Below the pieces are notes generated by a model. It saw only the letters and a program-made list of their open reading frames with translations. It had not been told where the DNA came from and ran no database searches. Shown piece after piece: positions 1-64,000 of a DNA stretch of 64,000 nucleotides. The stretch spans positions 1 to 64,000 of the forward strand of contig JAPSLP010000012.1 of the NCBI GenBank assembly GCA_031180665.1, written 5' to 3'. Both the position numbers and the translations under genes were made by a program. Source of the stretch: Cupriavidus sp. (GTDB taxonomy: Bacteria > Pseudomonadota > Gammaproteobacteria > Burkholderiales > Burkholderiaceae). Within the stretch, counting starts at the first letter, position 1. Every line of letters starts with the position of its first letter.

Positions 1-472
1 GGCGCCCCGGGAAGCGCTGGCGGCCTTCGCGGTACAGCGCCAGCGACGCGTCCCACTGGCGTTCGTCGCGTTGTGCGCGTGCCACGGCGGCGAGCACGTC
101 GGCCGGCAGGGTGCTGGCGTCCGCGCCCAGGGCACGGTAGGTGTCCAGGACCTCGGCCGGGCGGCCCGCCCAGCCGGCGATGATCATGCGGTCGTAGGCC
201 GCGCGGCGGTCGTTCGGCGCCTGCGCCAGCCGCTCGCGCAGCGCGGTCAGAGCCGGCTCGTGCTCGCCGGCGCGGGCGCGCTGGATCAGGGCATCGTATT
301 GCTGGTCGGCCTGTGCCGGTGCGGCATGCGCCGGCACCGCCAGGCAGGACATCGCCGCCGCCAGCCCGACGGCCAGCTGCACCGGGGTACGCCGCCGCAA
401 CGTCTGCAAACGGCGGGTATCGGCCGGAACGCGGGCAGGAGAGCGCGAATGACGCGTCATCAATGACTCCAT
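1..472 (-). CDS. pgaA: PgaA, poly-N-acetylglucosamine export porin (N-terminal part)
   Basis: Partial gene leaving the window on the left; about 157 N-terminal residues are visible. The protein begins with a basic stretch and a hydrophobic segment ending in PAHAAPA, a likely signal peptide. After it comes a region starting YDALIQRARAGEHEPAL, with a WAGRPAEVLDTY segment and a later alternation typical of TPR repeats. This order matches the periplasmic TPR part of PgaA/HmsH, the outer-membrane porin that exports the biofilm polymer PNAG in E. coli and Yersinia. Two in-frame ATGs (472 and 460) both have a GGAG 5-6 bases upstream, so the start is uncertain by four codons. The rest of a pga operon would be expected to the left. 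The identification rests on the N-terminus only. Confidence 0.75.
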   Translation of the reverse strand, partial: MESLMTRHSRSPARVPADTRRLQTLRRRTPVQLAVGLAAAMSCLAVPAHAAPAQADQQYDALIQRARAGEHEPALTALRERLAQAPNDRRAAYDRMIIAGWAGRPAEVLDTYRALGADASTLPADVLAAVARAQRDERQWDASLALYREGRQRFPGR

Positions 473-999
473 GGGGACTCCGCAGCCTGTCTCGCTGTGA
501 TGGTCAAGCGCCCGCGGCGTGCCTTTGAAGCGCGCACGCGAGTCCGTTATCGGCTAGGGAAGGGCGGCACGAGGGCACGGAACCCGATCGGGTCTGTCCC
601 CGCCTGCGGAGATCGACGGAGGAGGACCTACGGGATCCGGCGGGCACCGAAGAACCGCGCCGGATGGCCATCCGCAGCAGGGATGGCGTCGTGCAACCGC
701 AAGCGCTGGGCAAGCGCAAGATGCGGAGCCGCAAAACTTCGCAAAGTGTAGTGAAGAAGCTGAAATTCGATTGTGAACGATAGAAAACGCGCCAGATTCC
801 GCTTCCGCCGCCCCCTCCTTTGGTTGGGGATTGCGAGACGGGCCCGCCGCTGGTCGGCGCTCGCGCTCGACACCGGCATGCGAGGCAAGTTAAAGTAGCG
901 ACTTCGTTCCGGATGCGCGGTGTCCCACAGAGCGTCGCTATCCGTGTAACTTCGAACACGCACCCGATCACCCACCCAATCGTCTGACGCAGAACCACG
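473..999. other. Intergenic stretch without recognised gene, upstream of pgaA and the trp leader
   Basis: Divergent spacer between pgaA and the trp genes. The open frames found here have no recognisable family, no convincing ribosome binding site and wander between strands. Around 720-800 the sequence is clearly richer in A and T than its surroundings, which fits a promoter zone for pgaA or the trp operon, but no good paired -35/-10 set was found. No remnant of trpE is visible in any frame. Confidence 0.5.
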
Positions 1000-1059
1000 A
1001 TGACCTTCCGGGCTCCGACCGTTTCGTCGCATTCGTCCCGTTGGTGGCGCTTCCACTAG
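1000..1059 (+). CDS. Candidate trp leader peptide with tandem Trp codons (19 aa)
   Basis: A short frame reads MTFRAPTVSSHSSRWWRFH and stops at TAG. The two Trp codons lie at 1042-1047. The only possible ATG is 1000, because an in-frame TGA occurs at 985. A hairpin with a seven-base-pair stem (1048-1065) follows the Trp codons directly and contains the stop codon, as the 1:2 hairpin does in known trp attenuators. It lies about 275 bases before trpG, in the right orientation. Against it: no clear Shine-Dalgarno sequence, and no terminator with a T-run was found before trpG. The layout suggests Trp-dependent attenuation of trpGDC, but this is inference. Confidence 0.45.
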   Translation: MTFRAPTVSSHSSRWWRFH

Positions 1060-1065
1060 GAAGCG
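1048..1065 (+). promoter_or_regulatory. Hairpin overlapping the stop codon of the putative trp leader
   Basis: CGCTTCC and GGAAGCG form a perfect seven-base-pair stem around the loop ACTA. The TAG stop codon of the leader frame runs from the loop into the right arm, and the two Trp codons are immediately 5' of the stem. Further weak stems (TTGCC/GGCAA at 1093-1114 and again at 1242-1255) follow before trpG; which of them compete with each other needs folding software. Confidence 0.4.
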
Positions 1066-1334
1066 GCACGTCGTTGCGTTCTTGTTCGCACCTTGCCGCC
1101 GTTCCGGTTGGCAAACGTGCGGTCCGACAGCTCACCGGTGCGGCGGCTCCCAGATACCCAGGAGATCTGCCGATGCCGTCGAATCCCTCCCCCGCTTCAA
1201 CCGATCCGAATACCGCCGCGCGCCAGCCTGCGCCGAGGGCATTTGCCGCTTGGCAAGCCGATGCGCCGTTGCGCCGTTTGCCCACGCGTTCCGCACGCGC
1301 CTTCCGTTTCCACCAACATCAAGCCGGGTGAATC

Positions 1335-1904
<570 letters not shown>

Positions 1905-1990
1905 AACGGCTCGATGCCCCGCTCGCCCCTGCCCTTGATCCTGCCCCCTCACGCGACCGATCGAACCCACCCCACGCCTGCGAGACCGCC

Positions 1991-3019
1991 ATGCCCATCA
2001 CGCCCCAGGAAGCGCTGACGCGCTGCATCGAACACCGCGAGATCTTCCACGACGAGATGCTGCATCTGATGCGGCAGATCATGCAGGCGCAGATCTCGCC
2101 GGTGATGGCCGCCGCGATCCTGACCGGCCTGCGCGTCAAGAAGGAAACCATCGGTGAGATCACCGCCGCCGCGCAGGTGATGCGCGAGTTCGCCAACAAG
2201 GTCGCGGTGTCCGAGCGCGAGCATTTCGTCGACATCGTCGGCACCGGCGGCGACGGCTCGCATACCTTCAATATCTCGACCGCCTCGATGTTCGTCGCCG
2301 CCGCGGCCGGCGCGCGCATCGCCAAGCACGGCAACCGCGGCGTCAGTTCCAAGTCCGGCAGCGCCGACGTGCTGGAGGCGCTCGGCGTCAATATCATGCT
2401 GACGCCCGAGCAGGTCGGCCAGTGCATCGCGCAGACCGGCATCGGCTTCATGTTCGCGCCGACCCACCATCCCGCGATGAAGAACGTCGCGCCGATCCGC
2501 AAGGAGATGGGCGTTCGCACGATCTTCAACATCCTCGGCCCGCTGACCAACCCGGCCGACGCGCCCAATATCCTGATGGGCGTGTTCCACCCCGACCTGG
2601 TCGGCATCCAGGTACGCGTGATGCAGCGCCTGGGCGCACGCCATGCGCTGGTGGTCTACGGCAAGGACGGCATGGACGAGGTGTCGCTCGGCGCCGCCAC
2701 GCTGGTGGGCGAACTCAAGGACGGCGAGGTCCGCGAGTACGAGATCCATCCGGAGGACTTCGGCCTGTCGATGATCTCCAACCGCGGCCTGAAGGTGGCC
2801 GACGCGGCCGAATCGAAGGAGATGCTGCTCGAGGCGCTGTCCAACGTGCCGGGCACCCCGCGCGAAATCGTGTCGCTGAACGCCGGCACCGCGCTGTACG
2901 CAGCCAATGTCGCCACGTCGATCGAGGACGGCATCGCCCGCGCGCGCGAGGCGATCGCCAGCGGCGCGGCCCGTGCCAAGCTCGACGAGTTCGTGCAGGC
3001 GACGCGGCAATTCCAGTAA
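1991..3019 (+). CDS. trpD: Anthranilate phosphoribosyltransferase
   Basis: Transfers the phosphoribosyl group of PRPP to anthranilate, the second step of tryptophan synthesis. The ATG at 1991 gives 342 residues, the normal family length; the reading frame stays open far upstream, but that part is a shadow of trpG. The helical N-terminal domain is followed by the PRPP/glycine-rich loop [17 protein letters not shown] and by [22 protein letters not shown], both diagnostic. Further on, the KDGMDEVS segment provides the conserved acidic residues for metal binding. The gene follows trpG after 86 bases and is 12 bases from trpC, so the three are probably co-transcribed. Confidence 0.96.
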
Positions 3020-3031
3020 TCAGAGGCAAGC

Positions 3032-3835
3032 ATGTCCGACATCCTGCAGAAGATCCTGGCCGTCAAGGCCGACGAAGTCAGCGCCGCGCGCAAGCGCCGC
3101 GATCTGCCCAGCCTGCGCGCCGAAGCGGAGAGCCTGCGCGCGGAGGCCGGCATGGCGCCGCGCGGATTCGGCGCGGCGCTGCGCGCGAAGATCGATGCCG
3201 GCCACGCCGGCGTGATCGCCGAGATCAAGAAGGCGTCCCCGTCCAAGGGCGTGCTGCGCGAGCATTTCGTGCCCGAGGCCATCGCCGAGAGCTATGCGAA
3301 CCACGGCGCGGCGTGCCTGTCGGTGCTGACCGACGAACACTTCTTCCAGGGCCATGCCGACTACCTGAAGCGCGCGCGCGGCGCCTGTCCGCTGCCGGCG
3401 CTGCGCAAGGACTTCATGGTGGACCTGTACCAGGTCTACGAGGCGCGCACCTGGGGCGCCGATGCGATCCTGCTGATCGTCGCCGCGCTCGATCCGGGCC
3501 TGATGGCCGAGCTCGAGGCCTGCGCGCACGAGCTGGGCATGGACGTGCTGGTCGAGGTCCACGACGGCGCCGAGCTGGAAGCGGCGCTGCGGCTCGAGAC
3601 GCCGCTGGTCGGCGTCAACAACCGCAATCTGCGCACCTTCGAGGTCTCGCTGCAGAACACGCTGGACCTGCTGCCGGCGATGCCGGCGGACCGGCTGGTG
3701 GTGACCGAGTCCGGCATCCTCGGACCGGATGACGTGGCGCGAATGCGCAAGGCGAACGTGCATGCCTTCCTGGTCGGCGAAGCGTTCATGCGCGCCGAGG
3801 ACCCTGGCGCCGAGCTGGCCCGGCTGTTCGCCTGA
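3032..3835 (+). CDS. trpC: Indole-3-glycerol phosphate synthase
   Basis: Closes the indole ring from CdRP, with loss of CO2 and water. At 267 residues it is a single-domain TIM barrel, not fused to TrpF as in enteric bacteria. Seen motifs include [13 protein letters not shown] with the catalytic lysine, [20 protein letters not shown], and the phosphate-binding region VTESGI near the C-terminus. It starts 12 bases after trpD and ends the trp cluster. The following 83 bases hold a degenerate 15-bp tandem repeat rather than a clear terminator. Confidence 0.96.
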
Positions 3836-3837
3836 AG

Positions 3838-3897
3838 CCCATCGCTGTTTACCCCAACGCTGCCTATCCCACCGCTGCTGATCACACCGCTATTGAC
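3838..3897. repeat. Degenerate 15-bp tandem repeat, four copies
   Basis: Four successive 15-base units share the core CCCANCGCTG followed by five variable bases. They fill the gap between the trpC stop and the CYTH gene. No hairpin with a T-run is visible, so this does not look like a standard terminator. Confidence 0.6.
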
Positions 3898-3918
3898 TCC
3901 GGCGCACCGACCCCTCCG

Positions 3919-4602
3919 ATGGCCCAGGAAATCGAACTGAAACTGGCAGTGCCCGATGCGAAGGCCGCGGCCGCGCTGGTGGCCTGGCTGGACGCCAATG
4001 CGCGCGCCGTCGGCGAATCGCATTTGCTCAACGTCTATTTCGACACGCCCGCCCACGAGCTGGCGCAGGCGCGCGCTGCCCTGCGGCTGCGTCGCGACGG
4101 CGCCCGCTGGCTGCAGACGCTGAAAACCGCGGGACGCAGCGAGGCCGGGCTGGCGACGCGCAACGAATGGGAAACCGAGGTCGCCGGCGAAGCGCTGGAG
4201 CCCGCGCGGCTCGCGCCCGAGGCGCGCGCACTGCTCGAGCCGCTGCTCGGCAGGATGCACCCGGTGTTCTGCACCGATTTCGTGCGGCGGACCTGGCGGT
4301 TGCGCTGTCCGCTGTCGGCTGCCGACGGAACCCAGGCCGAAGCCGAGATCGAAGCGGCGCTGGACGCCGGCGAGATCGCCGCGGTGGCGCCAGATGGCAC
4401 CTCGCCGACGCCGGCACGCGAAACCATCCACGAACTTGAACTGGAATGGCTGTCGGGCGACCCCTCGCAGGCTGGCGCGACGCTGCGCGCGCTCGGCGAG
4501 CGGCTCGGCGCGGTGGCCGCGCTGACGCCGTCGGACCTGAGCAAGGCCGCGCGCGGTTATGCGCTGGCCAGGCAGGCGGGCTCTTCGGAAGGAGCGGCAT
4601 GA
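3919..4602 (+). CDS. CYTH domain protein (probable inorganic triphosphatase)
   Basis: The 227-residue protein starts with the CYTH signature EIELKL (Glu4, Glu6, Lys8; ExExK), which in this family binds the triphosphate through metal ions in a beta-barrel tunnel. Further alternating charged strands ([24 protein letters not shown]) fit the barrel. Bacterial members such as YgiF hydrolyse inorganic tripolyphosphate or thiamine triphosphate; the substrate here is not known. There is no C-terminal CHAD domain, so this is the short type. Its stop overlaps the start of ung by four bases (ATGA), so the two genes are translationally coupled. Confidence 0.85.
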
Positions 4603-5474
4603 TGGGTCGCCGTTCGAACCGATCCGCCGCCGCCGAAGCCGCCCAAGCCGCTCAGGGCGAACTGTTCGCTGGCGTGGCGACCGAAGCCGGGGCCGCGGCC
4701 GAGATTGACGCATCGGCCCATGCCACCGCACCGGCCAGCGCGCCGCCGCCCCAGTGGACCGCGCTGGCGGCGCAGGCCGACGCTCTGCCGCCCGCCTGGC
4801 GCGCTCTGCTGGCGCCATGCCTGGCCACGCCCGCATGGCAGCGGCTCGCCGACTTCGTCGACGGCGAGCGCGCCGCCGGCAAGCCGGTGTTTCCGCGCGA
4901 CGTCTTCCATGCGCTTCACCTGACGCCGCCCGAGGCGGTCAAGGTCGTGATCCTGGGCCAGGATCCCTATCACGGCGTCGGCATGGTCGATGGCGTCGAG
5001 GTACCGCAGGCGCATGGGCTGGCCTTTTCGGTGCCCGATGGCGTGCGGGTGCCGCCGAGCCTGCGCAATATCTTCAAGGAAATCGCCGCCGAGTATGGCG
5101 ACCCGGCGGTGGCGCGGCCCACGGCTTCCGGCAATCTGGAAGGCTGGGCGCGCCAGGGCGTGCTGCTGCTGAACGCCGTGCTGACGGTCGAGCAAGGGCA
5201 GGCCGCCAGCCACGCCAGGCGGGGCTGGGAAGCGGTCACCGACTGCCTGATCGCGGCGCTGGCGGCGAGCCGGCCGCATCTGGTGTTTCTGCTGTGGGGC
5301 AGCCACGCGCAGGCGAAGAAGGACCTGCTGGCCGGCGAACACTGCATCCTGGAGGCGCCGCACCCCTCGCCGCTGTCGGCGCATCGCGGCTTCCTGGGCT
5401 GCGGCCATTTCCGCCTGGCCAACGACTGGCTGGTGGAGCACCAGCGCGAACCGATCGACTGGAGCGCGCACTAG
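4599..5474 (+). CDS. ung: Uracil-DNA glycosylase, family 1
   Basis: Removes uracil from DNA and so starts base-excision repair. Start chosen at 4599, overlapping the previous stop and preceded by GGAAGGAG; this gives 291 residues. The water-activating loop GQDPYH is at about residues 120-125 and the DNA-intercalating motif HPSPLS at about 255-260, both intact, with FLLWGSHAQ before the second. Compared with the E. coli enzyme (229 residues) there is an Ala-rich N-terminal extension of about 60 residues and a short insertion (MVDGVEVP) just after the first motif. Coupling to a CYTH gene suggests one transcript, not a shared function. Confidence 0.95.
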
Positions 5475-5505
5475 GCGCGTTCCGGGGCCACGGATCGAAA
5501 AGACA

Positions 5506-5588
5506 TCGTCGCCCTCGCGAACGCGGGGGCCCAGCGGCGTTGCGCCGATGGTCAAAGCCGCTGGGTTCCCGCATGCGCGGGAACGACG
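5506..5588. repeat. REP-like double palindrome
   Basis: Two GC-rich imperfect palindromes in tandem. The left one contains CGCGAACGCGGGGGCCCAGC and the right one is GCTGGGTTCCCGC...GCGGGAACGAC. The inner arms (GCCCAGCGGC and GCCGCTGGG) can also pair with each other. Related sequences occur at 40514-40701 and 44226-44255, so this is a dispersed family in this genome. It lies between the convergent genes ung and acylphosphatase and could serve as a bidirectional transcript end. Confidence 0.65.
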
Positions 5589-5591
5589 GGA

Positions 5592-5864
5592 TTACTGCGT
5601 GGAGCGCCACTCGAACAGCTCGAACTCGCCCTCGCCGGGCTCGACCTCCAGCCGCTCGACCTTCGCCCCGGGCGGGCCCTGCTCCATCCATTCGCGCAAG
5701 GCGGCCAGCCGCTCCGGCGGCCCGTACGCCATCACCTCGACCGTGCCATCGTTGCAGTTGCGTACCCAGCCGCCCAGGCCGAGCTGGATCGCCAGATCCT
5801 CGCAGGCCGCGCGATAGCCGACTCCCTGCACCTTGCCGTGCGCCACCATGTGCCAGGTTTCCAT
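5592..5864 (-). CDS. Acylphosphatase
   Basis: A 90-residue single-domain protein of normal acylphosphatase length, which hydrolyses carboxyl-phosphate bonds such as acetyl phosphate. The phosphate-binding loop VQGVGYR with its catalytic Arg, and the Asn in WVRNCNDGTVEV, are both present, followed by the typical strand order. The gene stands alone, convergent with ung. Its physiological substrate is not known in bacteria in general. Confidence 0.92.
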   Translation of the reverse strand: METWHMVAHGKVQGVGYRAACEDLAIQLGLGGWVRNCNDGTVEVMAYGPPERLAALREWMEQGPPGAKVERLEVEPGEGEFELFEWRSTQ

Positions 5865-5967
5865 CGCCGTTCCTCCTTGCGAGTCCGTACAACCCTAGAC
5901 TAGTGCGATGACGCGGGCATGACCACCCCCGCGCGAGGCGGGCGGCCTTGCGCCGGCCCCAGAGTCC

Positions 5968-8544
5968 TCAGCCGCGCTGCCGGATCGCGCGGCCGATCGC
6001 GCCGGTGCGCAGCGCGATTTTGGCGGCATCGGCGCGCAGCGCACGCAGCCGGCGCTCCAGCACCGCGTTGGCGGCGCGGCCGGTGGAGCTGGCGGTACCG
6101 CCCGGTTCGGGGACGCCGGCCGTCTGCACCAGCGTTTCGGTATGCCAGCGGTCGGCCGAATCGGCCAGCCGCGCGCGGCGTTCGGTGGCTTCGGCGAGCG
6201 CGGCGTCGGCGGCCTCGGCTTCGGCAGAATCGGCGGCCACGGTGGCTTCCGCGGCCTCCTTCGCCTCCTTCGCCTGCGTCATCTCGCTCGCCTTGCCTGC
6301 CTTGTCTGCCTTGTCTGCCTTGTCTGCCTTGTCTGCCTTGTCTGCCTTGTCTGCCTTGTCGGCCTTGTCGGCCTTGTCGGCCTTGTCGGCCTCGGCATGC
6401 GAGTCGGCTGCCTCCGCCACCTCCGCTTCCGCCGGTGTTTCGGCATCGTTGCCCGACGGCTGATCGACCGCAGCGGCGCCCTCGCCAGCCGCTGGCACAA
6501 CCGGCGGCTCCGTCGGCGCCGGCCGCCGGCGGATGAACCCCGCGCCCCTGCCCTCGCCCCGGTCGCCTTCGAGCAGCCGCTCGCTGGCCAGCCGCAGGCT
6601 GCGGCTCGCCGCTTCGGTTGCCTCCTCGATCGCGGCGCGGGCGGCCGGCAGGTCCAGTTCGTCGGCGTGCTGGCGCACCTGGATGCGCGCCGCCGCGACA
6701 TGGGCCGCGACCAGATAGTTCTGCACGATGAAGCGGTTCAGGTTGTCAACCGCGCGGTGCCGGCTCTTGGGTTCGTCCAGCATGCGCTGGAACGAGCCGA
6801 TCAGCGCCGACAGGCTGTCCATGAACTGCTTGCGCTCGACCCGGTAGGCGAAGTCGTCGCGCGTCTGCCCGAGCAGCAGGTCCCGCGTGGCGGCGATATA
6901 GCGCCGGTTGGCGTTCAGCACGTTCTCGACCAGCGCCGGAATCGCGCGATATTCCCAGCTCGGCAGCACGAAGCTGAAGATCGAGGCGATCACGCCGCCG
7001 ATCACCGTATCGACCAGCCGCTCGCCGACCACCGTCGAGCCCGGCATCAGCAGGTTGATCTGCACCAGCACCTGCACGCACGCCGCGATCGCGGTGTAGC
7101 GGTACTTGATCGTGACGAAGGTCGCGCTGGCCACCAGCGAGACGAACAGCACGGCCAGCAGCACCAGCGGTTCGTGCACCACGCGCAGGACCGCCAGCGC
7201 GATGATGCAGCCGATCAGCGTGCCGATCAGGCGATCGTTGTAGCGCTGCTTGGTCATGCTGAAGTTCGGCTTCAGGATGACGATGATGGTCAGCAGGATC
7301 CAGTAGCTGTGCGAGGCGTAGGGCAGATAGCCCGCCACCACCAGCCCCGCCGCCACCGCCATCGTGACCCGCAGCGCGAAGCGGAACACCGGCGCGCGCC
7401 AGTGCAGGTTGTCGCGCAGCACGCGCCATTCGTAGCGCTGGCGCGTCAGGAACGGCGTCATGTCGGGGCCGGGCAGCACCTGGCGCGGCTCGACCGGCGT
7501 GCGCGAGGCCACGTGCAGCTGCTCGACCAGCGCGATCGCGCCCTTGATCATGTCCAGCGTCTCGCCCAGCGCCGTCATCGCGGCCGGGTCGATATGGTGG
7601 TGCCGCAGCATCGCGATCTCGTCCGCCACCGCGCGCAGCGCCTCGCGATAGTCGACCTCGGCATACGAGGGCCGGCCGCGCGTCACGTCGTAGGCGATCG
7701 CCTCGACGTCCTCGCACATCAGCCGGATCAGCCGGCGCAGCGTGTCGAGCACCGGCGTGCCGGCGAAGGTCTGACGCAGCAGCGGGTAGTCGGTATTGGT
7801 CGACAGGATGTATTCATACAGGTCCAGCATCCGCAGATGGACCTGCACCAGCAGCCCGTCGTGCGGCGTGCGGTTGCCGCGCAGCACCAGGTCGCGCGCC
7901 GCCTGTTGCCGCTCGGCCACCACGATCTGCTGGCGCACCAGCGCGTTGAACTGCTCGTCGTAGTCGATGCCGGCATCGTAGAAGCCGGCCTTGATCTCCA
8001 GGTAGCCGGCCAGCTCGTACAGCGACTCGGCCAGGATCTGCTGCTTGGTGCGACGCTCCATCAGCCAACTGACCGCCATCGCGTAGGCCATGTACGCCGC
8101 CGCGCCGGCGCCGAACAGCAGCGCGTGCTCGATCGCGCGCCGTACGACGAAATCCTCGCTCAAGGTCAGCGTCATCACGAACAGCGTCGAGAACTGCAAC
8201 GGCATGGTCTTGTTGCCGTAGACCGTCATCATGCCGGCCAGGAAGGTGACCAGCACCAGCACGACCGGCAGCACGCGCGGAAACGGCGTGACCAGCGCGA
8301 CGATCAGCGTCACCGCGGTACACAGCAGCACACTGGCCAGCATCTCGTTGAACTTGTGGTTCACCGGGCTGGGCAGATCCATCAGGCTGGTGCACAGCGC
8401 GCCCATCGACACCACCATCGCGGTCGGCAGGTCGGCCAGCTGCAGCGCGATCAGCGTCGCGCCGATGACGCCCGTCGCCGATCGCAGCCCGCGATAGACG
8501 TAGTGCGAGAAAACGAAGGTGCGGGGATCGTGGGCGTATTGCAT
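5968..8544 (-). CDS. FUSC family inner-membrane protein (YccS/YhfK-like)
   Basis: The 858-residue protein has two blocks of closely spaced hydrophobic segments (roughly residues 20-170 and 390-530), each followed by a long soluble helical region. This is the layout of the FUSC/YccS family, proposed as exporters of small aromatic acids by analogy with AaeB; the substrate here is unknown. The basic segment NFSMTKQRYNDRLIGTLIG in the second block is typical. The C-terminal 170 residues are low-complexity and Ala/Glu-rich and contain ten ADK tripeptides in a row plus one AGK (about residues 719-751), encoded by a 9-bp minisatellite. The membrane part is confidently placed; the repeat tail is probably strain-variable. 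The next gene upstream, the M61 peptidase, is on the same strand about 100 bases away. Confidence 0.8.
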   Translation of the reverse strand: MQYAHDPRTFVFSHYVYRGLRSATGVIGATLIALQLADLPTAMVVSMGALCTSLMDLPSPVNHKFNEMLASVLLCTAVTLIVALVTPFPRVLPVVLVLVTFLAGMMTVYGNKTMPLQFSTLFVMTLTLSEDFVVRRAIEHALLFGAGAAAYMAYAMAVSWLMERRTKQQILAESLYELAGYLEIKAGFYDAGIDYDEQFNALVRQQIVVAERQQAARDLVLRGNRTPHDGLLVQVHLRMLDLYEYILSTNTDYPLLRQTFAGTPVLDTLRRLIRLMCEDVEAIAYDVTRGRPSYAEVDYREALRAVADEIAMLRHHHIDPAAMTALGETLDMIKGAIALVEQLHVASRTPVEPRQVLPGPDMTPFLTRQRYEWRVLRDNLHWRAPVFRFALRVTMAVAAGLVVAGYLPYASHSYWILLTIIVILKPNFSMTKQRYNDRLIGTLIGCIIALAVLRVVHEPLVLLAVLFVSLVASATFVTIKYRYTAIAACVQVLVQINLLMPGSTVVGERLVDTVIGGVIASIFSFVLPSWEYRAIPALVENVLNANRRYIAATRDLLLGQTRDDFAYRVERKQFMDSLSALIGSFQRMLDEPKSRHRAVDNLNRFIVQNYLVAAHVAAARIQVRQHADELDLPAARAAIEEATEAASRSLRLASERLLEGDRGEGRGAGFIRRRPAPTEPPVVPAAGEGAAAVDQPSGNDAETPAEAEVAEAADSHAEADKADKADKADKADKADKADKADKADKADKAGKASEMTQAKEAKEAAEATVAADSAEAEAADAALAEATERRARLADSADRWHTETLVQTAGVPEPGGTASSTGRAANAVLERRLRALRADAAKIALRTGAIGRAIRQRG
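6292..6390 (-). repeat. In-frame 9-bp minisatellite, 11 copies, in the FUSC gene
   Basis: On the + strand the unit is CTTGTCTGC (six copies), flanked by one CTTGCCTGC and four CTTGTCGGC. Read on the coding strand it gives ten ADK tripeptides and one AGK. The unit length is a multiple of three, so copy-number changes lengthen or shorten the tail without shifting the frame. Confidence 0.95.
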
Positions 8545-8568
8545 GCGGGCGCGGCGAGCGGCTACTGC

Positions 8569-8624
8569 GGACGAACTGCGGCGGACGAACTGCGGCGGAC
8601 GAACTGCGGCGGACGAACTGCGGC
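8569..8624. repeat. 14-bp tandem repeat, four perfect copies
   Basis: Unit GGACGAACTGCGGC, repeated four times without mismatch, with partial units at both ends. It fills the space between the start of the FUSC gene and the stop of the M61 peptidase gene, so it would lie in the FUSC 5' region or within a common transcript. Confidence 0.95.
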
Positions 8625-8643
8625 GGACGGCGGGGCCGGTCGC

Positions 8644-10500
8644 TTACTGGCCCAGCCAGCGTGCGCGCAATGGATGGCGGCCGCGCTGGCGCCGATCGTC
8701 GCCTTCCTCGATCTTCAGGCGATATTCCGTCGCCGGTTCCGGTGCGAAAGTCACCGGCAGCACGTGCAGCTCGTCGCGGCGGAACAGGTGGCAAGGCACG
8801 GTGTCGCCGGAACGATAGCGCGCCAGCAGCTTGTCGAGCTGCCCCGCCCCGTTTGGCGTGACGCGCAGCCCGTCCACCGCGGCCAGCAGATCGCCGGCCG
8901 ACCAGCCGGCGGCCTGCGCCGCGCCGCCGTCCAGCACCTGCGTCACGCGTACCCAGCCGTCCTCGCTCTTGGTCTTGATGCCCAGCGCGGCGGCGCGGGT
9001 GGGCTTGCGTGGTTCGGCCCGGATGCCGAAGGACTTGAACAGCGCGGGCAGCGGCAGCTCGCCGGTGCCCTCGGTCCAGGCCCGCAGCTGCGTGGACACG
9101 CGCATGCCCGCCACCTCGTCGATCAGCGCATGGACCTCGTCCTCGGTGACGCCGCGCTGCGCCGCGCCGGGCGCGTAGAAATCGCGGCCATAGCGCCGCC
9201 ACAGCATCCGCATCACGTCGTCGAGCGAACGGCGCCCGTCGGTGCGGCTGCGAATGGTCAGGTCCAGCGCCAGCCCGATCAGCGAGCCCTTGGTGTAGTA
9301 GCTGACGATCGCATTGGGGGCGTTCTCGTCCTGACGGTAATACTTGGTCCAGGCATCGAAGGAGCTGTCGGCCACGCTCTGCTTGGTGCGGCCGCTGCCG
9401 CGCAGTACGCCGTTCCAGGTCTTGGCCAGCAGCTCGACGTATTGCTGCTCGGTGATGCAGCCGCTGCGCACCAGCATCAGATCGTCGTAATAGCTGGTGA
9501 AGCCCTCGAACAGCCACAGCAGCGGCGTATGGGTTTCGGCCTGCAGCCGGTACGGCACGAAGGCCGCGGGCTTGATCCGCTTGACGTTCCAGGTATGGAA
9601 ATACTCGTGGCTGCACAGGCCGAGAAAGCCGCGATAACCCTCGCTGCTTTCCGGATTGCCGCGCACCGGCAGATCGCCGCGCGCGCACATCAGCGCGGTG
9701 CTGGCACGATGTTCCAGGCCGCCATAACCGTCGCCGGTGACCATCGTCATGAAGACATAGCGGCGATTGCTGTCGAGGAACGGCGCGCGCTCGCTGCGCG
9801 GCTCGAACAGCCGGATCTGCGCCTCGCAGATCCGCTTCAGGTCGCGGCAGACGCGCTCGATGTCGAGCTGCGGCACGCGGCCGGTGAACACCACGTCGTG
9901 CTGCGCGCCGCAGGCCTTGAACGTGCCCATCGCGAACTCGCCCATCTCGACCGGATGGTCGATCAGCTCGTCGTAGTCGGCGGCGCGATAGCGGCCGAAA
10001 CCATAGCGCTTGGCACCGCCGCGGCCGGGGGCTTCGGGCAGCGCCGTGGCGACGCGCCAGTTGCGATAGGCCTCGCCTTGCGGCGGATGGATGTCGACGG
10101 TACACGGCCGGTCGGCCTTGCCGTCGACGCAGAGGAACACCGAGGTGCCGTTGAAGAAGCCATGGGTCCGATCCAGATGCGCCGCGCGCACCGACAGGTC
10201 CCAGGCATAGACCTCGTACGACAGCGTCAGCGGGCCGCGCGCCGGATCGATCGGCTCGGCCTGCCAGCTGTGCTTGTCGAGCTTGGTCAGCGCCACCGGC
10301 TGGCGATCGGCCTCGTCGCCGGCATCGGCACGGATGCGCACGATGTTCCGCGCGAACTCGCGAATCATGTAGCTGCCGGGGATCCACGCCGGCAGCGAGA
10401 AACGTTGGCCGGCGGGATCGGGATCGTCCACCGTGACGGTGACTGCGAACAGATGCGCTTCGGGCTGAAGCGGGGCAATGGCGTAGTGGATCGGCTTCAT
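8644..10500 (-). CDS. M61 family aminopeptidase with C-terminal PDZ domain
   Basis: Start set at 10500 (MKPIHYAIAPL), giving 618 residues; the open frame upstream is a tandem repeat. The protein has an N-terminal beta domain and then the gluzincin zinc site HEYFH (His298, Glu299, His302) followed by TWNVKRIKP, with a third ligand Glu332 in LLWLFEGFTSYYDD. A PDZ domain lies at about residues 500-590 (WVRVTQVLDGGAAQAAGWSAGDLL). This is the domain order of the M61 glycyl aminopeptidase family. No signal peptide is seen, so it is probably cytoplasmic. Members cleave N-terminal Gly or Ala; the natural substrate is unknown. Confidence 0.88.
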   Translation of the reverse strand: MKPIHYAIAPLQPEAHLFAVTVTVDDPDPAGQRFSLPAWIPGSYMIREFARNIVRIRADAGDEADRQPVALTKLDKHSWQAEPIDPARGPLTLSYEVYAWDLSVRAAHLDRTHGFFNGTSVFLCVDGKADRPCTVDIHPPQGEAYRNWRVATALPEAPGRGGAKRYGFGRYRAADYDELIDHPVEMGEFAMGTFKACGAQHDVVFTGRVPQLDIERVCRDLKRICEAQIRLFEPRSERAPFLDSNRRYVFMTMVTGDGYGGLEHRASTALMCARGDLPVRGNPESSEGYRGFLGLCSHEYFHTWNVKRIKPAAFVPYRLQAETHTPLLWLFEGFTSYYDDLMLVRSGCITEQQYVELLAKTWNGVLRGSGRTKQSVADSSFDAWTKYYRQDENAPNAIVSYYTKGSLIGLALDLTIRSRTDGRRSLDDVMRMLWRRYGRDFYAPGAAQRGVTEDEVHALIDEVAGMRVSTQLRAWTEGTGELPLPALFKSFGIRAEPRKPTRAAALGIKTKSEDGWVRVTQVLDGGAAQAAGWSAGDLLAAVDGLRVTPNGAGQLDKLLARYRSGDTVPCHLFRRDELHVLPVTFAPEPATEYRLKIEEGDDRRQRGRHPLRARWLGQ

Positions 10501-10552
10501 GGCCACGATTGTAGCGTCACGGGCACGCGGGCCCGGCGCTGCGGCGCTGCGG

Positions 10553-10600
10553 CGCTGCCGCACTGCCGCTCCGATGCGCTGCCGCACTGCCGCTCCGATG
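10553..10600. repeat. 24-bp direct duplication
   Basis: Two tandem copies of a 24-base unit beginning GCCGCACTGCCGCTCCGATG, or a shifted version of it. Three GCGCTGCG units precede it and the 8-bp array follows at once. It lies in the upstream region of the M61 gene. Confidence 0.8.
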
Positions 10601-10687
10601 CGCTGGTGCGCTGGTGCGCTGGTGCGCTGGTGCGCTGGTGCGCTGGTGCGTTGGTGCGTTGGTGCGCTGGTGCGCTGGTGCGTTGGT
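10600..10687. repeat. 8-bp tandem repeat, 11 copies
   Basis: Unit GCGCTGGT (some copies GCGTTGGT), eleven in a row, 88 bases, between the M61 peptidase start and the next upstream gene on the same strand. No T-run or good hairpin is associated with it. Confidence 0.95.
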
Positions 10688-10690
10688 GCC

Positions 10691-10767
10691 GCGTTGATGT
10701 CGCGTTGATGTCGCGTTGATGTCGCGTTGATGTCGCGTTGATGTCGCGTTGATGTCGCGTTGATCCG
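10691..10767. repeat. 11-bp tandem repeat, six full copies plus one partial
   Basis: Unit GCGTTGATGTC, six perfect copies then a degenerate seventh. It directly follows the 8-bp array, so two unrelated minisatellites lie side by side upstream of the M61 gene. Confidence 0.95.
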
Positions 10768-10816
10768 CATTGGTGCCGCCGCGGTACGCCCGCCGCGGGC
10801 GGCACCGTCTTCGCCA

Positions 10817-11815
10817 TCAGCGATTGACGTCGACCACCACCCGTCCGCGCATGCCACCCGCAACGATGCGCTGGCCCGCTTCGATCGCCTCCGCCAGCCC
10901 GATCTCCTGCGTGATTGCCGCCAGGCGGTCGGGCTCGAGATCCTGCGCCAGCCGCGCCCACGCCTGCTCGCGCCGCGCCATCGGCGCCATCACGCTGTCG
11001 ATGCCGTGCAGCGTCACGCCGCGCAGGATGAACGGCGCCACCGAGCCCGGCAAGTCCATGCCCTGCGCCAGCCCGCAGGCCGTCACCACGCCGCCGTAGC
11101 GCACCTGCGCGATCGCATTGACCAGCGTATGGGAACCGACCGCGTCGACCACCGCGGCCCAGCGCTCCTTCTGCAGCGGCTTGCCAGGGGCGGACAGTTC
11201 GGCGCGATCGATGACGTCGGCCGCGCCAAGCGCCTTCAGGAAGTCCGCCTCGCCGGTCTTGCCGGTCGAGGCCACGACGCGATAGCCGAGCTTGCCCAGC
11301 AGCGCGATCGCCACGGTACCGACGCCGCCCGAGGCGCCGGTCACCAGCACCTCGCCCTGCTCGGGCCGCACGCCCGACGCTTCCAGCGCCAGCACCGACA
11401 GCATCGCGGTATAGCCGGCGGTGCCGATCGCCATCGCCTGCCGCGTCGTCAGCGACTCGGGCAGGCGCACCAGCCATTCACCCTTCAGGCGCGCGCGCTG
11501 CGCGAGGCATCCCCAGTGCGTCTCGCCGACGCCGTAGCCGTTCAGCACTACCTTGTCGCCGGCGCGCCAGCGCGGGTTCGAGGACTCCAGCACGGTGCCG
11601 GCGCCGTCGATGCCGGCCACCATCGGCCATTTGCGCACCACCGGGCTGCGGCCCGTGATCGCCAGGCCGTCCTTGAAGTTGATCGTCGAATAGTCGATCT
11701 CGACCAGCACGTCGCCATCGGCGGGCAGCTGGTCGTCCTGCAGCGTCGCGATCTCGGCGCGGGTCGATGGCTTGTCGCCGTCGGTCTGGGTCAGCAGCAG
11801 GGCGCGGAAAGTCAT
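10817..11815 (-). CDS. Acrylyl-CoA reductase-like MDR oxidoreductase (AcuI/YhdH family)
   Basis: The 332-residue medium-chain reductase has the YhdH/AcuI hallmarks: TINFKDGLAITGRSPVV near the N-terminus, the GIDGAGTV segment, a substrate region NGYGVGETHWGC, and the NADPH-binding loop VTGASGGVGTVA. No structural or catalytic zinc cysteines of alcohol dehydrogenases are seen. Characterised members reduce acrylyl-CoA to propionyl-CoA with NADPH, which protects the cell from a toxic electrophile. There is no DMSP or 3-hydroxypropionate gene nearby, so a general detoxification role is likely. The gene is monocistronic, with a GGAGACACC leader before the ATG. Confidence 0.82.
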   Translation of the reverse strand: MTFRALLLTQTDGDKPSTRAEIATLQDDQLPADGDVLVEIDYSTINFKDGLAITGRSPVVRKWPMVAGIDGAGTVLESSNPRWRAGDKVVLNGYGVGETHWGCLAQRARLKGEWLVRLPESLTTRQAMAIGTAGYTAMLSVLALEASGVRPEQGEVLVTGASGGVGTVAIALLGKLGYRVVASTGKTGEADFLKALGAADVIDRAELSAPGKPLQKERWAAVVDAVGSHTLVNAIAQVRYGGVVTACGLAQGMDLPGSVAPFILRGVTLHGIDSVMAPMARREQAWARLAQDLEPDRLAAITQEIGLAEAIEAGQRIVAGGMRGRVVVDVNR

Positions 11816-11946
11816 GGTGGTGTCTCCTGGGGATGCGATCCGTTATGTGTTCTGTTGTGCGATGGGTAGTGAGATCCGTTATGCGATCGTGGGCCCGACG
11901 CCATGCCGGTCCATGCCGGCCTGCCGCGCCGGGCCTCCGTGGTGCC

Positions 11947-12753
11947 TTACTTCTTCAAGCTCGACAGCTTGCGCTCCAGCGTGGCGACATCGGCCGCGCC
12001 CGGAATGCGCGTGCCGTCGGTGAAGAACACCGCCGGCGTGCCGGTGACATTGAGGCTGTGGCCCAGCGCCAGGTTCTCTTCCAGCGGCGTCTTGCAGTTT
12101 CCCGCACCGCTGGGCGCGACTTTCGACAGCATCCAGTCGCGCCACGCCTTGGTCCGATCGGCCGCGCACCAGACCTGCTTGGCCTTGGCGGTCGAATCGG
12201 GCGACAGCACCGGATAGAGGAAGGTGTAGACCGTGATGTTGTCCATCTGCTGGAAGGTCTGCTCGATCTGCTTGCAGTAACCGCAGTTCGGATCGGAGAA
12301 CACCGCGACCTGGCGGCTGCCGTCGCCCTTGCTCCATTTGATCGCGCGCGACAGCGGCAGGTCGGACCACTTGATGCGATTGATCTCGGCCAGGCGCTGC
12401 TCGGTCAGGTTGGTGCCGCTGCGCGTGTCGAGCAGCTCGCCATTGAGGATGTAGCGGCCGCTGGCATCGGCGTAGACCAGCTGGCCGCCGATATTGACCT
12501 CGTAGAGTCCGGCGATCGGCGTTTTTTCGACGCTCTTGATCTCGGCGCGGCCGCCCAGCATCTTCTGCACATTGGTCTTGATGCGCTCCGCGGTCGGATC
12601 GCCCGCCGCCAGCGCCGGATGCGCGAAGGCGGCGGTGGCCACGGCCAGCGTCAGCACGGCCATCGCGCGCGCGGCGCGCTGGCTCAGCGGGTTGCGCAGT
12701 GGATTGGCGTGCTGCGGGTTCGGGCGGGCGGAGCGCCCGAGGAAATACGACAT
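11947..12753 (-). CDS. dsbC: Periplasmic disulfide isomerase DsbC
   Basis: Refolds periplasmic proteins with wrong disulfides. The 268-residue protein has a signal peptide ending around FAHPALAAG, an N-terminal dimerisation domain with [24 protein letters not shown], and a C-terminal thioredoxin-like domain with the redox motif CGYC in [15 protein letters not shown] second Cys pair (VWCAADR and GNCKTP) matches the structural disulfide of DsbC, and the cis-proline loop [11 protein letters not shown] is present. It lies downstream of the UbiH-type hydroxylase on the same strand, 130 bases away. Confidence 0.93.
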
Positions 12754-12883
12754 ATTGACTCCGGGTTCTGGTTGGCTCGGATGTGGGTGGACCGGGCAGT
12801 TCGAGCGCGGCTTGTTTCGGATCAGCGGGATCGGTCGGAGGCGTCGGTGGCGCGTTACGGGACCGCTACGATGGCGCCGGCGC

Positions 12884-14173
12884 TCAGCCGAGCGCCCGTC
12901 CGATCAGGAACCGCTTGAGCAGCGCCTGAGCGCCCACCGCCCGCATGCCGGTATTGCGCACCATCCGCGCCACCCCGCCCTGAAGGGAAAACAGCCGATG
13001 CAGGCCATCGGTGGCCGCGGTCAGCGACAGCAGATCGGTGGCGCGGGCGCGCTCGTAGCGGCGCAGCAGGCGCAGATCGCCTTCGTCGCGGAACGACTCT
13101 TTGGCGGCCATCACGCGGCCAAGTTCCGCGACATCGCGCAAGCCGAGGTTCATGCCCTGGCCGGCCAGCGGGTGCACCACGTGAGCCGCGTCGCCGATCA
13201 GCACCACATGCGGCTGCACCACGCAGTCGGCATGCTGCAGCACCAGCGGAAAGGCCTGCGCGGGCGTCACGCAACGCAGCGCGCCGAACTGGCGGCCGAC
13301 CGCGCCGCTGGCCGCGTCCATCGCCGCCTGCGCCAGCTGCTCCGGCGTCAGCGCGGTCAATTCGCGCGCATGGGCCTCGTCGGCCGACCACACCATCGAC
13401 AGGTAATTGCCCGGCAGCGGCAGCATCGCCAGGATCTCGCAGTTGCACGACTCCTCGTCGGCCAGCAGCTTGGGCGGCGCGCCCAGGAACCACTGCCACG
13501 CGGTCGCGTGATGCGGCAGCTCGCAAGCGAAGTTGGCGACCACGCCCGACTGCCGGTAGCGCCGCGTGCTGACCCCGATATGGCACTGCGTCCGCACCCA
13601 GGAACGGGCACCGTCGGCGCCGACCACGCAGCTGGTGCGCACGCGGGCGCCATCGGCCAGGGTCAGTGTGACGCCCTGCTCGTCGCGCTCGAAGCCGGTG
13701 GCGGCCTGCTGGTACCAATGGACCTGATGCTGGAAGCGCAGCGCGGTGTCGAGCACGCGCTCGACATGGCTCGATTCGATGATCCACGCCAGCTCCGGCA
13801 CCGCGGCGGCGTAGGCGGAGAAATGCAGATCGCCGGTCAGGCCAGCGTCGTCGCGCGCCGCGGTATCGTCGCCGAACACGCGCATATCGCGCACCGGCTG
13901 CATCCGCGCCGGGTCCAGCGCCTCCCAGATGCGCAGCCGGCTCAGCAGCGCCTGGGAACTGGCCGAGAACGCGTAGACGCGGCTGTCCCACTCGCCTTCA
14001 CCGGGCACCGATGCCGGGGCCGAAGCCTGGCCCGGCCGCGGCGCGATCAGCGCGACCTGCATGCCCTGCTGCGCCAGCAGCAACGCGCAAGTCTTACCGA
14101 CGATGCCGCCGCCGACCACGGCAATCTGGAAACGGGAAAAAGAGGTCCGCGTGGACGCGCTGGCTCTGGTCAT
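12884..14173 (-). CDS. UbiH/UbiF/COQ6 family FAD-dependent hydroxylase
   Basis: The 429-residue class-A flavoprotein monooxygenase has three FAD signatures in order: the dinucleotide loop [19 protein letters not shown] near the N-terminus, [12 protein letters not shown] with the DG motif in the middle, and [21 protein letters not shown], the GD motif of the ubiquinone hydroxylase subfamily. It probably adds one of the hydroxyl groups during ubiquinone synthesis; which ring carbon cannot be told from sequence alone. Neighbours dsbC (downstream) and ychF (divergent, about 210 bases away) are housekeeping genes. Confidence 0.88.
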
Positions 14174-14230
14174 GGGGCGATTATAGCCAGCGGCTTTGAC
14201 GGGTCATCCGGCAGGCGGGCGAGGCCACTA

Positions 14231-14335
14231 GCATGGGCGGTTCGGACGGGCGTGCAAGCCCCTTGGCACCGGAGGTTCGGACGGGTGGGCAAGCCCCCTG
14301 GCATGGACGGCTCGGACGGGCGGGCGTCCGGACGG
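14231..14335. repeat. 35-bp tandem repeat, about three copies
   Basis: Imperfect units of 35 bases, CATGGGCGGTTCGGACGGGC followed by GTGCAAGCCCCTTGG, then a CACCGGAGG variant and a third partial copy. They lie between the divergent hydroxylase and ychF genes, just upstream of the ychF -10 box, so copy number could affect promoter spacing. Confidence 0.8.
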
Positions 14336-14343
14336 CCATCCGC

Positions 14344-14349
14344 TAGAAT
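14344..14349 (+). promoter_or_regulatory. Putative -10 box of ychF
   Basis: TAGAAT, 35 bases before the ychF ATG, in otherwise very GC-rich DNA. No convincing -35 element is seen; the expected position falls into the 35-bp repeat. Confidence 0.5.
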
Positions 14350-14383
14350 ACCGGCTTTGCCATCGCTTACCGCCCGGAACACC

Positions 14384-15475
14384 ATGAGCCTCAAATGCGG
14401 CATCGTCGGCCTGCCCAACGTCGGCAAGTCCACGCTGTTCAACGCCCTGACCAAGGCCGGCATCGCCGCCGAAAACTATCCGTTCTGCACCATCGAGCCC
14501 AATGTCGGCGTGGTGGAAGTGCCGGATCCGAGGCTTAAGGCCCTGGCCGACATCGTCAAACCCGAGCGGGTCGTCCCGGCGACGGTCGAGTTCGTCGACA
14601 TCGCCGGCCTGGTGGCCGGCGCCTCCAAGGGCGAAGGCCTGGGCAACCAGTTCCTGGCCAATATCCGCGAGACCGACGCCATCACGCACGTGGTGCGCTG
14701 CTTCGAGGATCCCAACGTGATCCACGTGGCCGGCAAGGTCGATCCGCTGTCGGACATCGAGGTCATCAATACCGAACTGGCGCTGGCGGACCTGGCCACC
14801 GTGGACAAGGCGCTGGCCCGCTACGTCAAGCCGGCCCGCGCCGGCGACAAGGAAGCGCAGCGGCTGGTCGCCGTGCTGGAGAAGGCCCAGGCCGTGCTCG
14901 ACCAGGCCAAGGCCGTGCGCACGCTGGACCTGGCGCCCGAGGAATGGGACGCGCTGCGCCCGTTCTGCCTGATCACCGCCAAGCCGACCATGTATGTCGC
15001 CAACGTGCGCGAGGACGGCTTCGAGAACAATCCGCACCTGGACGCGGTGCGCAAGTACGCCGAGACCACCAAGTCGCCGGTCGTCGCCGTCTGCGCCGCG
15101 ATCGAAGCGGAAATCGCCGACCTCGAGGACGAGGACAAGGCCGTGTTCCTGGCCGACCTCGGCATGGAAGAACCCGGCCTGGACCGCGTGATCCGCGCCG
15201 GCTTCAGCCTGCTGGGCCTGCAGACCTACTTCACCGCGGGCGTCAAGGAAGTGCGCGCCTGGACCATCCACGTCGGCGACACCGCCCCCAAGGCGGCCGG
15301 CGTGATCCACACCGACTTCGAACGCGGCTTCATCCGCGCGCAGACCATCGCCTTCGAGGACTTCATCGCCTTCAAGGGCGAACAAGGCGCCAAGGAAGCG
15401 GGCAAGATGCGGGCGGAAGGCAAGGAGTATGTGGTCAAGGATGGGGATGTGATGAACTTCCTGTTCAACGTCTGA
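14384..15475 (+). CDS. ychF: Redox-responsive ATPase YchF (Obg-like)
   Basis: The 363-residue protein has the P-loop [14 protein letters not shown] at residues 8-21, switch regions [14 protein letters not shown] and [17 protein letters not shown], and NTELALADL before a coiled-coil insertion (about residues 130-200). A C-terminal TGS domain ends [16 protein letters not shown]. This is the full YchF/OLA1 architecture. The family prefers ATP over GTP and associates with ribosomes and the stress response. The ATG at 14384 matches the conserved [12 protein letters not shown] start. A strong terminator follows, so it is a single-gene unit. Confidence 0.97.
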
Positions 15476-15503
15476 GCACGACGAGCGGACTGCGCGCTCC
15501 CAG

Positions 15504-15532
15504 AACAGCCCGGCCTTGGCCGGGCTGTTTTG
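15504..15532 (+). terminator. Rho-independent terminator after ychF
   Basis: A perfect 12-base-pair stem, AACAGCCCGGCC and GGCCGGGCTGTT, around a TT loop, followed by a short T-rich tail (TTTTGCATT), 28 bases after the ychF stop. Confidence 0.9.
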
Positions 15533-15652
15533 CATTGGATGGTTAGACCTCGGCCAGCCACCGCTCCCAAGCCATATCCGCTGGACGGGCGTTATCGCCC
15601 GGCACACAACACGGCGACAGCACCCGCAGCACGCCGCCGTGGTGGCGTGCCG

Positions 15653-16678
15653 TCATCGGACGCCAGCCGCGCGTCGTGGCACCTTGCCCGCGGCGGCGAG
15701 GGCACGCGCCGCCAACAGCGGAACGGCGTCCGGCCTCATCACCTCCTGTGCCCCGCGCAGAACGAACTCGCGAAACATGCGGGCCGGTGGCCGCGGCACA
15801 AGTTCGCCGTTCCAGACTGCCGCCACCGGTTCCACGCGGCTACCCAGTTCGAACCGAAGCACCCGCGCCACCTTGGCCAGCGTCAACTGGGCGGCGATGC
15901 GCTCGGGAAACACCGCCAGAAACTCTCCGGCCTGCAACAGGCTCGCAGTAGCCGCCACGTCGCTGGTACGAATCCCTTGCGTGGGCGGGGTCACCCCCAA
16001 GGCATGAAACGAGGTATGCAGCAGGTGCAGCATGCGGGAACCGGCCGCAGGAATACACCACTGCTGCATGACCAGGTCGCGCGCAGCGATCTTGCGGCGC
16101 GACAGCAAGGGATGGTTCGGGCTGGCCACGATGACCACCTTCTGCGCCGCCACCACGGCTGCGCTGCGCAGCGCGGGTCGTGACAGGCGCGGGTCGTCGT
16201 AGGCAAACAAGAGGTCCAACGAGCCGTTGAGCAACTGCTCCGTGAGTTCGGCGATGCCGCCTTCGATCACGCTGATGTCCACACGCGGATGGTCGCGGTG
16301 AAAGGCCGTCATCGCCTGGGCCAGAAAAGGCTGCACGGACATGGTCCGGAATGCGATGCGCAGTTCCCCTTTGCTGCCGTCACGCACCGCCTGCAGCGAT
16401 TCGGCGAGCCGTTCCAACTGCGCCAGCATCACGCCCGCATGCTGCGCCATCTCACGGCCCGGCTCGGTCAGACGCAGTCCGCGGCCGCTGCGCTCGAACA
16501 GCGGCATGCCGACGATGTCTTCGATTTCCGCCAGCGTTTTGGAAACGGCAGCTGCACTGATATGAAACCGTTCGGCCACGGCGGCTGCCGTCGGCATCTC
16601 GCTGAGCGCCAGCATGACCCGCAAATGACGCAGCTTGAGGCGGCTGAGCAGCAGTTGGACAGGCTCTGCAGTCGGCAT
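15653..16678 (-). CDS. LysR family transcriptional regulator
   Basis: 341 residues. The N-terminal winged helix (about residues 15-75) contains KLRHLRVMLALSE and AAVAERFHISAAAVSKTLAEIE, then the LysR substrate-binding domain. The KLRHLRVMLAL opening and a C-terminal tail of about 35 residues resemble the GbpR/PcaQ branch, whose members sense sugars or aromatic acids. It is divergent from the Bug-M81-Bug cassette with a TTAAC-N6-GTTAA site between them, so it is very likely the regulator of that cassette. The ligand is not known. Confidence 0.88.
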   Translation of the reverse strand: MPTAEPVQLLLSRLKLRHLRVMLALSEMPTAAAVAERFHISAAAVSKTLAEIEDIVGMPLFERSGRGLRLTEPGREMAQHAGVMLAQLERLAESLQAVRDGSKGELRIAFRTMSVQPFLAQAMTAFHRDHPRVDISVIEGGIAELTEQLLNGSLDLLFAYDDPRLSRPALRSAAVVAAQKVVIVASPNHPLLSRRKIAARDLVMQQWCIPAAGSRMLHLLHTSFHALGVTPPTQGIRTSDVAATASLLQAGEFLAVFPERIAAQLTLAKVARVLRFELGSRVEPVAAVWNGELVPRPPARMFREFVLRGAQEVMRPDAVPLLAARALAAAGKVPRRAAGVR

Positions 16679-16717
16679 GGGGCTTGGTATGGCTTCGGGT
16701 AACGGAAAACCATCAAC

Positions 16718-16733
16718 TTAACCGCTTAGTTAA
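16718..16733. promoter_or_regulatory. Candidate LysR operator
   Basis: The inverted repeat TTAAC-N6-GTTAA lies 40 bases before the LysR start and about 105 bases before the Bug gene. It fits the symmetrical LysR box with a T and an A about 11 bases apart. A possible -10 (TATAGT, 16778-16783) for the Bug operon lies 45 bases further on, suitable for activation from this site. Confidence 0.5.
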
Positions 16734-16839
16734 CCCTTGTCGATTTTTATTCGCTTTTGGTTTCGCGTGCGCCCTCATATAGTCCTCGCAAATCAATCCA
16801 CTCGAACACACGAGGAGTCCAGACCTCGGGAGGAGACTC

Positions 16840-17826
16840 ATGAGATCAGCAGGAAAGCTTCACGCCCTGGTGCGCGGCATGTTTGCCGGCGCTGTGCTGC
16901 TCGCCGCGACTTGCGCGAGCGCGACAAGCTGGCCAGACCGGCCATTGCGGCTGGTGGTGCCGTTTCCGGCAGGCGGCTCGTACGACATCATCGGACGCAC
17001 CCTGGCACGCAAGCTCGAGCAACGGCTGGGACAGACGGTGGTGGTCGAGAACATTGCCGGCGGGGCTACCGTGCCGGGCGTGTCCTCGGTGCTCAAGGAG
17101 AAAGCCGACGGCCATACGCTGTTGCTCGCCAGCGACGGGACGCTGAACATCAACCCCCACACGATCAAGGGCCTGCGCTACAACCCGGATGCCGATCTTG
17201 TGCCGGTGACCGTCGTCAGTACCGTGCCGCACTGGATCATCGTCCGCACCGATCGCCAGGAGAAGACGCTGGGCGAGCTCAAGTCCTATATCGAGCGCAA
17301 TCCCGGCAAGGTGTCGATCAGCATCAACGCAGTAGCCGGCGCCGCCCATCTTGGCCTGGCCGACTGGAAGCGCCGCAACGGACTCGACTTCACCATCGTG
17401 CCCTACCGCGGCTCGCCCCCTGCGATGGCGGACCTGATCGGCGGCCAGACCCATGCGCACGTCGACGTGATCGGCTCTTCCGTCAATTACGTCAAGGAAG
17501 GCAAGGTCAAGCCCCTGGCCACGCTGCAGTCCGAGCCAGTCGCGCAGTTTCCGGGGCTCCCGGGGCAGAAGAGCGGTAGCGCGGATGCGCTGCTGATCCG
17601 CGCCAATCTCGCGCTGGTCGTCAAGGCCGGCACCCCGGAGCCCGTCATCGAGCGGCTCTACAAAGAGGTAAAGGCCAGCGTGCTCGAGCCGGATTTCGCT
17701 GCGCGCCTGCAGACGCTTGCCTATGAGCCGGTGTTGACGACCCCGGCGCAGGCCCGCCGTTTCGTGCACGGGGAAACCGCCCGCTACGGCGCCATTGCGC
17801 GCACCGTCAATCTCGAATCCAACTGA
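16840..17826 (+). CDS. Bug-type periplasmic substrate-binding protein
   Basis: Tripartite-tricarboxylate-transporter type receptor of 328 residues. A signal peptide (about residues 1-28) precedes the mature start SWPDRPLRLVVPFPAGGSYDIIGRTLA, which carries the family signature P-FPAGG--D. VVENIAGGATVPG and the C-terminal VIERLYKEVK are further family features. Bug proteins capture small organic acids in the periplasm, and most are orphans without an adjacent membrane component, as here. First gene of a cassette with an M81 peptidase and a second Bug protein; the ligand may be an amide or peptide-like compound that the peptidase opens. Confidence 0.88.
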   Translation: MRSAGKLHALVRGMFAGAVLLAATCASATSWPDRPLRLVVPFPAGGSYDIIGRTLARKLEQRLGQTVVVENIAGGATVPGVSSVLKEKADGHTLLLASDGTLNINPHTIKGLRYNPDADLVPVTVVSTVPHWIIVRTDRQEKTLGELKSYIERNPGKVSISINAVAGAAHLGLADWKRRNGLDFTIVPYRGSPPAMADLIGGQTHAHVDVIGSSVNYVKEGKVKPLATLQSEPVAQFPGLPGQKSGSADALLIRANLALVVKAGTPEPVIERLYKEVKASVLEPDFAARLQTLAYEPVLTTPAQARRFVHGETARYGAIARTVNLESN

Positions 17827-17860
17827 ATCGACTGAAGCCTTCGCGGCCGGAGCCTGCCCC

Positions 17861-19363
17861 ATGCGTTTTGTCATTGCCCTGATGCGGCATGAAACCAATA
17901 CCTTCTCGCCAATTGCCACCCCGCTCAGTGCGTTCAACCGCGGCAGCAGCACCGATGGTCCGCTGTATGGCGACGATGCGGTGCGCGCCTGCGAGGGCAC
18001 CAACAGCGCCGCCGCGGCATTCATCGATATCGCACGGCGCCAGGGCGACGAGTTCGTCATGCCATTGATGGCCAACGCAGTGCCAAGTGGCATGGTCACG
18101 GCCGAGGCATTCGAATCGATGGCGGCCACCATCGTCGATGCGGTCCGCGCGGGCTGCGATGCGGTCATGCTCGATCTGCACGGCGCGATGGTGGCGCAAG
18201 GCTTTCCCGATGCCGAAGGCGAACTGCTTGCGCGTATCCGCGCCGCTGCCCCGGACGTACCCATCGCGGTATCGCTGGACTTTCACGCCAACTTCAGTCC
18301 CGCACTGATCGACAACGCCACGGTGATTGCCGGCTATTGCACCTACCCACACGTGGACGTCTACGAGACCGGCGCGCGCGCTGCCCGCACGCTGATGGCC
18401 GCCCTGCGTGGCCAAACCCGTCCTGTCATTCTCTGGCGCAGGCTGCCGATGCTGACCCATATGCTGCGCCAGACCCCGCGCGCGCAGCCGATGAAGGACA
18501 TCATGGATCGGGCCATGGCTGCCGAGCGCGAAGGCGAAGTGCTCAATGCCTCGGTGTTCGGCGGATTTCCGCTCGCGGATATTCCATACACCGGACTGGC
18601 GGTCGTGATCGTCGCCGACACGGCGCGTCAGGCGCAGGCGCAACGGCTGCTGGACGAGCTTTGCGGCATGGCCTGGGAGCGCCGCGCGGATTTTGTCTTT
18701 CCCATCGAGCCGATGCAGGCATCGATCGCCCATGCGAAGGGACTGTCGGAAGGACCGGTAGTGCTTGTCGACCATGGGGACAACTGCGGCGCTGGCGGGC
18801 CCACCGATGAAATGACGGTGCTGCGCGAAGTGTTGCGGCAGGGGCTCGATGGCGTGGTGGCCGGTCCCTTCTGGGATCCGCAGGCTGTGGAGGAATTGAT
18901 TGCCGCCGGCGTCGGGAGGACTGTCACGCTGGACGTCGGCGGCAAGACCGACATGCCCGCGCTTGGCCTCAAGGGCAGGCCGCTGCGATTGACCGGTCGC
19001 GTGCGATGCATTACCGATGGCAGCTACCAGGTCACGGGGCCCATGTTCACCGGCATGAAGCTGAGCCTGGGTCGCACCGCAGTGCTTGACGTCGATGGCA
19101 CGCTGGTCGTCGTCTGCGAGAAGCCGCAGGAGCCGTTCGATACCGGCGTGTTCACCCATGCCGGCATCGACCTGTCGCGCCAGAAATACATCCTGATCAA
19201 GTCCCGCCAGCACTTCCGTGCCGGCTTCGAACCGATCGCGAGCGACATCGTGCTGGTGGCCGGCCCCGGCGTCTGCAGTTCGGATTACAGTCAATTTCCG
19301 TTCCGCCATCTGCCCCGGCCGATCTATCCGCTCGATCCCGTAACGACGCACGAGCTGTCCTGA
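17861..19363 (+). CDS. M81 family metallopeptidase (MlrC-like)
   Basis: Start taken at 17861 (MRFVIALMRHETNTFSP), 34 bases after the Bug stop, giving 500 residues, the usual family size. The N-terminal RHETNTFSP, the DLHGAM segment (about residue 108), the DFHANFSP segment, and VDHGDNCGAGGPTDEM (about residue 305) are the conserved metal-site and signature regions of the DUF1485/MlrC family. MlrC of Sphingomonas cleaves linearised microcystin, but most members act on unknown small amides. No signal peptide, so a cytoplasmic enzyme acting after uptake. Flanking by two Bug receptors is a strong hint of one catabolic function. Confidence 0.88.
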   Translation: MRFVIALMRHETNTFSPIATPLSAFNRGSSTDGPLYGDDAVRACEGTNSAAAAFIDIARRQGDEFVMPLMANAVPSGMVTAEAFESMAATIVDAVRAGCDAVMLDLHGAMVAQGFPDAEGELLARIRAAAPDVPIAVSLDFHANFSPALIDNATVIAGYCTYPHVDVYETGARAARTLMAALRGQTRPVILWRRLPMLTHMLRQTPRAQPMKDIMDRAMAAEREGEVLNASVFGGFPLADIPYTGLAVVIVADTARQAQAQRLLDELCGMAWERRADFVFPIEPMQASIAHAKGLSEGPVVLVDHGDNCGAGGPTDEMTVLREVLRQGLDGVVAGPFWDPQAVEELIAAGVGRTVTLDVGGKTDMPALGLKGRPLRLTGRVRCITDGSYQVTGPMFTGMKLSLGRTAVLDVDGTLVVVCEKPQEPFDTGVFTHAGIDLSRQKYILIKSRQHFRAGFEPIASDIVLVAGPGVCSSDYSQFPFRHLPRPIYPLDPVTTHELS

Positions 19364-19396
19364 TCGCGTCCGCATACCAGTCCAGGAGACACGCCC

Positions 19397-20383
19397 ATGT
19401 GGACTCGCATTGCCTCATTCCATGCAGCCGCCGTGCTGGCGCTCGCCGCCAGCCTATTGCCCGTGTCCGCTGCCGCCGCGTCGGCAGACACACCGACACG
19501 CCTCGTGATCGGCTTCGCGCCTGGCGGCGCGCTGGACATCTTCGCGCGCACGCTGGCGGAAAAGCTTCGCGTATCGCTTGGCACGCCCGTGCTGGTGGAG
19601 AACCGCCCGGGCGCTTCGGCACGCGTTGCGCTGGAGAACGTCAAGCGCGCTGCGCCCGATGGGCGAACCGTGCTGATCTCCCCGGCTCCGCCCTTCACCA
19701 TCTTTCCGTTGACCTACAAGCGCCTGTCCTATGACCCGGACAAGGATCTCATTCCCGTGGCCTATCTGGCCGACGTGCCGCTGGTCGCTTCGGCGAGCGT
19801 CAATCGGCCTTACCGCACCATGCAGGAGTACATCGCGTGGGTGAAACGCCATCCGGACAACGGTGGCGTGGGGCTGGTCACCCTGGGGGGCACCATCCAC
19901 TTCGGCGTGCTGTCGCTCAGCCAGGCGATCGGCGTCCCACTGCTGCCTACTGCCTATCGCGGTGCAGCGATGATGCTGACCGATGAAATCGGCGGAACGC
20001 TGCCGCTTGGCATTGATGCGGTAGCGGGCCAGATGGAGTTGTACCGGGCCGGCAAGATCCGCTTCCTCGGTGTCACAGGTTCGCGGCGGTCCGCCCTGCT
20101 GCCGGATGTACCGACGCTGGCCGAATCCGGCGCACCGGGATTCGAGACCGCATCGGGCTGGTACTCCGCCTTCGTGCCAGCCGATACGCATCCCGACACG
20201 GTCGCAAAGCTGGAAAAGGCATTGCTCGACGCGGTCAAGGACCGGGGTGTTCACGAAAAGATGGCCGCGCTGGGCATGGAGACGAACGGCCAGTCGGGCG
20301 CGGCGCTTCGCAAGCTGATTGCAGATCAACGCGCCCAATGGAAGCCGGTGATCGGGGCTTCCGGGTTTACTGCGGTGGATTGA
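19397..20383 (+). CDS. Bug-type periplasmic substrate-binding protein
   Basis: 328 residues with a signal peptide ending near AAAASA, then the family start TPTRLVIGFAPGGALDIFARTLA and VLVENRPGASARVALENV. The usual Pro before the P-x-PGG loop is replaced (GFAPGG), a modest deviation seen in diverged members. It is 34 bases downstream of the M81 gene and differs clearly from the first receptor of the cassette (16840), so it is probably not a recent duplicate; two receptors may widen ligand choice. No transporter membrane subunits are present. Confidence 0.87.
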   Translation: MWTRIASFHAAAVLALAASLLPVSAAAASADTPTRLVIGFAPGGALDIFARTLAEKLRVSLGTPVLVENRPGASARVALENVKRAAPDGRTVLISPAPPFTIFPLTYKRLSYDPDKDLIPVAYLADVPLVASASVNRPYRTMQEYIAWVKRHPDNGGVGLVTLGGTIHFGVLSLSQAIGVPLLPTAYRGAAMMLTDEIGGTLPLGIDAVAGQMELYRAGKIRFLGVTGSRRSALLPDVPTLAESGAPGFETASGWYSAFVPADTHPDTVAKLEKALLDAVKDRGVHEKMAALGMETNGQSGAALRKLIADQRAQWKPVIGASGFTAVD

Positions 20384-20597
20384 AAGGATGCCCGGGGCGG
20401 TGCAAGGTCGCAGCGCAGGAGCGGGTCCAATCACCGGTTTTGGGACAGTGCCTGCAACCACGTCCGATGGTGGCCACGATTGCTCGAGCAATCGGACGGC
20501 GTTCTAACGGTGGCGTGGCATTCAGCGTGCCGTACCACTTCTCCGGTAAGGGTCGGTTCGAGCAGGTCATGCTCTAGCGCCCGCTGCGTCGTCCCGT
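20384..20597. other. Convergent intergenic stretch with an 18-bp perfect palindrome
   Basis: The 214 bases between the convergent Bug and oxidoreductase genes contain CGATTGCTCGAGCAATCG (20477-20494), a perfect palindrome. No T-run adjoins it, so it is not a classical terminator. Short open frames here have no recognisable family or ribosome binding site. Confidence 0.6.
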
Positions 20598-21593
20598 TCA
20601 AACCCTCACCACCACCTTCCCAAACTGTTCGTTCGACTCCAGAAACCGATGCGCGTCGGCGATCTGGTCGAAATCGAACGTCCTGGCGATAACCGGCCGC
20701 AGTTGTCCCTCCTCCAGCCCGCGCAGGATGAACGCCTTCGCCGCCGCCAGCCGCACGGGGTCGCCAGCGATCTCGTGTACCAGGTACCCCCGCAGCGTCA
20801 GCGACTTGCTCAGGACCGAGAACAGCGGAAACGGCGTCGGCGCCGCGCTCAGGCCGCCGTATTCGATCAGCATGCCGCCGCGAGACATCGCCGCCGTCAG
20901 CGGTTCGAAGATCGGGCCGCCGACCGCGTCGAGCACGACGCGCACACCCTGCTCTCCCGCGATCTCCTTTAGCCGTGCTTCGAGGTCTTCTTCATCCGAG
21001 GCCACCACATGCGGGGCACCCGCGTCGAACAAGGCGGCCCGCTTGGCCGACGATCGCGTGATCGCGATCGGCATGGCGCCGACGCTATTGGCGATCTGGA
21101 TCGCGGCGAGGCCGACGCTGCTCGATGCCGCCGTGATCGCCACGATGTCGCCCTTGCCCAGCCCCGCGATATCCACCAGCGCGCCATAAGCGGTCAGATA
21201 CGGCATCCACAGCGCCGCGGCGGCTTCCCAGCTCAGCGAGGGCGGATGCTTGACCACGAGTTCGGCGGGAAAGCGGACCAGCTCGCCATACGCGGGCCAG
21301 CGCACCATCGACCGCGGCGGCACGATGCTGACGGCGTCGCCGGGCACAAGGCCGTCCACGTCCGGGCCGACGGATTCGATCACGCCCGCCGCTTCGAGGC
21401 CCAGCCCCGACGGCAAGGCCGGTGTCTCGATATAGCGGCCGGTCCGCAGCAGCGCCTCGGCGCGATTCAGTCCGAGCGCCTTGACGCGGATCCGTACCTC
21501 ACCCACGCCGGGCTCGGGCACGTCGACGTGTTCGATGCGCAGGACTTCGGGCCCGCCAATTTGATGGAAACGGACGACGCGAGCGGTTTGCAT
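20598..21593 (-). CDS. Zinc-independent MDR oxidoreductase (quinone oxidoreductase-like)
   Basis: Start set at 21593 (MQTARVVRFHQIGGPEVL), giving 331 residues; the open frame upstream overlaps the LysR gene and is spurious. It has the medium-chain reductase fold: GroES-like N-terminus with GLNRAEALLRTGRY, LGLEAAGVIESVG, then a Rossmann segment ITAASSSVGLAAIQIANSVGA. Cysteines for structural or catalytic zinc are absent. It probably reduces quinones or enones with NADPH; the substrate is unknown. It is divergent from a LysR gene and shares with it a palindromic site right at the start codon, so it is the likely target of that regulator. Confidence 0.85.
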   Translation of the reverse strand: MQTARVVRFHQIGGPEVLRIEHVDVPEPGVGEVRIRVKALGLNRAEALLRTGRYIETPALPSGLGLEAAGVIESVGPDVDGLVPGDAVSIVPPRSMVRWPAYGELVRFPAELVVKHPPSLSWEAAAALWMPYLTAYGALVDIAGLGKGDIVAITAASSSVGLAAIQIANSVGAMPIAITRSSAKRAALFDAGAPHVVASDEEDLEARLKEIAGEQGVRVVLDAVGGPIFEPLTAAMSRGGMLIEYGGLSAAPTPFPLFSVLSKSLTLRGYLVHEIAGDPVRLAAAKAFILRGLEEGQLRPVIARTFDFDQIADAHRFLESNEQFGKVVVRV

Positions 21594-21595
21594 GG

Positions 21596-21630
21596 CTGGA
21601 TTCACTCCGAATGAATTGTGATGAATCCAG
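21596..21630. promoter_or_regulatory. Candidate LysR operator, 9-bp inverted repeat
   Basis: CTGGATTCA (21596-21604) and TGAATCCAG (21622-21630) are perfect inverted repeats separated by 17 bases. The site begins three bases before the oxidoreductase ATG and ends about 70 bases before the LysR start. Occupancy would block translation-proximal sequences or the oxidoreductase promoter. Confidence 0.55.
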
Positions 21631-21698
21631 TATGATCCGCAGAAATTTGCCGATAAATCGCCTCTCCGGCACAACAGTAAAAACCATCGGTTTTCAAT

Positions 21699-22598
21699 AT
21701 GGACCGCCTGACCAGCATGGCCGTGTTCGTCAAAGCCGTCGACCTGGGCTCGTTTGCGGCCGCCGCGGGCGCGCTCGGCATCACTGGTCCGATGGTCGGC
21801 AAGCATGTCCGCTTCCTCGAAGAGCGCCTCGGCACCCGGCTGCTGAACCGGACCACGCGCCGCCAAAGCCTGACCGACTTCGGACGCGCCTATTACGAGC
21901 GCTGCCGACTGATCCTGGCCGAGACGGAGGCCGCCGACGCCCTGGCGGCCGATCAACTGGCCGAGCCGCGGGGCAAGCTGCGGGTCACGATGCCGGTGCA
22001 TTTCGGCCGGCATTGCGCGATGCCGATCCTGTTGGCGCTCGCACGGCAATATCCGAAGCTCGAACTCGAACTGTCGTTCAGCGACCGGTTGATCGACCTG
22101 GCCGAAGATGGCTACGACCTCGCGATCCGCACCGGCAGCCTGCAGGACCGGGCCGACACCATCGCGCGCCGGGTGGGTCGGCAGCGCATGATCGTCTGCG
22201 CCTCCCCTGCCTATCTTGCCCGGCACGGCAAGCCGCAAGCGATCGACGACCTGCACCAGCACCATGCGATCGTCTATCGCCGCTCCGGACCCGTCGCGCC
22301 ATGGCTGTTCCCGCGCGAGGATGGAGCACCGGAGGAATTGCAGCCCGCCGGCCGACTGATGCTCGACGACCTCGATGCGATTGCCGACGCCGCGACCGAA
22401 GGCATGGGCATCGCGTGGCTGCCTTCCTGGCTGGTTCGGGAACGGATCGACGCCGGCGCACTGGTCCAGCTGCTGCCGACTGAACCGGCGTTCCTGTACG
22501 ACGCCTATGCGCTTTGGCTGCGCACGCCGCATCTTGCGCGCAAGGTACGGCTCGCCGTCGATGCCCTCGCTGCCGGGCTGCCGAAGCGGATGGAATAG
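21699..22598 (+). CDS. LysR family transcriptional regulator (CrgA/DhcR-like branch)
   Basis: 299 residues. The winged-helix start MDRLTSMAVFVKAVDLGSFAAAA is typical of the LysR branch that often controls adjacent oxidoreductases. The recognition helix region GITGPMVGKHVRFLEERLGTRLLNRTTR is followed by a ligand-binding domain starting LRVTMPVHFGRHCAMPIL. It is divergent from the MDR oxidoreductase and probably represses it or responds to its substrate. It runs toward the MFS gene with a 35-base gap. Confidence 0.9.
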   Translation: MDRLTSMAVFVKAVDLGSFAAAAGALGITGPMVGKHVRFLEERLGTRLLNRTTRRQSLTDFGRAYYERCRLILAETEAADALAADQLAEPRGKLRVTMPVHFGRHCAMPILLALARQYPKLELELSFSDRLIDLAEDGYDLAIRTGSLQDRADTIARRVGRQRMIVCASPAYLARHGKPQAIDDLHQHHAIVYRRSGPVAPWLFPREDGAPEELQPAGRLMLDDLDAIADAATEGMGIAWLPSWLVRERIDAGALVQLLPTEPAFLYDAYALWLRTPHLARKVRLAVDALAAGLPKRME

Positions 22599-22633
22599 CG
22601 TTCAGGGGTGCCGGCGTTCAGGGGTTCCGACGT

Positions 22634-23920
22634 TCAAACTCTCGCGTTCTGCCCGGCCCGCGGAAACAGCGGCCACGCCATCGCCGCACAGATTCCCGCA
22701 ACCAGCCACACACCGGTCCAGCCACTGCGATCGAGCAGTTGCGGGATCGCCGAAGGCGCAACGAAGTAAGCGACAAAGACCAACGTATTGGCCAGCCCCA
22801 ACGCGGTGCCCGCACGCTCGGCGCCCGCTTGCGTGGCCAGTTCGGTGTACGCGACCCCATGCCAGGCGGACACGGCAATGCCTGCCAGCACGACCGCGAC
22901 CATCGTCAGCGCCGCCGGCAACTTGGTCCCCATCGCCGCGCACAGCGCCAGCGGCACGAACATCAGCGCCGCGACCAACGTGCAGTGGCGCAGCCAGGCA
23001 CGGCGGTTGCCGCGCCGATCGGTATGGCGACCGCTCCAGATCCGCATCGCCATCGCGCCGACCTGCACCGTGCACAACGTCGCGGCGATGCCCGACACGC
23101 CGACGTGGGCGGCATCGTGCAGGAATACCGATGCGAAACTGAGGATCGCGAATTGCGGCGCGCAGAGGATGCCGATCGCTGCCGCGATGCGCCAGACACG
23201 CACACTGCGCAAGGGGCTGGCATCGCCGTGCGCATGACGCCATGCGGCCGCGGGCGCGTCGGCATGCGGCGGCTCGTGCAGCCACCGCCAGGTCAGCCAG
23301 ACCGACACGACACAGAAGACGGCAAGCACCGCATACACCCAGCGAAAGCCGGCGGCGACCGCCAACCACGGCAGTACGAGTGCCCCTAGTCCGCCGCCTA
23401 GCGGCACCGCGGTCTGGCGGATGCTCATCGCCAGGCCGCGCTCGCCTTCGGCGAACCATCGCATCACCGCGCGCCCGCTGGCGCCGTTGACGCTACCGCC
23501 CGCCAGTCCCAGCAGCGTCATGCAGGCCATCGCCATCCACAGGGGCGGCACGCGGCCCGCCACCGGCGCCAGAAACAGCGCCATGATCGCCAGCGTCAAT
23601 GCAGTGGCGCCGAGCCCGTACAACAGCACGCGGCGGTCGCCCCAGCGATCGGCCGCCGCGCCCCATGGCAACTCCGACAGCGCGGCGCCGACGCCCAACG
23701 CGCCGAGCAGCAAGCCGAGCCCTGCGTTATCGAGGTGGTAAGCGCTGCGCAGCCATACCGCGGTGGCCGGCAGCCCGTTGGCGGCGGCAATGAAGCTCAC
23801 GTTGGCGGCCACGCCAACGCCCAGCACCTTCCAGCGATGCGAAGCGGCGAAGACGGCAATGGGTTCGGCACCAGGGCCGGAGAGACGGGAAGGACGGGAC
23901 AAGCAGACGGAATCGGCCAC
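22634..23920 (-). CDS. MFS transporter
   Basis: A GTG at 23920 is chosen because GGAGAG stands seven bases upstream; an ATG 17 codons earlier lacks a ribosome binding site. The result is 428 residues with about twelve hydrophobic segments. The loop after the second helix reads WGAAADRWGDRRVLLYG and the equivalent loop in the second half reads IWSGRHTDRRGNRRAW, the two copies of the MFS signature. The substrate is unknown. It is divergent from a LysR gene with inverted and direct repeats between, so it is likely under that regulator's control. Confidence 0.87.
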   Translation of the reverse strand: MADSVCLSRPSRLSGPGAEPIAVFAASHRWKVLGVGVAANVSFIAAANGLPATAVWLRSAYHLDNAGLGLLLGALGVGAALSELPWGAAADRWGDRRVLLYGLGATALTLAIMALFLAPVAGRVPPLWMAMACMTLLGLAGGSVNGASGRAVMRWFAEGERGLAMSIRQTAVPLGGGLGALVLPWLAVAAGFRWVYAVLAVFCVVSVWLTWRWLHEPPHADAPAAAWRHAHGDASPLRSVRVWRIAAAIGILCAPQFAILSFASVFLHDAAHVGVSGIAATLCTVQVGAMAMRIWSGRHTDRRGNRRAWLRHCTLVAALMFVPLALCAAMGTKLPAALTMVAVVLAGIAVSAWHGVAYTELATQAGAERAGTALGLANTLVFVAYFVAPSAIPQLLDRSGWTGVWLVAGICAAMAWPLFPRAGQNARV

Positions 23921-23981
23921 AACGGCTCTCCGATCAGGCAGTTGACGGAGCACCAGTATTCCAACGACCATTCGTCATGAA

Positions 23982-24012
23982 AATCGGAAAGTTTTGAACC
24001 GATTGTTTTGAA
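23982..24012. promoter_or_regulatory. Candidate LysR operator between MFS and LysR genes
   Basis: AATCGG (23982-23987) and CCGATT (23999-24004) form an inverted repeat with an 11-base spacer, and GTTTTGAA occurs twice as a direct repeat (23991 and 24005). The site lies just before the LysR ATG, in an AT-rich pocket. Confidence 0.5.
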
Positions 24013-24028
24013 TTTCCGGACGATTCTC

Positions 24029-24916
24029 ATGGCACTGAATCTGGACATCGCCGCGCTGCGCAGCCTTGTCGCTGGCGTCGACCTAGGCAGCTTTGCCCGC
24101 GCGGCCGATCAGGTCGGCCGCTCGACCTCCGCCGTCAGCGCGCAGATCCACAAGCTCGAGGACATGGTCGGCACACCACTGTTTCGCAAGGCGGGCAGGA
24201 CGCTGGAACTGACCGAGGCCGGCAATCTGCTGCTCGGCTATGCACGCAGGATGGTCGCGTTGAACGACGAGGCCGCCGCGGCGGTGCGCGGTGTCGATCT
24301 GTCCGGCGGTGTGCGATTGGGACTGCAGGAAGAGTTCGGCGAGGCGACGCTGCCCGAGGTGTTGGGCCGGTTTGCGCGCGCGCATCCGAAGGTCCGGGTC
24401 GAGGCGATGGTGGCGCGCAATCACGATCTGTTCGCGCGCATCCAGGCGCGGACGCTGGACCTGGCGCTGATCTGGGGCGGTACGGATGGGGCTGCCGCCG
24501 CAAGAGCAAGGGGCGCGGATATCACGCTGGTCGCCGAACCGCCCATGTGCTGGGTCGGACCGACCGCGCTGCCCTGGCGCCTGGTGCCGGGGGAACCCGT
24601 ACCGCTGGCGGTGTTCGACCGGCCCTGCCATTTTCACGACGCCGCCACTGCGGCGCTGGATCGCGCCGGCATTCCGTGGCGCGTCTCGTTCACCAGTCCG
24701 AACCTCGGTGGCCTGTGGGCCGCCGCCGCGGCCGGCCTCGGCCTGGTCGTGCGCACGCCCTACGGCTTGCCCGCATCGCTGCGGCAACTCGGGCCCGCCG
24801 ACGGTCTGCCGCCGCTGGGCAAGATGCCGCTGATGTTGTTGCGGGCGCCGGGTCCGGCCTCCGAGGTTTCGCAGCGCCTGGGGGACATCATGCTGGAGGC
24901 GTTGCGTCCGGTGTAG
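24029..24916 (+). CDS. LysR family transcriptional regulator
   Basis: Start at 24029 (MALNLDIAALRSLVAGVDLGSFARAA); a TTG seven codons earlier is possible but less likely. The 295 residues comprise a winged helix with SAVSAQIHKLEDMVGTPLFRKAGRTLELTEAG, then a ligand-binding domain opening VRLGLQEEFGEATLPEVL. Divergent from the MFS gene, so it is the presumed regulator of that transporter. The ligand is unknown. Confidence 0.9.
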   Translation: MALNLDIAALRSLVAGVDLGSFARAADQVGRSTSAVSAQIHKLEDMVGTPLFRKAGRTLELTEAGNLLLGYARRMVALNDEAAAAVRGVDLSGGVRLGLQEEFGEATLPEVLGRFARAHPKVRVEAMVARNHDLFARIQARTLDLALIWGGTDGAAAARARGADITLVAEPPMCWVGPTALPWRLVPGEPVPLAVFDRPCHFHDAATAALDRAGIPWRVSFTSPNLGGLWAAAAAGLGLVVRTPYGLPASLRQLGPADGLPPLGKMPLMLLRAPGPASEVSQRLGDIMLEALRPV

Positions 24917-24977
24917 ATGCAATGATTCCGCGCGATGACCTTGCGACGATCCACGCGACGATCCGACAGCAGACAGC

Positions 24978-25877
24978 TCATCGAGGTCGCTCCGATCGGC
25001 GATCGGCCATTGCCATCCCTACGCCACCGAGCACCGCCACGGACGCCACTACCAGCCGCCACGTCACCGCCTCCCCCAACAGCAGCACCCCACCCGCGGC
25101 GGCGATCACCGGCACGCTCAGTTGCACCAGTCCCGCGGTCGTCACCGTCAAACCCCGCAGCGCGACGTACCAGATGGCATAGCCCAGCGCCGAGGCGATC
25201 GCGCCGGACAGCACCGCGTACAGCATCCCTTCGGCATCGTGGCTGGCCCACGGCAGCGCGGCCAGATAGAGCGGCACGCAGCACAGCGCGGCGCGCAGGA
25301 AGTTGCCGGCATTGGCGCGCACCGGATCGCGTGCGCCCTTGGCGCGGATCGAATAGATGCCCCAGGCCGCGCCGGACGCGATCATCAGCAGCGCGCCGAC
25401 CAGCGGTGGCGCGGACAGGCCCGGCAGCAGCATGCCGATCAGTCCCGCGACCGCGATCAGATACCCGGCCGTCTGCACGAGATGAGGCCGTTCGCCGAGC
25501 CACAGTCCGCGGCCGATCATGGTCACCTGCACCGCGCCGAACAGCAGCAGCGCGCCGGTGGCCGCCGATAGCTGAGCGTAGGCGTACGAGAAAAGGATCG
25601 CGTAGGCGAACAGCGCCAGCGCCGAGCGCCAGTTGCCGCTCGATGTCTCAGTCGTCAGCTCTGGCGTTGCCTCAGGCGCGCGCGAAGCGCCACCACGCAA
25701 CCGGACCAGCACCCATAGCGTGATGGCGCCCGACAGCAGCCGCACGGTGGTGAAGCTGGCCGCATCGATGGTGGTGTCCCGCAGCGCCAGCCGGCACAGC
25801 AGCGAGTTGCCGGCGAAGGCGAGCATCGACAGCGCGGTGCAGCCGACCACCAGCGCGGCGGACGGCCGCGTGCTCAC
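24978..25877 (-). CDS. DMT family (EamA) transporter
   Basis: 299 residues with about ten hydrophobic helices arranged as two EamA repeats, each ending in a conserved GE segment (WLGERPHLVQTAGYLIAVAGLIGM and LLGEAVTWRLVVASVAVLGGVG). Such proteins export amino acids or other metabolites; the substrate is unknown. Its ATG overlaps the stop of the GDYXXLXY gene (ATGA, 25874-25877), making it the last gene of a tightly coupled three-gene operon. Nothing ties it functionally to the two membrane proteins upstream beyond this coupling. Confidence 0.87.
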   Translation of the reverse strand: MSTRPSAALVVGCTALSMLAFAGNSLLCRLALRDTTIDAASFTTVRLLSGAITLWVLVRLRGGASRAPEATPELTTETSSGNWRSALALFAYAILFSYAYAQLSAATGALLLFGAVQVTMIGRGLWLGERPHLVQTAGYLIAVAGLIGMLLPGLSAPPLVGALLMIASGAAWGIYSIRAKGARDPVRANAGNFLRAALCCVPLYLAALPWASHDAEGMLYAVLSGAIASALGYAIWYVALRGLTVTTAGLVQLSVPVIAAAGGVLLLGEAVTWRLVVASVAVLGGVGMAMADRRSERPR

Positions 25878-26365
25878 AGCGGATGCCCTGCCGCGTCGCG
25901 CAGCTCGACCAGCAGCGCCTGACCGTCGGCATCGACGCGAAAGGCGCCGAATTGCGCGCCCTCGTATCGACGCGCGTGGCCCTCCTGGAAGAAGAAGGCG
26001 TCGGTCGAGATCTGGATCTGATCGGTACCCCAGCGCGACGGTTTCAATTGGAAGCGCAGCAGGTGTTCGCCGGCGACCAGTGGTTCGCCGCGATGCAGCC
26101 GGACGAAGCTGCCCTCGCCGTGCGCATCGAGCCGGACCACCGCGGTGCGGATACGGTCGTCAGTCGTCTCCAGCGCGCGCAGGATCGGCGCGCCGATGGC
26201 GAAGTTCAGCGCCATATAGTCGCCCTGCATCAGCGAGCGCGGATCGACCGGCGCCAGTCGCAGCAGCACCACATCGCCGCGCGCGAGCAGCCGCTCGTTG
26301 CCGATCACGCCCGCGCCGGCGACCGCGAGCGTCAGCGCCCACGCAATCGCGATCCAGCGTTTCAT
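25874..26365 (-). CDS. GDYXXLXY domain membrane protein
   Basis: 163 residues beginning MKRWIAIAWALTLAVAGAGVI, one N-terminal membrane anchor, followed by a periplasmic domain. The family's namesake motif appears as MQGDYMALNFAI (Gly48-Asp-Tyr, Leu53, Phe55), with Phe in place of the last Tyr. This family nearly always sits beside DUF2157/DUF4401 proteins, as here. Its function is unknown. Start and stop both overlap the neighbouring genes by four bases. Confidence 0.85.
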   Translation of the reverse strand: MKRWIAIAWALTLAVAGAGVIGNERLLARGDVVLLRLAPVDPRSLMQGDYMALNFAIGAPILRALETTDDRIRTAVVRLDAHGEGSFVRLHRGEPLVAGEHLLRFQLKPSRWGTDQIQISTDAFFFQEGHARRYEGAQFGAFRVDADGQALLVELRDAAGHPL

Positions 26366-28620
26366 CGGCTGCCCTCCTCTGCGATGTCGGCCGCACCGAG
26401 CGCGGACCTGGGCCGCGACAACCAGGCGCGTGCCAACAGCACGACGATACCGGCCGCTACCAGCGTTGCCGACTTGATCGCCAGCGTCCAGTGCAGCGCG
26501 CTGTAGTACCAGATGAAACCGAAGCCGATCGTCGCAAGGCCGAGCCCGAGCCAGGCCAGGGACGCCCGCCGCAAGGCCAGCCCGGTCGCGAGCACGCCTG
26601 CCACCACGGCGGGTGCGCCGATCATCAGCGCGGCACAGAGCGCCAGCACACCGCCGACCGCGGCGCGCCGCCGGGGCGATCGTTGCAGACGGGCCGTTTC
26701 GACGATGCCAAAACCGACCAGCAGCACCGCAAACAGCGCGCCCGCCAGCCAATGCGGCACGCCGCGCGCCGCCGGTTCGGTGAAAAGGCCGAGCGGATGC
26801 CCGATGCCGGTCACGATCAGCGCGCCGAGCAGACTGCAAAGCAGCAAGGCGTCCGCGGCCGGGGCGAGCCAGTGATGGCGCCCGAGCGCGGCAAGCCGCC
26901 CCTCGGCGCTCGCGAACAGCGTCGCCTTCAGCGCGGCAAGCGGCGCCAGCCAGACCAGCGCCCAGCCGATCGCCTGCCAGGGCTTGGACGGTCCCATCGC
27001 GATGGCGATGGTCAAGGCAATCGCGATCGACACCATCGCTGCGAGCGCGCACAACAACCGATGCAGGCGGTTGCCGATCGCCGCATAGAGCAGCATCTCG
27101 CAGGTCGCGATCCCGCACCAGAACGCTGCCGTCTCCACCGCGCGGGCGCGGCCGAGCAGATCGGCGGCGGCATAGAGCGCCAGCCCCTGCCCGGTCAGGC
27201 TGCTGGCCAGCGCGAATTGCTCGAAGCCGGTATGGCCGGCGCGGCGTCGGTACAGCAGCGCAGCGAGCGCGATCAGCGCCAGTCCGCAGACGAGAATGGC
27301 GGCGCTGTTTTCGCGCGCGGCGACGAAGACGGTGCCGAGCAGGAACAGCTGGAAGAACACCGCGCCGAGCCATCCGGCCATGCCGGTCAACAGCCGCACC
27401 GACCATGGTGCATCGGTCTCGGCGGGCGGGTGCCCTTCGACCGCGCCTTCCGCGGCCAGCGCGCGCCACAGCGCCTGCACCGCCGCTGACGGTTGCACCG
27501 TCCCGCTCCGCTGACGCGACGGCGGCCGTTCGGCGAACGTGGCGGTAGTGCTATCGGTGGAGCTGTCGGTGGACGCGTCGGCGAACGTATCGATGGGCCC
27601 CTCCGCATGATCGCGATGCAAACGCATCAACCACGTCGCCGACACGGCAGACAGGCCGAGTGTCAGCAGTCCCAGCAGCAGGAAGCCGCCGAATTCCGCA
27701 CCGGCCTCGAACAGCAGGCGGCCGAGTCCCCCGACGATCAGCGCGATCAGCGACAGCGCAATCCCGCTCAGCACGAGCAGATCGACGTTGCGCCGCCGGA
27801 ACCAGGCGCCCAGTCCCAGCACGGCGGCCAGTGCGACGATCAGCATCGCACCGTCGAAGCGGTCGCCGAACAGCGCACCGAGCCCGAGCCAGACCGCATG
27901 CGCGCAAGCCAGCGCCGCCAGCAGCCGCACGCCGCCCTGGCCTCGCACGCCAACACGCGGCGCGTGCGCCGACAGGACCAGCCATAGCGCGAGCTGCAGC
28001 AAGGCAGCGGCAAGCAGCCACAGGCCGACCAGCTTGCCGCCCTCGACGCCGAACAGCAGCGTGAACGGCAGGCCGGCGCCCAGTTCGACGCTGAAGAAGC
28101 GCAGCAGCGCGACATTGGCCAGCACCACCACCAGCCACCAATGGGACGGCGCGTGCGCGGCCAGCGCCCACGGCACGGCCAGCAACGTCCACCACGCGAA
28201 CAGTTGCCAGGCGTCGGCGCCGGTCTGGTAGACCTGTCCGATCACCGCCAGCAATGCCCCGGTGATCATCTGCGCGGCGAACAGCGCCGCACGGCCGGCC
28301 GCGTCGCCGTCGGGTCGGCGCCAGGCGAACGCCGCCAGCGCGCTGATCACCACCGCCAGCACGGCGAAGCGGGTGAACTTGTGCAGGGCCTGCCAGTTGA
28401 AGGCGAAGAAGACGATCACGCCGGCGCACAGCAGCGCCACGCCGAGCGCGAGCAGCGCCCGCTGCAGCCAGCGGTGCCAGTCGGCAGGCCAGGGCTCGGT
28501 ATCGGTCCAAGCCTGGCGCGCTCGCGGCATCGCCAGCCGCCCCTGTGCGCACCAGTCCGCCAGCGCGCGCCGCTGTGCATGCCGGATGTTCAGACGGTGG
28601 GCTTGGCGATCGGTGGGCAT
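26362..28620 (-). CDS. DUF2157 / DUF4401 multi-pass membrane protein
   Basis: Start set at 28620 (MPTDRQAHRLNIRHAQRRALADWC), giving 752 residues. A soluble N-terminus of about 50 residues is followed by many hydrophobic segments (about 20). The N-terminal half, with WHRWLQRALLALGVALLCAGVIVFFAFNW, fits DUF2157; the second half (after a charged linker at about residues 340-390) fits DUF4401, a combination often found fused. It is the first gene of an operon with the GDYXXLXY protein and a DMT transporter, joined by ATGA overlaps. Function unknown. Confidence 0.82.
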   Translation of the reverse strand: MPTDRQAHRLNIRHAQRRALADWCAQGRLAMPRARQAWTDTEPWPADWHRWLQRALLALGVALLCAGVIVFFAFNWQALHKFTRFAVLAVVISALAAFAWRRPDGDAAGRAALFAAQMITGALLAVIGQVYQTGADAWQLFAWWTLLAVPWALAAHAPSHWWLVVVLANVALLRFFSVELGAGLPFTLLFGVEGGKLVGLWLLAAALLQLALWLVLSAHAPRVGVRGQGGVRLLAALACAHAVWLGLGALFGDRFDGAMLIVALAAVLGLGAWFRRRNVDLLVLSGIALSLIALIVGGLGRLLFEAGAEFGGFLLLGLLTLGLSAVSATWLMRLHRDHAEGPIDTFADASTDSSTDSTTATFAERPPSRQRSGTVQPSAAVQALWRALAAEGAVEGHPPAETDAPWSVRLLTGMAGWLGAVFFQLFLLGTVFVAARENSAAILVCGLALIALAALLYRRRAGHTGFEQFALASSLTGQGLALYAAADLLGRARAVETAAFWCGIATCEMLLYAAIGNRLHRLLCALAAMVSIAIALTIAIAMGPSKPWQAIGWALVWLAPLAALKATLFASAEGRLAALGRHHWLAPAADALLLCSLLGALIVTGIGHPLGLFTEPAARGVPHWLAGALFAVLLVGFGIVETARLQRSPRRRAAVGGVLALCAALMIGAPAVVAGVLATGLALRRASLAWLGLGLATIGFGFIWYYSALHWTLAIKSATLVAAGIVVLLARAWLSRPRSALGAADIAEEGSR

Positions 28621-28835
28621 GGATTGGGCAGCGCTCCGGAAAGGCGTTGGCTGCACTCTAGCAAAGCGCCGTGGCGACCGCACGGTCAATGCCGCTGCTG
28701 CACAAACCAGCGCGGCACGGGGTGGTGCCGGTATGCTGTCGGCTTTTCGGGCTCAGGCTTCCGTTTCGGGCACAGGTTTCCGACGCGGCCGGCCCGTCAA
28801 CCATCCCGTTCATCCCGTTTCGATACCGCCACGCC

Positions 28836-29603
28836 ATGACCCTCGGCATCCTCGCCGCCCTGCACGACGAAATTGACGGCCTGATCGCCGCGATGCGCCA
28901 CGACCACGCCCGCGCCACCGTGCATCGGATCGGCATGCGCGACTACTACGTCGGGGAGCTGTACGGGCAGCGCTGCGTGGTGGTGCTGGCCCGGGTCGGC
29001 AAGGTGGCGGCCGCGGCGACCACGGTGACGCTGATCCGCGAGTTCGGTGTCGAGGGCATCGTCTTTACCGGCCTGGCGGGCGGCATCGGCGCGGGCGTGC
29101 AGGTCGGCGATCTGGTGGTGGCCGATCGCACCGTGCAGCACGACATGGACGCGCGCCCGCTGTTTCCGCGCCATCAGGTGCCGCTGCTGGGCCTGGAGGC
29201 ATTCCCGACCGATCCGGCGCTGACAGCCGCGCTGCGCGAGGCCGCGCAGGCGTTCCTGACGGAGGATCTGCCCAGCGCCGTGCCGGCCGCGGTGCGTGCC
29301 CGTTTCGGTGTCACCGCGCCGAACCTGCATCTGGGCACGATCGCCAGCGGCGACCAGTTCATTGGCGCGCCGACCACGGTGGCGGAACTGCGGGCGCGGC
29401 TGCCCGGCCTGCTGGCGGTGGAAATGGAAGGCGCCGCCGTGGGCCAGGTCTGCCACGAATACGGCGTGCCGCACGCCGTCATGCGAACGGTGTCGGATCG
29501 GGCGGACGACAGCGCCCATGTCGATTTCCCGGCGTTCCTGGCCGAGGTGGCCAGCCACTATTCGGAGGGCGTGATCCGGCGCTTCCTGGCGGCGCGGCGC
29601 TGA
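28836..29603 (+). CDS. mtnN: 5'-methylthioadenosine/S-adenosylhomocysteine nucleosidase
   Basis: Hydrolyses the adenine from MTA and SAH, so it recycles by-products of methylation and polyamine synthesis. 255 residues from ATG 28836, where the conserved start MTLGILAALHDEI begins. Family motifs include FTGLAGGIGAGVQVGDLVV, the purine-site segment LLAVEMEGAAVGQVC with the catalytic Glu, and VSDRADDSAHVDF with the catalytic Asp. It is about 20 residues longer than the E. coli enzyme because of an insertion near residue 130. It ends nine bases from the convergent small membrane protein. Confidence 0.93.
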   Translation: MTLGILAALHDEIDGLIAAMRHDHARATVHRIGMRDYYVGELYGQRCVVVLARVGKVAAAATTVTLIREFGVEGIVFTGLAGGIGAGVQVGDLVVADRTVQHDMDARPLFPRHQVPLLGLEAFPTDPALTAALREAAQAFLTEDLPSAVPAAVRARFGVTAPNLHLGTIASGDQFIGAPTTVAELRARLPGLLAVEMEGAAVGQVCHEYGVPHAVMRTVSDRADDSAHVDFPAFLAEVASHYSEGVIRRFLAARR

Positions 29604-29612
29604 AAGCAGGGT

Positions 29613-29858
29613 TCAGCGGCCGCGCCGGGCGAACAGTCCGCCGAGCCCGACCGCCAGCGCGGCGCCAAGGATCGCGGCGGTCCAGCCGCTCAGCTGGCCG
29701 TCGATGAACCAGCGCAGCGCGCGGCCCAGGTAGAAGCTGGCCAGCGCGCCGACGCCACCGAGCAGCAGCGCCATCGCGACGGTCAGCACCGGTCCGCGCG
29801 GATGCATCGCCCGCGCCACCAGCCCGACCACCATGCCCACCAAGAACGTCCCCAGCAT
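29613..29858 (-). CDS. GlsB/YeaQ/YmgE family small membrane protein
   Basis: An 81-residue protein with three hydrophobic segments. The start [22 protein letters not shown] shows the G-x-x-A-R-x-x-x-P turn typical of the transglycosylase-associated/YeaQ family. Members are stress-induced inner-membrane proteins of unknown function. The start at 29858 is preceded by a basic, helical reading frame that is probably not translated. Downstream it is convergent with mtnN. Confidence 0.75.
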
Positions 29859-30000
29859 CGCCCGCTTCCGTTGTTCGACTATCCGCTCGATCTGCCGCCG
29901 GCCCCCGCCGGCGGCGGCGTAACGATAACTCAACTCGGGACGCCGGCCGATACCCGACAGCCATCGCCGGTCCGCGAACGCAAGGATCGCGCCCGGGCGG

Positions 30001-30006
30001 TATAAT
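30001..30006 (+). promoter_or_regulatory. Putative -10 box of hemA
   Basis: A perfect TATAAT in GC-rich DNA, about 180 bases before the hemA start. The -35 region does not match the consensus. The long untranslated leader that follows has no recognised riboswitch. Confidence 0.55.
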
Positions 30007-30184
30007 GCAAGCCGTCCCGGCGGCGCCCGGCCAGGGCCGAAATAGACCAGACCAGACGCTCCGCAGCCTGCGCAGGCAGTACGCAGGCGATGCGAGAACG
30101 ATGTGTACGCCGCCATGCCCAGCGCAGGCAAGGCTGCCGAGAGGCCGAATGGCCCGCAGCCGGACAGCGAATCGTCCCCAAACC

Positions 30185-31489
30185 ATGCAACTGCTCGCGA
30201 TCGGAATCAATCACAACACGGCGCCCGTCTCGCTTCGCGAACGGGTGGCGTTTCCGCTCGAGCAGATCAAGCCGGCGCTGGGCGCACTGCGCACCCAACT
30301 GGCCGGCAAGCGCGGTACCGAGGCGGCGATCCTGTCGACCTGCAACCGCACCGAGATCTACTGCGCCACCGACCTGGTGCTGTCCGGCGCGGAAGGCTTC
30401 GAACACACGCTGCGCTGGCTGGCGCAGCACCACAACATCCCCGCCGGCGAACTGGCCCCGCATCTGTACGCGCTGCCCCAATCCGAGGCGGTGCGCCACG
30501 CGTTCCGCGTCGCCAGCGGCCTCGATTCGATGGTGCTGGGCGAGACCCAGATCCTGGGCCAGATGAAGGACGCGGTGCGCACTGCCGGCGAGGCCGGCAC
30601 GCTGGGCACCTATCTGAACCAGCTGTTCCAGCGCACCTTTGCCGTCGCCAAGGAAGTGCGCGGCCAGACCGAGATCGGCGCGCACTCCGTGTCGATGGCG
30701 GCTGCCGCGGTACGGCTTGGGCAGCGCATCTTCGAGAGCATTTCGGGCCAGCGCGTGCTGTTCATCGGCGCCGGCGAGATGATCGAGCTGTGCGCCACGC
30801 ATTTCGCCGCGCAGAGCCCGCGCCAGATCGTCGTCGCCAACCGCACCGTCGAGCGCGGCGAAAAGCTGGCCGAGCAACTGGCCGCACAGGGGCTCAATAC
30901 CGAAGCGATCCGCCTGTCCGAGCTCGGCTCGCGGCTGCACGAGTTCGACATCGTCGTCTCCAGCACCGCCAGCTCGCTGCCGATCATCGGGCTGGGCGCG
31001 GTCGAGCGTGCGGTCAAGCAGCGCAAGCACCGCCCGATCATGATGGTCGACCTCGCCGTGCCGCGCGATGTCGAGCCCGAAGTGGCGCGGCTCGACGACG
31101 TCTTCCTCTATACCGTCGACGACCTCGGCGCCATCGTGCGCGAAGGCAACGCGATGCGGCAGGCCGCGGTCGCGCAGGCCGAAGCGATCATCGAAACGCG
31201 CGTCCAGCATTTCATGCACTGGCTGGAGACGCGCAGCGTGGTGCCGGTGATCCGCGAACTGCAGGCCAACGGCGAGGCGATGCGCCAGGCCGAGCTCGAA
31301 CGCGCGCGCAAGATGCTGGCGCGCGGCGACGATCCCGAGGCCGTGCTCGAGGCGCTGTCCGGCGCGCTGACCCGCAAGTTCCTGCACGGCCCGACCCACG
31401 CGTTGAACCACACCCAGGGCGAGGACCGCGAGGCGCTGCTGCGCCTGGTGCCCGGCCTGTTCCGCCACAGCAGCCACTCGGAGCGCTAG
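30185..31489 (+). CDS. hemA: Glutamyl-tRNA reductase
   Basis: Reduces glutamyl-tRNA to glutamate-1-semialdehyde, the committed step of the C5 route to heme. 434 residues from ATG 30185. The catalytic domain starts [20 protein letters not shown] and has the nucleophile Cys53 in [35 protein letters not shown] follows. The NADPH domain has [17 protein letters not shown], and the C-terminal helical dimerisation region ends with [10 protein letters not shown]. The gene heads the hemA-prfA-prmC block known from many proteobacteria. Alpha-proteobacterial HemA (ALA synthase) is unrelated. Confidence 0.97.
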
Positions 31490-31622
31490 CCGCGCTCGCC
31501 GCGAGCGTCCGCGCCATTGCGCCGACGTCGTCGCATCGCCGCGCCCCCCACGCGGCGCCCGCCGCAGGGCATCCGCCCGCCACCGGCGGTGCCCCGCTCC
31601 AAGACGCCAAATCCGGATTCCG

Positions 31623-32705
31623 ATGAAAGCCAGCATGCAAGCCAAGCTCGACCAACTGGCCGAGCGCCTCGACGAAGTCAACGCCCTGCTCGCGCGCGAA
31701 GACGCCACCGCGAACATGGAGCAGTACCGCAAGCTGACGCGCGAGCATGCGGAGCTGTCGCCCGTGGCCGAGCAATATGCCCACTACCGGCAGGCCCAGG
31801 ACGATCTGGCCACCGCGCAGGCGCTGCTCGACGATCCGGAGATGAAGGCCTTCGCCAGCGACGAGATCGATGCCGCGCGCGCCAAGCTCGAAGAGCTGGA
31901 GGCCAGCCTGCAGACGCTGCTGCTGCCGAAGGACCCCAACGACGACCGCAACCTGATCCTGGAAATCCGCGCCGGCACCGGCGGCGAGGAGAGCGCGCTG
32001 TTCGCCGGCGATCTGCTGCGGATGTACACGCGCTATGCCGAGCGGCAGCGCTGGCAGGTCGAGATCATGAGCGAATCGCCGTCGGACCTGGGCGGCTACA
32101 AGGAAGTGATCGTACGCATCGCGGGCGATGCGGCGTTCTCCAGGCTGAAGTTCGAGTCGGGCGGCCACCGCGTGCAACGCGTGCCGGCCACCGAGGCCCA
32201 GGGACGCATCCATACCTCGGCCTGCACGGTCGCGGTGATGCCCGAGGCCGACGAGCTTGGCGAGATCGAGATCAATCCGGGCGATCTGCGCGTGGACACC
32301 TTCCGCGCCTCGGGCGCCGGCGGCCAGCACATCAACAAGACCGATTCGGCCGTGCGGCTGACCCACCTGCCGACCGGCATCGTGGTCGAATGCCAGGACG
32401 ACCGCAGCCAGCACCGCAACAAGGACAAGGCGATGAAGGTGCTGGCAGCGCGGCTCAAGGACATGCAGTTGCGCGCGGCGCAGGCCAAGGAAGCCAGCAC
32501 GCGTCGCAATCTGATCGGCTCCGGCGATCGCAGCGACCGCATCCGCACGTACAACTTTCCGCAGGGCCGCGTGACCGACCATCGCATCAATCTGACGCTG
32601 TACAAGATCGACATGATCATGGACGGCGATCTGGACGAATTGGTGGGGGCGCTGGCGGCCGAGCATCAGGCCGATCAATTGGCGGCGCTCGGCGAAGACG
32701 CTTAA
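31623..32705 (+). CDS. prfA: Peptide chain release factor 1
   Basis: Recognises UAA and UAG stop codons. 360 residues, normal length. The anticodon-like tripeptide PAT is at residues 188-190, which identifies RF1 and not RF2, and the peptidyl-transfer motif GGQ is at 233-235 in [17 protein letters not shown]. It follows hemA after 133 bases. The methyltransferase that modifies the GGQ glutamine (prmC) comes next but one, separated by an independent lipoprotein unit. Confidence 0.97.
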
Positions 32706-32804
32706 ATACGGGCCGGCATTTCGCTACGGTTGTTTTCCGCCCGCAAAATACTTGTATTTCTTGTAAATGCCTGAAACAGCCATGGTAACGACATGGTTGG
32801 TCGC

Positions 32805-32810
32805 TATAAT
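32805..32810 (+). promoter_or_regulatory. Putative -10 box of the small lipoprotein gene
   Basis: A perfect TATAAT, 68 bases before the lipoprotein ATG, inside an AT-rich pocket (32750-32870) that contrasts with the surrounding GC-rich DNA. The -35 region is not a clear match. Confidence 0.6.
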
Positions 32811-32878
32811 CGGAAACGGCTAACCCGGCACAAATACCGGGCGAGTCTTTTCTCGAAAACGGACAAAAGGACGAAATC

Positions 32879-33205
32879 ATGAAGAAACTGCTTGCGTTGT
32901 TGATGGTCACCGCTGCAGTGGCTGCTTGCGGCAAGAAGGATGAAGCCCCCGCCTCGTCGAACGTCGACAGCGCGATGGCCAGCGCCGCCGAATCGGCGAA
33001 GTCCGCCGCCAGCGACGCCGCCGCGGCCGCGGAATCCGCTGCCGACGCCGCCAAGGCCGCAGCCAGCAACGCAGCTTCGGACGTGTCCGCCGCCGCCGAG
33101 CGCGCCAAGGACGAAGCGGCCGCCGCCATGGCGAACGCCAAGGACGCCGCCAGCAACGCGGTCAGCGAGACCGCCGACAAGGCCAAGGAAGCGACCAAGA
33201 ACTAA
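32879..33205 (+). CDS. Small Ala-rich helical lipoprotein
   Basis: 108 residues. The signal peptide MKKLLALLMVTAAVAAC ends in a lipobox (AVAAC), so Cys17 should be lipidated. The mature part is rich in Ala, Ser, Asp and Lys in a near-heptad pattern (AAESAKSAASDAAAAAESAADAA and so on), a likely extended helix or coiled coil. Its lysine at the C-terminus (EATKN) recalls Lpp-type proteins but without the terminal Lys-Arg pair. It has its own -10 box, AGGAC-type leader and a strong terminator, so it is transcribed alone although it interrupts prfA-prmC. Function unknown; an abundant envelope protein is plausible. Confidence 0.8.
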   Translation: MKKLLALLMVTAAVAACGKKDEAPASSNVDSAMASAAESAKSAASDAAAAAESAADAAKAAASNAASDVSAAAERAKDEAAAAMANAKDAASNAVSETADKAKEATKN

Positions 33206-33223
33206 GCCGTCGCCGGCCGTACC

Positions 33224-33262
33224 AAGCCCCGCCACGGCAGTGTGCCGGCGGGGCTTTTTTTC
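33224..33262 (+). terminator. Rho-independent terminator after the lipoprotein gene
   Basis: AAGCCCCGCC and GGCGGGGCTT form a perfect ten-base-pair stem with a 13-base loop, followed by six more T. It should separate prmC from upstream transcription. Confidence 0.92.
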
Positions 33263-33321
33263 ATGGCGCATGGCGCGGCGGCTGTTACCTGCGCGCCCGC
33301 GCCGCCTCTCCGAATGTTCCG

Positions 33322-34245
33322 ATGACCGATTCCCCGTCCTCCGCACCGCTGCCGCCCGGCACACTGCCGGCGCAGGCGACGCTGCGCGAGGCCCTCGCCG
33401 CCATGACGCAGGCCGGGCTGCCGGCGCTGGAAGCGCGCATGCTGCTGACGCATGTGACGGGCCTCACCCGCACGCAGCTGATCACGCGCGATACGCAGCC
33501 GCTCGACGCCGCCCAGCATGCCGCGCTCGGCGCGCTGATCGCGCGGCGGCTGGCGGGCGAACCGATGGCCTATCTGGTCGGGGAGCGCGAGTTCTACGGG
33601 CGCCCGTTCCGCGTCAGTCGCGCGGTGCTGATCCCGCGTCCGGACACCGAGATCGCGGTGCAGGCGGCCCTGGCCCGCCTGAGCGGCACGCGAGCGCCGC
33701 GCGTGCTCGACCTCGGCACCGGCTCCGGAATCCTGGCCGTGACGCTCGCCTGCGAACGGCCCGATGCGCAGGTCTGGGCCACCGACATCTCGCCGGCCGC
33801 GCTCGATGTGGCGCGCGCCAACGCGGCAACGCTTGGCGCCGACAACGTCCGTTTCCTCGAATCGGATTGGTATGCGGCGCTGCCAGCCGAGACCCGTTTC
33901 ACGCTGATCGTCAGCAACCCGCCCTATATCGCGGCCGGCGATCCGCATCTGTCCAGCGGCGATCTGCGCTTCGAGCCGGTCGATGCGCTGACCGACCACG
34001 GCGACGGGCTGTCCGACCTCGCCACCATCGTCGCCGGCGCCGGGGCGCACCTGGAGGCGGGCGGATGGCTGCTGATGGAACACGGCTTCGACCAGGGCCA
34101 GGCGGCCCGGCAACTGCTGCACGATGCCGGCTTTGCCGAGGTCTTCACCGAGCGCGACCTGGGCGGCAACGAACGCTGCAGCGGCGGGCGCTGGCCGGAT
34201 CAGGTGGGCCGCGTTCAGGCCCCCGCGGCCCGGTCCAAGACCTGA
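33322..34245 (+). CDS. prmC: Release factor glutamine methyltransferase
   Basis: N5-methylates the glutamine of the GGQ motif in RF1 and RF2. 307 residues. The N-terminal helical domain ends with EREFYGRPFRVSRAVLIPRPDTE. The SAM-binding loop is VLDLGTGSGILAVTLA and the catalytic motif is VSNPPYI, diagnostic of the family. The C-terminus is extended by about 20 residues. It starts about 60 bases after a strong terminator, so its transcription must begin locally or depend on read-through. Confidence 0.95.
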   Translation: MTDSPSSAPLPPGTLPAQATLREALAAMTQAGLPALEARMLLTHVTGLTRTQLITRDTQPLDAAQHAALGALIARRLAGEPMAYLVGEREFYGRPFRVSRAVLIPRPDTEIAVQAALARLSGTRAPRVLDLGTGSGILAVTLACERPDAQVWATDISPAALDVARANAATLGADNVRFLESDWYAALPAETRFTLIVSNPPYIAAGDPHLSSGDLRFEPVDALTDHGDGLSDLATIVAGAGAHLEAGGWLLMEHGFDQGQAARQLLHDAGFAEVFTERDLGGNERCSGGRWPDQVGRVQAPAARSKT

Positions 34246-34264
34246 AGCGGCGGTCCGAATCCGG

Positions 34265-34270
34265 TAGAAT
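34265..34270 (+). promoter_or_regulatory. Putative -10 box of grxD
   Basis: TAGAAT about 110 bases before grxD, just after the prmC stop. No good -35 is seen; assignment rests on the AT-rich hexamer in GC-rich DNA. Confidence 0.4.
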
Positions 34271-34380
34271 CGGCCTGATCCCGCGCGCCACCCTTTGGCT
34301 TTTCATACCATCGGCCGGCGCGCGTCTCCGACTCCATGGCGCGCGGTTCGCCTCAGCGCCAATCTTCCGAAGCGAAAATC

Positions 34381-34692
34381 ATGAGTGACGTGCAACAAAA
34401 GATCGACCAGATCGTCAAGGGCCATCCCGTCGTGCTGTTCATGAAGGGCACGGCGCAGTTTCCGATGTGCGGCTTCTCCGGCCGCGCGATCCAGATCCTG
34501 AAGGCCTGCGGTGTCGACGCCCCGATGACGGTCAACGTGCTGGAAGACGACGGCATCCGCCAGGGCATCAAGGAATACGCCAACTGGCCGACCATTCCCC
34601 AGCTCTACGTCAACGGCGAATTCGTCGGCGGCTCGGACATCATGATGGAGATGTACCAGAGCGGCGAGCTGCAAACCCTGCTCAAGGGCTGA
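34381..34692 (+). CDS. grxD: Monothiol glutaredoxin (Grx4 type)
   Basis: 103 residues. The monothiol active site CGFS has Cys30 in FPMCGFSGRAIQIL. The glutathione-binding elements WPTIPQLYVNGEFVGGSDI are complete. Proteins of this type carry and pass on iron-sulfur clusters. The ATG at 34381 gives the conserved start MSDVQQKID; the frame is open further upstream without homology. ubiX follows after 16 bases and is probably co-transcribed. Confidence 0.95.
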   Translation: MSDVQQKIDQIVKGHPVVLFMKGTAQFPMCGFSGRAIQILKACGVDAPMTVNVLEDDGIRQGIKEYANWPTIPQLYVNGEFVGGSDIMMEMYQSGELQTLLKG

Positions 34693-34708
34693 GACCCTGG
34701 AGCCCGCG

Positions 34709-35308
34709 ATGAGCGCCGGGCCCGCCGCCGCGCCGCGGCGCGTGATCGTCGCGATCACCGGTGCCACCGGCGCGGTCTATGGCGTGCGTCTGCTGCAGGT
34801 GTTGCGCCCGGTTGCCGACGTCGAGACACATCTGCTGATCTCGCCGGCGGGCGTGATGAACCTGCAGCACGAGCTGGAGATCGGCAAGGCCGAAGCGGAA
34901 GCGCTGGCCGACGTGGTGCACAACGTGCGCGATATCGGCGCCACCATCGCCAGCGGTTCGTTCCGGGCGCAGGCGATGGTGATCGCACCGTGTTCGATGC
35001 GCACGCTCGCCGCGATCGCGCACGGCCTGTCCGACAACCTGATCACCCGCGCGGCCGACGTCACGCTCAAGGAGCGCCGCAAGCTGGTGTTGATGGTGCG
35101 CGAGACGCCGCTGAACCTGGCGCATCTGCGCAATATGACGGCCGTCACCGAAATGGGCGGCATCGTCTTTCCGCCGGTACCCGGCTTCTATCAGAAGCCC
35201 GACACCATCGCGCAGCTGGTCGACCATACGATCGGCCGCGTACTCGACCTGATCGATGTGCCGCAGACGCTGGCGCCGAGCTGGGCCGGCCTGAACGGAC
35301 AGATCTGA
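34709..35308 (+). CDS. ubiX: Flavin prenyltransferase UbiX
   Basis: Attaches a dimethylallyl group to FMN to make the prenylated flavin cofactor of UbiD-type decarboxylases, needed in ubiquinone synthesis. 199 residues. The flavin-binding loop VIVAITGATGAVYGVRLLQVL is followed by APCSMRTLAAIAHGLSDNLITRAADV and the conserved RETPLNLAHLRNM. No ubiD is in the window. It closes the block that begins with hemA. Confidence 0.95.
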   Translation: MSAGPAAAPRRVIVAITGATGAVYGVRLLQVLRPVADVETHLLISPAGVMNLQHELEIGKAEAEALADVVHNVRDIGATIASGSFRAQAMVIAPCSMRTLAAIAHGLSDNLITRAADVTLKERRKLVLMVRETPLNLAHLRNMTAVTEMGGIVFPPVPGFYQKPDTIAQLVDHTIGRVLDLIDVPQTLAPSWAGLNGQI

Positions 35309-35372
35309 GCCGCTGGCATCGCGGCGCCCCGCCGGCCACGGCGGCCACCCTCACGTTTCGAACGCTTGCGGC

Positions 35373-35627
35373 TCAGCGCCAGTGCCCGCGCCCATGGCCG
35401 TGGCCATGTCCGCGCCCATGCCAGTGGCCGTGCCCGCCGCGGTAATAGCCGCGGTACGGATAGCCGTAGTAGTAAGGCCGCGGTGCGACCACCACCGGCG
35501 GCGGCGCGACATAGACGGGCGCCCCGACGCCCACCGTGACGCCGGCATCGACCGGCGCCGGGTAGACGGCGCAGCCGGTCAAGCCTGCCGCCGCCACTGC
35601 CCCCAGACCTGCCAACCACGCTTTCAT
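35373..35627 (-). CDS. His/Gly/Tyr-rich small lipoprotein
   Basis: 84 residues. The signal peptide MKAWLAGLGAVAAAGLTGC ends in a lipobox (LTGC). The mature part changes from Val/Pro-rich (VGAPVYVAPPPVVVAPRPYYYGYPYRGYY) to a C-terminal tail with alternating Gly-His (GGHGHWHGRGHGHGHGRGHW), eight His in all. Such tails can bind nickel, copper or zinc, but this is inference. Similar short lipoproteins with a Tyr-Pro block are common in Burkholderiales and have no known role. Convergent with ubiX. Confidence 0.75.
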   Translation of the reverse strand: MKAWLAGLGAVAAAGLTGCAVYPAPVDAGVTVGVGAPVYVAPPPVVVAPRPYYYGYPYRGYYRGGHGHWHGRGHGHGHGRGHWR

Positions 35628-35639
35628 TTTTTGCCCCTG

Positions 35640-35884
35640 TTATACGGAATCGATGACGCCGTTATACGGGGCGGCTCGGTAATACGGGGTCAGGGCCCTG
35701 TAACGCACGTTACCGTTCCCTACAAGCCGGGGGGCCGGGGCCCGACCGCCGTTCGGCATAGGACCGGAGAGGGACCGTGAGGGACCGTGAGGGACCGGAG
35801 AGGGATCGGAGAGGGATCGGAGAGGGAAGACGCGCGGCCACGTTAACCCCCGTTGACCCTTGCAGCGACCCGCCTTCGCCCGTC
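35640..35884. other. Intergenic stretch with tandem repeat downstream of the antiquitin-type gene
   Basis: Between the lipoprotein and the aldehyde dehydrogenase gene, both on the minus strand. It includes TTATACGG twice, about 20 bases apart, and the 10-11-bp repeat listed separately. No open frame of recognisable family. Confidence 0.5.
35761..35829. repeat. 10-11-bp tandem repeat, six to seven copies
   Basis: Units GAGGGACCGT and AGAGGGATCGG follow each other, with two unit lengths (10 and 11 bases). It lies directly downstream of the aldehyde dehydrogenase stop codon on the coding strand. Confidence 0.85.
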
Positions 35885-37405
35885 TCACAGATCGAAGCGG
35901 ATGCCCTGCGCCAGCGGCAGCGCGTCGCCGTAGTTGATCGTATTGGTGGCGCGCCGCATATAGCCCTTCCACGCATCGGAGCCCGATTCGCGCCCGCCGC
36001 CGGTCGCCTTTTCGCCGCCGAAGGCGCCGCCGATCTCGGCGCCGCTGGTGCCGATATTGACGTTGGCGATGCCGCAGTCGCTGCCCGCCGACGACAGGAA
36101 GCGCTCGGCCTCGCGCAGCGACTCGGTGAAGATGCACGACGACAGCCCGTGCGCCGCCGCATTGTTCAGCGCAATGGCCTCCTCCAGCGAGGTGTATGGC
36201 ATCAGGTACAGGATCGGCGCAAATGTCTCGGTCAGCATGGTGTCGTGCTGCGTATCGGTGACCACCAGCGCGGGCCGCCTATAGCAGCCTTGCGGATAGC
36301 GATCGGCCAGCAGCCGCTCGCCGCCATGCACCGCATTGCCCTGGGCACGGCAGCTGGCCAGCGCATTGGCCATGTTGTCGCCGGCGGCGCGGTCGATCAG
36401 CGGACCGACCAGCGTGCCCGCCTCGAGCGGATCGCCGACCGGCAGGCGCGCGAAGATCTGCGTCAGCTGCTCGCGCACCGTGTCGAACAGATCGACATGG
36501 ACGAAGGCGCGGCGCAGCGTGGTGCAGCGCTGCCCGGCGGTGCCGGCCGCGGCGAAGGTCATCGCGCGCAGCGTGAGCGAAAGATCGGCCGACGGCGCGA
36601 CGATCGCGGCATTGTTGCCGCCCAGCTCGAGGATGCTGCGCTTGAACTGACCGGCGCAGGCAATGCCGACCTCGCGCCCCATCCGCGTCGAACCGGTCGC
36701 GCTGACCAGCCGCACATGGGGATGGGCGACCAGTCGTTCGCCCAGTTGCCGGCCCCCGCACAACACCGTCGCGATGCCGGCATGCTCGGGCGCCGTGGCC
36801 TCGATCACGCGATCGAGCAGCGCCTGCACCGCCAGCGCGCATTGCGGCGTCTTCTCGGACGGCTTCCACACCACCGCGTTACCGCATACGAGCGCCAGCG
36901 CGGCGTTCCACGCCCATACCGCCACCGGGAAGTTGAACGCCGAGATCACGCCGCAAACGCCAAACGGATGCCAGGTCTCGCGCATGGCGTGCTGCGGCCG
37001 CTCGCTGGCGATCGTCAGCCCATGCAACTGGCGCGACAGGCCGACCGCGAAGTCGCAGATATCGATCATCTCCTGCACCTCGCCCAGCCCTTCCTGCAGG
37101 ATCTTGCCGGTCTCGAGCGAGACCAGTTCGCCCAGCGCGCCGCGATGTTCGCGCAGCACCTCGCCGAAGCGCCGCACCACCTCGCCGCGCACCGGCGCGG
37201 GCACCAGCGCCCAGCCGCTGTGGGCGGCGTGCGCCTGCGCGATGCGGGCGTCCGCCTCCTCGGCGCTGCACGCGGCGATATGTCCGAATACCTCGCCATC
37301 GATCGGCGAGCGTGCCGGCAGCGCGCCGGGACCGCCGGCACCGTTGCGCCAGGGAACGGGCTGGCCGATGGCGCGCCAGCAGCGCTCGAATGCGTCGGCT
37401 TTCAT
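35885..37405 (-). CDS. Antiquitin-type aldehyde dehydrogenase (aminoadipate semialdehyde dehydrogenase)
   Basis: 506 residues. NAD-dependent aldehyde dehydrogenase with the catalytic Cys in TAGQRCTTLRR and the general-base Glu in ILELGGNNAAI. The C-terminus SGSDAWKGYMRRATNTINYG then LPLAQGIRF is almost the sequence of ALDH7A1 (antiquitin), which oxidises 2-aminoadipate 6-semialdehyde, in equilibrium with piperideine-6-carboxylate, to 2-aminoadipate. The start overlaps the stop of the lysine dehydrogenase-like gene by four bases, which fits the same pathway. Confidence in the subfamily is high; in the substrate, good because of the partner. Confidence 0.9.
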   Translation of the reverse strand: MKADAFERCWRAIGQPVPWRNGAGGPGALPARSPIDGEVFGHIAACSAEEADARIAQAHAAHSGWALVPAPVRGEVVRRFGEVLREHRGALGELVSLETGKILQEGLGEVQEMIDICDFAVGLSRQLHGLTIASERPQHAMRETWHPFGVCGVISAFNFPVAVWAWNAALALVCGNAVVWKPSEKTPQCALAVQALLDRVIEATAPEHAGIATVLCGGRQLGERLVAHPHVRLVSATGSTRMGREVGIACAGQFKRSILELGGNNAAIVAPSADLSLTLRAMTFAAAGTAGQRCTTLRRAFVHVDLFDTVREQLTQIFARLPVGDPLEAGTLVGPLIDRAAGDNMANALASCRAQGNAVHGGERLLADRYPQGCYRRPALVVTDTQHDTMLTETFAPILYLMPYTSLEEAIALNNAAAHGLSSCIFTESLREAERFLSSAGSDCGIANVNIGTSGAEIGGAFGGEKATGGGRESGSDAWKGYMRRATNTINYGDALPLAQGIRFDL

Positions 37406-38568
37406 GCGAGGGCCTCCTGTAGCGGATGGCAGGTGTAGTGCCTGCCGAAACGGTTGGCGAGAAAGGCCTCGAGCCGCATGTCCTCCTGGCGGACGAAGCC
37501 CCGCTGCGGCAACTGGCCGGCGAGCACCATGTCGAGTGCGGCGCAGACGCCTGCGGCGGTGGTCAGCTGGATCGCGTTCAGATGGCCGTGCTCGCCCTCG
37601 GCGCCGCCGATGCGGGCGGAGAACGAGGCCTGCGTCAGCGGGCCCAGGCGTCCGTCCTCGCCGGCCATGCGGCCCGTGGCGCTGGCGAACACCACCACCA
37701 CGTCCTGCTCGGTCAGCGGAATCGCGCTGTCGAAGATCTCGCGCAACCAGTCGCGCCTCTCGCGCAGCCGCAGGTCGTCGAGCAGCAGCTTGATCACCGC
37801 GCAATGCCCAGGATAGCGGATCGACTTGTAATCGACGTGGCGGGCGCGCCCGGCCAGCGTTTCGGGCAGCGTGCCGAGCCCGCCCGAGGTATGGAAGGCC
37901 TCGTATTCGATGCCGTCCAGCGCGAAGCTCTCCAGCCCCTCGAGCGCCGGCACCTCGACGCGGCGCCCATCGACGATCGCCTCGCAAGGATTGCAGTACT
38001 CGTTGATCAGCCCCTCGGTGCTCCAGGTCAGGTTGTACTTCAGCGCATTGTTCGGATAGCGCGGCAGCGCGCCGACGCGCATGCGCAGGTCGAGCAGCTG
38101 GCCGCCGCCGCGCAGGAAGCGCTGCGCGAGGTCGTGGCCGACCACGCCGATAAAACCCGGCGCCAGGCCGCACTGCGGCATCAGCACGGCACGCGCATCG
38201 GCGGCCAGCGCGCGGATCGCCCGCGTCGCCGCGACGTCCTCGGTCAGGTCGAAATAATGCACGCCCAGTTCGGCGGCGACCGTCGCCACCGGCACCGCGG
38301 CGTGGAAGGGCAAGGCATTGATGACCGCGGCGGCGCCAGCCAGCGCCTGCATGCACGCCTGCCGCTCGGAAGGATCGGCCACGCGCGTGGATACGCCGGC
38401 TGGCAGCGCGTCCAGCGCGTCGCGGTAGCGGTCGACCACGGTCACCGCATAGTCGCCGCTGTCCTGCAGCATGGCGGCGATGGTGCGGCCGATCTTGCCG
38501 GCACCGAGCACGGTGACGGGCAGCGCCGCACCGGAACGAGCCGAAGGGAAGGAAAAGTTATTGTTCAT
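37402..38568 (-). CDS. Saccharopine dehydrogenase-family protein, probable L-lysine 6-dehydrogenase
   Basis: 388 residues. The N-terminal Rossmann loop LPVTVLGAGKIGRTIAAML is followed by the saccharopine-dehydrogenase fold with GVHYFDLTEDV and MPQCGLAPGFIGVVGHDLA. This size is that of bacterial L-lysine 6-dehydrogenases, which oxidise lysine to aminoadipate semialdehyde, and not of the two-domain LKR/SDH. The next gene makes exactly the enzyme that uses this product, and an Lrp regulator is divergent, as expected for amino-acid catabolism. A saccharopine-cleaving role cannot be excluded, but no lysine-ketoglutarate reductase is nearby. Confidence 0.78.
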   Translation of the reverse strand: MNNNFSFPSARSGAALPVTVLGAGKIGRTIAAMLQDSGDYAVTVVDRYRDALDALPAGVSTRVADPSERQACMQALAGAAAVINALPFHAAVPVATVAAELGVHYFDLTEDVAATRAIRALAADARAVLMPQCGLAPGFIGVVGHDLAQRFLRGGGQLLDLRMRVGALPRYPNNALKYNLTWSTEGLINEYCNPCEAIVDGRRVEVPALEGLESFALDGIEYEAFHTSGGLGTLPETLAGRARHVDYKSIRYPGHCAVIKLLLDDLRLRERRDWLREIFDSAIPLTEQDVVVVFASATGRMAGEDGRLGPLTQASFSARIGGAEGEHGHLNAIQLTTAAGVCAALDMVLAGQLPQRGFVRQEDMRLEAFLANRFGRHYTCHPLQEALA

Positions 38569-38787
38569 GACGGTCCTCCGACGCGGGAATGAAAGCGTGC
38601 AAGTGTCGCGGGGGATGGTCGGGCTTCGCTGCTCGCAGCCATCCCGTCACCCAAGTATGGTGTCCCGCGCCGTCGGATTGAACAGACAACATTGACGAAA
38701 AACCGCCATAATCGGTCGATTCGGCGGCGTATCTCGACGAAACGACGAGGCGTCGGCCGCGCACGCAGACCCGGAGAACCACACTGC

Positions 38788-39237
38788 ATGACCGACCTCG
38801 ACCAGACCGACCGTCACCTGCTGTCGCTATTGCAGGCCAATGCGCGCGACAGCGCCGCCAACCTGGCGCGCAAGCTCGGCATCGCCCGCACCACGGTGGT
38901 GGCACGCATCGCCCGGTTGGAGCGGCTCGGGGTGATCGCCGGCTATGGCGTGCGGCTGGGCCAGCAGATGGAGGACAACGCGATCCTCGCCTTCTGCGGA
39001 CTGTCGGTGCAGCCCAAGACCGCGCCGACGGTATTGCGGGCGCTGCAGCGCTTCCCCGAGGTGGTGGAACTCGATTCGGTCAGCGGACCGGTCGACTACA
39101 TGGCGGTGATCCGCTGCGATACGCATGCGCGCCTGGACCGGCTGCTCGACGAGATCGGCGCACTCGATGGCGTGAACCACACCAGCACATCGATCGTGCT
39201 GGCGCGCAAGATCGATCGGCGGCGGCCGGTGGGGTGA
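38788..39237 (+). CDS. Lrp/AsnC family transcriptional regulator
   Basis: 149 residues from ATG 38788 (MTDLDQTDRHLLSLLQANARDSAANLARKL), the typical Lrp start with an AsnC-type helix-turn-helix (ARKLGIARTTVVARIARLERLGVI). The C-terminal RAM domain contains VVELDSVSGPVDYMAVIR. Divergent from the lysine dehydrogenase/antiquitin operon, 219 bases away; very likely its lysine-responsive regulator. Ligand assignment is inference. Confidence 0.92.
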   Translation: MTDLDQTDRHLLSLLQANARDSAANLARKLGIARTTVVARIARLERLGVIAGYGVRLGQQMEDNAILAFCGLSVQPKTAPTVLRALQRFPEVVELDSVSGPVDYMAVIRCDTHARLDRLLDEIGALDGVNHTSTSIVLARKIDRRRPVG

Positions 39238-39344
39238 CGGGCAGGCTCGGCTTCGGCGTTGGCGCTCCTCTGCCCGCGTTCCCGTCCTCTCGCGCTCTCC
39301 CGTCCCGACGCCCGCACGCCCGCGCGCCCGCGCCGCCCGCGCCG

Positions 39345-39568
39345 CCCGCGCCGCCCACGCCCCCACTTCCCCACGCCCCCACTTCCCCACGCGCCCACGT
39401 CCCCACGTCCCCACGCCCCCACCTCCCCACGTCCCCACGTCCCCACGTCCCCACGTCCCCACGTCCCCACGTCCCCACGCCCCCACGTCCCCACGCCCCC
39501 ACGCCCCCACGTCCTCACGTCCTCACGTCCCCACGTCCCCACGTCCCCACGCCCCCACGCCCCCACTC
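39345..39568. repeat. 8-bp minisatellite, about 28 degenerate copies
   Basis: Units of eight bases, mainly CGTCCCCA, with CGCCCCCA, CTTCCCCA and CGTCCTCA variants, cover some 220 bases between the Lrp gene and the DapB-like gene. It is extremely C-rich on this strand and would hinder assembly and perhaps transcription. A run of GCGCCCGCGCCGCCC units precedes it (39321-39350). Confidence 0.9.
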
Positions 39569-39673
39569 CCCTCGCGCCCCCAGCGCTCGCCAGCGCACAT
39601 CGCGCAAACGCGGCAAACTGGCGGCCCGTTCGCGAGAACGCAGCATCGCAACATTGCTTCAGGAGGAATCCCG

Positions 39674-40483
39674 ATGAACACACCAATCCGTGTCGCCGTG
39701 GGCGGCGTGACCGGCTGGGCCGGCGGCGAACTGGCGCGCGGCGTCGCGCACGCGCAGGACATGACGCTGGTGGCCGGACTCTCGCGCGGCGCGGCCGGCC
39801 AGACGCTGGCGCAGCTGACCGGCCACGCCGACACGCCGGGCAAGGCGGTCGCCAGCATCGCCGAGCTGGCCGGCACGCCGTACGACGTCTACGTCGAATA
39901 CACCAAGCCGGACATCGCCAAGCACAACATCCTGCAGGCGCTGGCACAGGGCGCCCATGTGGTGGTCGGCACCTCGGGGCTGTCCGACGAGGACTATGCG
40001 CAGATCGACGCCGCCGCGCGCGCGGCCGACCGCGGCGTGCTCGCCTGCGGCAATTTCGCCATCACCGTGGTGCTGCTGCAGAAGTTCGCCGAGATGGCCG
40101 CGCGCCATCTGGACCAGTGGGAAATCATCGACTACGCCAAGGCCGGCAAGGTCGATGTGCCGTCGGGCACCGTGCGCGAACTGGCCTACCGGCTCGGGCA
40201 GGTCAAGGCCGCCACGCAGACGGTGCCGCTCGATCAGGTCAAGGGACCGGTGCAGACCCGCGGCGCGACGATGTCCGGCACGCAGGTGCATGCCGTGCGG
40301 CTGCCCGGTTATCAGCTGGGTGTCGAGGTGATCTTCGGCGCCGACGGCCAGCGCCTGCATCTGAAGCACGAGGCCGGCGACGGCTCCAAGCCCTATGTCT
40401 CCGGCGCGCTGCTGGCGATCCGCAAGGTGCACACCCTGCGCGGCGTCGTGCGGGGGTTGGACAAGGTGATGGAAGGGCTGTAG
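39674..40483 (+). CDS. DapB homologue (dihydrodipicolinate reductase family) lacking the His-His motif
   Basis: 269 residues, with AGGAGG before the ATG. The Rossmann loop VAVGGVTGWAGGEL (residues 7-20) and PSGT at 163-166 align with DapB, and Lys159 matches the catalytic lysine. In E. coli the same segment reads EAHHRHKVDAPSGT; here it is DYAKAGKVDVPSGT, so both histidines of the substrate site are replaced (Ala155, Lys156). The C-terminal FGADGQRLHLKHEAG matches the family. It may be an atypical DapB or a related reductase of another cyclic imine. The canonical dapB would be expected elsewhere. It stands alone, next to the lysine-degradation module. Confidence 0.75.
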   Translation: MNTPIRVAVGGVTGWAGGELARGVAHAQDMTLVAGLSRGAAGQTLAQLTGHADTPGKAVASIAELAGTPYDVYVEYTKPDIAKHNILQALAQGAHVVVGTSGLSDEDYAQIDAAARAADRGVLACGNFAITVVLLQKFAEMAARHLDQWEIIDYAKAGKVDVPSGTVRELAYRLGQVKAATQTVPLDQVKGPVQTRGATMSGTQVHAVRLPGYQLGVEVIFGADGQRLHLKHEAGDGSKPYVSGALLAIRKVHTLRGVVRGLDKVMEGL

Positions 40484-40513
40484 GCCGGCAGGTACTCCGG
40501 CTACGCCGGGCTT

Positions 40514-40701
40514 CGTCGCCCCCGCGAAGGCGGGGGCCCAGCGACTTTTGTCGGGCTCGGCGACCGCTGGGCGACCGCTGGGCGACCGCTGGGCGACCGC
40601 TGGGTGACCGCTGGGTGACCGCTGGGTGACCGCTGGGCGACCGCTGGGCGACCGCTCGGCGCCGGATCAAGACGCCGGGTTCCCGCCTGCGCGGAAACGA
40701 C
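40514..40701. repeat. REP-like element split by an 11-bp minisatellite
   Basis: The left palindrome (CGTCGCCCCCGCGAAGGCGG and on to GGCCCAGCG) and the right half (GGGTTCCCGCCTGCGCGGAA) match the two halves of the element at 5506-5588. Between them lies the 11-bp repeat array. The array unit contains CGCTGGG, which is the first part of the right half, so the array probably arose by amplification of element sequence. Confidence 0.7.
40561..40659. repeat. 11-bp tandem repeat, nine copies
   Basis: Unit CGACCGCTGGG, with three TGACCGCTGGG copies in the middle and one CGACCGCTCGG at the end; exactly 99 bases. It lies between the convergent DapB-like and secreted-protein genes. Confidence 0.95.
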
Positions 40702-40728
40702 AGGAAACGCAGACGACGCTGGCCGTGC

Positions 40729-41520
40729 TTACCAGCTGCCCGGCTTGCCGTCGCCCTCGCCCTTCTTCGGCTTCTGCACCACGGCCTTGGGCGCGCTCGG
40801 CGCCGAGGCGGCGCCGGGGTTCAGCTGCTGCGTGATGGCCGCATCCTTCTGCGCCATCACCGTGCGGGCCCGCGGCAGCAACAACTCGATGCTGCCGGTG
40901 TCGGGATCGTCGGGAATCGAATAGACCTCGACCGTCAGCGGCGCCTGCATCCAACCGGCATGGACGCTGTTGACGGTCTTGCCATCCTTGTCCAGCAGCG
41001 CCACCTGCTCCTCGCGGAACGGCTTGCCATAGCGCGCGGTCAGCGTGCGCAGCGTCGACTGTTCCGAGCGCACGCCGTCGGTCGGCACGATCAGGCCGAC
41101 CAGCGCATTGCGATCGACCACCGCCAGCGCATGCGGGCCGTCCATGAAAGCCGGCCGCTGCTTGCGCGGCACGCCGACCTGGCGCATCGCGCCATCGCCA
41201 CGCACTTCCACGCAGAAGGCGGTCACGTCGGTGCCGTCGGGCGTGCGCTTGTCGGCGCAGTCGGGCAGGTCGGGCATCGGATTGCCGATCTTCAGCGCGC
41301 CGAGCAGGGGCGCCAGCAGGTCGGCTTCGGGCGACGCGGAGGAGGTCGCGGTGGATGCGGTGGACGAGGGGGTGGCAGCGTGGGCGGGCGTGGAGGCCGA
41401 CTTGGCGGCGTTGCCCGACTGGGCGGCGGCCGCGCTGGCCGCATGGACGGCAGGCGCCGCGGCCAGCACACCGGCCGCGGTAAAACCGGCCACAGCCAGG
41501 CCGGCAAGTTGGAATCGCAT
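40729..41520 (-). CDS. Secreted protein of unknown function
   Basis: 263 residues. The signal peptide MRFQLAGLAVAGFTAAGVLAAAPAVHA is followed by a low-complexity Ala/Ser/Thr linker (about residues 28-64), then a folded region (about residues 65-225) with two Cys (PDCADKRTPDGTDVTAFCVEV) that may form a disulfide. A polar, Pro/Lys-rich tail ends GDGKPGSW. No known family was recognised. It is monocistronic with its own intergenic spaces on both sides, and its tail may be disordered. Confidence 0.75.
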   Translation of the reverse strand: MRFQLAGLAVAGFTAAGVLAAAPAVHAASAAAAQSGNAAKSASTPAHAATPSSTASTATSSASPEADLLAPLLGALKIGNPMPDLPDCADKRTPDGTDVTAFCVEVRGDGAMRQVGVPRKQRPAFMDGPHALAVVDRNALVGLIVPTDGVRSEQSTLRTLTARYGKPFREEQVALLDKDGKTVNSVHAGWMQAPLTVEVYSIPDDPDTGSIELLLPRARTVMAQKDAAITQQLNPGAASAPSAPKAVVQKPKKGEGDGKPGSW

Positions 41521-41617
41521 TCAAACTCCTGATTTTGGGGTCGGGCGTTGGAGCGACCAAGCCGCCCGATGTTCCGGATGTGACGCCTCCGCGAGCGTCG
41601 GGGTGCAACCGTTCGGT

Positions 41618-43084
41618 CTAAGGCGCCGTGGGCGCCGCCTTGCGCACGATCTGCACGGCCTCGCGGCGGAACGCGTGGCCGACATGGTGATAGAACGGAC
41701 GAGGGCTGAACTGCCGCGACACGAACGAGGCGAGCAGCGCCGCGGCCAGCAGGAACAGCGTCAGGTCCTGCGAGCGCGACATTTCCATCACGATGACGCT
41801 GGCGGTGATCGGCGCCTGGGTTGCCGCCGCCAGGAACGCCGCCATCGAGACCAGCGCCAACACGCGCGGCTCGCCGATGCCGCCCACCAGATGGGCCACG
41901 TTATCGCCCAGTCCCGCGCCGATCGCCAGCGCGGGCGTGAAGATACCGCCCGGCACGCCGGCGAAGTACGACACCACGGTGGCGACAAGCTTGGCGAGCC
42001 CGAACTCCATGCCCGTCACCGGTTCACCATTGATCAAACCCGCCGCCTGCTCGTAGCCGGTGCCGAACGTCGCGCCACCGGTAGCCCAGCCGATCGCCGC
42101 GACAATCAGTCCGCAGATGAAGGCGACCTGGATCGGATGCGCCGCCGGCCAGCCGCGCCAGCGCGCCGGCAGCAATCCCGGCACGCCGCGAATCAGCGCC
42201 TTGGCGAACACGCCGCCAAGTACGCCGTTGACCAGCGCGCACAGCAGCACCGGTCCCCAGGCATCGTGCAGCGCCAGGATCGGCGTGCGGACGTTGAAAT
42301 ACGGATTGTTGCCGAACAGCGCCAGCGAGACGAAGCCCGCTGTCAGCACGCCGGACAGCACCAGCCGATCCCAGCGCACCGCGGTGCCCCGACCCAGTTC
42401 TTCGATTGCGAACACCACGCCGGCCAGAGGCGTATTGAAGGCCGCCGCCAGGCCACCGGCCGCGCCGGCGGCAATCAGCGCGTTCGGATGAAAGCCGATG
42501 CGAAAGCGCAGCCGCCGATGGCACCACTGGCCCCAGGCCAGCATCGCGGCCGCGCCGACCTGCACCGATGGCCCTTCGCGGCCTATCGAGGCGCCCGCCA
42601 CCAGTCCGCCAGCGGTCAGAAGCACTTTCCACAGCGCCTGGCGCAGCGACACCAGCAGCGTCTGCGCGGGCCCGGCCGGCGGCAGCGTGACCGCGGCGAT
42701 CACCTGCGGAATGCCGCTGCCGCGCGCCTGCGGCGCCAAGCGGATGGTCAACCAGCGCAGCATGGCGAGTCCGAACGGCAGCATCACGAAGGCCAGCCAT
42801 GGCGTCGCGCCAGTCAGTTGGCGGTTCCAGTGCAGCGCGGTTTCCGCGATCCACGCGAATACCAGCGAAAACAGCGCGACACCGCCGGCACCGCACATGA
42901 AGACGGCGTAGCGAAGCGTCGTGCGGGAGAGGCGGCCGACCTGACGCGATTTGCGCCACGCCGCCTTGCGGGCGCGGCGGCGCAGTCGCGAGGTATGGGA
43001 GTCGGCTGCAGATGCCGGTTCGGCCGGTTCAGGCGGCGGCGGTGGGGCCGGACGGCGGGACGATGAGGATTCGGGCTCGGTCAT
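41618..43084 (-). CDS. ClC family chloride channel/antiporter
   Basis: 488 residues with about 17 hydrophobic helices. The three anion-pathway signatures are present: GSGIP at residues 122-126, GREGP at 168-172 with the gating Glu170, and the later PGGIFTPALAIGAGLG (GGxFxP). A Ser/Pro/Arg-rich cytoplasmic N-terminus of about 55 residues precedes the first helix. No C-terminal CBS domains. It is probably a chloride/proton exchanger, as are most bacterial members with the gating Glu, but the proton-glutamate was not located with certainty. Confidence 0.93.
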   Translation of the reverse strand: MTEPESSSSRRPAPPPPPEPAEPASAADSHTSRLRRRARKAAWRKSRQVGRLSRTTLRYAVFMCGAGGVALFSLVFAWIAETALHWNRQLTGATPWLAFVMLPFGLAMLRWLTIRLAPQARGSGIPQVIAAVTLPPAGPAQTLLVSLRQALWKVLLTAGGLVAGASIGREGPSVQVGAAAMLAWGQWCHRRLRFRIGFHPNALIAAGAAGGLAAAFNTPLAGVVFAIEELGRGTAVRWDRLVLSGVLTAGFVSLALFGNNPYFNVRTPILALHDAWGPVLLCALVNGVLGGVFAKALIRGVPGLLPARWRGWPAAHPIQVAFICGLIVAAIGWATGGATFGTGYEQAAGLINGEPVTGMEFGLAKLVATVVSYFAGVPGGIFTPALAIGAGLGDNVAHLVGGIGEPRVLALVSMAAFLAAATQAPITASVIVMEMSRSQDLTLFLLAAALLASFVSRQFSPRPFYHHVGHAFRREAVQIVRKAAPTAP

Positions 43085-43180
43085 GGGCGCAAAACGACAG
43101 CGCGCACAACTATACCCCCTTCGGCAATGGGGCCCGCCAAAACGGTGACGGCGCCTGCGGCGGCAAGCGCGCCTTCCATC

Positions 43181-44179
43181 TCAATCGAGCGAAATATTCT
43201 TCGCCCGGATCACCTTGCCCCAATGCTCGCGGTCGGCGGCGACGTAGCGATCGATCTCCGCCTGGCTCATCGGCTGCAGCACCTGCAGGCCCAGCCCGTT
43301 GAACGTCGCGCGGAATTGCGGGTCGCGCAGGGTCTGGTCCGCCGCGGCGCGCAGCTTCTCGACCGCCTCGGGCGGCGTCTGCGCCGGCACCGCGAGCCCG
43401 AACCAGGTCGCCGCCTGGAAGTTCGGATGGCTCTCGGCGACCGTCGGCACATTGGGCAGCACGTCGAGCCGGTTGCGGCTGGTCACCGCCAGCGCCTTGA
43501 GCTTGCCGGCCTTGATATGCGGCAGCGAGGTGCTGACCACATCGACCATCAGCTGCACGTCGTTGGCGAGCAGCGCCGCCAGCGCCGGCGCGCTGCCGTT
43601 GTACGGCACGTGGGTCAGTTCGATGCCGAGCTCGGTCTTGAGCATCTCGGTGGCCAGTTGCAGCGCATTGCCCAGGCCCACCGAGCTGTAGTTCAGCTTG
43701 CCGCCCTGGCTCTTCGCATAGGCGGCGAACTCGCGGATGTTGTTCGCCGGCACCTGTGTATTGGTCACCACCACCAGCGGCACCTCGGCGCCGATGCTGA
43801 AGATCTTGAAGTCCTTCGGCGGGTCGTAGGTGATCTTCTTGTACAGCATCGGGTTCAGCACCATGCTGCCGTTCGTTGCGAAGCCGACCGTATAGCCGTC
43901 GGCCGGCGCACGGGCGACCAGGTTGGTGCCGATCATGGTGGCCGCACCGGGCTTGTTGTCGACCACCACCGGCTGCTTCAGGACCTTGCTCATGCCCTCG
44001 GCCAGCGCGCGGCCGAACTGGTCGGTCGATCCGCCCGGCGTGTACGGCACCACCAGCTTGATCGGCCGGTCCGGATAGGCCGCGCCTGCCGCCGTCACCG
44101 CACCGAACATCGTCGCCAACATCGCGCCCGCCGCGGCGATGCCCCACCGGGCCCGCCTTCCCGCTTTCCAGCCTTGCAT
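43181..44179 (-). CDS. Bug-type periplasmic substrate-binding protein
   Basis: Start at 44179 (MQGWKAGRRARWG) because AAGGAGACACC stands directly before it; 332 residues. Signal peptide to about residue 33 (AAGAAYPDRP), then IKLVVPYTPGGSTDQFGRALAEGMSK and VVVDNKPGAATMIGTNLVA, the family signature. It follows a CoA ligase on the same strand with a REP-like palindrome between them. Such pairs often handle uptake and activation of one organic acid. Ligand unknown. Confidence 0.88.
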   Translation of the reverse strand: MQGWKAGRRARWGIAAAGAMLATMFGAVTAAGAAYPDRPIKLVVPYTPGGSTDQFGRALAEGMSKVLKQPVVVDNKPGAATMIGTNLVARAPADGYTVGFATNGSMVLNPMLYKKITYDPPKDFKIFSIGAEVPLVVVTNTQVPANNIREFAAYAKSQGGKLNYSSVGLGNALQLATEMLKTELGIELTHVPYNGSAPALAALLANDVQLMVDVVSTSLPHIKAGKLKALAVTSRNRLDVLPNVPTVAESHPNFQAATWFGLAVPAQTPPEAVEKLRAAADQTLRDPQFRATFNGLGLQVLQPMSQAEIDRYVAADREHWGKVIRAKNISLD

Positions 44180-44225
44180 GGTGTCTCCTTCGTTGGTCTG
44201 TTCTATCAGCGTCTCGCTCCACATC

Positions 44226-44255
44226 CTGTCGTCCCCGCGCAAGCGGGAACGACAG
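44226..44255. repeat. REP-like single palindrome
   Basis: CTGTCGTCCCCGC and GCGGGAACGACAG form a nearly perfect 13-bp stem (one mismatch) around GCAA. It shares the TTCCCGC...GCGGGAACGAC unit with the elements at 5506 and 40514. It lies between the CoA ligase stop and the Bug start and could form a stem in their transcript. Confidence 0.75.
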
Positions 44256-44260
44256 ATCCG

Positions 44261-45766
44261 TCAGACGCGCCGCGTCCGCCCCTGCCAGTATTGGTCGCGC
44301 AGACGGCGTTTGGCGAGCTTGCCGGTCTCGTCGCGCGGCAGTTGCTCGGCGATGACGATCGTGCGCGGCACCTTGAAGCCGGACAGCCGTTCGCGCAGCC
44401 AGGCGATCATCTGCGCCTCGTCCAGGCGCTCGCCCGGCATCGGTTGCACCATCGCCAGCAGCCGCTCGCCGTATTCGTCGTCGGGCACGCCGAACACCAC
44501 GCAGTCGGCCACGCCCGGATAGCGCACCAGCTGGTGCTCGATCTCGGCCGGATAGATGTTGACGCCACCCGAGATCACCATGTCCGAGGCGCGGTCGCAC
44601 AGGAACAGATAGCCATCGGCGTCCAGGTACCCCATGTCGCCCAGCGTCACCAGGCCGTCGACATCGATCGCGCGCCGCGCGGCGTCGTTGTTGCGGTAGG
44701 TGAAGTCCGGATAGGCGGGCTGGCGCACATAGATCAGGCCGACTTCGCCGGTCTCGCACGGCGTGCCGTCCTCGCGCAGGATGCGCACGCTGGCCTGGTC
44801 GACCGGCCGGCCGGCGGTGCCGGGCTTTGCCAGCGCATCGGCGGGCGTGGCGACGGTGATCATGCCGGCCTCGCTCGACGCATACGTTTCGTGGATCACC
44901 GGGCCCAGCCAATCCAGCATCGCGCGCTTGACCTCGGGCGCGCACGGCGAGCCGGTCGAGGCGACGAAGCGCAGCGACGACAGGTCGTAGCGCCGGCGCA
45001 CCTCGTCGGGCAGCTTCAGCAGCCGCACGTACATGATCGGCACCAGGTAGACGACATCGATGCGATGCCGCTCGATCAGCGCCAGCACCTCTTCGGCATC
45101 GAAGCGCGGCGTCAGCACCAGGCGCTCGGCGATCTGCAGCGCGTTCTGGATGAACACCCCCGGTGCGCTGTGATACAGCGGCGCCGACATCAGCGCGCGG
45201 CAGCCCGGCACGATGCCGATCGACTGCGCCACCACCGAGCGCATCGCGGCCTGCTGCGCGTCGAGGCGGTCCAGCGGCACGGCCTGGCGCAGCACGCCCT
45301 TGGGCCGTCCGGTGGTGCCGGAGGTGTAGGCCATATGGCCCCGCGGGGCCACGCGCGGGCCGTCATAGGGCGGCTGGGCCGCGAGCCAGGGCTCGTACGC
45401 TAGGGCGTCGAGCGCCGACGGCGCGGTGTCTTCGCCCACCGCCAGCACCGGCATGCCCGCCGGCACCGCGGCCTGCACCGCCGGCAGCAGGTCGGCATGG
45501 GCGATCAGCACCCTGGCGCCGCTGTCCTCGAGCAGGTAGCGCACCTCCTCCGCGGTGAAATGCCAGTTGATCGGGCAGTAGTAGCAGCCCGCGGTACGGC
45601 AGGCATGCACGATGTCGGCAAACGGCGCGTCGTTGCGCAGCAGCACGGCGATCACGTCGCCCTCCGCCACGCCGAGCGCGCGCAGCCCGCCGGCCAGCCG
45701 GCTGCCGCGCGACAGCAGTTCGTCGCCGGTGCGATGCAAATCCTGGAACCAGAGGTCCGCCGCCAT
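44261..45766 (-). CDS. AMP-binding acyl-CoA synthetase
   Basis: 501 residues. The ATP-binding loop YTSGTTGRPKGVL, the segment YASSEAGMITVA, the hinge region MGYLDADGYLFLCDRASDMVISGGVNIYPAEIE and the C-terminal lysine region LPRDETGKLAKRRLRDQ are the motifs A3-A10 of the ANL superfamily. It activates a carboxylic acid through an adenylate to its CoA thioester; chain length cannot be inferred. Together with the downstream Bug receptor it forms a two-gene unit, divergent from a LysR gene that probably controls it. Confidence 0.9.
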   Translation of the reverse strand: MAADLWFQDLHRTGDELLSRGSRLAGGLRALGVAEGDVIAVLLRNDAPFADIVHACRTAGCYYCPINWHFTAEEVRYLLEDSGARVLIAHADLLPAVQAAVPAGMPVLAVGEDTAPSALDALAYEPWLAAQPPYDGPRVAPRGHMAYTSGTTGRPKGVLRQAVPLDRLDAQQAAMRSVVAQSIGIVPGCRALMSAPLYHSAPGVFIQNALQIAERLVLTPRFDAEEVLALIERHRIDVVYLVPIMYVRLLKLPDEVRRRYDLSSLRFVASTGSPCAPEVKRAMLDWLGPVIHETYASSEAGMITVATPADALAKPGTAGRPVDQASVRILREDGTPCETGEVGLIYVRQPAYPDFTYRNNDAARRAIDVDGLVTLGDMGYLDADGYLFLCDRASDMVISGGVNIYPAEIEHQLVRYPGVADCVVFGVPDDEYGERLLAMVQPMPGERLDEAQMIAWLRERLSGFKVPRTIVIAEQLPRDETGKLAKRRLRDQYWQGRTRRV

Positions 45767-45925
45767 TCGAGTGCTCCTTTGCGCCGGGCGCGCGTGCGGA
45801 CACGGGCGCCGTCATATTGAGCGGTCACTGTAACGGCGGGCATCGCCATCGACAATTCCCTGGCAGCGCAGCACAATGTTGAGCCCCGCGCGACAATCCC
45901 CCAGGCAATCCCCGATGGACGCACC

Positions 45926-46849
45926 ATGGACCTGAACCTGATCCAGGCCTTCGTCGATATCGTCGAGGCCGGCAATCTGGCCGAAGCCGGCCGCCGGCGC
46001 GGCGTCACGCGCTCCCAGGTCAGCCGGCAACTGCGCGAGCTGGAGGTCCAGGCAGGCGCGCAATTGATGCGCCGGACCACGCGGCGGCTGGAGCTGACCG
46101 AGCCGGGTCACGCGCTGTACCGCCACGGGCTGGCGATCCTGCGCGAGGTCGCGTCCGCGCAGGCGGAGATCGACAGCCTGGGCAAGACGCTGCGCGGCCA
46201 TGTGCGGCTGAGCGTACCCACGGGCCTGGGCGACACCTTCGTCGCGCCGCTGCTGCTGGCCTTCGCCGAGCGGCATCCGGGCATCACGCTGCGCGTCTTC
46301 TTCAACAATCGGGTCAACGACCTGATCGCTGCCGAGATCGACGTGGCGCTGAAGGTCACCTCGCAACCGCCGCTGGACCATGTGGCGCGCGACGTCTGCG
46401 CGATCGAATGGGGCCTCTATGCGGCGCCGTCCTATCTGGAACGGATCGGACCGATCCGCGTGCCGGCCGACCTCGCGGCGACAGACTTCCTGTGCCCGCC
46501 TTACTTCGCCCGACCGTTCGAGTTGCATCTGATGCGCGGCGACAAACGCGCCGCGGTGCAGTTGCTGCCGCGCCTGCAGTCCGAGCACTTCCCCTTTCTG
46601 ATCCGCGCCGTGCAGGCGGGCCACGGGGTCTGCCTGCTGCCGGTCTATGCGGGCTGGCAGGACGTGCACGCCGGCCGGCTGGTGCAGGTGCTGCCCGACT
46701 GGCGGCCGGAAGGGCTGGGCGACCGGCTTTACCTGATCACCACGCCGAACCCGCATCCGCCGATGGCGACGCGGGCGCTGATCGACTTCCTGCGCGAGCA
46801 GATTCCCGCGCTGCCGGTGTTCCGGGACGCGCCCGACGGTCCGGTCTGA
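45926..46849 (+). CDS. LysR family transcriptional regulator
   Basis: 307 residues. Winged helix at residues 1-60 (MDLNLIQAFVDIVEAGNLAEAGRRRGVTRSQVSRQLRELE), then a ligand-binding domain starting HVRLSVPTGLGDTFVAPLLLAF. Divergent from the CoA ligase/Bug pair across 159 bases, so the likely regulator of it. The ligand is unknown; the acid or its CoA ester would be the natural guess. Confidence 0.92.
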   Translation: MDLNLIQAFVDIVEAGNLAEAGRRRGVTRSQVSRQLRELEVQAGAQLMRRTTRRLELTEPGHALYRHGLAILREVASAQAEIDSLGKTLRGHVRLSVPTGLGDTFVAPLLLAFAERHPGITLRVFFNNRVNDLIAAEIDVALKVTSQPPLDHVARDVCAIEWGLYAAPSYLERIGPIRVPADLAATDFLCPPYFARPFELHLMRGDKRAAVQLLPRLQSEHFPFLIRAVQAGHGVCLLPVYAGWQDVHAGRLVQVLPDWRPEGLGDRLYLITTPNPHPPMATRALIDFLREQIPALPVFRDAPDGPV

Positions 46850-46898
46850 ACCGGTCCTGACGAGGACACGACAAAAGCAAGCACATCGTCCTCACACA

Positions 46899-46936
46899 CT
46901 TTCAATTTGCAAGCTAGAATGCTTGCATATTGAAAG
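46899..46936. promoter_or_regulatory. Operator for the HxlR regulator overlapping a promoter
   Basis: A 16-bp inverted repeat with only one mismatched pair, CTTTCAATTTGCAAGC and GCTTGCATATTGAAAG, flanks TAGAAT (46915-46920), which looks like the -10 box of the HxlR-MATE operon. The start codon lies 30 bases further on. A protein bound here would cover the promoter, which suggests self-repression by the HxlR protein. Confidence 0.8.
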
Positions 46937-46966
46937 CAGCCTTTGGCAAGAACACACGGAGGAGAT

Positions 46967-47488
46967 GTGGGCCACACCGACTTTGCCAGCATGCCCTGCC
47001 CGATCGCCCGCTCGATGGCGGTACTGGGCGAGCGCTGGGCGATCCTGCTGATGCGCGAGGCCTTCTACGGCAGCACGCGCTTCGACGACTTCCAGCGCAA
47101 TCTCGGCATCGCGCCCAATATCCTCAGCGCACGGCTCAAGACCCTGGTCGAGCACGGCATGTTCGACCGCGTGCCGGCCGACGGCGGCGTGCGCCAGCAC
47201 TACCGGCTGACCGAGAAGGGGCGCGATTTCTTCCCGGCTTTCGTCGCGCTGAAGGCCTGGGCCGATCGCTGGATGTCCGACCGCGGCCCGATGACGCTGC
47301 TGCTGGACCGTCGCACCGGCGACGAGATCGCCGCCCCCGCCTTGACGCGCGCCGACGGCAGTACGGTCACGCTGGACGATCTGCGCGTCGCCGCCGGTCC
47401 GGCTGCCGGTCACCACTTGCGCCGCCGCTTCGCGGCCGACATCGATGCCCTCGAAACCACGGAGGCAGGCGATGACCGAACTGCATGA
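46967..47488 (+). CDS. HxlR family transcriptional regulator
   Basis: A GTG start at 46967 is chosen because GGAGGAGAT lies directly before it; 173 residues. The HxlR winged helix has CPIARSMAVLGERWAILLMREAFYGSTRFDDFQRNLGIAPNILS in consecutive parts (Cys at about residue 11), then the wing VRQHYRLTEKGRDFFPAF. A C-terminal extension of about 60 residues is present compared with minimal members. Many HxlR proteins sense electrophiles through the N-terminal Cys. The MATE gene overlaps its end by 17 bases, so it probably controls this efflux pump and itself. Confidence 0.9.
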   Translation: MGHTDFASMPCPIARSMAVLGERWAILLMREAFYGSTRFDDFQRNLGIAPNILSARLKTLVEHGMFDRVPADGGVRQHYRLTEKGRDFFPAFVALKAWADRWMSDRGPMTLLLDRRTGDEIAAPALTRADGSTVTLDDLRVAAGPAAGHHLRRRFAADIDALETTEAGDDRTA

Positions 47489-48899
47489 CGCCGTACGGGT
47501 CGCCGTGCCTGCCGCAGCCTTTCCTTCCGCCACGCCAGCACCTGAACCCGCTGCCCCCGGCGTCGCAGCCGCAGCCGCGCCCGGCGCGGCGCCGCCGCGC
47601 GCGGTGCTGCGGGCCATCGTCAAGCTGGCCGCGCCGACCAGCCTGATCGCGCTGCTGCAGGCGGTCGCGCAATTGATCGAAACCTGGCTGGCGGCGCGCC
47701 AGGGCACCGCGGCGCTGGCCGGCTGGGCCGTGGTGCTGCCGTTCGCGCTGCTGCTGCAGCAGATGTCGACCGGCGCGATGGGTGGCGGCGTGGTGTCGGC
47801 GATCGCCCGTGCGCTGGGCGCCGGCAAGCGCGAGGACGCCTCCGCGTTGGTGCTGCACGCGCTGATCATCGCCGCCTTGGCGGGCCTTGCCTTCGCCATC
47901 GCGCTGGCGGGCTTTCCGCATGCGGTGCTCGGCGCGGTGGCCGGTGCGACGGCCGCCGAAGCCGCCGCGAGCTATGCGATCTGGCTGTTCGGCGCCGGTG
48001 CGGTGCCGGCCTGGCTGTCCAACACGATGGCTTCGGTGCTGCGCGGCGGCGGCCGCCACGCGCTGGCGGCGCGCGTGCTGTCCCTGATGTGGATCGCCTT
48101 CCCGCTGCTCGCGTGGGCGCTGGCCGAACCGGCCGGCATGGGCCTGGCCGGCATCGGCGCCGCCTTCGCGCTGGTGTCGTGGGCCGCGGCGCTGGCGATG
48201 GCGGTGGTGGTGCTGCGTGGCGGCGCGGGCTTCGTGCCGGTGCTGCGCGTGCGCCCGAACGGGGCGCTGTTCCAGCGCATCCTGTCGGTCGGACTGGTCG
48301 CCTGCGGGCTGGCGGCGCTGGCCAATCTGGCCACCATCCTGGTGACCGCGCAGCTGCGCCCCTACGGCACCGCGGCGGTGGCGGCCTACGGCATCTCGGC
48401 ACGGCTCGAATTCCTGATGATCCCGCTGGCCTTCGGCGTGGGCTCGGCGCTGACCGCGCTGGTCGGCCGTGCGGTCGGGGCCGGCGACTGGGCCGGCGCG
48501 CGGCGCACCGCCTGGGTGGGCGCGCTGCTCGCGCTGGCGCTGGCCGGCACCATCGGCATCGCGGTCGGGCTCGCGCCGGCGCGTTTCGCCAGCTGGTTCA
48601 CCAGCGATGCGGAAGTCGCCGCGATCGCGGCACGTGCGCTGTCGTGGATCGCGCCGGCCTTCGGCGGCTTCGGGCTCGGCATGGCGCTGTATTTCGCCTC
48701 GATGGGCGCGGGCCGCATGCGCTGGCCGATCGCCGCCGGCATCGCGCGGATCGGCCTGGCCGCGGGCGGCGGCTGGCTGCTGGCGCATGTCGGCGGCATG
48801 GGGCTGGACGGCCATTTCCTCGGCGTGGCACTCGGCATCACCGCCTATGGCGCGGTGACCGCGTTGGGTGTGCGGCGCACGGTGTGGCCGGGGCGATAG
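47472..48899 (+). CDS. MATE family multidrug efflux transporter
   Basis: Start at 47472 (MTELHDAV), with GGAGG seven bases upstream, overlapping the regulator gene. 475 residues: an Ala/Pro-rich N-terminus of about 45 residues, then twelve helices in two similar halves, the first beginning AIVKLAAPTSLIALLQAVAQLIETWLAARQG. The family segments PLAFGVGSALTALVGRAVGAGD and LYFASMGAGRMRWPI are in the second half. MATE pumps expel cationic drugs using sodium or proton gradients; substrates here are unknown. Control by the HxlR operator upstream is probable. Confidence 0.9.
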   Translation: MTELHDAVRVAVPAAAFPSATPAPEPAAPGVAAAAAPGAAPPRAVLRAIVKLAAPTSLIALLQAVAQLIETWLAARQGTAALAGWAVVLPFALLLQQMSTGAMGGGVVSAIARALGAGKREDASALVLHALIIAALAGLAFAIALAGFPHAVLGAVAGATAAEAAASYAIWLFGAGAVPAWLSNTMASVLRGGGRHALAARVLSLMWIAFPLLAWALAEPAGMGLAGIGAAFALVSWAAALAMAVVVLRGGAGFVPVLRVRPNGALFQRILSVGLVACGLAALANLATILVTAQLRPYGTAAVAAYGISARLEFLMIPLAFGVGSALTALVGRAVGAGDWAGARRTAWVGALLALALAGTIGIAVGLAPARFASWFTSDAEVAAIAARALSWIAPAFGGFGLGMALYFASMGAGRMRWPIAAGIARIGLAAGGGWLLAHVGGMGLDGHFLGVALGITAYGAVTALGVRRTVWPGR

Positions 48900-48920
48900 G
48901 GATGCAATAGCGATGCGCTA

Positions 48921-48964
48921 GCGATGGGCGAGCGATGGGCGAGCGATGGGCGAGCGATGCGATA
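48921..48964. repeat. 11-bp tandem repeat, three to four copies
   Basis: Unit GCGATGGGCGA, three perfect copies and one degenerate, preceded by weaker GCGATGC-type units from 48909. It directly follows the MATE stop codon. Confidence 0.9.
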
Positions 48965-49092
48965 GGCTGGCGCGCATCGCAGCGCGCGGGGCAGCGGCGC
49001 ACCCCGCCCGCAACGGCCGCGCATGCGCGCACGCCGTATCCCCGGTATCGTGCGGCTTATCGTGCCAACGCGGCACGCCTTTCCGGAGCACC

Positions 49093-50232
<1,140 letters not shown>

Positions 50233-50380
50233 CGCCCGCGGCGATCGTTGATGCCAATCGCGACCTCCCCATCGGCCATCGTGTCCCGCTCCGGCACCGG
50301 GCCGGCATACCGACGAGATTCTCGCCGCGCTTGGTCTCGATGACGCCCGGCGCGCTGGCCGAGCCCATCCGGTGCCGGTC

Positions 50381-50386
50381 TATAAT
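50381..50386 (+). promoter_or_regulatory. Putative -10 box of the AraC-type gene
   Basis: A perfect TATAAT, about 140 bases before the AraC-type start, within GC-rich DNA. No -35 consensus is recognisable. Confidence 0.5.
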
Positions 50387-50526
50387 CGCCGCACCCCGCC
50401 GCGCGACCGGTCCTGCGTGCCGCACGGCGGCAGCGCCTTGCCGCGGCATGCCGTCGTCGCCGCGGCCCTTCCTTCGACGCAGTTCCCGTGCGAGCCAGCA
50501 GCATCCATGGTCTCCGGTCCGGCCCC

Positions 50527-51555
50527 ATGAACACTGCCAGTTTCACCCACCACACGATCGCCATCCAGCAGGTCCAGCAGACCCTGCTGGGTGCGCGCCA
50601 TCGCGGCGCCGACATTGCCGCGCTGTTGCGTCGCGCGGGCATCGCGCCGGCGCTGCTCGATTCGCCGGTGGCGCGCGTGACGCAGGGCCAGTACGCGGCG
50701 CTGGCATTCGCGATGCGGCGGGCGATGCGCGACGAGATGTGGGGCCTGTGCAGCCGGCCGCTGCCGCTGGGCAGCTTCGCGCAGTGCTGCCAGATGCTGG
50801 TGCGCACGCGCACGCTGGGCGAGGCGATGCAGGCCGGGCTGCGCTACTACCGGCTGCTGATCGACGACTTCGTGCCGCGGCTGCGCTGCCATGGCGAGAT
50901 CGCGATGCTGTCGCTGTCGCCGCGCGTCCCCTACGATGCGCGCCTGGCCTATGCGGCGCGGGCCTTCGCGTTTCTCGGCTACGGCCTGGCCTGCTGGCTG
51001 GTGGCGCGCCGCGTGCCGCTGATCGGCGTCGACTACCCCGATTCCGAGCTCGGTCCCAGCCCCGATGCCGCGCTGCTGTTCCAGGCGCCCGCGTCCTACG
51101 GCCACGACTACACCGGCTGGCGTTTCGAGGCGCGCTGGCTCGATCTGCCGGTGGTGCAGAACGAGGCCAGCCTGCGCGAGTTCCTGCGGCACGCGCCGGC
51201 CAGCCTGCTGATCAAGTACCGCGACCAGACCAGCATCACCGAACGCATCCGCCGCATCCTGCGCCGCAACCTGACCGGCGAGCTGCCCACGCTCGAGGAC
51301 GTCGGCGAGCAGCTGGCGATGACGCCGCAGACGCTGCGCCGCCGGCTGCGCGAGGAAGGCCAGGGCTTTCGCGGCATCAAGGACGACCTGCGCCGCGACG
51401 CCGCCATCGAATACCTGGCGCGCCCCGAGCTGACGCTGCCGGAGATCGCCAGCCTGCTCGGCTTCTCCGAGGCCAGCACCTTCCATCGCGCCTTCAAGCA
51501 CTGGACCGGGGTCGCGCCCGGCCAATATCGCCAGTCGCATCTGCGCGAACACTGA
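50527..51555 (+). CDS. AraC family regulator with arabinose-binding-type N-terminal domain
   Basis: 342 residues from ATG 50527. The N-terminal 200 residues are of the OruR/ArgR-type ligand-binding domain (Arabinose_bd) with LGARHRGADIAALLRRAGI and WGLCSRPLPLGSFAQCC. The C-terminal AraC domain holds two helix-turn-helix units: LPTLEDVGEQLAMTPQTLRRRL and LTLPEIASLLGFSEASTFHRAFK. It stands immediately before the beta-oxidation operon and reads in the same direction, 209 bases away, and probably activates it. Related regulators respond to fatty or other hydrophobic acids. Confidence 0.9.
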   Translation: MNTASFTHHTIAIQQVQQTLLGARHRGADIAALLRRAGIAPALLDSPVARVTQGQYAALAFAMRRAMRDEMWGLCSRPLPLGSFAQCCQMLVRTRTLGEAMQAGLRYYRLLIDDFVPRLRCHGEIAMLSLSPRVPYDARLAYAARAFAFLGYGLACWLVARRVPLIGVDYPDSELGPSPDAALLFQAPASYGHDYTGWRFEARWLDLPVVQNEASLREFLRHAPASLLIKYRDQTSITERIRRILRRNLTGELPTLEDVGEQLAMTPQTLRRRLREEGQGFRGIKDDLRRDAAIEYLARPELTLPEIASLLGFSEASTFHRAFKHWTGVAPGQYRQSHLREH

Positions 51556-51764
51556 GCCGCCTTTGCGCTCCGCCACCTGTTCTGCGGGTTTCCCCGTAAC
51601 GGGCGGGCATGCGTGCGGCATTGCGCTCGCGCGCGCTCCGGCTTGATCGTTCATGCCAATGCGATTCAGCGCTTCGGCCATGTATCGGTGCGCCCTGCCT
51701 TCCTAGACTGTCGTCACCGTGGCGGCAGGACCGTCGACCAGCGGACACAGAACAGGAGACAGAC

Positions 51765-52757
51765 ATGGCAGACACCTCGAAGTCGCGCCGGCGCGCACTG
51801 CTGGCCCTGGCCGGCGGCGCGCTCGGCGCCTGGGCGCCCTGGCCGGCCGCGGCGCTGGCAAAGTCGGAGTCCTACCCCGCCCGTACGCTGACGATGATCA
51901 TGCCGTTCCCGCCGGGCGGCGCCACCGACGTGCAGATGCGTGCGCTGGCGCACGCGCTGTCCAAGGAGATGGGGCAGCAGGTGGTGGTGGTCAATCAGCC
52001 CGGCGTCGCCGGCACCATGGGCCCGGCCGCGATGGCGCGCAGCGCGGCGCCGGACGGCTATACCTTCTCGGTGGCCCCCGCGACGCTGTTCCGACTGCCG
52101 CATCTGCAGAAGGTCAATTTCGATCCGCTCAGCGACTTCACCTATGTGATCTGCCTGACCGGCTACACCAACGGCCTGGTGGTACGCGCGGACGCGCCGT
52201 GGAAAACGCTGCAGGAGCTGTTTGCCGATGCAAGGGCGCGGCCCGGCCAGATCAGCTACGGCTCGACCGGCATCGGCAGCGGCGGCCACGTGGCGATGGA
52301 ACGGCTCGCGCGTGCGGCCGGGGTCAAGTTCAATTTCATTCCCTTCAAGGGCATGGCCGAGGAAACCACCGCGCTGCTCGGCGGCCATCTCGACGTGATC
52401 TCGGACCCCGGCTGGGGCGCGCTGGTCGACGGCGGCAAGGCCCGGCTGCTGGCCACGCTGGGCAACACGCGGCTGCCACGCCGCCCCAATGTGCCGACGC
52501 TCAAGGAGCTGGGCTACGACATCACGGTCAATTCGCCGGTGGGCATCGTCGCGCCCAAGGGCATGGAGCCGGCCGTGCTCAAGACCCTGCACGACGCACT
52601 GCGCAAGGCGATGCGCGACCCGGACTACCAGCGCATGCTGGCGGACTACGACCAGGTCGACATGTACATGAGCAGCGCCGAGTATCGCCAGTACGCGATC
52701 GACCAGTTCGCGCGCGAAAAGGTGTTCCTTAGCCAGATCGGCGTCAAGCTGCAATAA
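51765..52757 (+). CDS. Bug-type substrate-binding protein with Tat-like signal
   Basis: 330 residues. The start SKSRRRALLALAGGALGAWA has a twin-arginine and a hydrophobic core, which suggests export by the Tat route, unlike the other three Bug proteins in the window. Family signature: YPARTLTMIMPFPPGGATDVQMRALA and VVVNQPGVAGTMGPAAMA. It heads the beta-oxidation array, so its ligand may be the acid that the array degrades. No membrane subunits of a TTT transporter are nearby. Confidence 0.87.
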   Translation: MADTSKSRRRALLALAGGALGAWAPWPAAALAKSESYPARTLTMIMPFPPGGATDVQMRALAHALSKEMGQQVVVVNQPGVAGTMGPAAMARSAAPDGYTFSVAPATLFRLPHLQKVNFDPLSDFTYVICLTGYTNGLVVRADAPWKTLQELFADARARPGQISYGSTGIGSGGHVAMERLARAAGVKFNFIPFKGMAEETTALLGGHLDVISDPGWGALVDGGKARLLATLGNTRLPRRPNVPTLKELGYDITVNSPVGIVAPKGMEPAVLKTLHDALRKAMRDPDYQRMLADYDQVDMYMSSAEYRQYAIDQFAREKVFLSQIGVKLQ

Positions 52758-52894
52758 GCAGCAATGAGGCATGCGGCAAACGCAGGCGGCGCTGATCGTT
52801 TCGGCCAAGCGCTTTGGTTGCGCGGGCCATTGGCGCATCGCGGTGCGCGCGGCAAAGTGGGACCACGCAGCAGGCAAACAACGAGGACCAGACC

Positions 52895-54079
52895 ATGACA
52901 CGCAACGTCCATGTCGCCGGTGTCGGCATGATTCCCTTCAGCAAGCCGGGCAAGAGCGAGCCCTATATGGTCATGGGCGAGCAGGCCGCGCGCCTGGCGC
53001 TCGACGACGCCGGCGTGCCGTACGACGCAGTGCAGCAAGCCTACGTCAGCTATGTCTACGGCGACTCGACCGCAGGCCAGGCGGCGATCTACCGGGTCGG
53101 CCTGACCGGCATCCCGGTCTTCAACCTGAACAACAACTGCTCGAGCGGGTCGAGCGCGCTGTTCCTGGCGCGCCAGGCGGTGCAAAGCGGCGCAGTCGAA
53201 TGTGCGATCGCGCTCGGCTTCGAGCAGATGGTGCCGGGCGCGCTCAAGGGCGCGTATGACGACCGCCCGTCGCCGATGGCGCGCTTTGCCGACACCATGG
53301 GCGAGTTGCAGGGCATGGATGCGAACGCCCCGCGCGCCGCGCAATTCTTCGGCGGCGCGGGACGCGACTACATCAAGCAGCACGGCATCCGCGCCGACAC
53401 CTTCGCGCGCATCTCGGTCAAGGCGCGCCAGCACGCCGCGCGCAATCCGCTGGCGGTGTTCCGCGACACGGTGACGCTCGACGAGGTGATGGCCGCGCCG
53501 ATGGTGTTCGAGCCGCTGACGCGGCTGCAATGCTGCCCCCCGACCTGCGGCGCCGCCGCGGCGATCCTGTGTTCCGAGGACTTTGCCCGTCGCCACGGCC
53601 TGGACATGCGCGTGACCATCGCCGCGCAGGCGATGACCACCGATACGACGAGCACCTTCGCCCAGCGCGACATGCGCCAGCTGGTCGGCTACGACATGAG
53701 CCGCGCCGCCGCCGCGCAGGTCTACGAGATGGCCGGCATCGGACCGGAAGACATCGACGTGGTCGAACTGCACGACTGCTTCACCGCGAACGAGCTGATC
53801 ACCTACGAGGCGCTGGGCCTGACCCCCGAGGGCACCGCGGAGAAGTTCATTCTCGAGGGCAACAACACCTATGGCGGCCGGGTGGTGACCAACCCCTCCG
53901 GCGGCCTGCTGTCGAAGGGCCATCCGCTCGGCGCCACCGGCCTTGCGCAGTGCGCGGAACTGACCTGGCAGCTGCGCGGCCAGGCGGACCAGCGCCAGGT
54001 CGAAGGCGCGCGGCTCGCGCTGCAGCACAACCTCGGACTGGGCGGCGCCTGCGTGGTGACGCTGTATCAGGCGGCCTGA
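52895..54079 (+). CDS. SCP2-type thiolase (lipid-transfer/3-ketoacyl-CoA thiolase)
   Basis: 394 residues. The nucleophile is Cys82 in NNNCSSGSSALFLA. The second signature ELHDCFTANE (His293, Cys295) is typical of the SCP2/SCPx thiolase branch, and His343 lies in SKGHPLGATG. C-terminal GLGGACVVTLY supplies Cys386. There is no fused sterol-carrier domain or DUF35 partner. It would cleave 3-ketoacyl-CoA with CoA; related actinobacterial proteins can instead act as retro-aldolases on sterol side chains. It begins the enzyme part of the operon and is followed by the hydratase pair after three bases. Confidence 0.87.
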   Translation: MTRNVHVAGVGMIPFSKPGKSEPYMVMGEQAARLALDDAGVPYDAVQQAYVSYVYGDSTAGQAAIYRVGLTGIPVFNLNNNCSSGSSALFLARQAVQSGAVECAIALGFEQMVPGALKGAYDDRPSPMARFADTMGELQGMDANAPRAAQFFGGAGRDYIKQHGIRADTFARISVKARQHAARNPLAVFRDTVTLDEVMAAPMVFEPLTRLQCCPPTCGAAAAILCSEDFARRHGLDMRVTIAAQAMTTDTTSTFAQRDMRQLVGYDMSRAAAAQVYEMAGIGPEDIDVVELHDCFTANELITYEALGLTPEGTAEKFILEGNNTYGGRVVTNPSGGLLSKGHPLGATGLAQCAELTWQLRGQADQRQVEGARLALQHNLGLGGACVVTLYQAA

Positions 54080-54082
54080 ACC

Positions 54083-54526
54083 ATGATCGATCGCCAATAT
54101 ATCGGGCACCGGATGGCGCCCTTCACCGTGCCGGTGGAAGCGGGCCGGCTGCGGCTGTTCGCCAAGGCCACCGGCCAGCACGACCCCGTCTACACCGACG
54201 AGGCCGCCGCGCACGATGCCGGCCACCCCGCGCTGCCGGTGCCGCCGACCTTCCTGTTCTGCCTGGAGATGGACGCGCCCAACCCGGCCGCGATCCGCGA
54301 GCTGCTGGGTCTGGACTATCGCCGGCTGCTGCACGGCGAGCAGCGCTTCACCTATCACGCGATGACCTATGCGGGCGACCGGCTGACCTTCGAGCAATGC
54401 ATCGAGGACATCTACGACAAGAAGGGCGGCGCGCTCGAGTTCGTCGTGCGACGCACGCGCGTCAGCAACCAGCATGGCGCGCATGTCGCCGACCTGCGCA
54501 CGGTCACGGTGATGCGCCATGGATAA
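54083..54526 (+). CDS. MaoC-like dehydratase, non-catalytic half (FAS1-type N domain)
   Basis: 147 residues of hot-dog fold. The segment FAKATGQHDPVYTDEAAAHDAG corresponds to the hydratase motif, but the catalytic Asp and His of GDHNPIH are replaced by Gln32 and Tyr37. It resembles the N-terminal MaoC_dehydrat_N domain, which in two-domain hydratases binds the acyl-CoA while the other half is catalytic. The next gene supplies an intact half, so the two products probably assemble into one heteromeric enoyl-CoA hydratase. Starts three bases after the thiolase stop. Confidence 0.85.
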   Translation: MIDRQYIGHRMAPFTVPVEAGRLRLFAKATGQHDPVYTDEAAAHDAGHPALPVPPTFLFCLEMDAPNPAAIRELLGLDYRRLLHGEQRFTYHAMTYAGDRLTFEQCIEDIYDKKGGALEFVVRRTRVSNQHGAHVADLRTVTVMRHG

Positions 54527-54539
54527 CGGAGCCCGATCG

Positions 54540-54959
54540 ATGCCAACGCTGCGCTACGACGCCCTGCAGGTGGGCGACGCCCTGCCCGCCTTCGAGAATG
54601 ATCCGGTCTCGCGGCTGACCCTGGCGCTCTATTGCGGCGCCTCGGGCGACCACAATCCGATCCACGTCGATACCGACTTCGCGCATGCCGCGGGCCAGCC
54701 CGACGTGTTCGCGCACGGCATGCTGTCGATGGCCTATCTCGGCAGGCTGCTGACGAACTGGGTTCCGCAGCAGGCGCTGCGCGAGTTCGGCGTGCGCTTC
54801 GTCGCCATCACGCACGTGGGCGACCGGCTGACCTGCCGCGGCACCGTGGTCCAGAAGATGGAGGCGCACGGCGAGAAGCGCGTGCGCATTGAACTGAGTA
54901 CCGTCGATCGCAACGGCGAAGTCAAGGTGGCCGGCGACGCGGTGGTGGCGCTGTCCTGA
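54540..54959 (+). CDS. MaoC-like enoyl-CoA hydratase, catalytic half
   Basis: 139 residues from ATG 54540 (CGGAG eight bases upstream); an earlier in-frame ATG at 54519 overlaps the previous gene and has no ribosome binding site. The complete motif YCGASGDHNPIHVD gives catalytic Asp37 and His42, followed by VFAHGMLSMAYLGRLLTNW. R-specific or generic hydration of 2-enoyl-CoA is the family role. The partner half is encoded just upstream. Confidence 0.88.
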   Translation: MPTLRYDALQVGDALPAFENDPVSRLTLALYCGASGDHNPIHVDTDFAHAAGQPDVFAHGMLSMAYLGRLLTNWVPQQALREFGVRFVAITHVGDRLTCRGTVVQKMEAHGEKRVRIELSTVDRNGEVKVAGDAVVALS

Positions 54960-55009
54960 CCAGAGTCAGCGCAAAACCGGATAGCACAGAGACAGCGAGG
55001 AGCAGACGC

Positions 55010-55834
55010 ATGAACAAGCTGCAGGACAAGGTGGCACTGGTATCGGGCTCGGGACGCGGCATCGGCCGCGAGATCGCGCTCAAGCTCGCGTCCGAAGGCG
55101 CGCGCGTGGTGGTCAACGATCTCGACGAGGCACCGGCGCTGGAGGTGGTGGAGACGATCCGCGCGGGCGGCGGCAAGGCGGCGGCGTGCGTCGGCAGCGT
55201 GACCGAGGCCGGCTTTGCGGACCGCTTCGTCAATACCGCGCTCGAGCAGTTCGGCGGCCTCGACATCATCGTCAACAACGCCGGCTATACCTGGGACAAC
55301 GTGATCCAGAAGATGAGCGACGAGCAGTGGGAGGACATCCTCGCGGTGCATCTGACCGCGCCCTTCCGCATCCTGCGCGCGGCGTCCGGCTTCATTCGCG
55401 AGGCGGCCAAGCAGGAGGCCGAGCGCGGCACGCCGGTGTTCCGCAAGGTTGTCAATATCTCGTCGACCTCGGGGGTCTACGGCAACGCGGGCCAGGCGAA
55501 CTACGCCGCGGCCAAGGCGGGCATCAACGGGCTGACCCGCGCGATGGCCAAGGAATGGGGCCGCTACAAGGTCAACGTCAACAGCATCGCCTTCGGGCTG
55601 ATCAAGACGCGGCTGACCGAGGCCGATGCGCAGGCCGACGCCAGCATCGACATCGCCGGGCGCAAGATCAAGGTCGGCGTCAATCCGCAGATCCTGAAGA
55701 ACGCCGAGGCGCTGATCCCGCTGGGGCGCGGCGGCACGCCGGAGGAGGCGGCCGGTGCGGTCTACCTGTTCTGCATTCCCGAGTCCAACTACGTCAGCGG
55801 CCAGGTGCTGGTCTGCGGCGGCGGGCGCCCGTAA
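55010..55834 (+). CDS. SDR family 3-hydroxyacyl-CoA dehydrogenase
   Basis: 274 residues. Cofactor loop SGSGRGIGREIALKLASEG, the NNAG motif in IIVNNAGYTWDN, and the catalytic YxxxK in NYAAAKAGINGL (Tyr165, Lys169), with SerSer in VVNISSTSGVYG. After the VNVNSIAFGLIKTRL segment there is a loop of about 25 residues typical of dehydrogenases for larger acyl substrates. Its place between hydratase and acyl-CoA dehydrogenase genes supports oxidation of 3-hydroxyacyl-CoA. AGCGAGGAGCAG leader gives a good ribosome binding site. Confidence 0.88.
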   Translation: MNKLQDKVALVSGSGRGIGREIALKLASEGARVVVNDLDEAPALEVVETIRAGGGKAAACVGSVTEAGFADRFVNTALEQFGGLDIIVNNAGYTWDNVIQKMSDEQWEDILAVHLTAPFRILRAASGFIREAAKQEAERGTPVFRKVVNISSTSGVYGNAGQANYAAAKAGINGLTRAMAKEWGRYKVNVNSIAFGLIKTRLTEADAQADASIDIAGRKIKVGVNPQILKNAEALIPLGRGGTPEEAAGAVYLFCIPESNYVSGQVLVCGGGRP

Positions 55835-55853
55835 TTCTCACCGGAACCGCGCC

Positions 55854-57020
55854 ATGACGATCCAGCATGCGTCCCGTCCGTGGATGAACAGCGAACTGGA
55901 GCTGCTGCGCGATACCGCGCGGCGCTTCTTCGAGACCGAATGCGTGCCGCGCCAGCAGGCGTGGGTCGAGCAGAAGCATTGCGACCGCGAAATCTGGCGC
56001 CGCGCCGGCGAGCTCGGCCTGCTGTGCAGCGGCATCCCCGAGGCCTATGGCGGAGGCGGCGGCACCTTCCTGCACGAAGCGGTGATCTGCGAGGAGCAGC
56101 AGCGCGCGCTGGTCACCAGCTTCAGCATCAACGTGCACAGCGGCATCGTCGCGCATTATCTGCTCGCCTACGGCAGCGAGGCGCAGAAGCAGCGCTGGCT
56201 GCCGGCGATGGCGCGCGGCGAGATGGTGGCCGCGATCGGCATGACCGAGCCGGGCGCAGGTACCGACCTGCAGCGCATCAAGACCACCGCGATCCTCAGC
56301 AGCGATGGCCGGCACTATCTGGTCAACGGCGCCAAGACCTTCATCACCAACGGCTGGCACGCGGACCTGATCTGCCTGGCGGTCAAGACCGATCCCGAGG
56401 CCCGCGCCAGCGGCGTATCGCTGCTGATGATCGAAACGCGCGACCTGCCCGGCTTCCAGCGCGGGCGCCTGCTCGACAAGATCGGCCAGCGCGGCCAGGA
56501 CACCGTCGAGCTGTTTTTCGACGGCGTGATGGTGCCGGCCGGGAACCTGCTCGGCAACGAGGAAGGCCGCGGCTTCCGGCAGCTGATGCAGCAGTTGCCG
56601 CGCGAGCGGCTGCTGATCGCGATCGGCGCCGCCGCCACGATGCAGCGGGCGGTCGACGACACCCTCGCCTATGTGACGCAGCGCCATGTGTTCGGCGAAC
56701 CGCTGATGGCGATGCAGAACACGCGCTTCAAGCTTGCCGAGTGCCAGACCCAGGCCACCATCGCGCGCAGCTTCGTCGACGACTGCATCGGCCGGCTGCA
56801 GCGCGGCGAACTGGACGTACCGACTGCCGCGATGGCCAAGTGGTGGAGCACCCAGACGTTGTGCCAGGTCATCGACGAATGCCTCCAGTTGCATGGCGGC
56901 TACGGCTATATGAACGAGTACCCGATCGCGCGGATGTACACCGATGCGCGCGTTGGCCGCATCTATGGCGGCGCCAACGAGGTGATGAAGGAAATCGTGG
57001 CGCGGGCGATGGAAGACTGA
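55854..57020 (+). CDS. Acyl-CoA dehydrogenase, long-chain (ACADL/IVD) type
   Basis: 388 residues. FAD/acyl motifs MTEPGAGTDLQ and NGAKTFITNGWHADLIC are present. The C-terminal catalytic Glu of medium-chain enzymes (IYEGT) is replaced: here RIYGGANEVMKE, as in long-chain and isovaleryl-CoA dehydrogenases, where the base lies instead in LPQERL. The matching LPRERLLIA gives Glu251. So the enzyme is active but of the long or branched-chain type. It opens the cycle by forming the 2-enoyl-CoA. The 8-bp minisatellite begins directly after its stop codon. Confidence 0.92.
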   Translation: MTIQHASRPWMNSELELLRDTARRFFETECVPRQQAWVEQKHCDREIWRRAGELGLLCSGIPEAYGGGGGTFLHEAVICEEQQRALVTSFSINVHSGIVAHYLLAYGSEAQKQRWLPAMARGEMVAAIGMTEPGAGTDLQRIKTTAILSSDGRHYLVNGAKTFITNGWHADLICLAVKTDPEARASGVSLLMIETRDLPGFQRGRLLDKIGQRGQDTVELFFDGVMVPAGNLLGNEEGRGFRQLMQQLPRERLLIAIGAAATMQRAVDDTLAYVTQRHVFGEPLMAMQNTRFKLAECQTQATIARSFVDDCIGRLQRGELDVPTAAMAKWWSTQTLCQVIDECLQLHGGYGYMNEYPIARMYTDARVGRIYGGANEVMKEIVARAMED

Positions 57021-57132
57021 CGCACCGGCGTATCGGCGCACCGGCGCACCGGCGCACCGGCGCACCGGCGTATCGGCGTATCGGCGTATCGGCGTATCGG
57101 CGTATCGGTGCATCGGTGCATCGGTGCATTGG
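57021..57132. repeat. 8-bp minisatellite inside the beta-oxidation operon, 14 copies
   Basis: Units of exactly eight bases, in blocks CGCACCGG, CGTATCGG and TGCATCGG (the last copy TGCATTGG); 112 bases, starting at the first base after the acyl-CoA dehydrogenase stop. It separates that gene from the following CoA ligase, which is otherwise in the same direction. It includes partially self-complementary units and could form stable structure in the transcript. Confidence 0.97.
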
Positions 57133-57190
57133 CTGAGTGGCGCGCGTCGCCGCGGAGCGCCGCCGGACCAACGACAGGAGACCAGCAGGC

Positions 57191-59083
57191 ATGACATCCG
57201 AAACAGTGCCATCCAGCCAATCGGCGCAGGCGGCGTGGTTCGGCAGCTGGCCGCGCGGACTGCCGCATCGCATCCGCGTGCCGCGCGTCACGCTGTGCCA
57301 CAACCTGTCGGTGCAGGCCGACCGCTATCCCGACAAGCCCGCGATCGTGTTCTATGGCCGTGCGCTGAGCTATGCCGAACTGCGGCGCCAGACCGAGGCA
57401 CTGGCCGGCCATCTGCATCGCCATGGCGGTGTGCGGCCGGGCGAGCGCGTGCTGCTGATGAGCCAGAACTGCCCGCAATTCGTCGTCGCCTTCCATGCGA
57501 TCGTGCGCTGCGGCGCGGTGGTGGTGCCGGTCAATGCGATGTGTACCGCCAACGAGCTGGACCACTATCTGCGCGACAGCGGCGCGCAGGTCGCGCTGGT
57601 CGCGCAGGAACTGCTGCCGGCGCTGCGGCCCGCGCTGGCGAGCGATCGATTGCGGCATGTAGTGGTGCACAACTATGCCGACGCGATCGATGCCGATACC
57701 GATCTCGACGTGCCCGACTGGGTCCGCGCCCCGCGCGCGGCGTTGGGCGATGCGCGCCTGACGTATTGGGGCGACGCGCTGGCTGCCGCGCTGCCGGCGC
57801 CTGAAGTACAGGCCAGCCCGGACGATCTGTGCGTGCTGCCCTACACCTCGGGCACCACCGGCCATCCGAAGGGCTGCATGCACACGCACCGCACGCTGCT
57901 GGCGTCGACCTTCTCCGCGGTGCTCTGGCGCGGCCTGCATGCGGAAGCGGTGGTGATGGGCGTGGCGCCGCTGTTCCATCTGCTCGGCATGCAGAACGCG
58001 ATGCTGATGCCGATCGCGATCGGCGCGACGGTGGTGATGCTGCCGCGGTGGGACGCCGCCACCGCGGCCCGCCTGATCGAACGCTATCGCGTGACGACGT
58101 GGGGCGCGCCGCCGGCCATGCTGATCGACTTCTTCGCGCATCCGGAAGCGAGCGCGCGCGACCTGTCCAGCCTGACGCTGCTCAACGGCGGCGGCGCCGC
58201 GATGCCGGAGGCGGTGGCCGCGATGCTGAAGTCGCGCTTCGACCTGAGCTATATCGAGGGCTATGGCATGACGGAGACCGCGTCCTTCCTGCACTGCAAT
58301 CCGCTGCACCGGCCCAAGCGGCAGTGCCTCGGCATTCCTGCGTTCGGCGTCGACTCGCGCATCGTCGACCCGGTCACGCTGGCCCCGCTGCCGCCCGGCG
58401 AGGTCGGCGAACTGGTGACGGGCGGCGACCAGCTGATGCTCGGCTACTGGAACGACGAGGCCGCGAACCGCGAGTCCTTCTTCGAGCGCGACGGCAAGCG
58501 CTTCTTTCGCACCGGCGACCTGGCCAGCGTCGACGAGGAAGGCTACTTCTTCATGCGCGACCGGCTCAAACGCATGATCAATGTCAGCGGCTACAAGGTC
58601 TGGCCCGCCGAGGTCGAGACCCTGCTGTACCAGCATCCCGCGATCCACGAGGCCTGCATCGTCGCGGTGCCGGACCGGCGCCAGGGTGAATCGGTGAAGG
58701 CAGTGGTGGTGCTCAAGCCCGGCTCGGCGCTGGAGCCGGCGGAACTGATCGCGTGGTGCCGGGAACGGATGGCGGCGTACAAGACGCCGCGGGCGGTGGA
58801 GTTTCGCAATGCGCTGCCGAAGTCCGGCACGGGCAAGGTGCTCTGGCGGGAAATTCAGGCGGAGCAGTGCCGTGCGGCGGAGGCCGATGCCGATGCCGCG
58901 GACGCGGTGGATGCGGGGGATGCGGTGGATGCGGTGGATGCAGCGGATACCGGCGCCGAAGCCGTGGATGTGGTGGAGACCGGAGCCGCTGATGTGATGG
59001 AGACCCGCGCCGAAGCCGCCGGTGCGGCGGCCCTTGGCGAAGCCAACGCCGGCCGTCTCGACAAGCCGCTTCAGCAAGCCTGA
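57191..59083 (+). CDS. AMP-binding acyl-CoA synthetase with repeat-derived C-terminal tail
   Basis: 630 residues from ATG 57191 (GACAGGAGACC upstream). ATP loop YTSGTTGHPKGCMHTH, GYGMTETASFLHCN, FRTGDLASVDEEGYFFMRDRLKRMINVSGYKVWPAEVE in pieces, and the catalytic lysine in SGTGKVLWREI: a complete ANL ligase ending at about residue 560. The remaining 70 residues are low-complexity, rich in Ala, Asp, Glu and Val, encoded partly by a 9-bp repeat (GCGGTGGAT). The tail has no counterpart in the family. It would activate the acid degraded by this operon. Confidence 0.9.
   Translation: MTSETVPSSQSAQAAWFGSWPRGLPHRIRVPRVTLCHNLSVQADRYPDKPAIVFYGRALSYAELRRQTEALAGHLHRHGGVRPGERVLLMSQNCPQFVVAFHAIVRCGAVVVPVNAMCTANELDHYLRDSGAQVALVAQELLPALRPALASDRLRHVVVHNYADAIDADTDLDVPDWVRAPRAALGDARLTYWGDALAAALPAPEVQASPDDLCVLPYTSGTTGHPKGCMHTHRTLLASTFSAVLWRGLHAEAVVMGVAPLFHLLGMQNAMLMPIAIGATVVMLPRWDAATAARLIERYRVTTWGAPPAMLIDFFAHPEASARDLSSLTLLNGGGAAMPEAVAAMLKSRFDLSYIEGYGMTETASFLHCNPLHRPKRQCLGIPAFGVDSRIVDPVTLAPLPPGEVGELVTGGDQLMLGYWNDEAANRESFFERDGKRFFRTGDLASVDEEGYFFMRDRLKRMINVSGYKVWPAEVETLLYQHPAIHEACIVAVPDRRQGESVKAVVVLKPGSALEPAELIAWCRERMAAYKTPRAVEFRNALPKSGTGKVLWREIQAEQCRAAEADADAADAVDAGDAVDAVDAADTGAEAVDVVETGAADVMETRAEAAGAAALGEANAGRLDKPLQQA
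58904..58948 (+). repeat. In-frame 9-bp repeat at the end of the CoA ligase gene, five copies
   Basis: GCGGTGGAT with single-base variants (GCGGGGGAT, GCAGCGGAT). It encodes AVD/AGD/AAD tripeptides. Further GCGGAC/GCCGAT and GCCGAAGCC-type units extend it on both sides. Confidence 0.9.
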
Positions 59084-59111
59084 TCCGTTGTCCGCTCCGG
59101 AGACCCACCCG

Positions 59112-60665
59112 ATGTACCTGACCCAGGGACTGCACCGCGCGATCCAGCGCCACCCCGCCAAGATCGCGCTTTGCCACGTGGCCGACGGCCACCCGCGCAC
59201 TACCGACTTCGCTGCACTGGGTACGCGCGTCGCGCGCGCCGCTGCGGCGCTGAAGCGCCACGGGGTGGGAACCGGCGACCGCGTCGCGCTGCTCGCGCAG
59301 AACGGCGACGGCCTGATTGCGATGCTGCTGGCGTGCTGGTGGCGCGGCGCGGTGGCGTGTCCGCTCAATACGCGTTGGAGCGCGCACGAGCTGCGCCATG
59401 CGATCGGCGACTGCGGCGCGCGCCTGCTGCTGCCGGATCGTCAGCTGACCGCGATGGCGGAGGAACTCGGCGACCTCGCCACGGTGGTGCCGATCGACAC
59501 CTTCCTCGCCGATGCCGAGGCCGCGGCGGGCAATGGCGAGCCGCTCGACGATATGCGCATCGGTGGCGACGCGTTGGCCGCGATCCTCTACACCGGTGGC
59601 ACCACGGGCCGTGCCAAGGGCGTGATGCTGTCGCACGCGAACTTCTGGGCGGCGTCGATCTCGCGCGCCGCCGAGCTGAACAATGCGCCGGACAGCGTGT
59701 CGCTGCTGGTCGCCCCGCTATTCCATGTCGCCGGGCTGGGCCGGCTGATCGGCCAGCTGATCGCCGGCGGCAGCTGCGTGACGCTGCCGCAGTTCCGCGC
59801 CGACATCGTGCTGTCGGCCATCGAGACCCATCGGATCTCCGACATCATCGTGGTGCCCACCATGCTGCAGTCGCTGCTCGATCATCCCGGCTTCGACGCG
59901 GCGCGGCTGCAGTGCCTGAACCGCATAGCCTTCGGCGCCGCGCCGATGCCGCCGGACCTGCTGGCGCGCGCGCTCGACGCGTGGCCCGACGCCGAGTTCT
60001 TCCAGGCTTATGGCATGACGGAGACCGCCGCCGCGGTCTGCATCAATCCGCCGGCGAACCATCGTCCGGGCCCGGGCGCCGAACGCCACCGGCATTCGGT
60101 CGGCCGCGCCGGGCTCGGCGCCGAGATCCGCGTGGTCGATCCGCAAGGCGAAGAAGTGCCGCGCGGCACTGTCGGCGAGATCGTCGTGCGCGGACCGATG
60201 GTGATGCGCGGCTACTGGAACCAGCCGGACGCCAGCGCGCAGGCGCTGCGCGATGGCTGGCTGCATACCGGCGACGGCGGCTGGATGGACGAGGACGGCT
60301 ATCTGTTCATCGCCGACCGGCTCAAGGACATGATCATTTCCGGCGGCGAGAACGTGTACTCGGCCGAAGTCGAGACCGCGCTGCGCGGCCATCCGCACGT
60401 GGCACAGGCGGCGGTGATCGGCGTGCCGGACGCGCGTTGGGGCGAGCGCGTGCATGCGGTGGTGGTCGTGCAGGGCAACGTGCCGCAGGACGAGGCCGCG
60501 CTGTCGGCAGAGCTGACGCAGTGGTGCCGCGAACGGCTGGCGGGCTACAAGTGTCCGCGCAGCTTCGCCTATGTCGATGGGCTGCCGCTGTCGGCGGCCG
60601 GCAAGGTGCTGAAGAGCGAATTGCGGCAGCGCTACCGCGGGGCGGTGGCAGCTGGCGGATGCTGA
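59112..60665 (+). CDS. AMP-binding acyl-CoA synthetase (second)
   Basis: 517 residues from ATG 59112, 28 bases after the previous stop. Motifs: LYTGGTTGRAKGVMLSH (the usual Ser is Gly), AYGMTETAAAVCIN, WLHTGDGGWMDEDGYLFIADRLKDMI, SGGENVYSAEVE, and the catalytic lysine in SAAGKVLKSELRQRY. It differs enough from its neighbour that the pair is not a recent duplication; they may activate different chain lengths or ring-opened intermediates. Confidence 0.92.
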   Translation: MYLTQGLHRAIQRHPAKIALCHVADGHPRTTDFAALGTRVARAAAALKRHGVGTGDRVALLAQNGDGLIAMLLACWWRGAVACPLNTRWSAHELRHAIGDCGARLLLPDRQLTAMAEELGDLATVVPIDTFLADAEAAAGNGEPLDDMRIGGDALAAILYTGGTTGRAKGVMLSHANFWAASISRAAELNNAPDSVSLLVAPLFHVAGLGRLIGQLIAGGSCVTLPQFRADIVLSAIETHRISDIIVVPTMLQSLLDHPGFDAARLQCLNRIAFGAAPMPPDLLARALDAWPDAEFFQAYGMTETAAAVCINPPANHRPGPGAERHRHSVGRAGLGAEIRVVDPQGEEVPRGTVGEIVVRGPMVMRGYWNQPDASAQALRDGWLHTGDGGWMDEDGYLFIADRLKDMIISGGENVYSAEVETALRGHPHVAQAAVIGVPDARWGERVHAVVVVQGNVPQDEAALSAELTQWCRERLAGYKCPRSFAYVDGLPLSAAGKVLKSELRQRYRGAVAAGGC

Positions 60666-60707
60666 TCGTCGGCGCCGCGAACCCTTAACGATTCGAGGAA
60701 ACCCGTC

Positions 60708-61829
<1,122 letters not shown>

Positions 61830-61860
61830 GTCAGCGCGTGAGTCGATGGCTGAGGCGGTG

Positions 61861-62016
61861 CCGCCGTTGATGCCGCGGTCGGTGCTGCGATTGGTGCCGC
61901 GATCGGTGCCGCGATTGGTGCCGCGGTTGGTGCCGCGATTGGTGCCGCGGTTGGTGCCGCGATTGGTGCCGCGGTTAGTGCCGCCGTTGGTGTCGCGGAT
62001 AGTGCCGCAGTCGGTG
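61861..62016. repeat. 12-bp minisatellite, 13 copies
   Basis: Units CCGCGGTTGGTG and CCGCGATTGGTG alternate in the centre, forming a 24-bp higher-order period; outer copies are degenerate. It lies between the SDR and crotonase genes, within the operon. A frame through it encodes LVPR repeats, but this is not the frame of the SDR and has no ribosome binding site. Confidence 0.95.
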
Positions 62017-62075
62017 CCGAACATGGGTGGCCCGGCTGCCGGGGGCCACCCCATTCATCAGCGAGAGGACTTCCG

Positions 62076-62852
62076 ATGGAACGAATCGACTTCGAGGTAC
62101 GGGACGGCGTCGCCACGCTGACGCTGAAAGATCCGAAGACGCGCAACGCGCTCGGGCCCGCGATGCGCGAGGAAATCGCCGAGGCGGTGCGCGTGGTGGC
62201 GACCGACCGCGGCATTCGCGCGCTGGTGCTGACCGGCGCCGGCGGGCACTTCTGTTCGGGCGGCGATCTGCGCAATATCGCGACCGCCGGTCTGGACAAC
62301 CAGGGCTGGCGCGAGCGGCTCGGCGATCTGCACCGATGGCTGCGCGACCTGATCGGCCTCGACAAGCCGGTGATCGCGGCCGTCGATGGCGCGGCCTTCG
62401 GTGCGGGCTTTGGCCTGGCGTTGACGGCCGACTTCCTGCTCGCCACGCCGCGGGCGCGCTTCTGCGTGTCCTTCCTGAAGGTCGGCCTGGTGCCGGATTG
62501 CGGGATCTTCCACACGCTGCCGCGCGTGGTTGGCGTGCAGCGCGCGAAGGAGCTGATGCTGTCGGCGCGCGAGGTCGGCGCCGAGGAGGCGCTGCGGCTG
62601 GGGATTGCGATGGAGCTTCACCCGCCGGAAGCCCTGGCGCCACGCGCCCATGCGATGGCGCGCAGCTTTGTCGGGGCCTCGCCGATGGCGGTCAGCCTGA
62701 TCAAGCGCGCGGTGGCCGCGGACGGGGACCTCGCGACCGCGCTGGAACTGGAAGCCAATGCGCAGGCGCTGGCGATGGGCACGGGGCACCATCGCGATGC
62801 GGTGGAGGCGTTTCTGGAGAAGCGGCCGGCGCCGTTTCAGTGGCCGGCCTGA
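62076..62852 (+). CDS. Enoyl-CoA hydratase/isomerase family protein, isomerase-like (PaaG/ECI type)
   Basis: 258 residues. Crotonase fold with oxyanion-hole segments HFCSGGDL (about 59-65) and DGAAFGAGFGLALTAD (about 104-119). Both catalytic glutamates of hydratases are missing: the first aligns with Gly113, the second with Phe133. Instead VGLVPDCGIFHTLPRVVG supplies Asp141, as in PaaG and delta3,delta2-enoyl-CoA isomerases. So it is more likely an isomerase than a hydratase. It directly follows the dienoyl-CoA-reductase-like gene, whose product would be its substrate. Confidence 0.87.
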   Translation: MERIDFEVRDGVATLTLKDPKTRNALGPAMREEIAEAVRVVATDRGIRALVLTGAGGHFCSGGDLRNIATAGLDNQGWRERLGDLHRWLRDLIGLDKPVIAAVDGAAFGAGFGLALTADFLLATPRARFCVSFLKVGLVPDCGIFHTLPRVVGVQRAKELMLSAREVGAEEALRLGIAMELHPPEALAPRAHAMARSFVGASPMAVSLIKRAVAADGDLATALELEANAQALAMGTGHHRDAVEAFLEKRPAPFQWPA

Positions 62853-62912
62853 CGAAGGCGCCCATCGGGGTTCTGCCCTCTTCCCCCCCTTTCCCACAAG
62901 TGGGAGACGGAA

Positions 62913-63034
62913 GCCGAGCACGGGCCGTGACAACGAACGGCTCGCTGACGGTTTTCTCGCCGCCTCCACAGATGGAAGGAGAAGGGGAGCCGAGTACGAG
63001 CGCTGACGACCAGCCGACTCTGATGGTGTTCTCC
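62913..63034. repeat. Imperfect direct repeat, two copies of about 50 bp
   Basis: Segments beginning AGCCGAGCACGGGCCGTGAC (62913) and AGCCGAGTACGAGCGCTGAC (62989) continue with matching bases up to GGTTTTCTCGCC and GGTGTTCTCCCC. They look like two diverged pieces of one dispersed intergenic element. Confidence 0.6.
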
Positions 63035-63069
63035 CCTCTCCCGCCAGGCCGGAGGGGCCGGGGGAGAGG
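63034..63069. terminator. Hairpin between convergent crotonase and ettA genes
   Basis: CCCTCTCCC and GGGAGAGGG are arms of a strong stem with an 18-base GC-rich loop. No T-run on either side, so factor-independent termination is uncertain; it may be part of the dispersed repeat. It lies 16 bases before the end of ettA. Confidence 0.5.
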
Positions 63070-63084
63070 GCAGGCGCGATCGCC

Positions 63085-64000
63085 TCAGCGAGCGATCGGC
63101 TTGTAGCGGATGCGCTTGGGCTTGGCAGCTTCCTCGCCCAGGCGGCGCTTCTTGTCGGCCTCGTACTCCTGATAGTTGCCGGCGAAGAACTCCACGTGCG
63201 AATCGCCTTCGAAGGCCAGGATATGCGTCGCGATCCGGTCCAGGAACCAGCGATCGTGCGAGATCACCATCACGCAGCCGGCGAACTCGAGCAACGCGTC
63301 TTCCAGCGCGCGCAGCGTTTCCACGTCGAGGTCGTTGGACGGTTCGTCGAGCAGCAGCACATTGCCGCCGGCGATCAGCGTCTTGGCCAGATGCAGGCGA
63401 CCGCGCTCGCCGCCCGACAGCGTGCCGACGTGCTTCTGCTGGTCCGAGCCCTTGAAGTTGAAGCGGCCGATATAGGCGCGCGACGGCGTTTCGTAGCGGC
63501 CCACGGTCAGCACATCCGCGCCGCCGGAGATTTCCTCGAACACCGTCTTGCTGCCGTCGAGCGCATCGCGGCTCTGGTCGACATAGGCCAGCTTGACGGT
63601 CGGCCCGATCTTGATTTCGCCGCTGTCGGGCTGCTCCTTGCCGGTCAGCATGCGGAACAGCGTCGACTTGCCGGCGCCGTTCGGACCGATCACGCCGACG
63701 ATCGCGCCGGGCGGCACCTTGAAGCTCAGGTTGTCGATCAGCAGCCGATCGCCGTAGGCCTTCGATACGTTCTCGAACTCGATCACCTCATTGCCGAGCC
63801 GCTCGCCGACCGGAATGAAGATCTCCTGGGTTTCGTTGCGCTTCTGGTATTCCTGGCTGTTCAGCTCGTCGAAGCGCGCCAGACGCGCCTTGGACTTGGC
63901 CTGCCGGCCCTTCGGATTCTGGCGTACCCATTCCAGCTCCTTCTTCAGCGCCTTCTGCCGCGCCGACTCGCTGGACTCTTCCTGCTTCAGCCGGTTTTCC
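63085..64000 (-). CDS. ettA: Energy-dependent translational throttle protein EttA (ABC-F), C-terminal part
   Basis: Partial gene entering from the right; the last about 304 residues are visible. The segment starts in the helical linker between the two ATPase domains ([57 protein letters not shown]). Then comes the second ABC domain: Walker [13 protein letters not shown], signature [15 protein letters not shown] and Walker [18 protein letters not shown], with the switch His in [21 protein letters not shown]. The tail [12 protein letters not shown] is typical of EttA. ABC-F protein that gates elongation entry of ribosomes according to ATP supply. Confidence 0.95.

Follow-up and report, generated by a model that had tools for sequence, protein, structure and literature searches.

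In attenuators of the Escherichia coli trpL type, the leader peptide carries tandem Trp codons, its stop codon lies in the 1:2 hairpin, and the leader RNA can form 1:2, 2:3, and 3:4 pairings. In translational attenuators of the erm type, a ribosome stalls on a leader ORF and the Shine–Dalgarno (SD) sequence of the next ORF is held in a stem. Attenuation of both trpE and trpGDC in Pseudomonas putida was reportedly described by Olekhnovich and Gussin in 2001. The Trp attenuators of Corynebacterium and Streptomyces encode leader peptides containing two or three UGG codons and can form alternative hairpins, with GC-rich terminators that carry poly-U tracts (PMC1262725). In the trpGDC leader of Pseudomonas aeruginosa, premature 3′ ends lie next to what may be an upstream ORF with a GTG start (PMC8297930).

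Here, we analyzed a candidate Trp leader at the start of a 64,000-nucleotide stretch of Cupriavidus sp. DNA (hereafter, the window), where it precedes trpG (anthranilate synthase, glutamine amidotransferase; 1335–1904), trpD (1991–3019), and trpC (3032–3835), all on the plus strand and all scoring above the cut-offs of their models (TIGR00566, TIGR01245, and NF001373, respectively). The leader resembles the E. coli trpL type in its tandem Trp codons, its stop codon within a hairpin, and its alternative segments; unlike that type, it has no U-run, is followed by an extra start site and a second ORF, and has no match in Rfam release 15, either for the window at the gathering thresholds or for positions 900–1400 at E-values up to 10. 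The lack of a terminator with a U-tract also sets it apart from the Corynebacterium and Streptomyces attenuators as that paper describes them. With the erm type it shares a leader ORF and, as predicted, a stalled ribosome and a stem that holds the SD sequence of the following ORF, but the signal here would be the Trp supply, and folding did not reproduce an opening of the SD sequence by stalling. The closest likeness is to the P. putida trpGDC attenuator: the gene order is the same, and the trpG leaders of Pseudomonas fulva, Pseudomonas entomophila, and Pseudomonas capeferrum belong to the family of the window leader, whereas the window copy lies in Cupriavidus, behind inserted pga genes. Since attenuation of P. 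putida trpGDC is reportedly in print and native-looking Pseudomonas leaders belong to the family, this kind of control is already known. In the titles and abstract openings among the matches listed, we found neither a description of this leader in Burkholderiales nor an account of its breadth or of a layout that combines a coupled second ORF with the lack of a terminator.

Conservation and spread of the Trp leader upstream of trpG

The leader ORF, MTFRAPTVSSHSSRWWRFH, occupies positions 1000–1059 of the plus strand (19 codons, with the TAG stop codon at 1057–1059) and contains two consecutive Trp codons, TGGTGG, at 1042–1047 of the same strand. A preliminary description of this DNA had proposed such a frame in the right orientation ahead of trpGDC, with ATG 1000 as its only possible start; both points were borne out, no other in-frame ATG, GTG, TTG, or CTG being present back to the preceding stop codon. 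Equally correct was its 7-bp hairpin enclosing the stop codon (CGCTTCC, 1048–1054; GGAAGCG, 1059–1065), which forms part of a longer stem, A:B, on the plus strand (GTG.CGCTTCC, 1044–1054; GGAAGCG.CAC, 1059–1069), with the stop codon spanning the loop and one arm. Its doubt over an SD sequence stands, none being seen before ATG 1000. The further doubt, that TGGTGG could occur by chance in GC-rich DNA, was fair: the window contains 92 copies (48 on the plus and 44 on the minus strand), three other places in it hold short ORFs that carry WW close to their end, and the whole region folded no better than shuffled sequences (z = 0.26). The leader nevertheless stands above chance because it is conserved, and a fortuitous WW without function, which is refuted by conservation at the same gene across genera and families, retains a negligible probability.

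Among four Cupriavidus genomes, 5 of 75 columns varied in 985–1059 and 4 of 123 in 1060–1182 (9 of 198 over 985–1182), compared with 92 of 141 in 1183–1320, 30 of 107 in 760–866, and 37 of 89 in 911–984. The conserved unit reaches approximately position 1182 and takes in the second start site (SD, 1160–1164; ATG, 1173). The whole region upstream of trpG was matched in only 4 of 60 genomes of the genus, that of the window and three others (G020, G045, and G046). When 200 genomes of the family to which the window belongs were searched at the DNA level, the block appeared in three genomes belonging to a second genus, with 76% identity from the WW codons on; these copies lie between trpE and trpG, and their leaders are MFSTT-, MFRTT-, and MLRTTLTRAAQWWRFR. 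The MFSTT- and MFRTT- peptides also occur in two Mycetohabitans records. Within the order, 399 genomes were scanned for the pattern with up to three mismatches allowed, and there were four matches, namely, the window and three genomes of another Burkholderiales family, f4.

A covariance model built from ten sequences (R1) matched 50 of 200 f4 genomes at E-values up to 0.01, 47 of them with at least 64 bits. In the 57 aligned matches, which include the ten seed sequences, a comparable leader ORF ending in W-W-R-x-x-stop was present in 55, and 54 matches sit upstream of trpG and trpD. The exceptions are L122 and two weak matches, L160 and L161, which we judged to be false. The falsely matched genomes, G651 (27.7 bits) and G668 (21.3 bits), have neither such a leader nor trpG and were excluded from the alignment A7 and later counts; the counts also leave out G749 (24.5 bits) and the second weak matches in G666 and G703. 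WWW replaces WW in three leaders (L142, L143, and L144). The preliminary description had suggested aligning relatives as a check on the leader, and the alignment came out in its favor: WW or WWW is kept in 55 of the 57 matches, and in the leader hairpin, three pairs show changes on both sides while remaining paired. The N-terminal half of the peptide, meanwhile, changes among the matches. This pattern argues against a leader that merely passes ribosomes on, by re-initiation or transcript protection, with no sensing of Trp; the leader ORF and the second ORF could conceivably hand ribosomes to trpG, but we consider such a role on its own very improbable. Judged by this comparison, the Trp leader frame ahead of trpG is real.

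Scanning named genomes for an exact motif, one that itself includes the WW codons, gave 90 stretches, of which 80 were used as loci. They come from Cupriavidus, Mycetohabitans, Achromobacter, Bordetella, Pigmentiphaga, Pusillimonas, Candidimonas, Pseudomonas, Stutzerimonas, Alcanivorax, Vreelandella, Luteibacter, Thauera, Zoogloea, and other genera. A second model, R2, matched all 80 loci with at least 95.7 bits, and trpG lies within 900 nucleotides in 73 of them, the other seven having no trpG within the stretch or this limit. Among them are four native-looking Pseudomonas trpG loci (P. fulva, two of P. entomophila, and P. capeferrum; L163, L170, L217, and L236), whose leaders have the form MTC....WWRF and score 107–113 bits with R2. 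The window, which is in the seed of both models, scores 156 bits with R1 and 132 bits with R2, and belongs to the trpG leader family that these models define, with segments A to E, the SD sequence, the start codon, and trpG at 1335. A search of a class-wide sample of 369 genomes with R2, in which eight candidates were scored per genome, matched the window alone, a result that bounds the spread of the family but does not measure it; either the family is patchy or this search was too coarse. The leader was also present on metagenome-assembled contigs filed as Chloroflexota and Acetobacteraceae (L186 and L200), possibly reflecting binning errors or mobile copies.

Alternative stems and their predicted response to a ribosome

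Downstream of A:B, several plus-strand stems can form. A small stem, b (GTTGCG/CGCAC, 1073–1091), predicted by alifold between B and C, was paired in 320 of 385 cells in A7 and in 508 of 560 cells in a second alignment, A8. Stem C:D spans 1093–1114 (TTGCCG.. with ..TGGCAA), and a long alternative stem, C:E, the alifold consensus, joins GCCGCCGT.CC at 1095–1105 to GG.GCGGCGGC at 1137–1147 (overall, 1095–1147). In stem E:F (1147–1164), an anti-SD CTCC (1147–1150) faces the GGAG (1161–1164) of the second start site. In L143 and L144, which carry WWW leaders, CUC/GAG stands in place of CUCC/GGAG. A7 consists of 53 distinct rows, several genomes occur in both alignments, and the 133 rows (two of 135 lacking a landmark) do not represent 133 species. 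As both alignments were made to a model containing A:B, b, and C:E, the counts for these stems lean that way, whereas C:D, B:C, B:E, and E:F lie outside the model.

In A7, A:B was paired in 99.1% of cells, and three of its pairs change on both sides; the outer helix of C:D was paired in 92.7%, also with three such pairs, and E:F in 81.6%, with one. For these three stems together, 36 cells covaried, compared with 10.6 in shuffled alignments and 3–8 in slid versions; when covarying pairs were counted instead, the seven observed were not clearly above the 5.0 of the shuffles, as 60 of 500 shuffles reached seven. C:E was paired in 96.6% of cells and had two covarying pairs, a number reached by 16 of 500 shuffles. 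B:C was paired in 98.7% of cells with no covariation at all. Thus, the alternative stems corresponding to 1:2 (A:B) and 3:4 (C:E), as well as C:D, are backed by covariation. In 52 of 54 loci, C:D equals or exceeds B:C in strength, and B:C, the counterpart of the 2:3 antiterminator pairing, should therefore lose to D.

We then folded 54 loci in stages, with a ribosome masked as stalled on WW or as positioned at the stop codon. When C had just emerged, B:C pairing was 0.93 in the stalled state and 0 at the stop codon, and it was only at this stage that the 2:3 pairing was predicted. Once D was out, C:D prevailed in both states (0.85 stalled and 0.93 at the stop codon). When E had just emerged, C:E was 0.53 in the stalled state, with B partly on E and C partly on D, and 0.95 at the stop codon. 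In 31 of the 54 loci, C:E at this stage was higher at the stop codon by more than 0.1, and in none was it lower by that margin; the remaining 23 shifted by no more than 0.1. At full length, equilibrium folding with the same masks revealed no Trp-dependent switch (C:E, 0.19 stalled and 0.16 at the stop codon). These models predict that the polarity at the moment of decision would be classical over the family. We are fairly confident that low Trp means trpGDC on, a view held less firmly than it might be because the predicted minimum-energy fold of the window itself has C:E in both states.

The conserved WW frame and the compensating stem changes support the preliminary description in its reading of the region as an attenuation leader, while the strict form of that reading, with an intrinsic terminator, is left unsupported. 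Together, these results suggest that the leader very probably switches trpGDC by tryptophan supply without the usual terminator, and our confidence that it acts as a ribosome-mediated Trp attenuator of trpGDC is high.

Search for a terminator and the second ORF

An intrinsic terminator, that is, a 3:4 hairpin followed by a U-run, was absent from 480–1340 of the window, from the region after E in 54 loci, and from the region after C:D in 133 rows. The preliminary description had already found no T-run; our scan of 480–1340 agrees, giving two weak sites against 0.8 expected. After segment E, no more than five T occur in any 8 nucleotides within 30 nucleotides in the 54 loci; after C:D, there were never more than six T in 8 nucleotides, and the two rows with six represent one Castellaniella-type sequence present twice. 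The count after E tells against a release of transcription that the C:E hairpin, lying shortly before the second start site, would drive without a U-run. Such a release would suit the long and conserved C:E stem, which is the predicted high-Trp structure over the family once E has just emerged, and the P. aeruginosa 3′ ends beside the GTG-start ORF (PMC8297930); overall, we consider it unlikely.

Segment E is followed by a second start site. An SD-like sequence followed by ATG, GTG, or TTG was present in all 54 loci with trpG (AGGAG at 1160–1164 of the plus strand in the window), with a spacer of 6–9 nucleotides except in four loci with 5 and three with 11. In the window, it opens a second short ORF of 52 amino acids (1173–1331, plus strand) that ends in TGA-ATC-ATG, the TGA lying 3 nucleotides before the trpG ATG, and that stays open in the four Cupriavidus genomes despite indels. 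The second start site is the trpG start itself in five genomes (L123, L141, L154, L158, and L159), which were omitted from the following count. In 41 of the 49 remaining loci, the second ORF terminates within the interval from −30 to +12 relative to the trpG start, compared with 8 and 8 for the other two frames; with identical cases collapsed, the figures were 36 of 44 versus 8 and 7. As read from these sequences, this is the pattern of translational coupling from the second ORF to trpG. L131 has its second ORF joined to trpG in one continuous reading frame of 224 residues. We rejected the notion that the second ORF encodes a functional small protein, as its protein sequence is not conserved, and prefer a translated spacer; a single long ORF over 1041–1331 was also rejected, as G046 has a 2-nucleotide deletion within the block.

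The SD sequence of the second ORF is predicted to be hidden in the family: its unpaired value was 0.108, compared with 0.318 in shuffled sequences, and 49 of 54 loci fell below their own shuffle mean. In the window itself, the SD sequence is not clearly hidden (0.34 versus 0.37, with 8 of 20 shuffles as low). A hidden SD sequence, together with the retained CUCC/GGAG pairing of E:F, is what a purely translational attenuator would call for, in which a stalled ribosome frees B, the GGAAG of B takes the CUCC of E, and the SD sequence of the second ORF (or of trpG) opens, E closing it otherwise. The pairing of B with E fits this explanation, being present in 94.7% of A7 cells, with one covarying pair and six both-side changes compared with 1.7 in shuffles; the B:E duplex was also stronger than that with shuffled E in 50 of 54 loci (−12.3 versus −9.5), and the genomes in which the second site starts trpG directly point the same way. 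In A8, however, B:E covariation was not above shuffles (1 cell versus 0.2; 107 of 500), and in the folding models, stalling did not expose the SD sequence, either at equilibrium at full length (0.13 unpaired when stalled and 0.10 at the stop codon) or in the structure frozen at the E stage (0.26 versus 0.24). The premature 3′ ends reported for P. aeruginosa trpGDC (PMC8297930) also count against this explanation. We therefore consider purely translational control rather unlikely.

The RNA of the second ORF has a property that bears on termination of another kind. Its body is C-rich, with C above G in 49 of 49 loci (0.41 versus 0.24), and would thus suit Rho if left untranslated, though the excess is no stronger than inside trpG: per 60 nucleotides, it was 15 in the second ORF and 14 within trpG, about equal, and trpG starts are C-rich in 43 of 49 loci. 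Provided that the P. aeruginosa leader belongs to the trpG leader family, its 3′ ends would fit termination close to the second start site. As the main output, we tentatively propose termination of the Rho type, tied to translation of the second ORF, a proposal on which doubt slightly exceeds belief.

Gene neighborhood, putative integrative elements, and the proposed mechanism

Upstream of the leader, the window holds the reversed start of pgaA (2–472; 157 amino acids in the window, with a partial TIGR03939 match), followed by a sigma-70-like promoter sequence, TCGACA-18-TAAAGT, at 867–896 of the plus strand (one site versus 0.1 expected). The leader, which lies downstream, would be transcribed from this site; in the four Cupriavidus genomes, the promoter stretch (867–910) differs in 3 of 44 columns. 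In 15 other loci of the genus (those on the plus strand), trpE ends approximately 18–28 nucleotides 5′ of trpG. Conversely, a pga cluster lies between trpE and trpG in G020, G045, and G046 (in G045, pgaB and pgaD were assigned by model and the remaining genes from ORF order), and in the window's genome, trpE is on a separate contig, likewise adjoining a pgaD-like ORF. Within the Cupriavidus gilardii/Cupriavidus cauae group (the window and L063 to L066), the pga cluster thus splits the trpE–trpG neighborhood seen in other members of the genus. With pga genes between trpE and trpG, trpGDC of the window has its own promoter-like site and leader, and trpE keeps a different Trp leader.

A trpE match was found in 57 genomes, and 31 of these trpE loci were read for a leader. 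All 31 (L064, 3861–3947 on the minus strand; L031, L032, and L067 to L095) carry a Trp leader of trpE's own, MFLNRKRI..SDRQAWPWRRWRASQQA, with small changes, and AGTGCGTTCGCGA follows its stop codon in 31 of 31. Insertion of the pga genes via an attachment site in trpG was considered but gained no support, as no residual trpG start (with up to four mismatches) was found near trpE in four Cupriavidus stretches, that of the window's genome being partial, with its trpE on a separate contig.

Outside these stretches, some trpG loci look like insertion sites. Close similarity over the 30 nucleotides preceding trpG and over its opening codons, up to about codon 9, is shared by L203 (P. putida 31753), L227 (Achromobacter xylosoxidans B_1), L238 (Zoogloea), L197, L181, L175, and L230. 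The rest of trpG is host-like where it can be compared, the P. putida gene being 84% identical to that of P. entomophila and 68–72% to those of the other carriers. Upstream, a segment of L203 is 79–89% identical to segments in seven loci of this or a similar kind, and in L203 and L227 this segment contains ParA- and ParB-like ORFs (named by eye). In genome G788, downstream of a leader (L122, 1501–3100) lie a trpG start truncated after seven codons and a tyrosine integrase, and trpG is found on another contig behind a WWW leader (L142, 1518–2500). The simplest reading is that integrative elements insert in the first codons of trpG, bringing a promoter, the leader with its second ORF, and a new 5′ end. 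Each of ten genomes searched had one strong leader copy, so that no native leader displaced from trpG came to light in P. putida 31753. Such an insertion trace was not detected in the four Cupriavidus stretches examined, and the papers on integrative elements among the matches listed do not mention trpG.

Taken as a whole, a Trp attenuator with ribosome stalling, a C:E switch, and a coupled second ORF is the explanation in which we place considerable confidence. When charged tRNA-Trp is plentiful, the ribosome would reach the stop codon, with B hidden by the ribosome or in A:B; C would pair with E as E leaves the polymerase, keeping the second ORF closed, and its C-rich RNA would remain untranslated, with transcription ending before trpG, probably with the help of Rho. 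When Trp is short, the ribosome would stall on WW, and B would be free to pair first with C and then to compete for E; the weakened C:E would allow translation of the second ORF, from which ribosomes would restart on trpG. A more elaborate version of this attenuator is possible, if doubtful: the GGAAG in B would serve as a decoy that a stalled ribosome sets free to capture the CUCC of E, thereby opening the SD sequence of the second ORF; this translated but hypervariable ORF would shield the C-rich RNA from Rho and hand ribosomes to trpG, and the module would be self-contained enough for integrative elements that insert in the first trpG codons to carry it along.

Textbook control of this kind is defined by its terminator; here, it would operate without one and with an extra start site, the ORF of which stops at the beginning of trpG. 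The leader thereby turns the question of where the terminator lies into a direct test of Rho versus translation, and the family may provide a case of a control module that travels with integrative elements into a biosynthetic gene.
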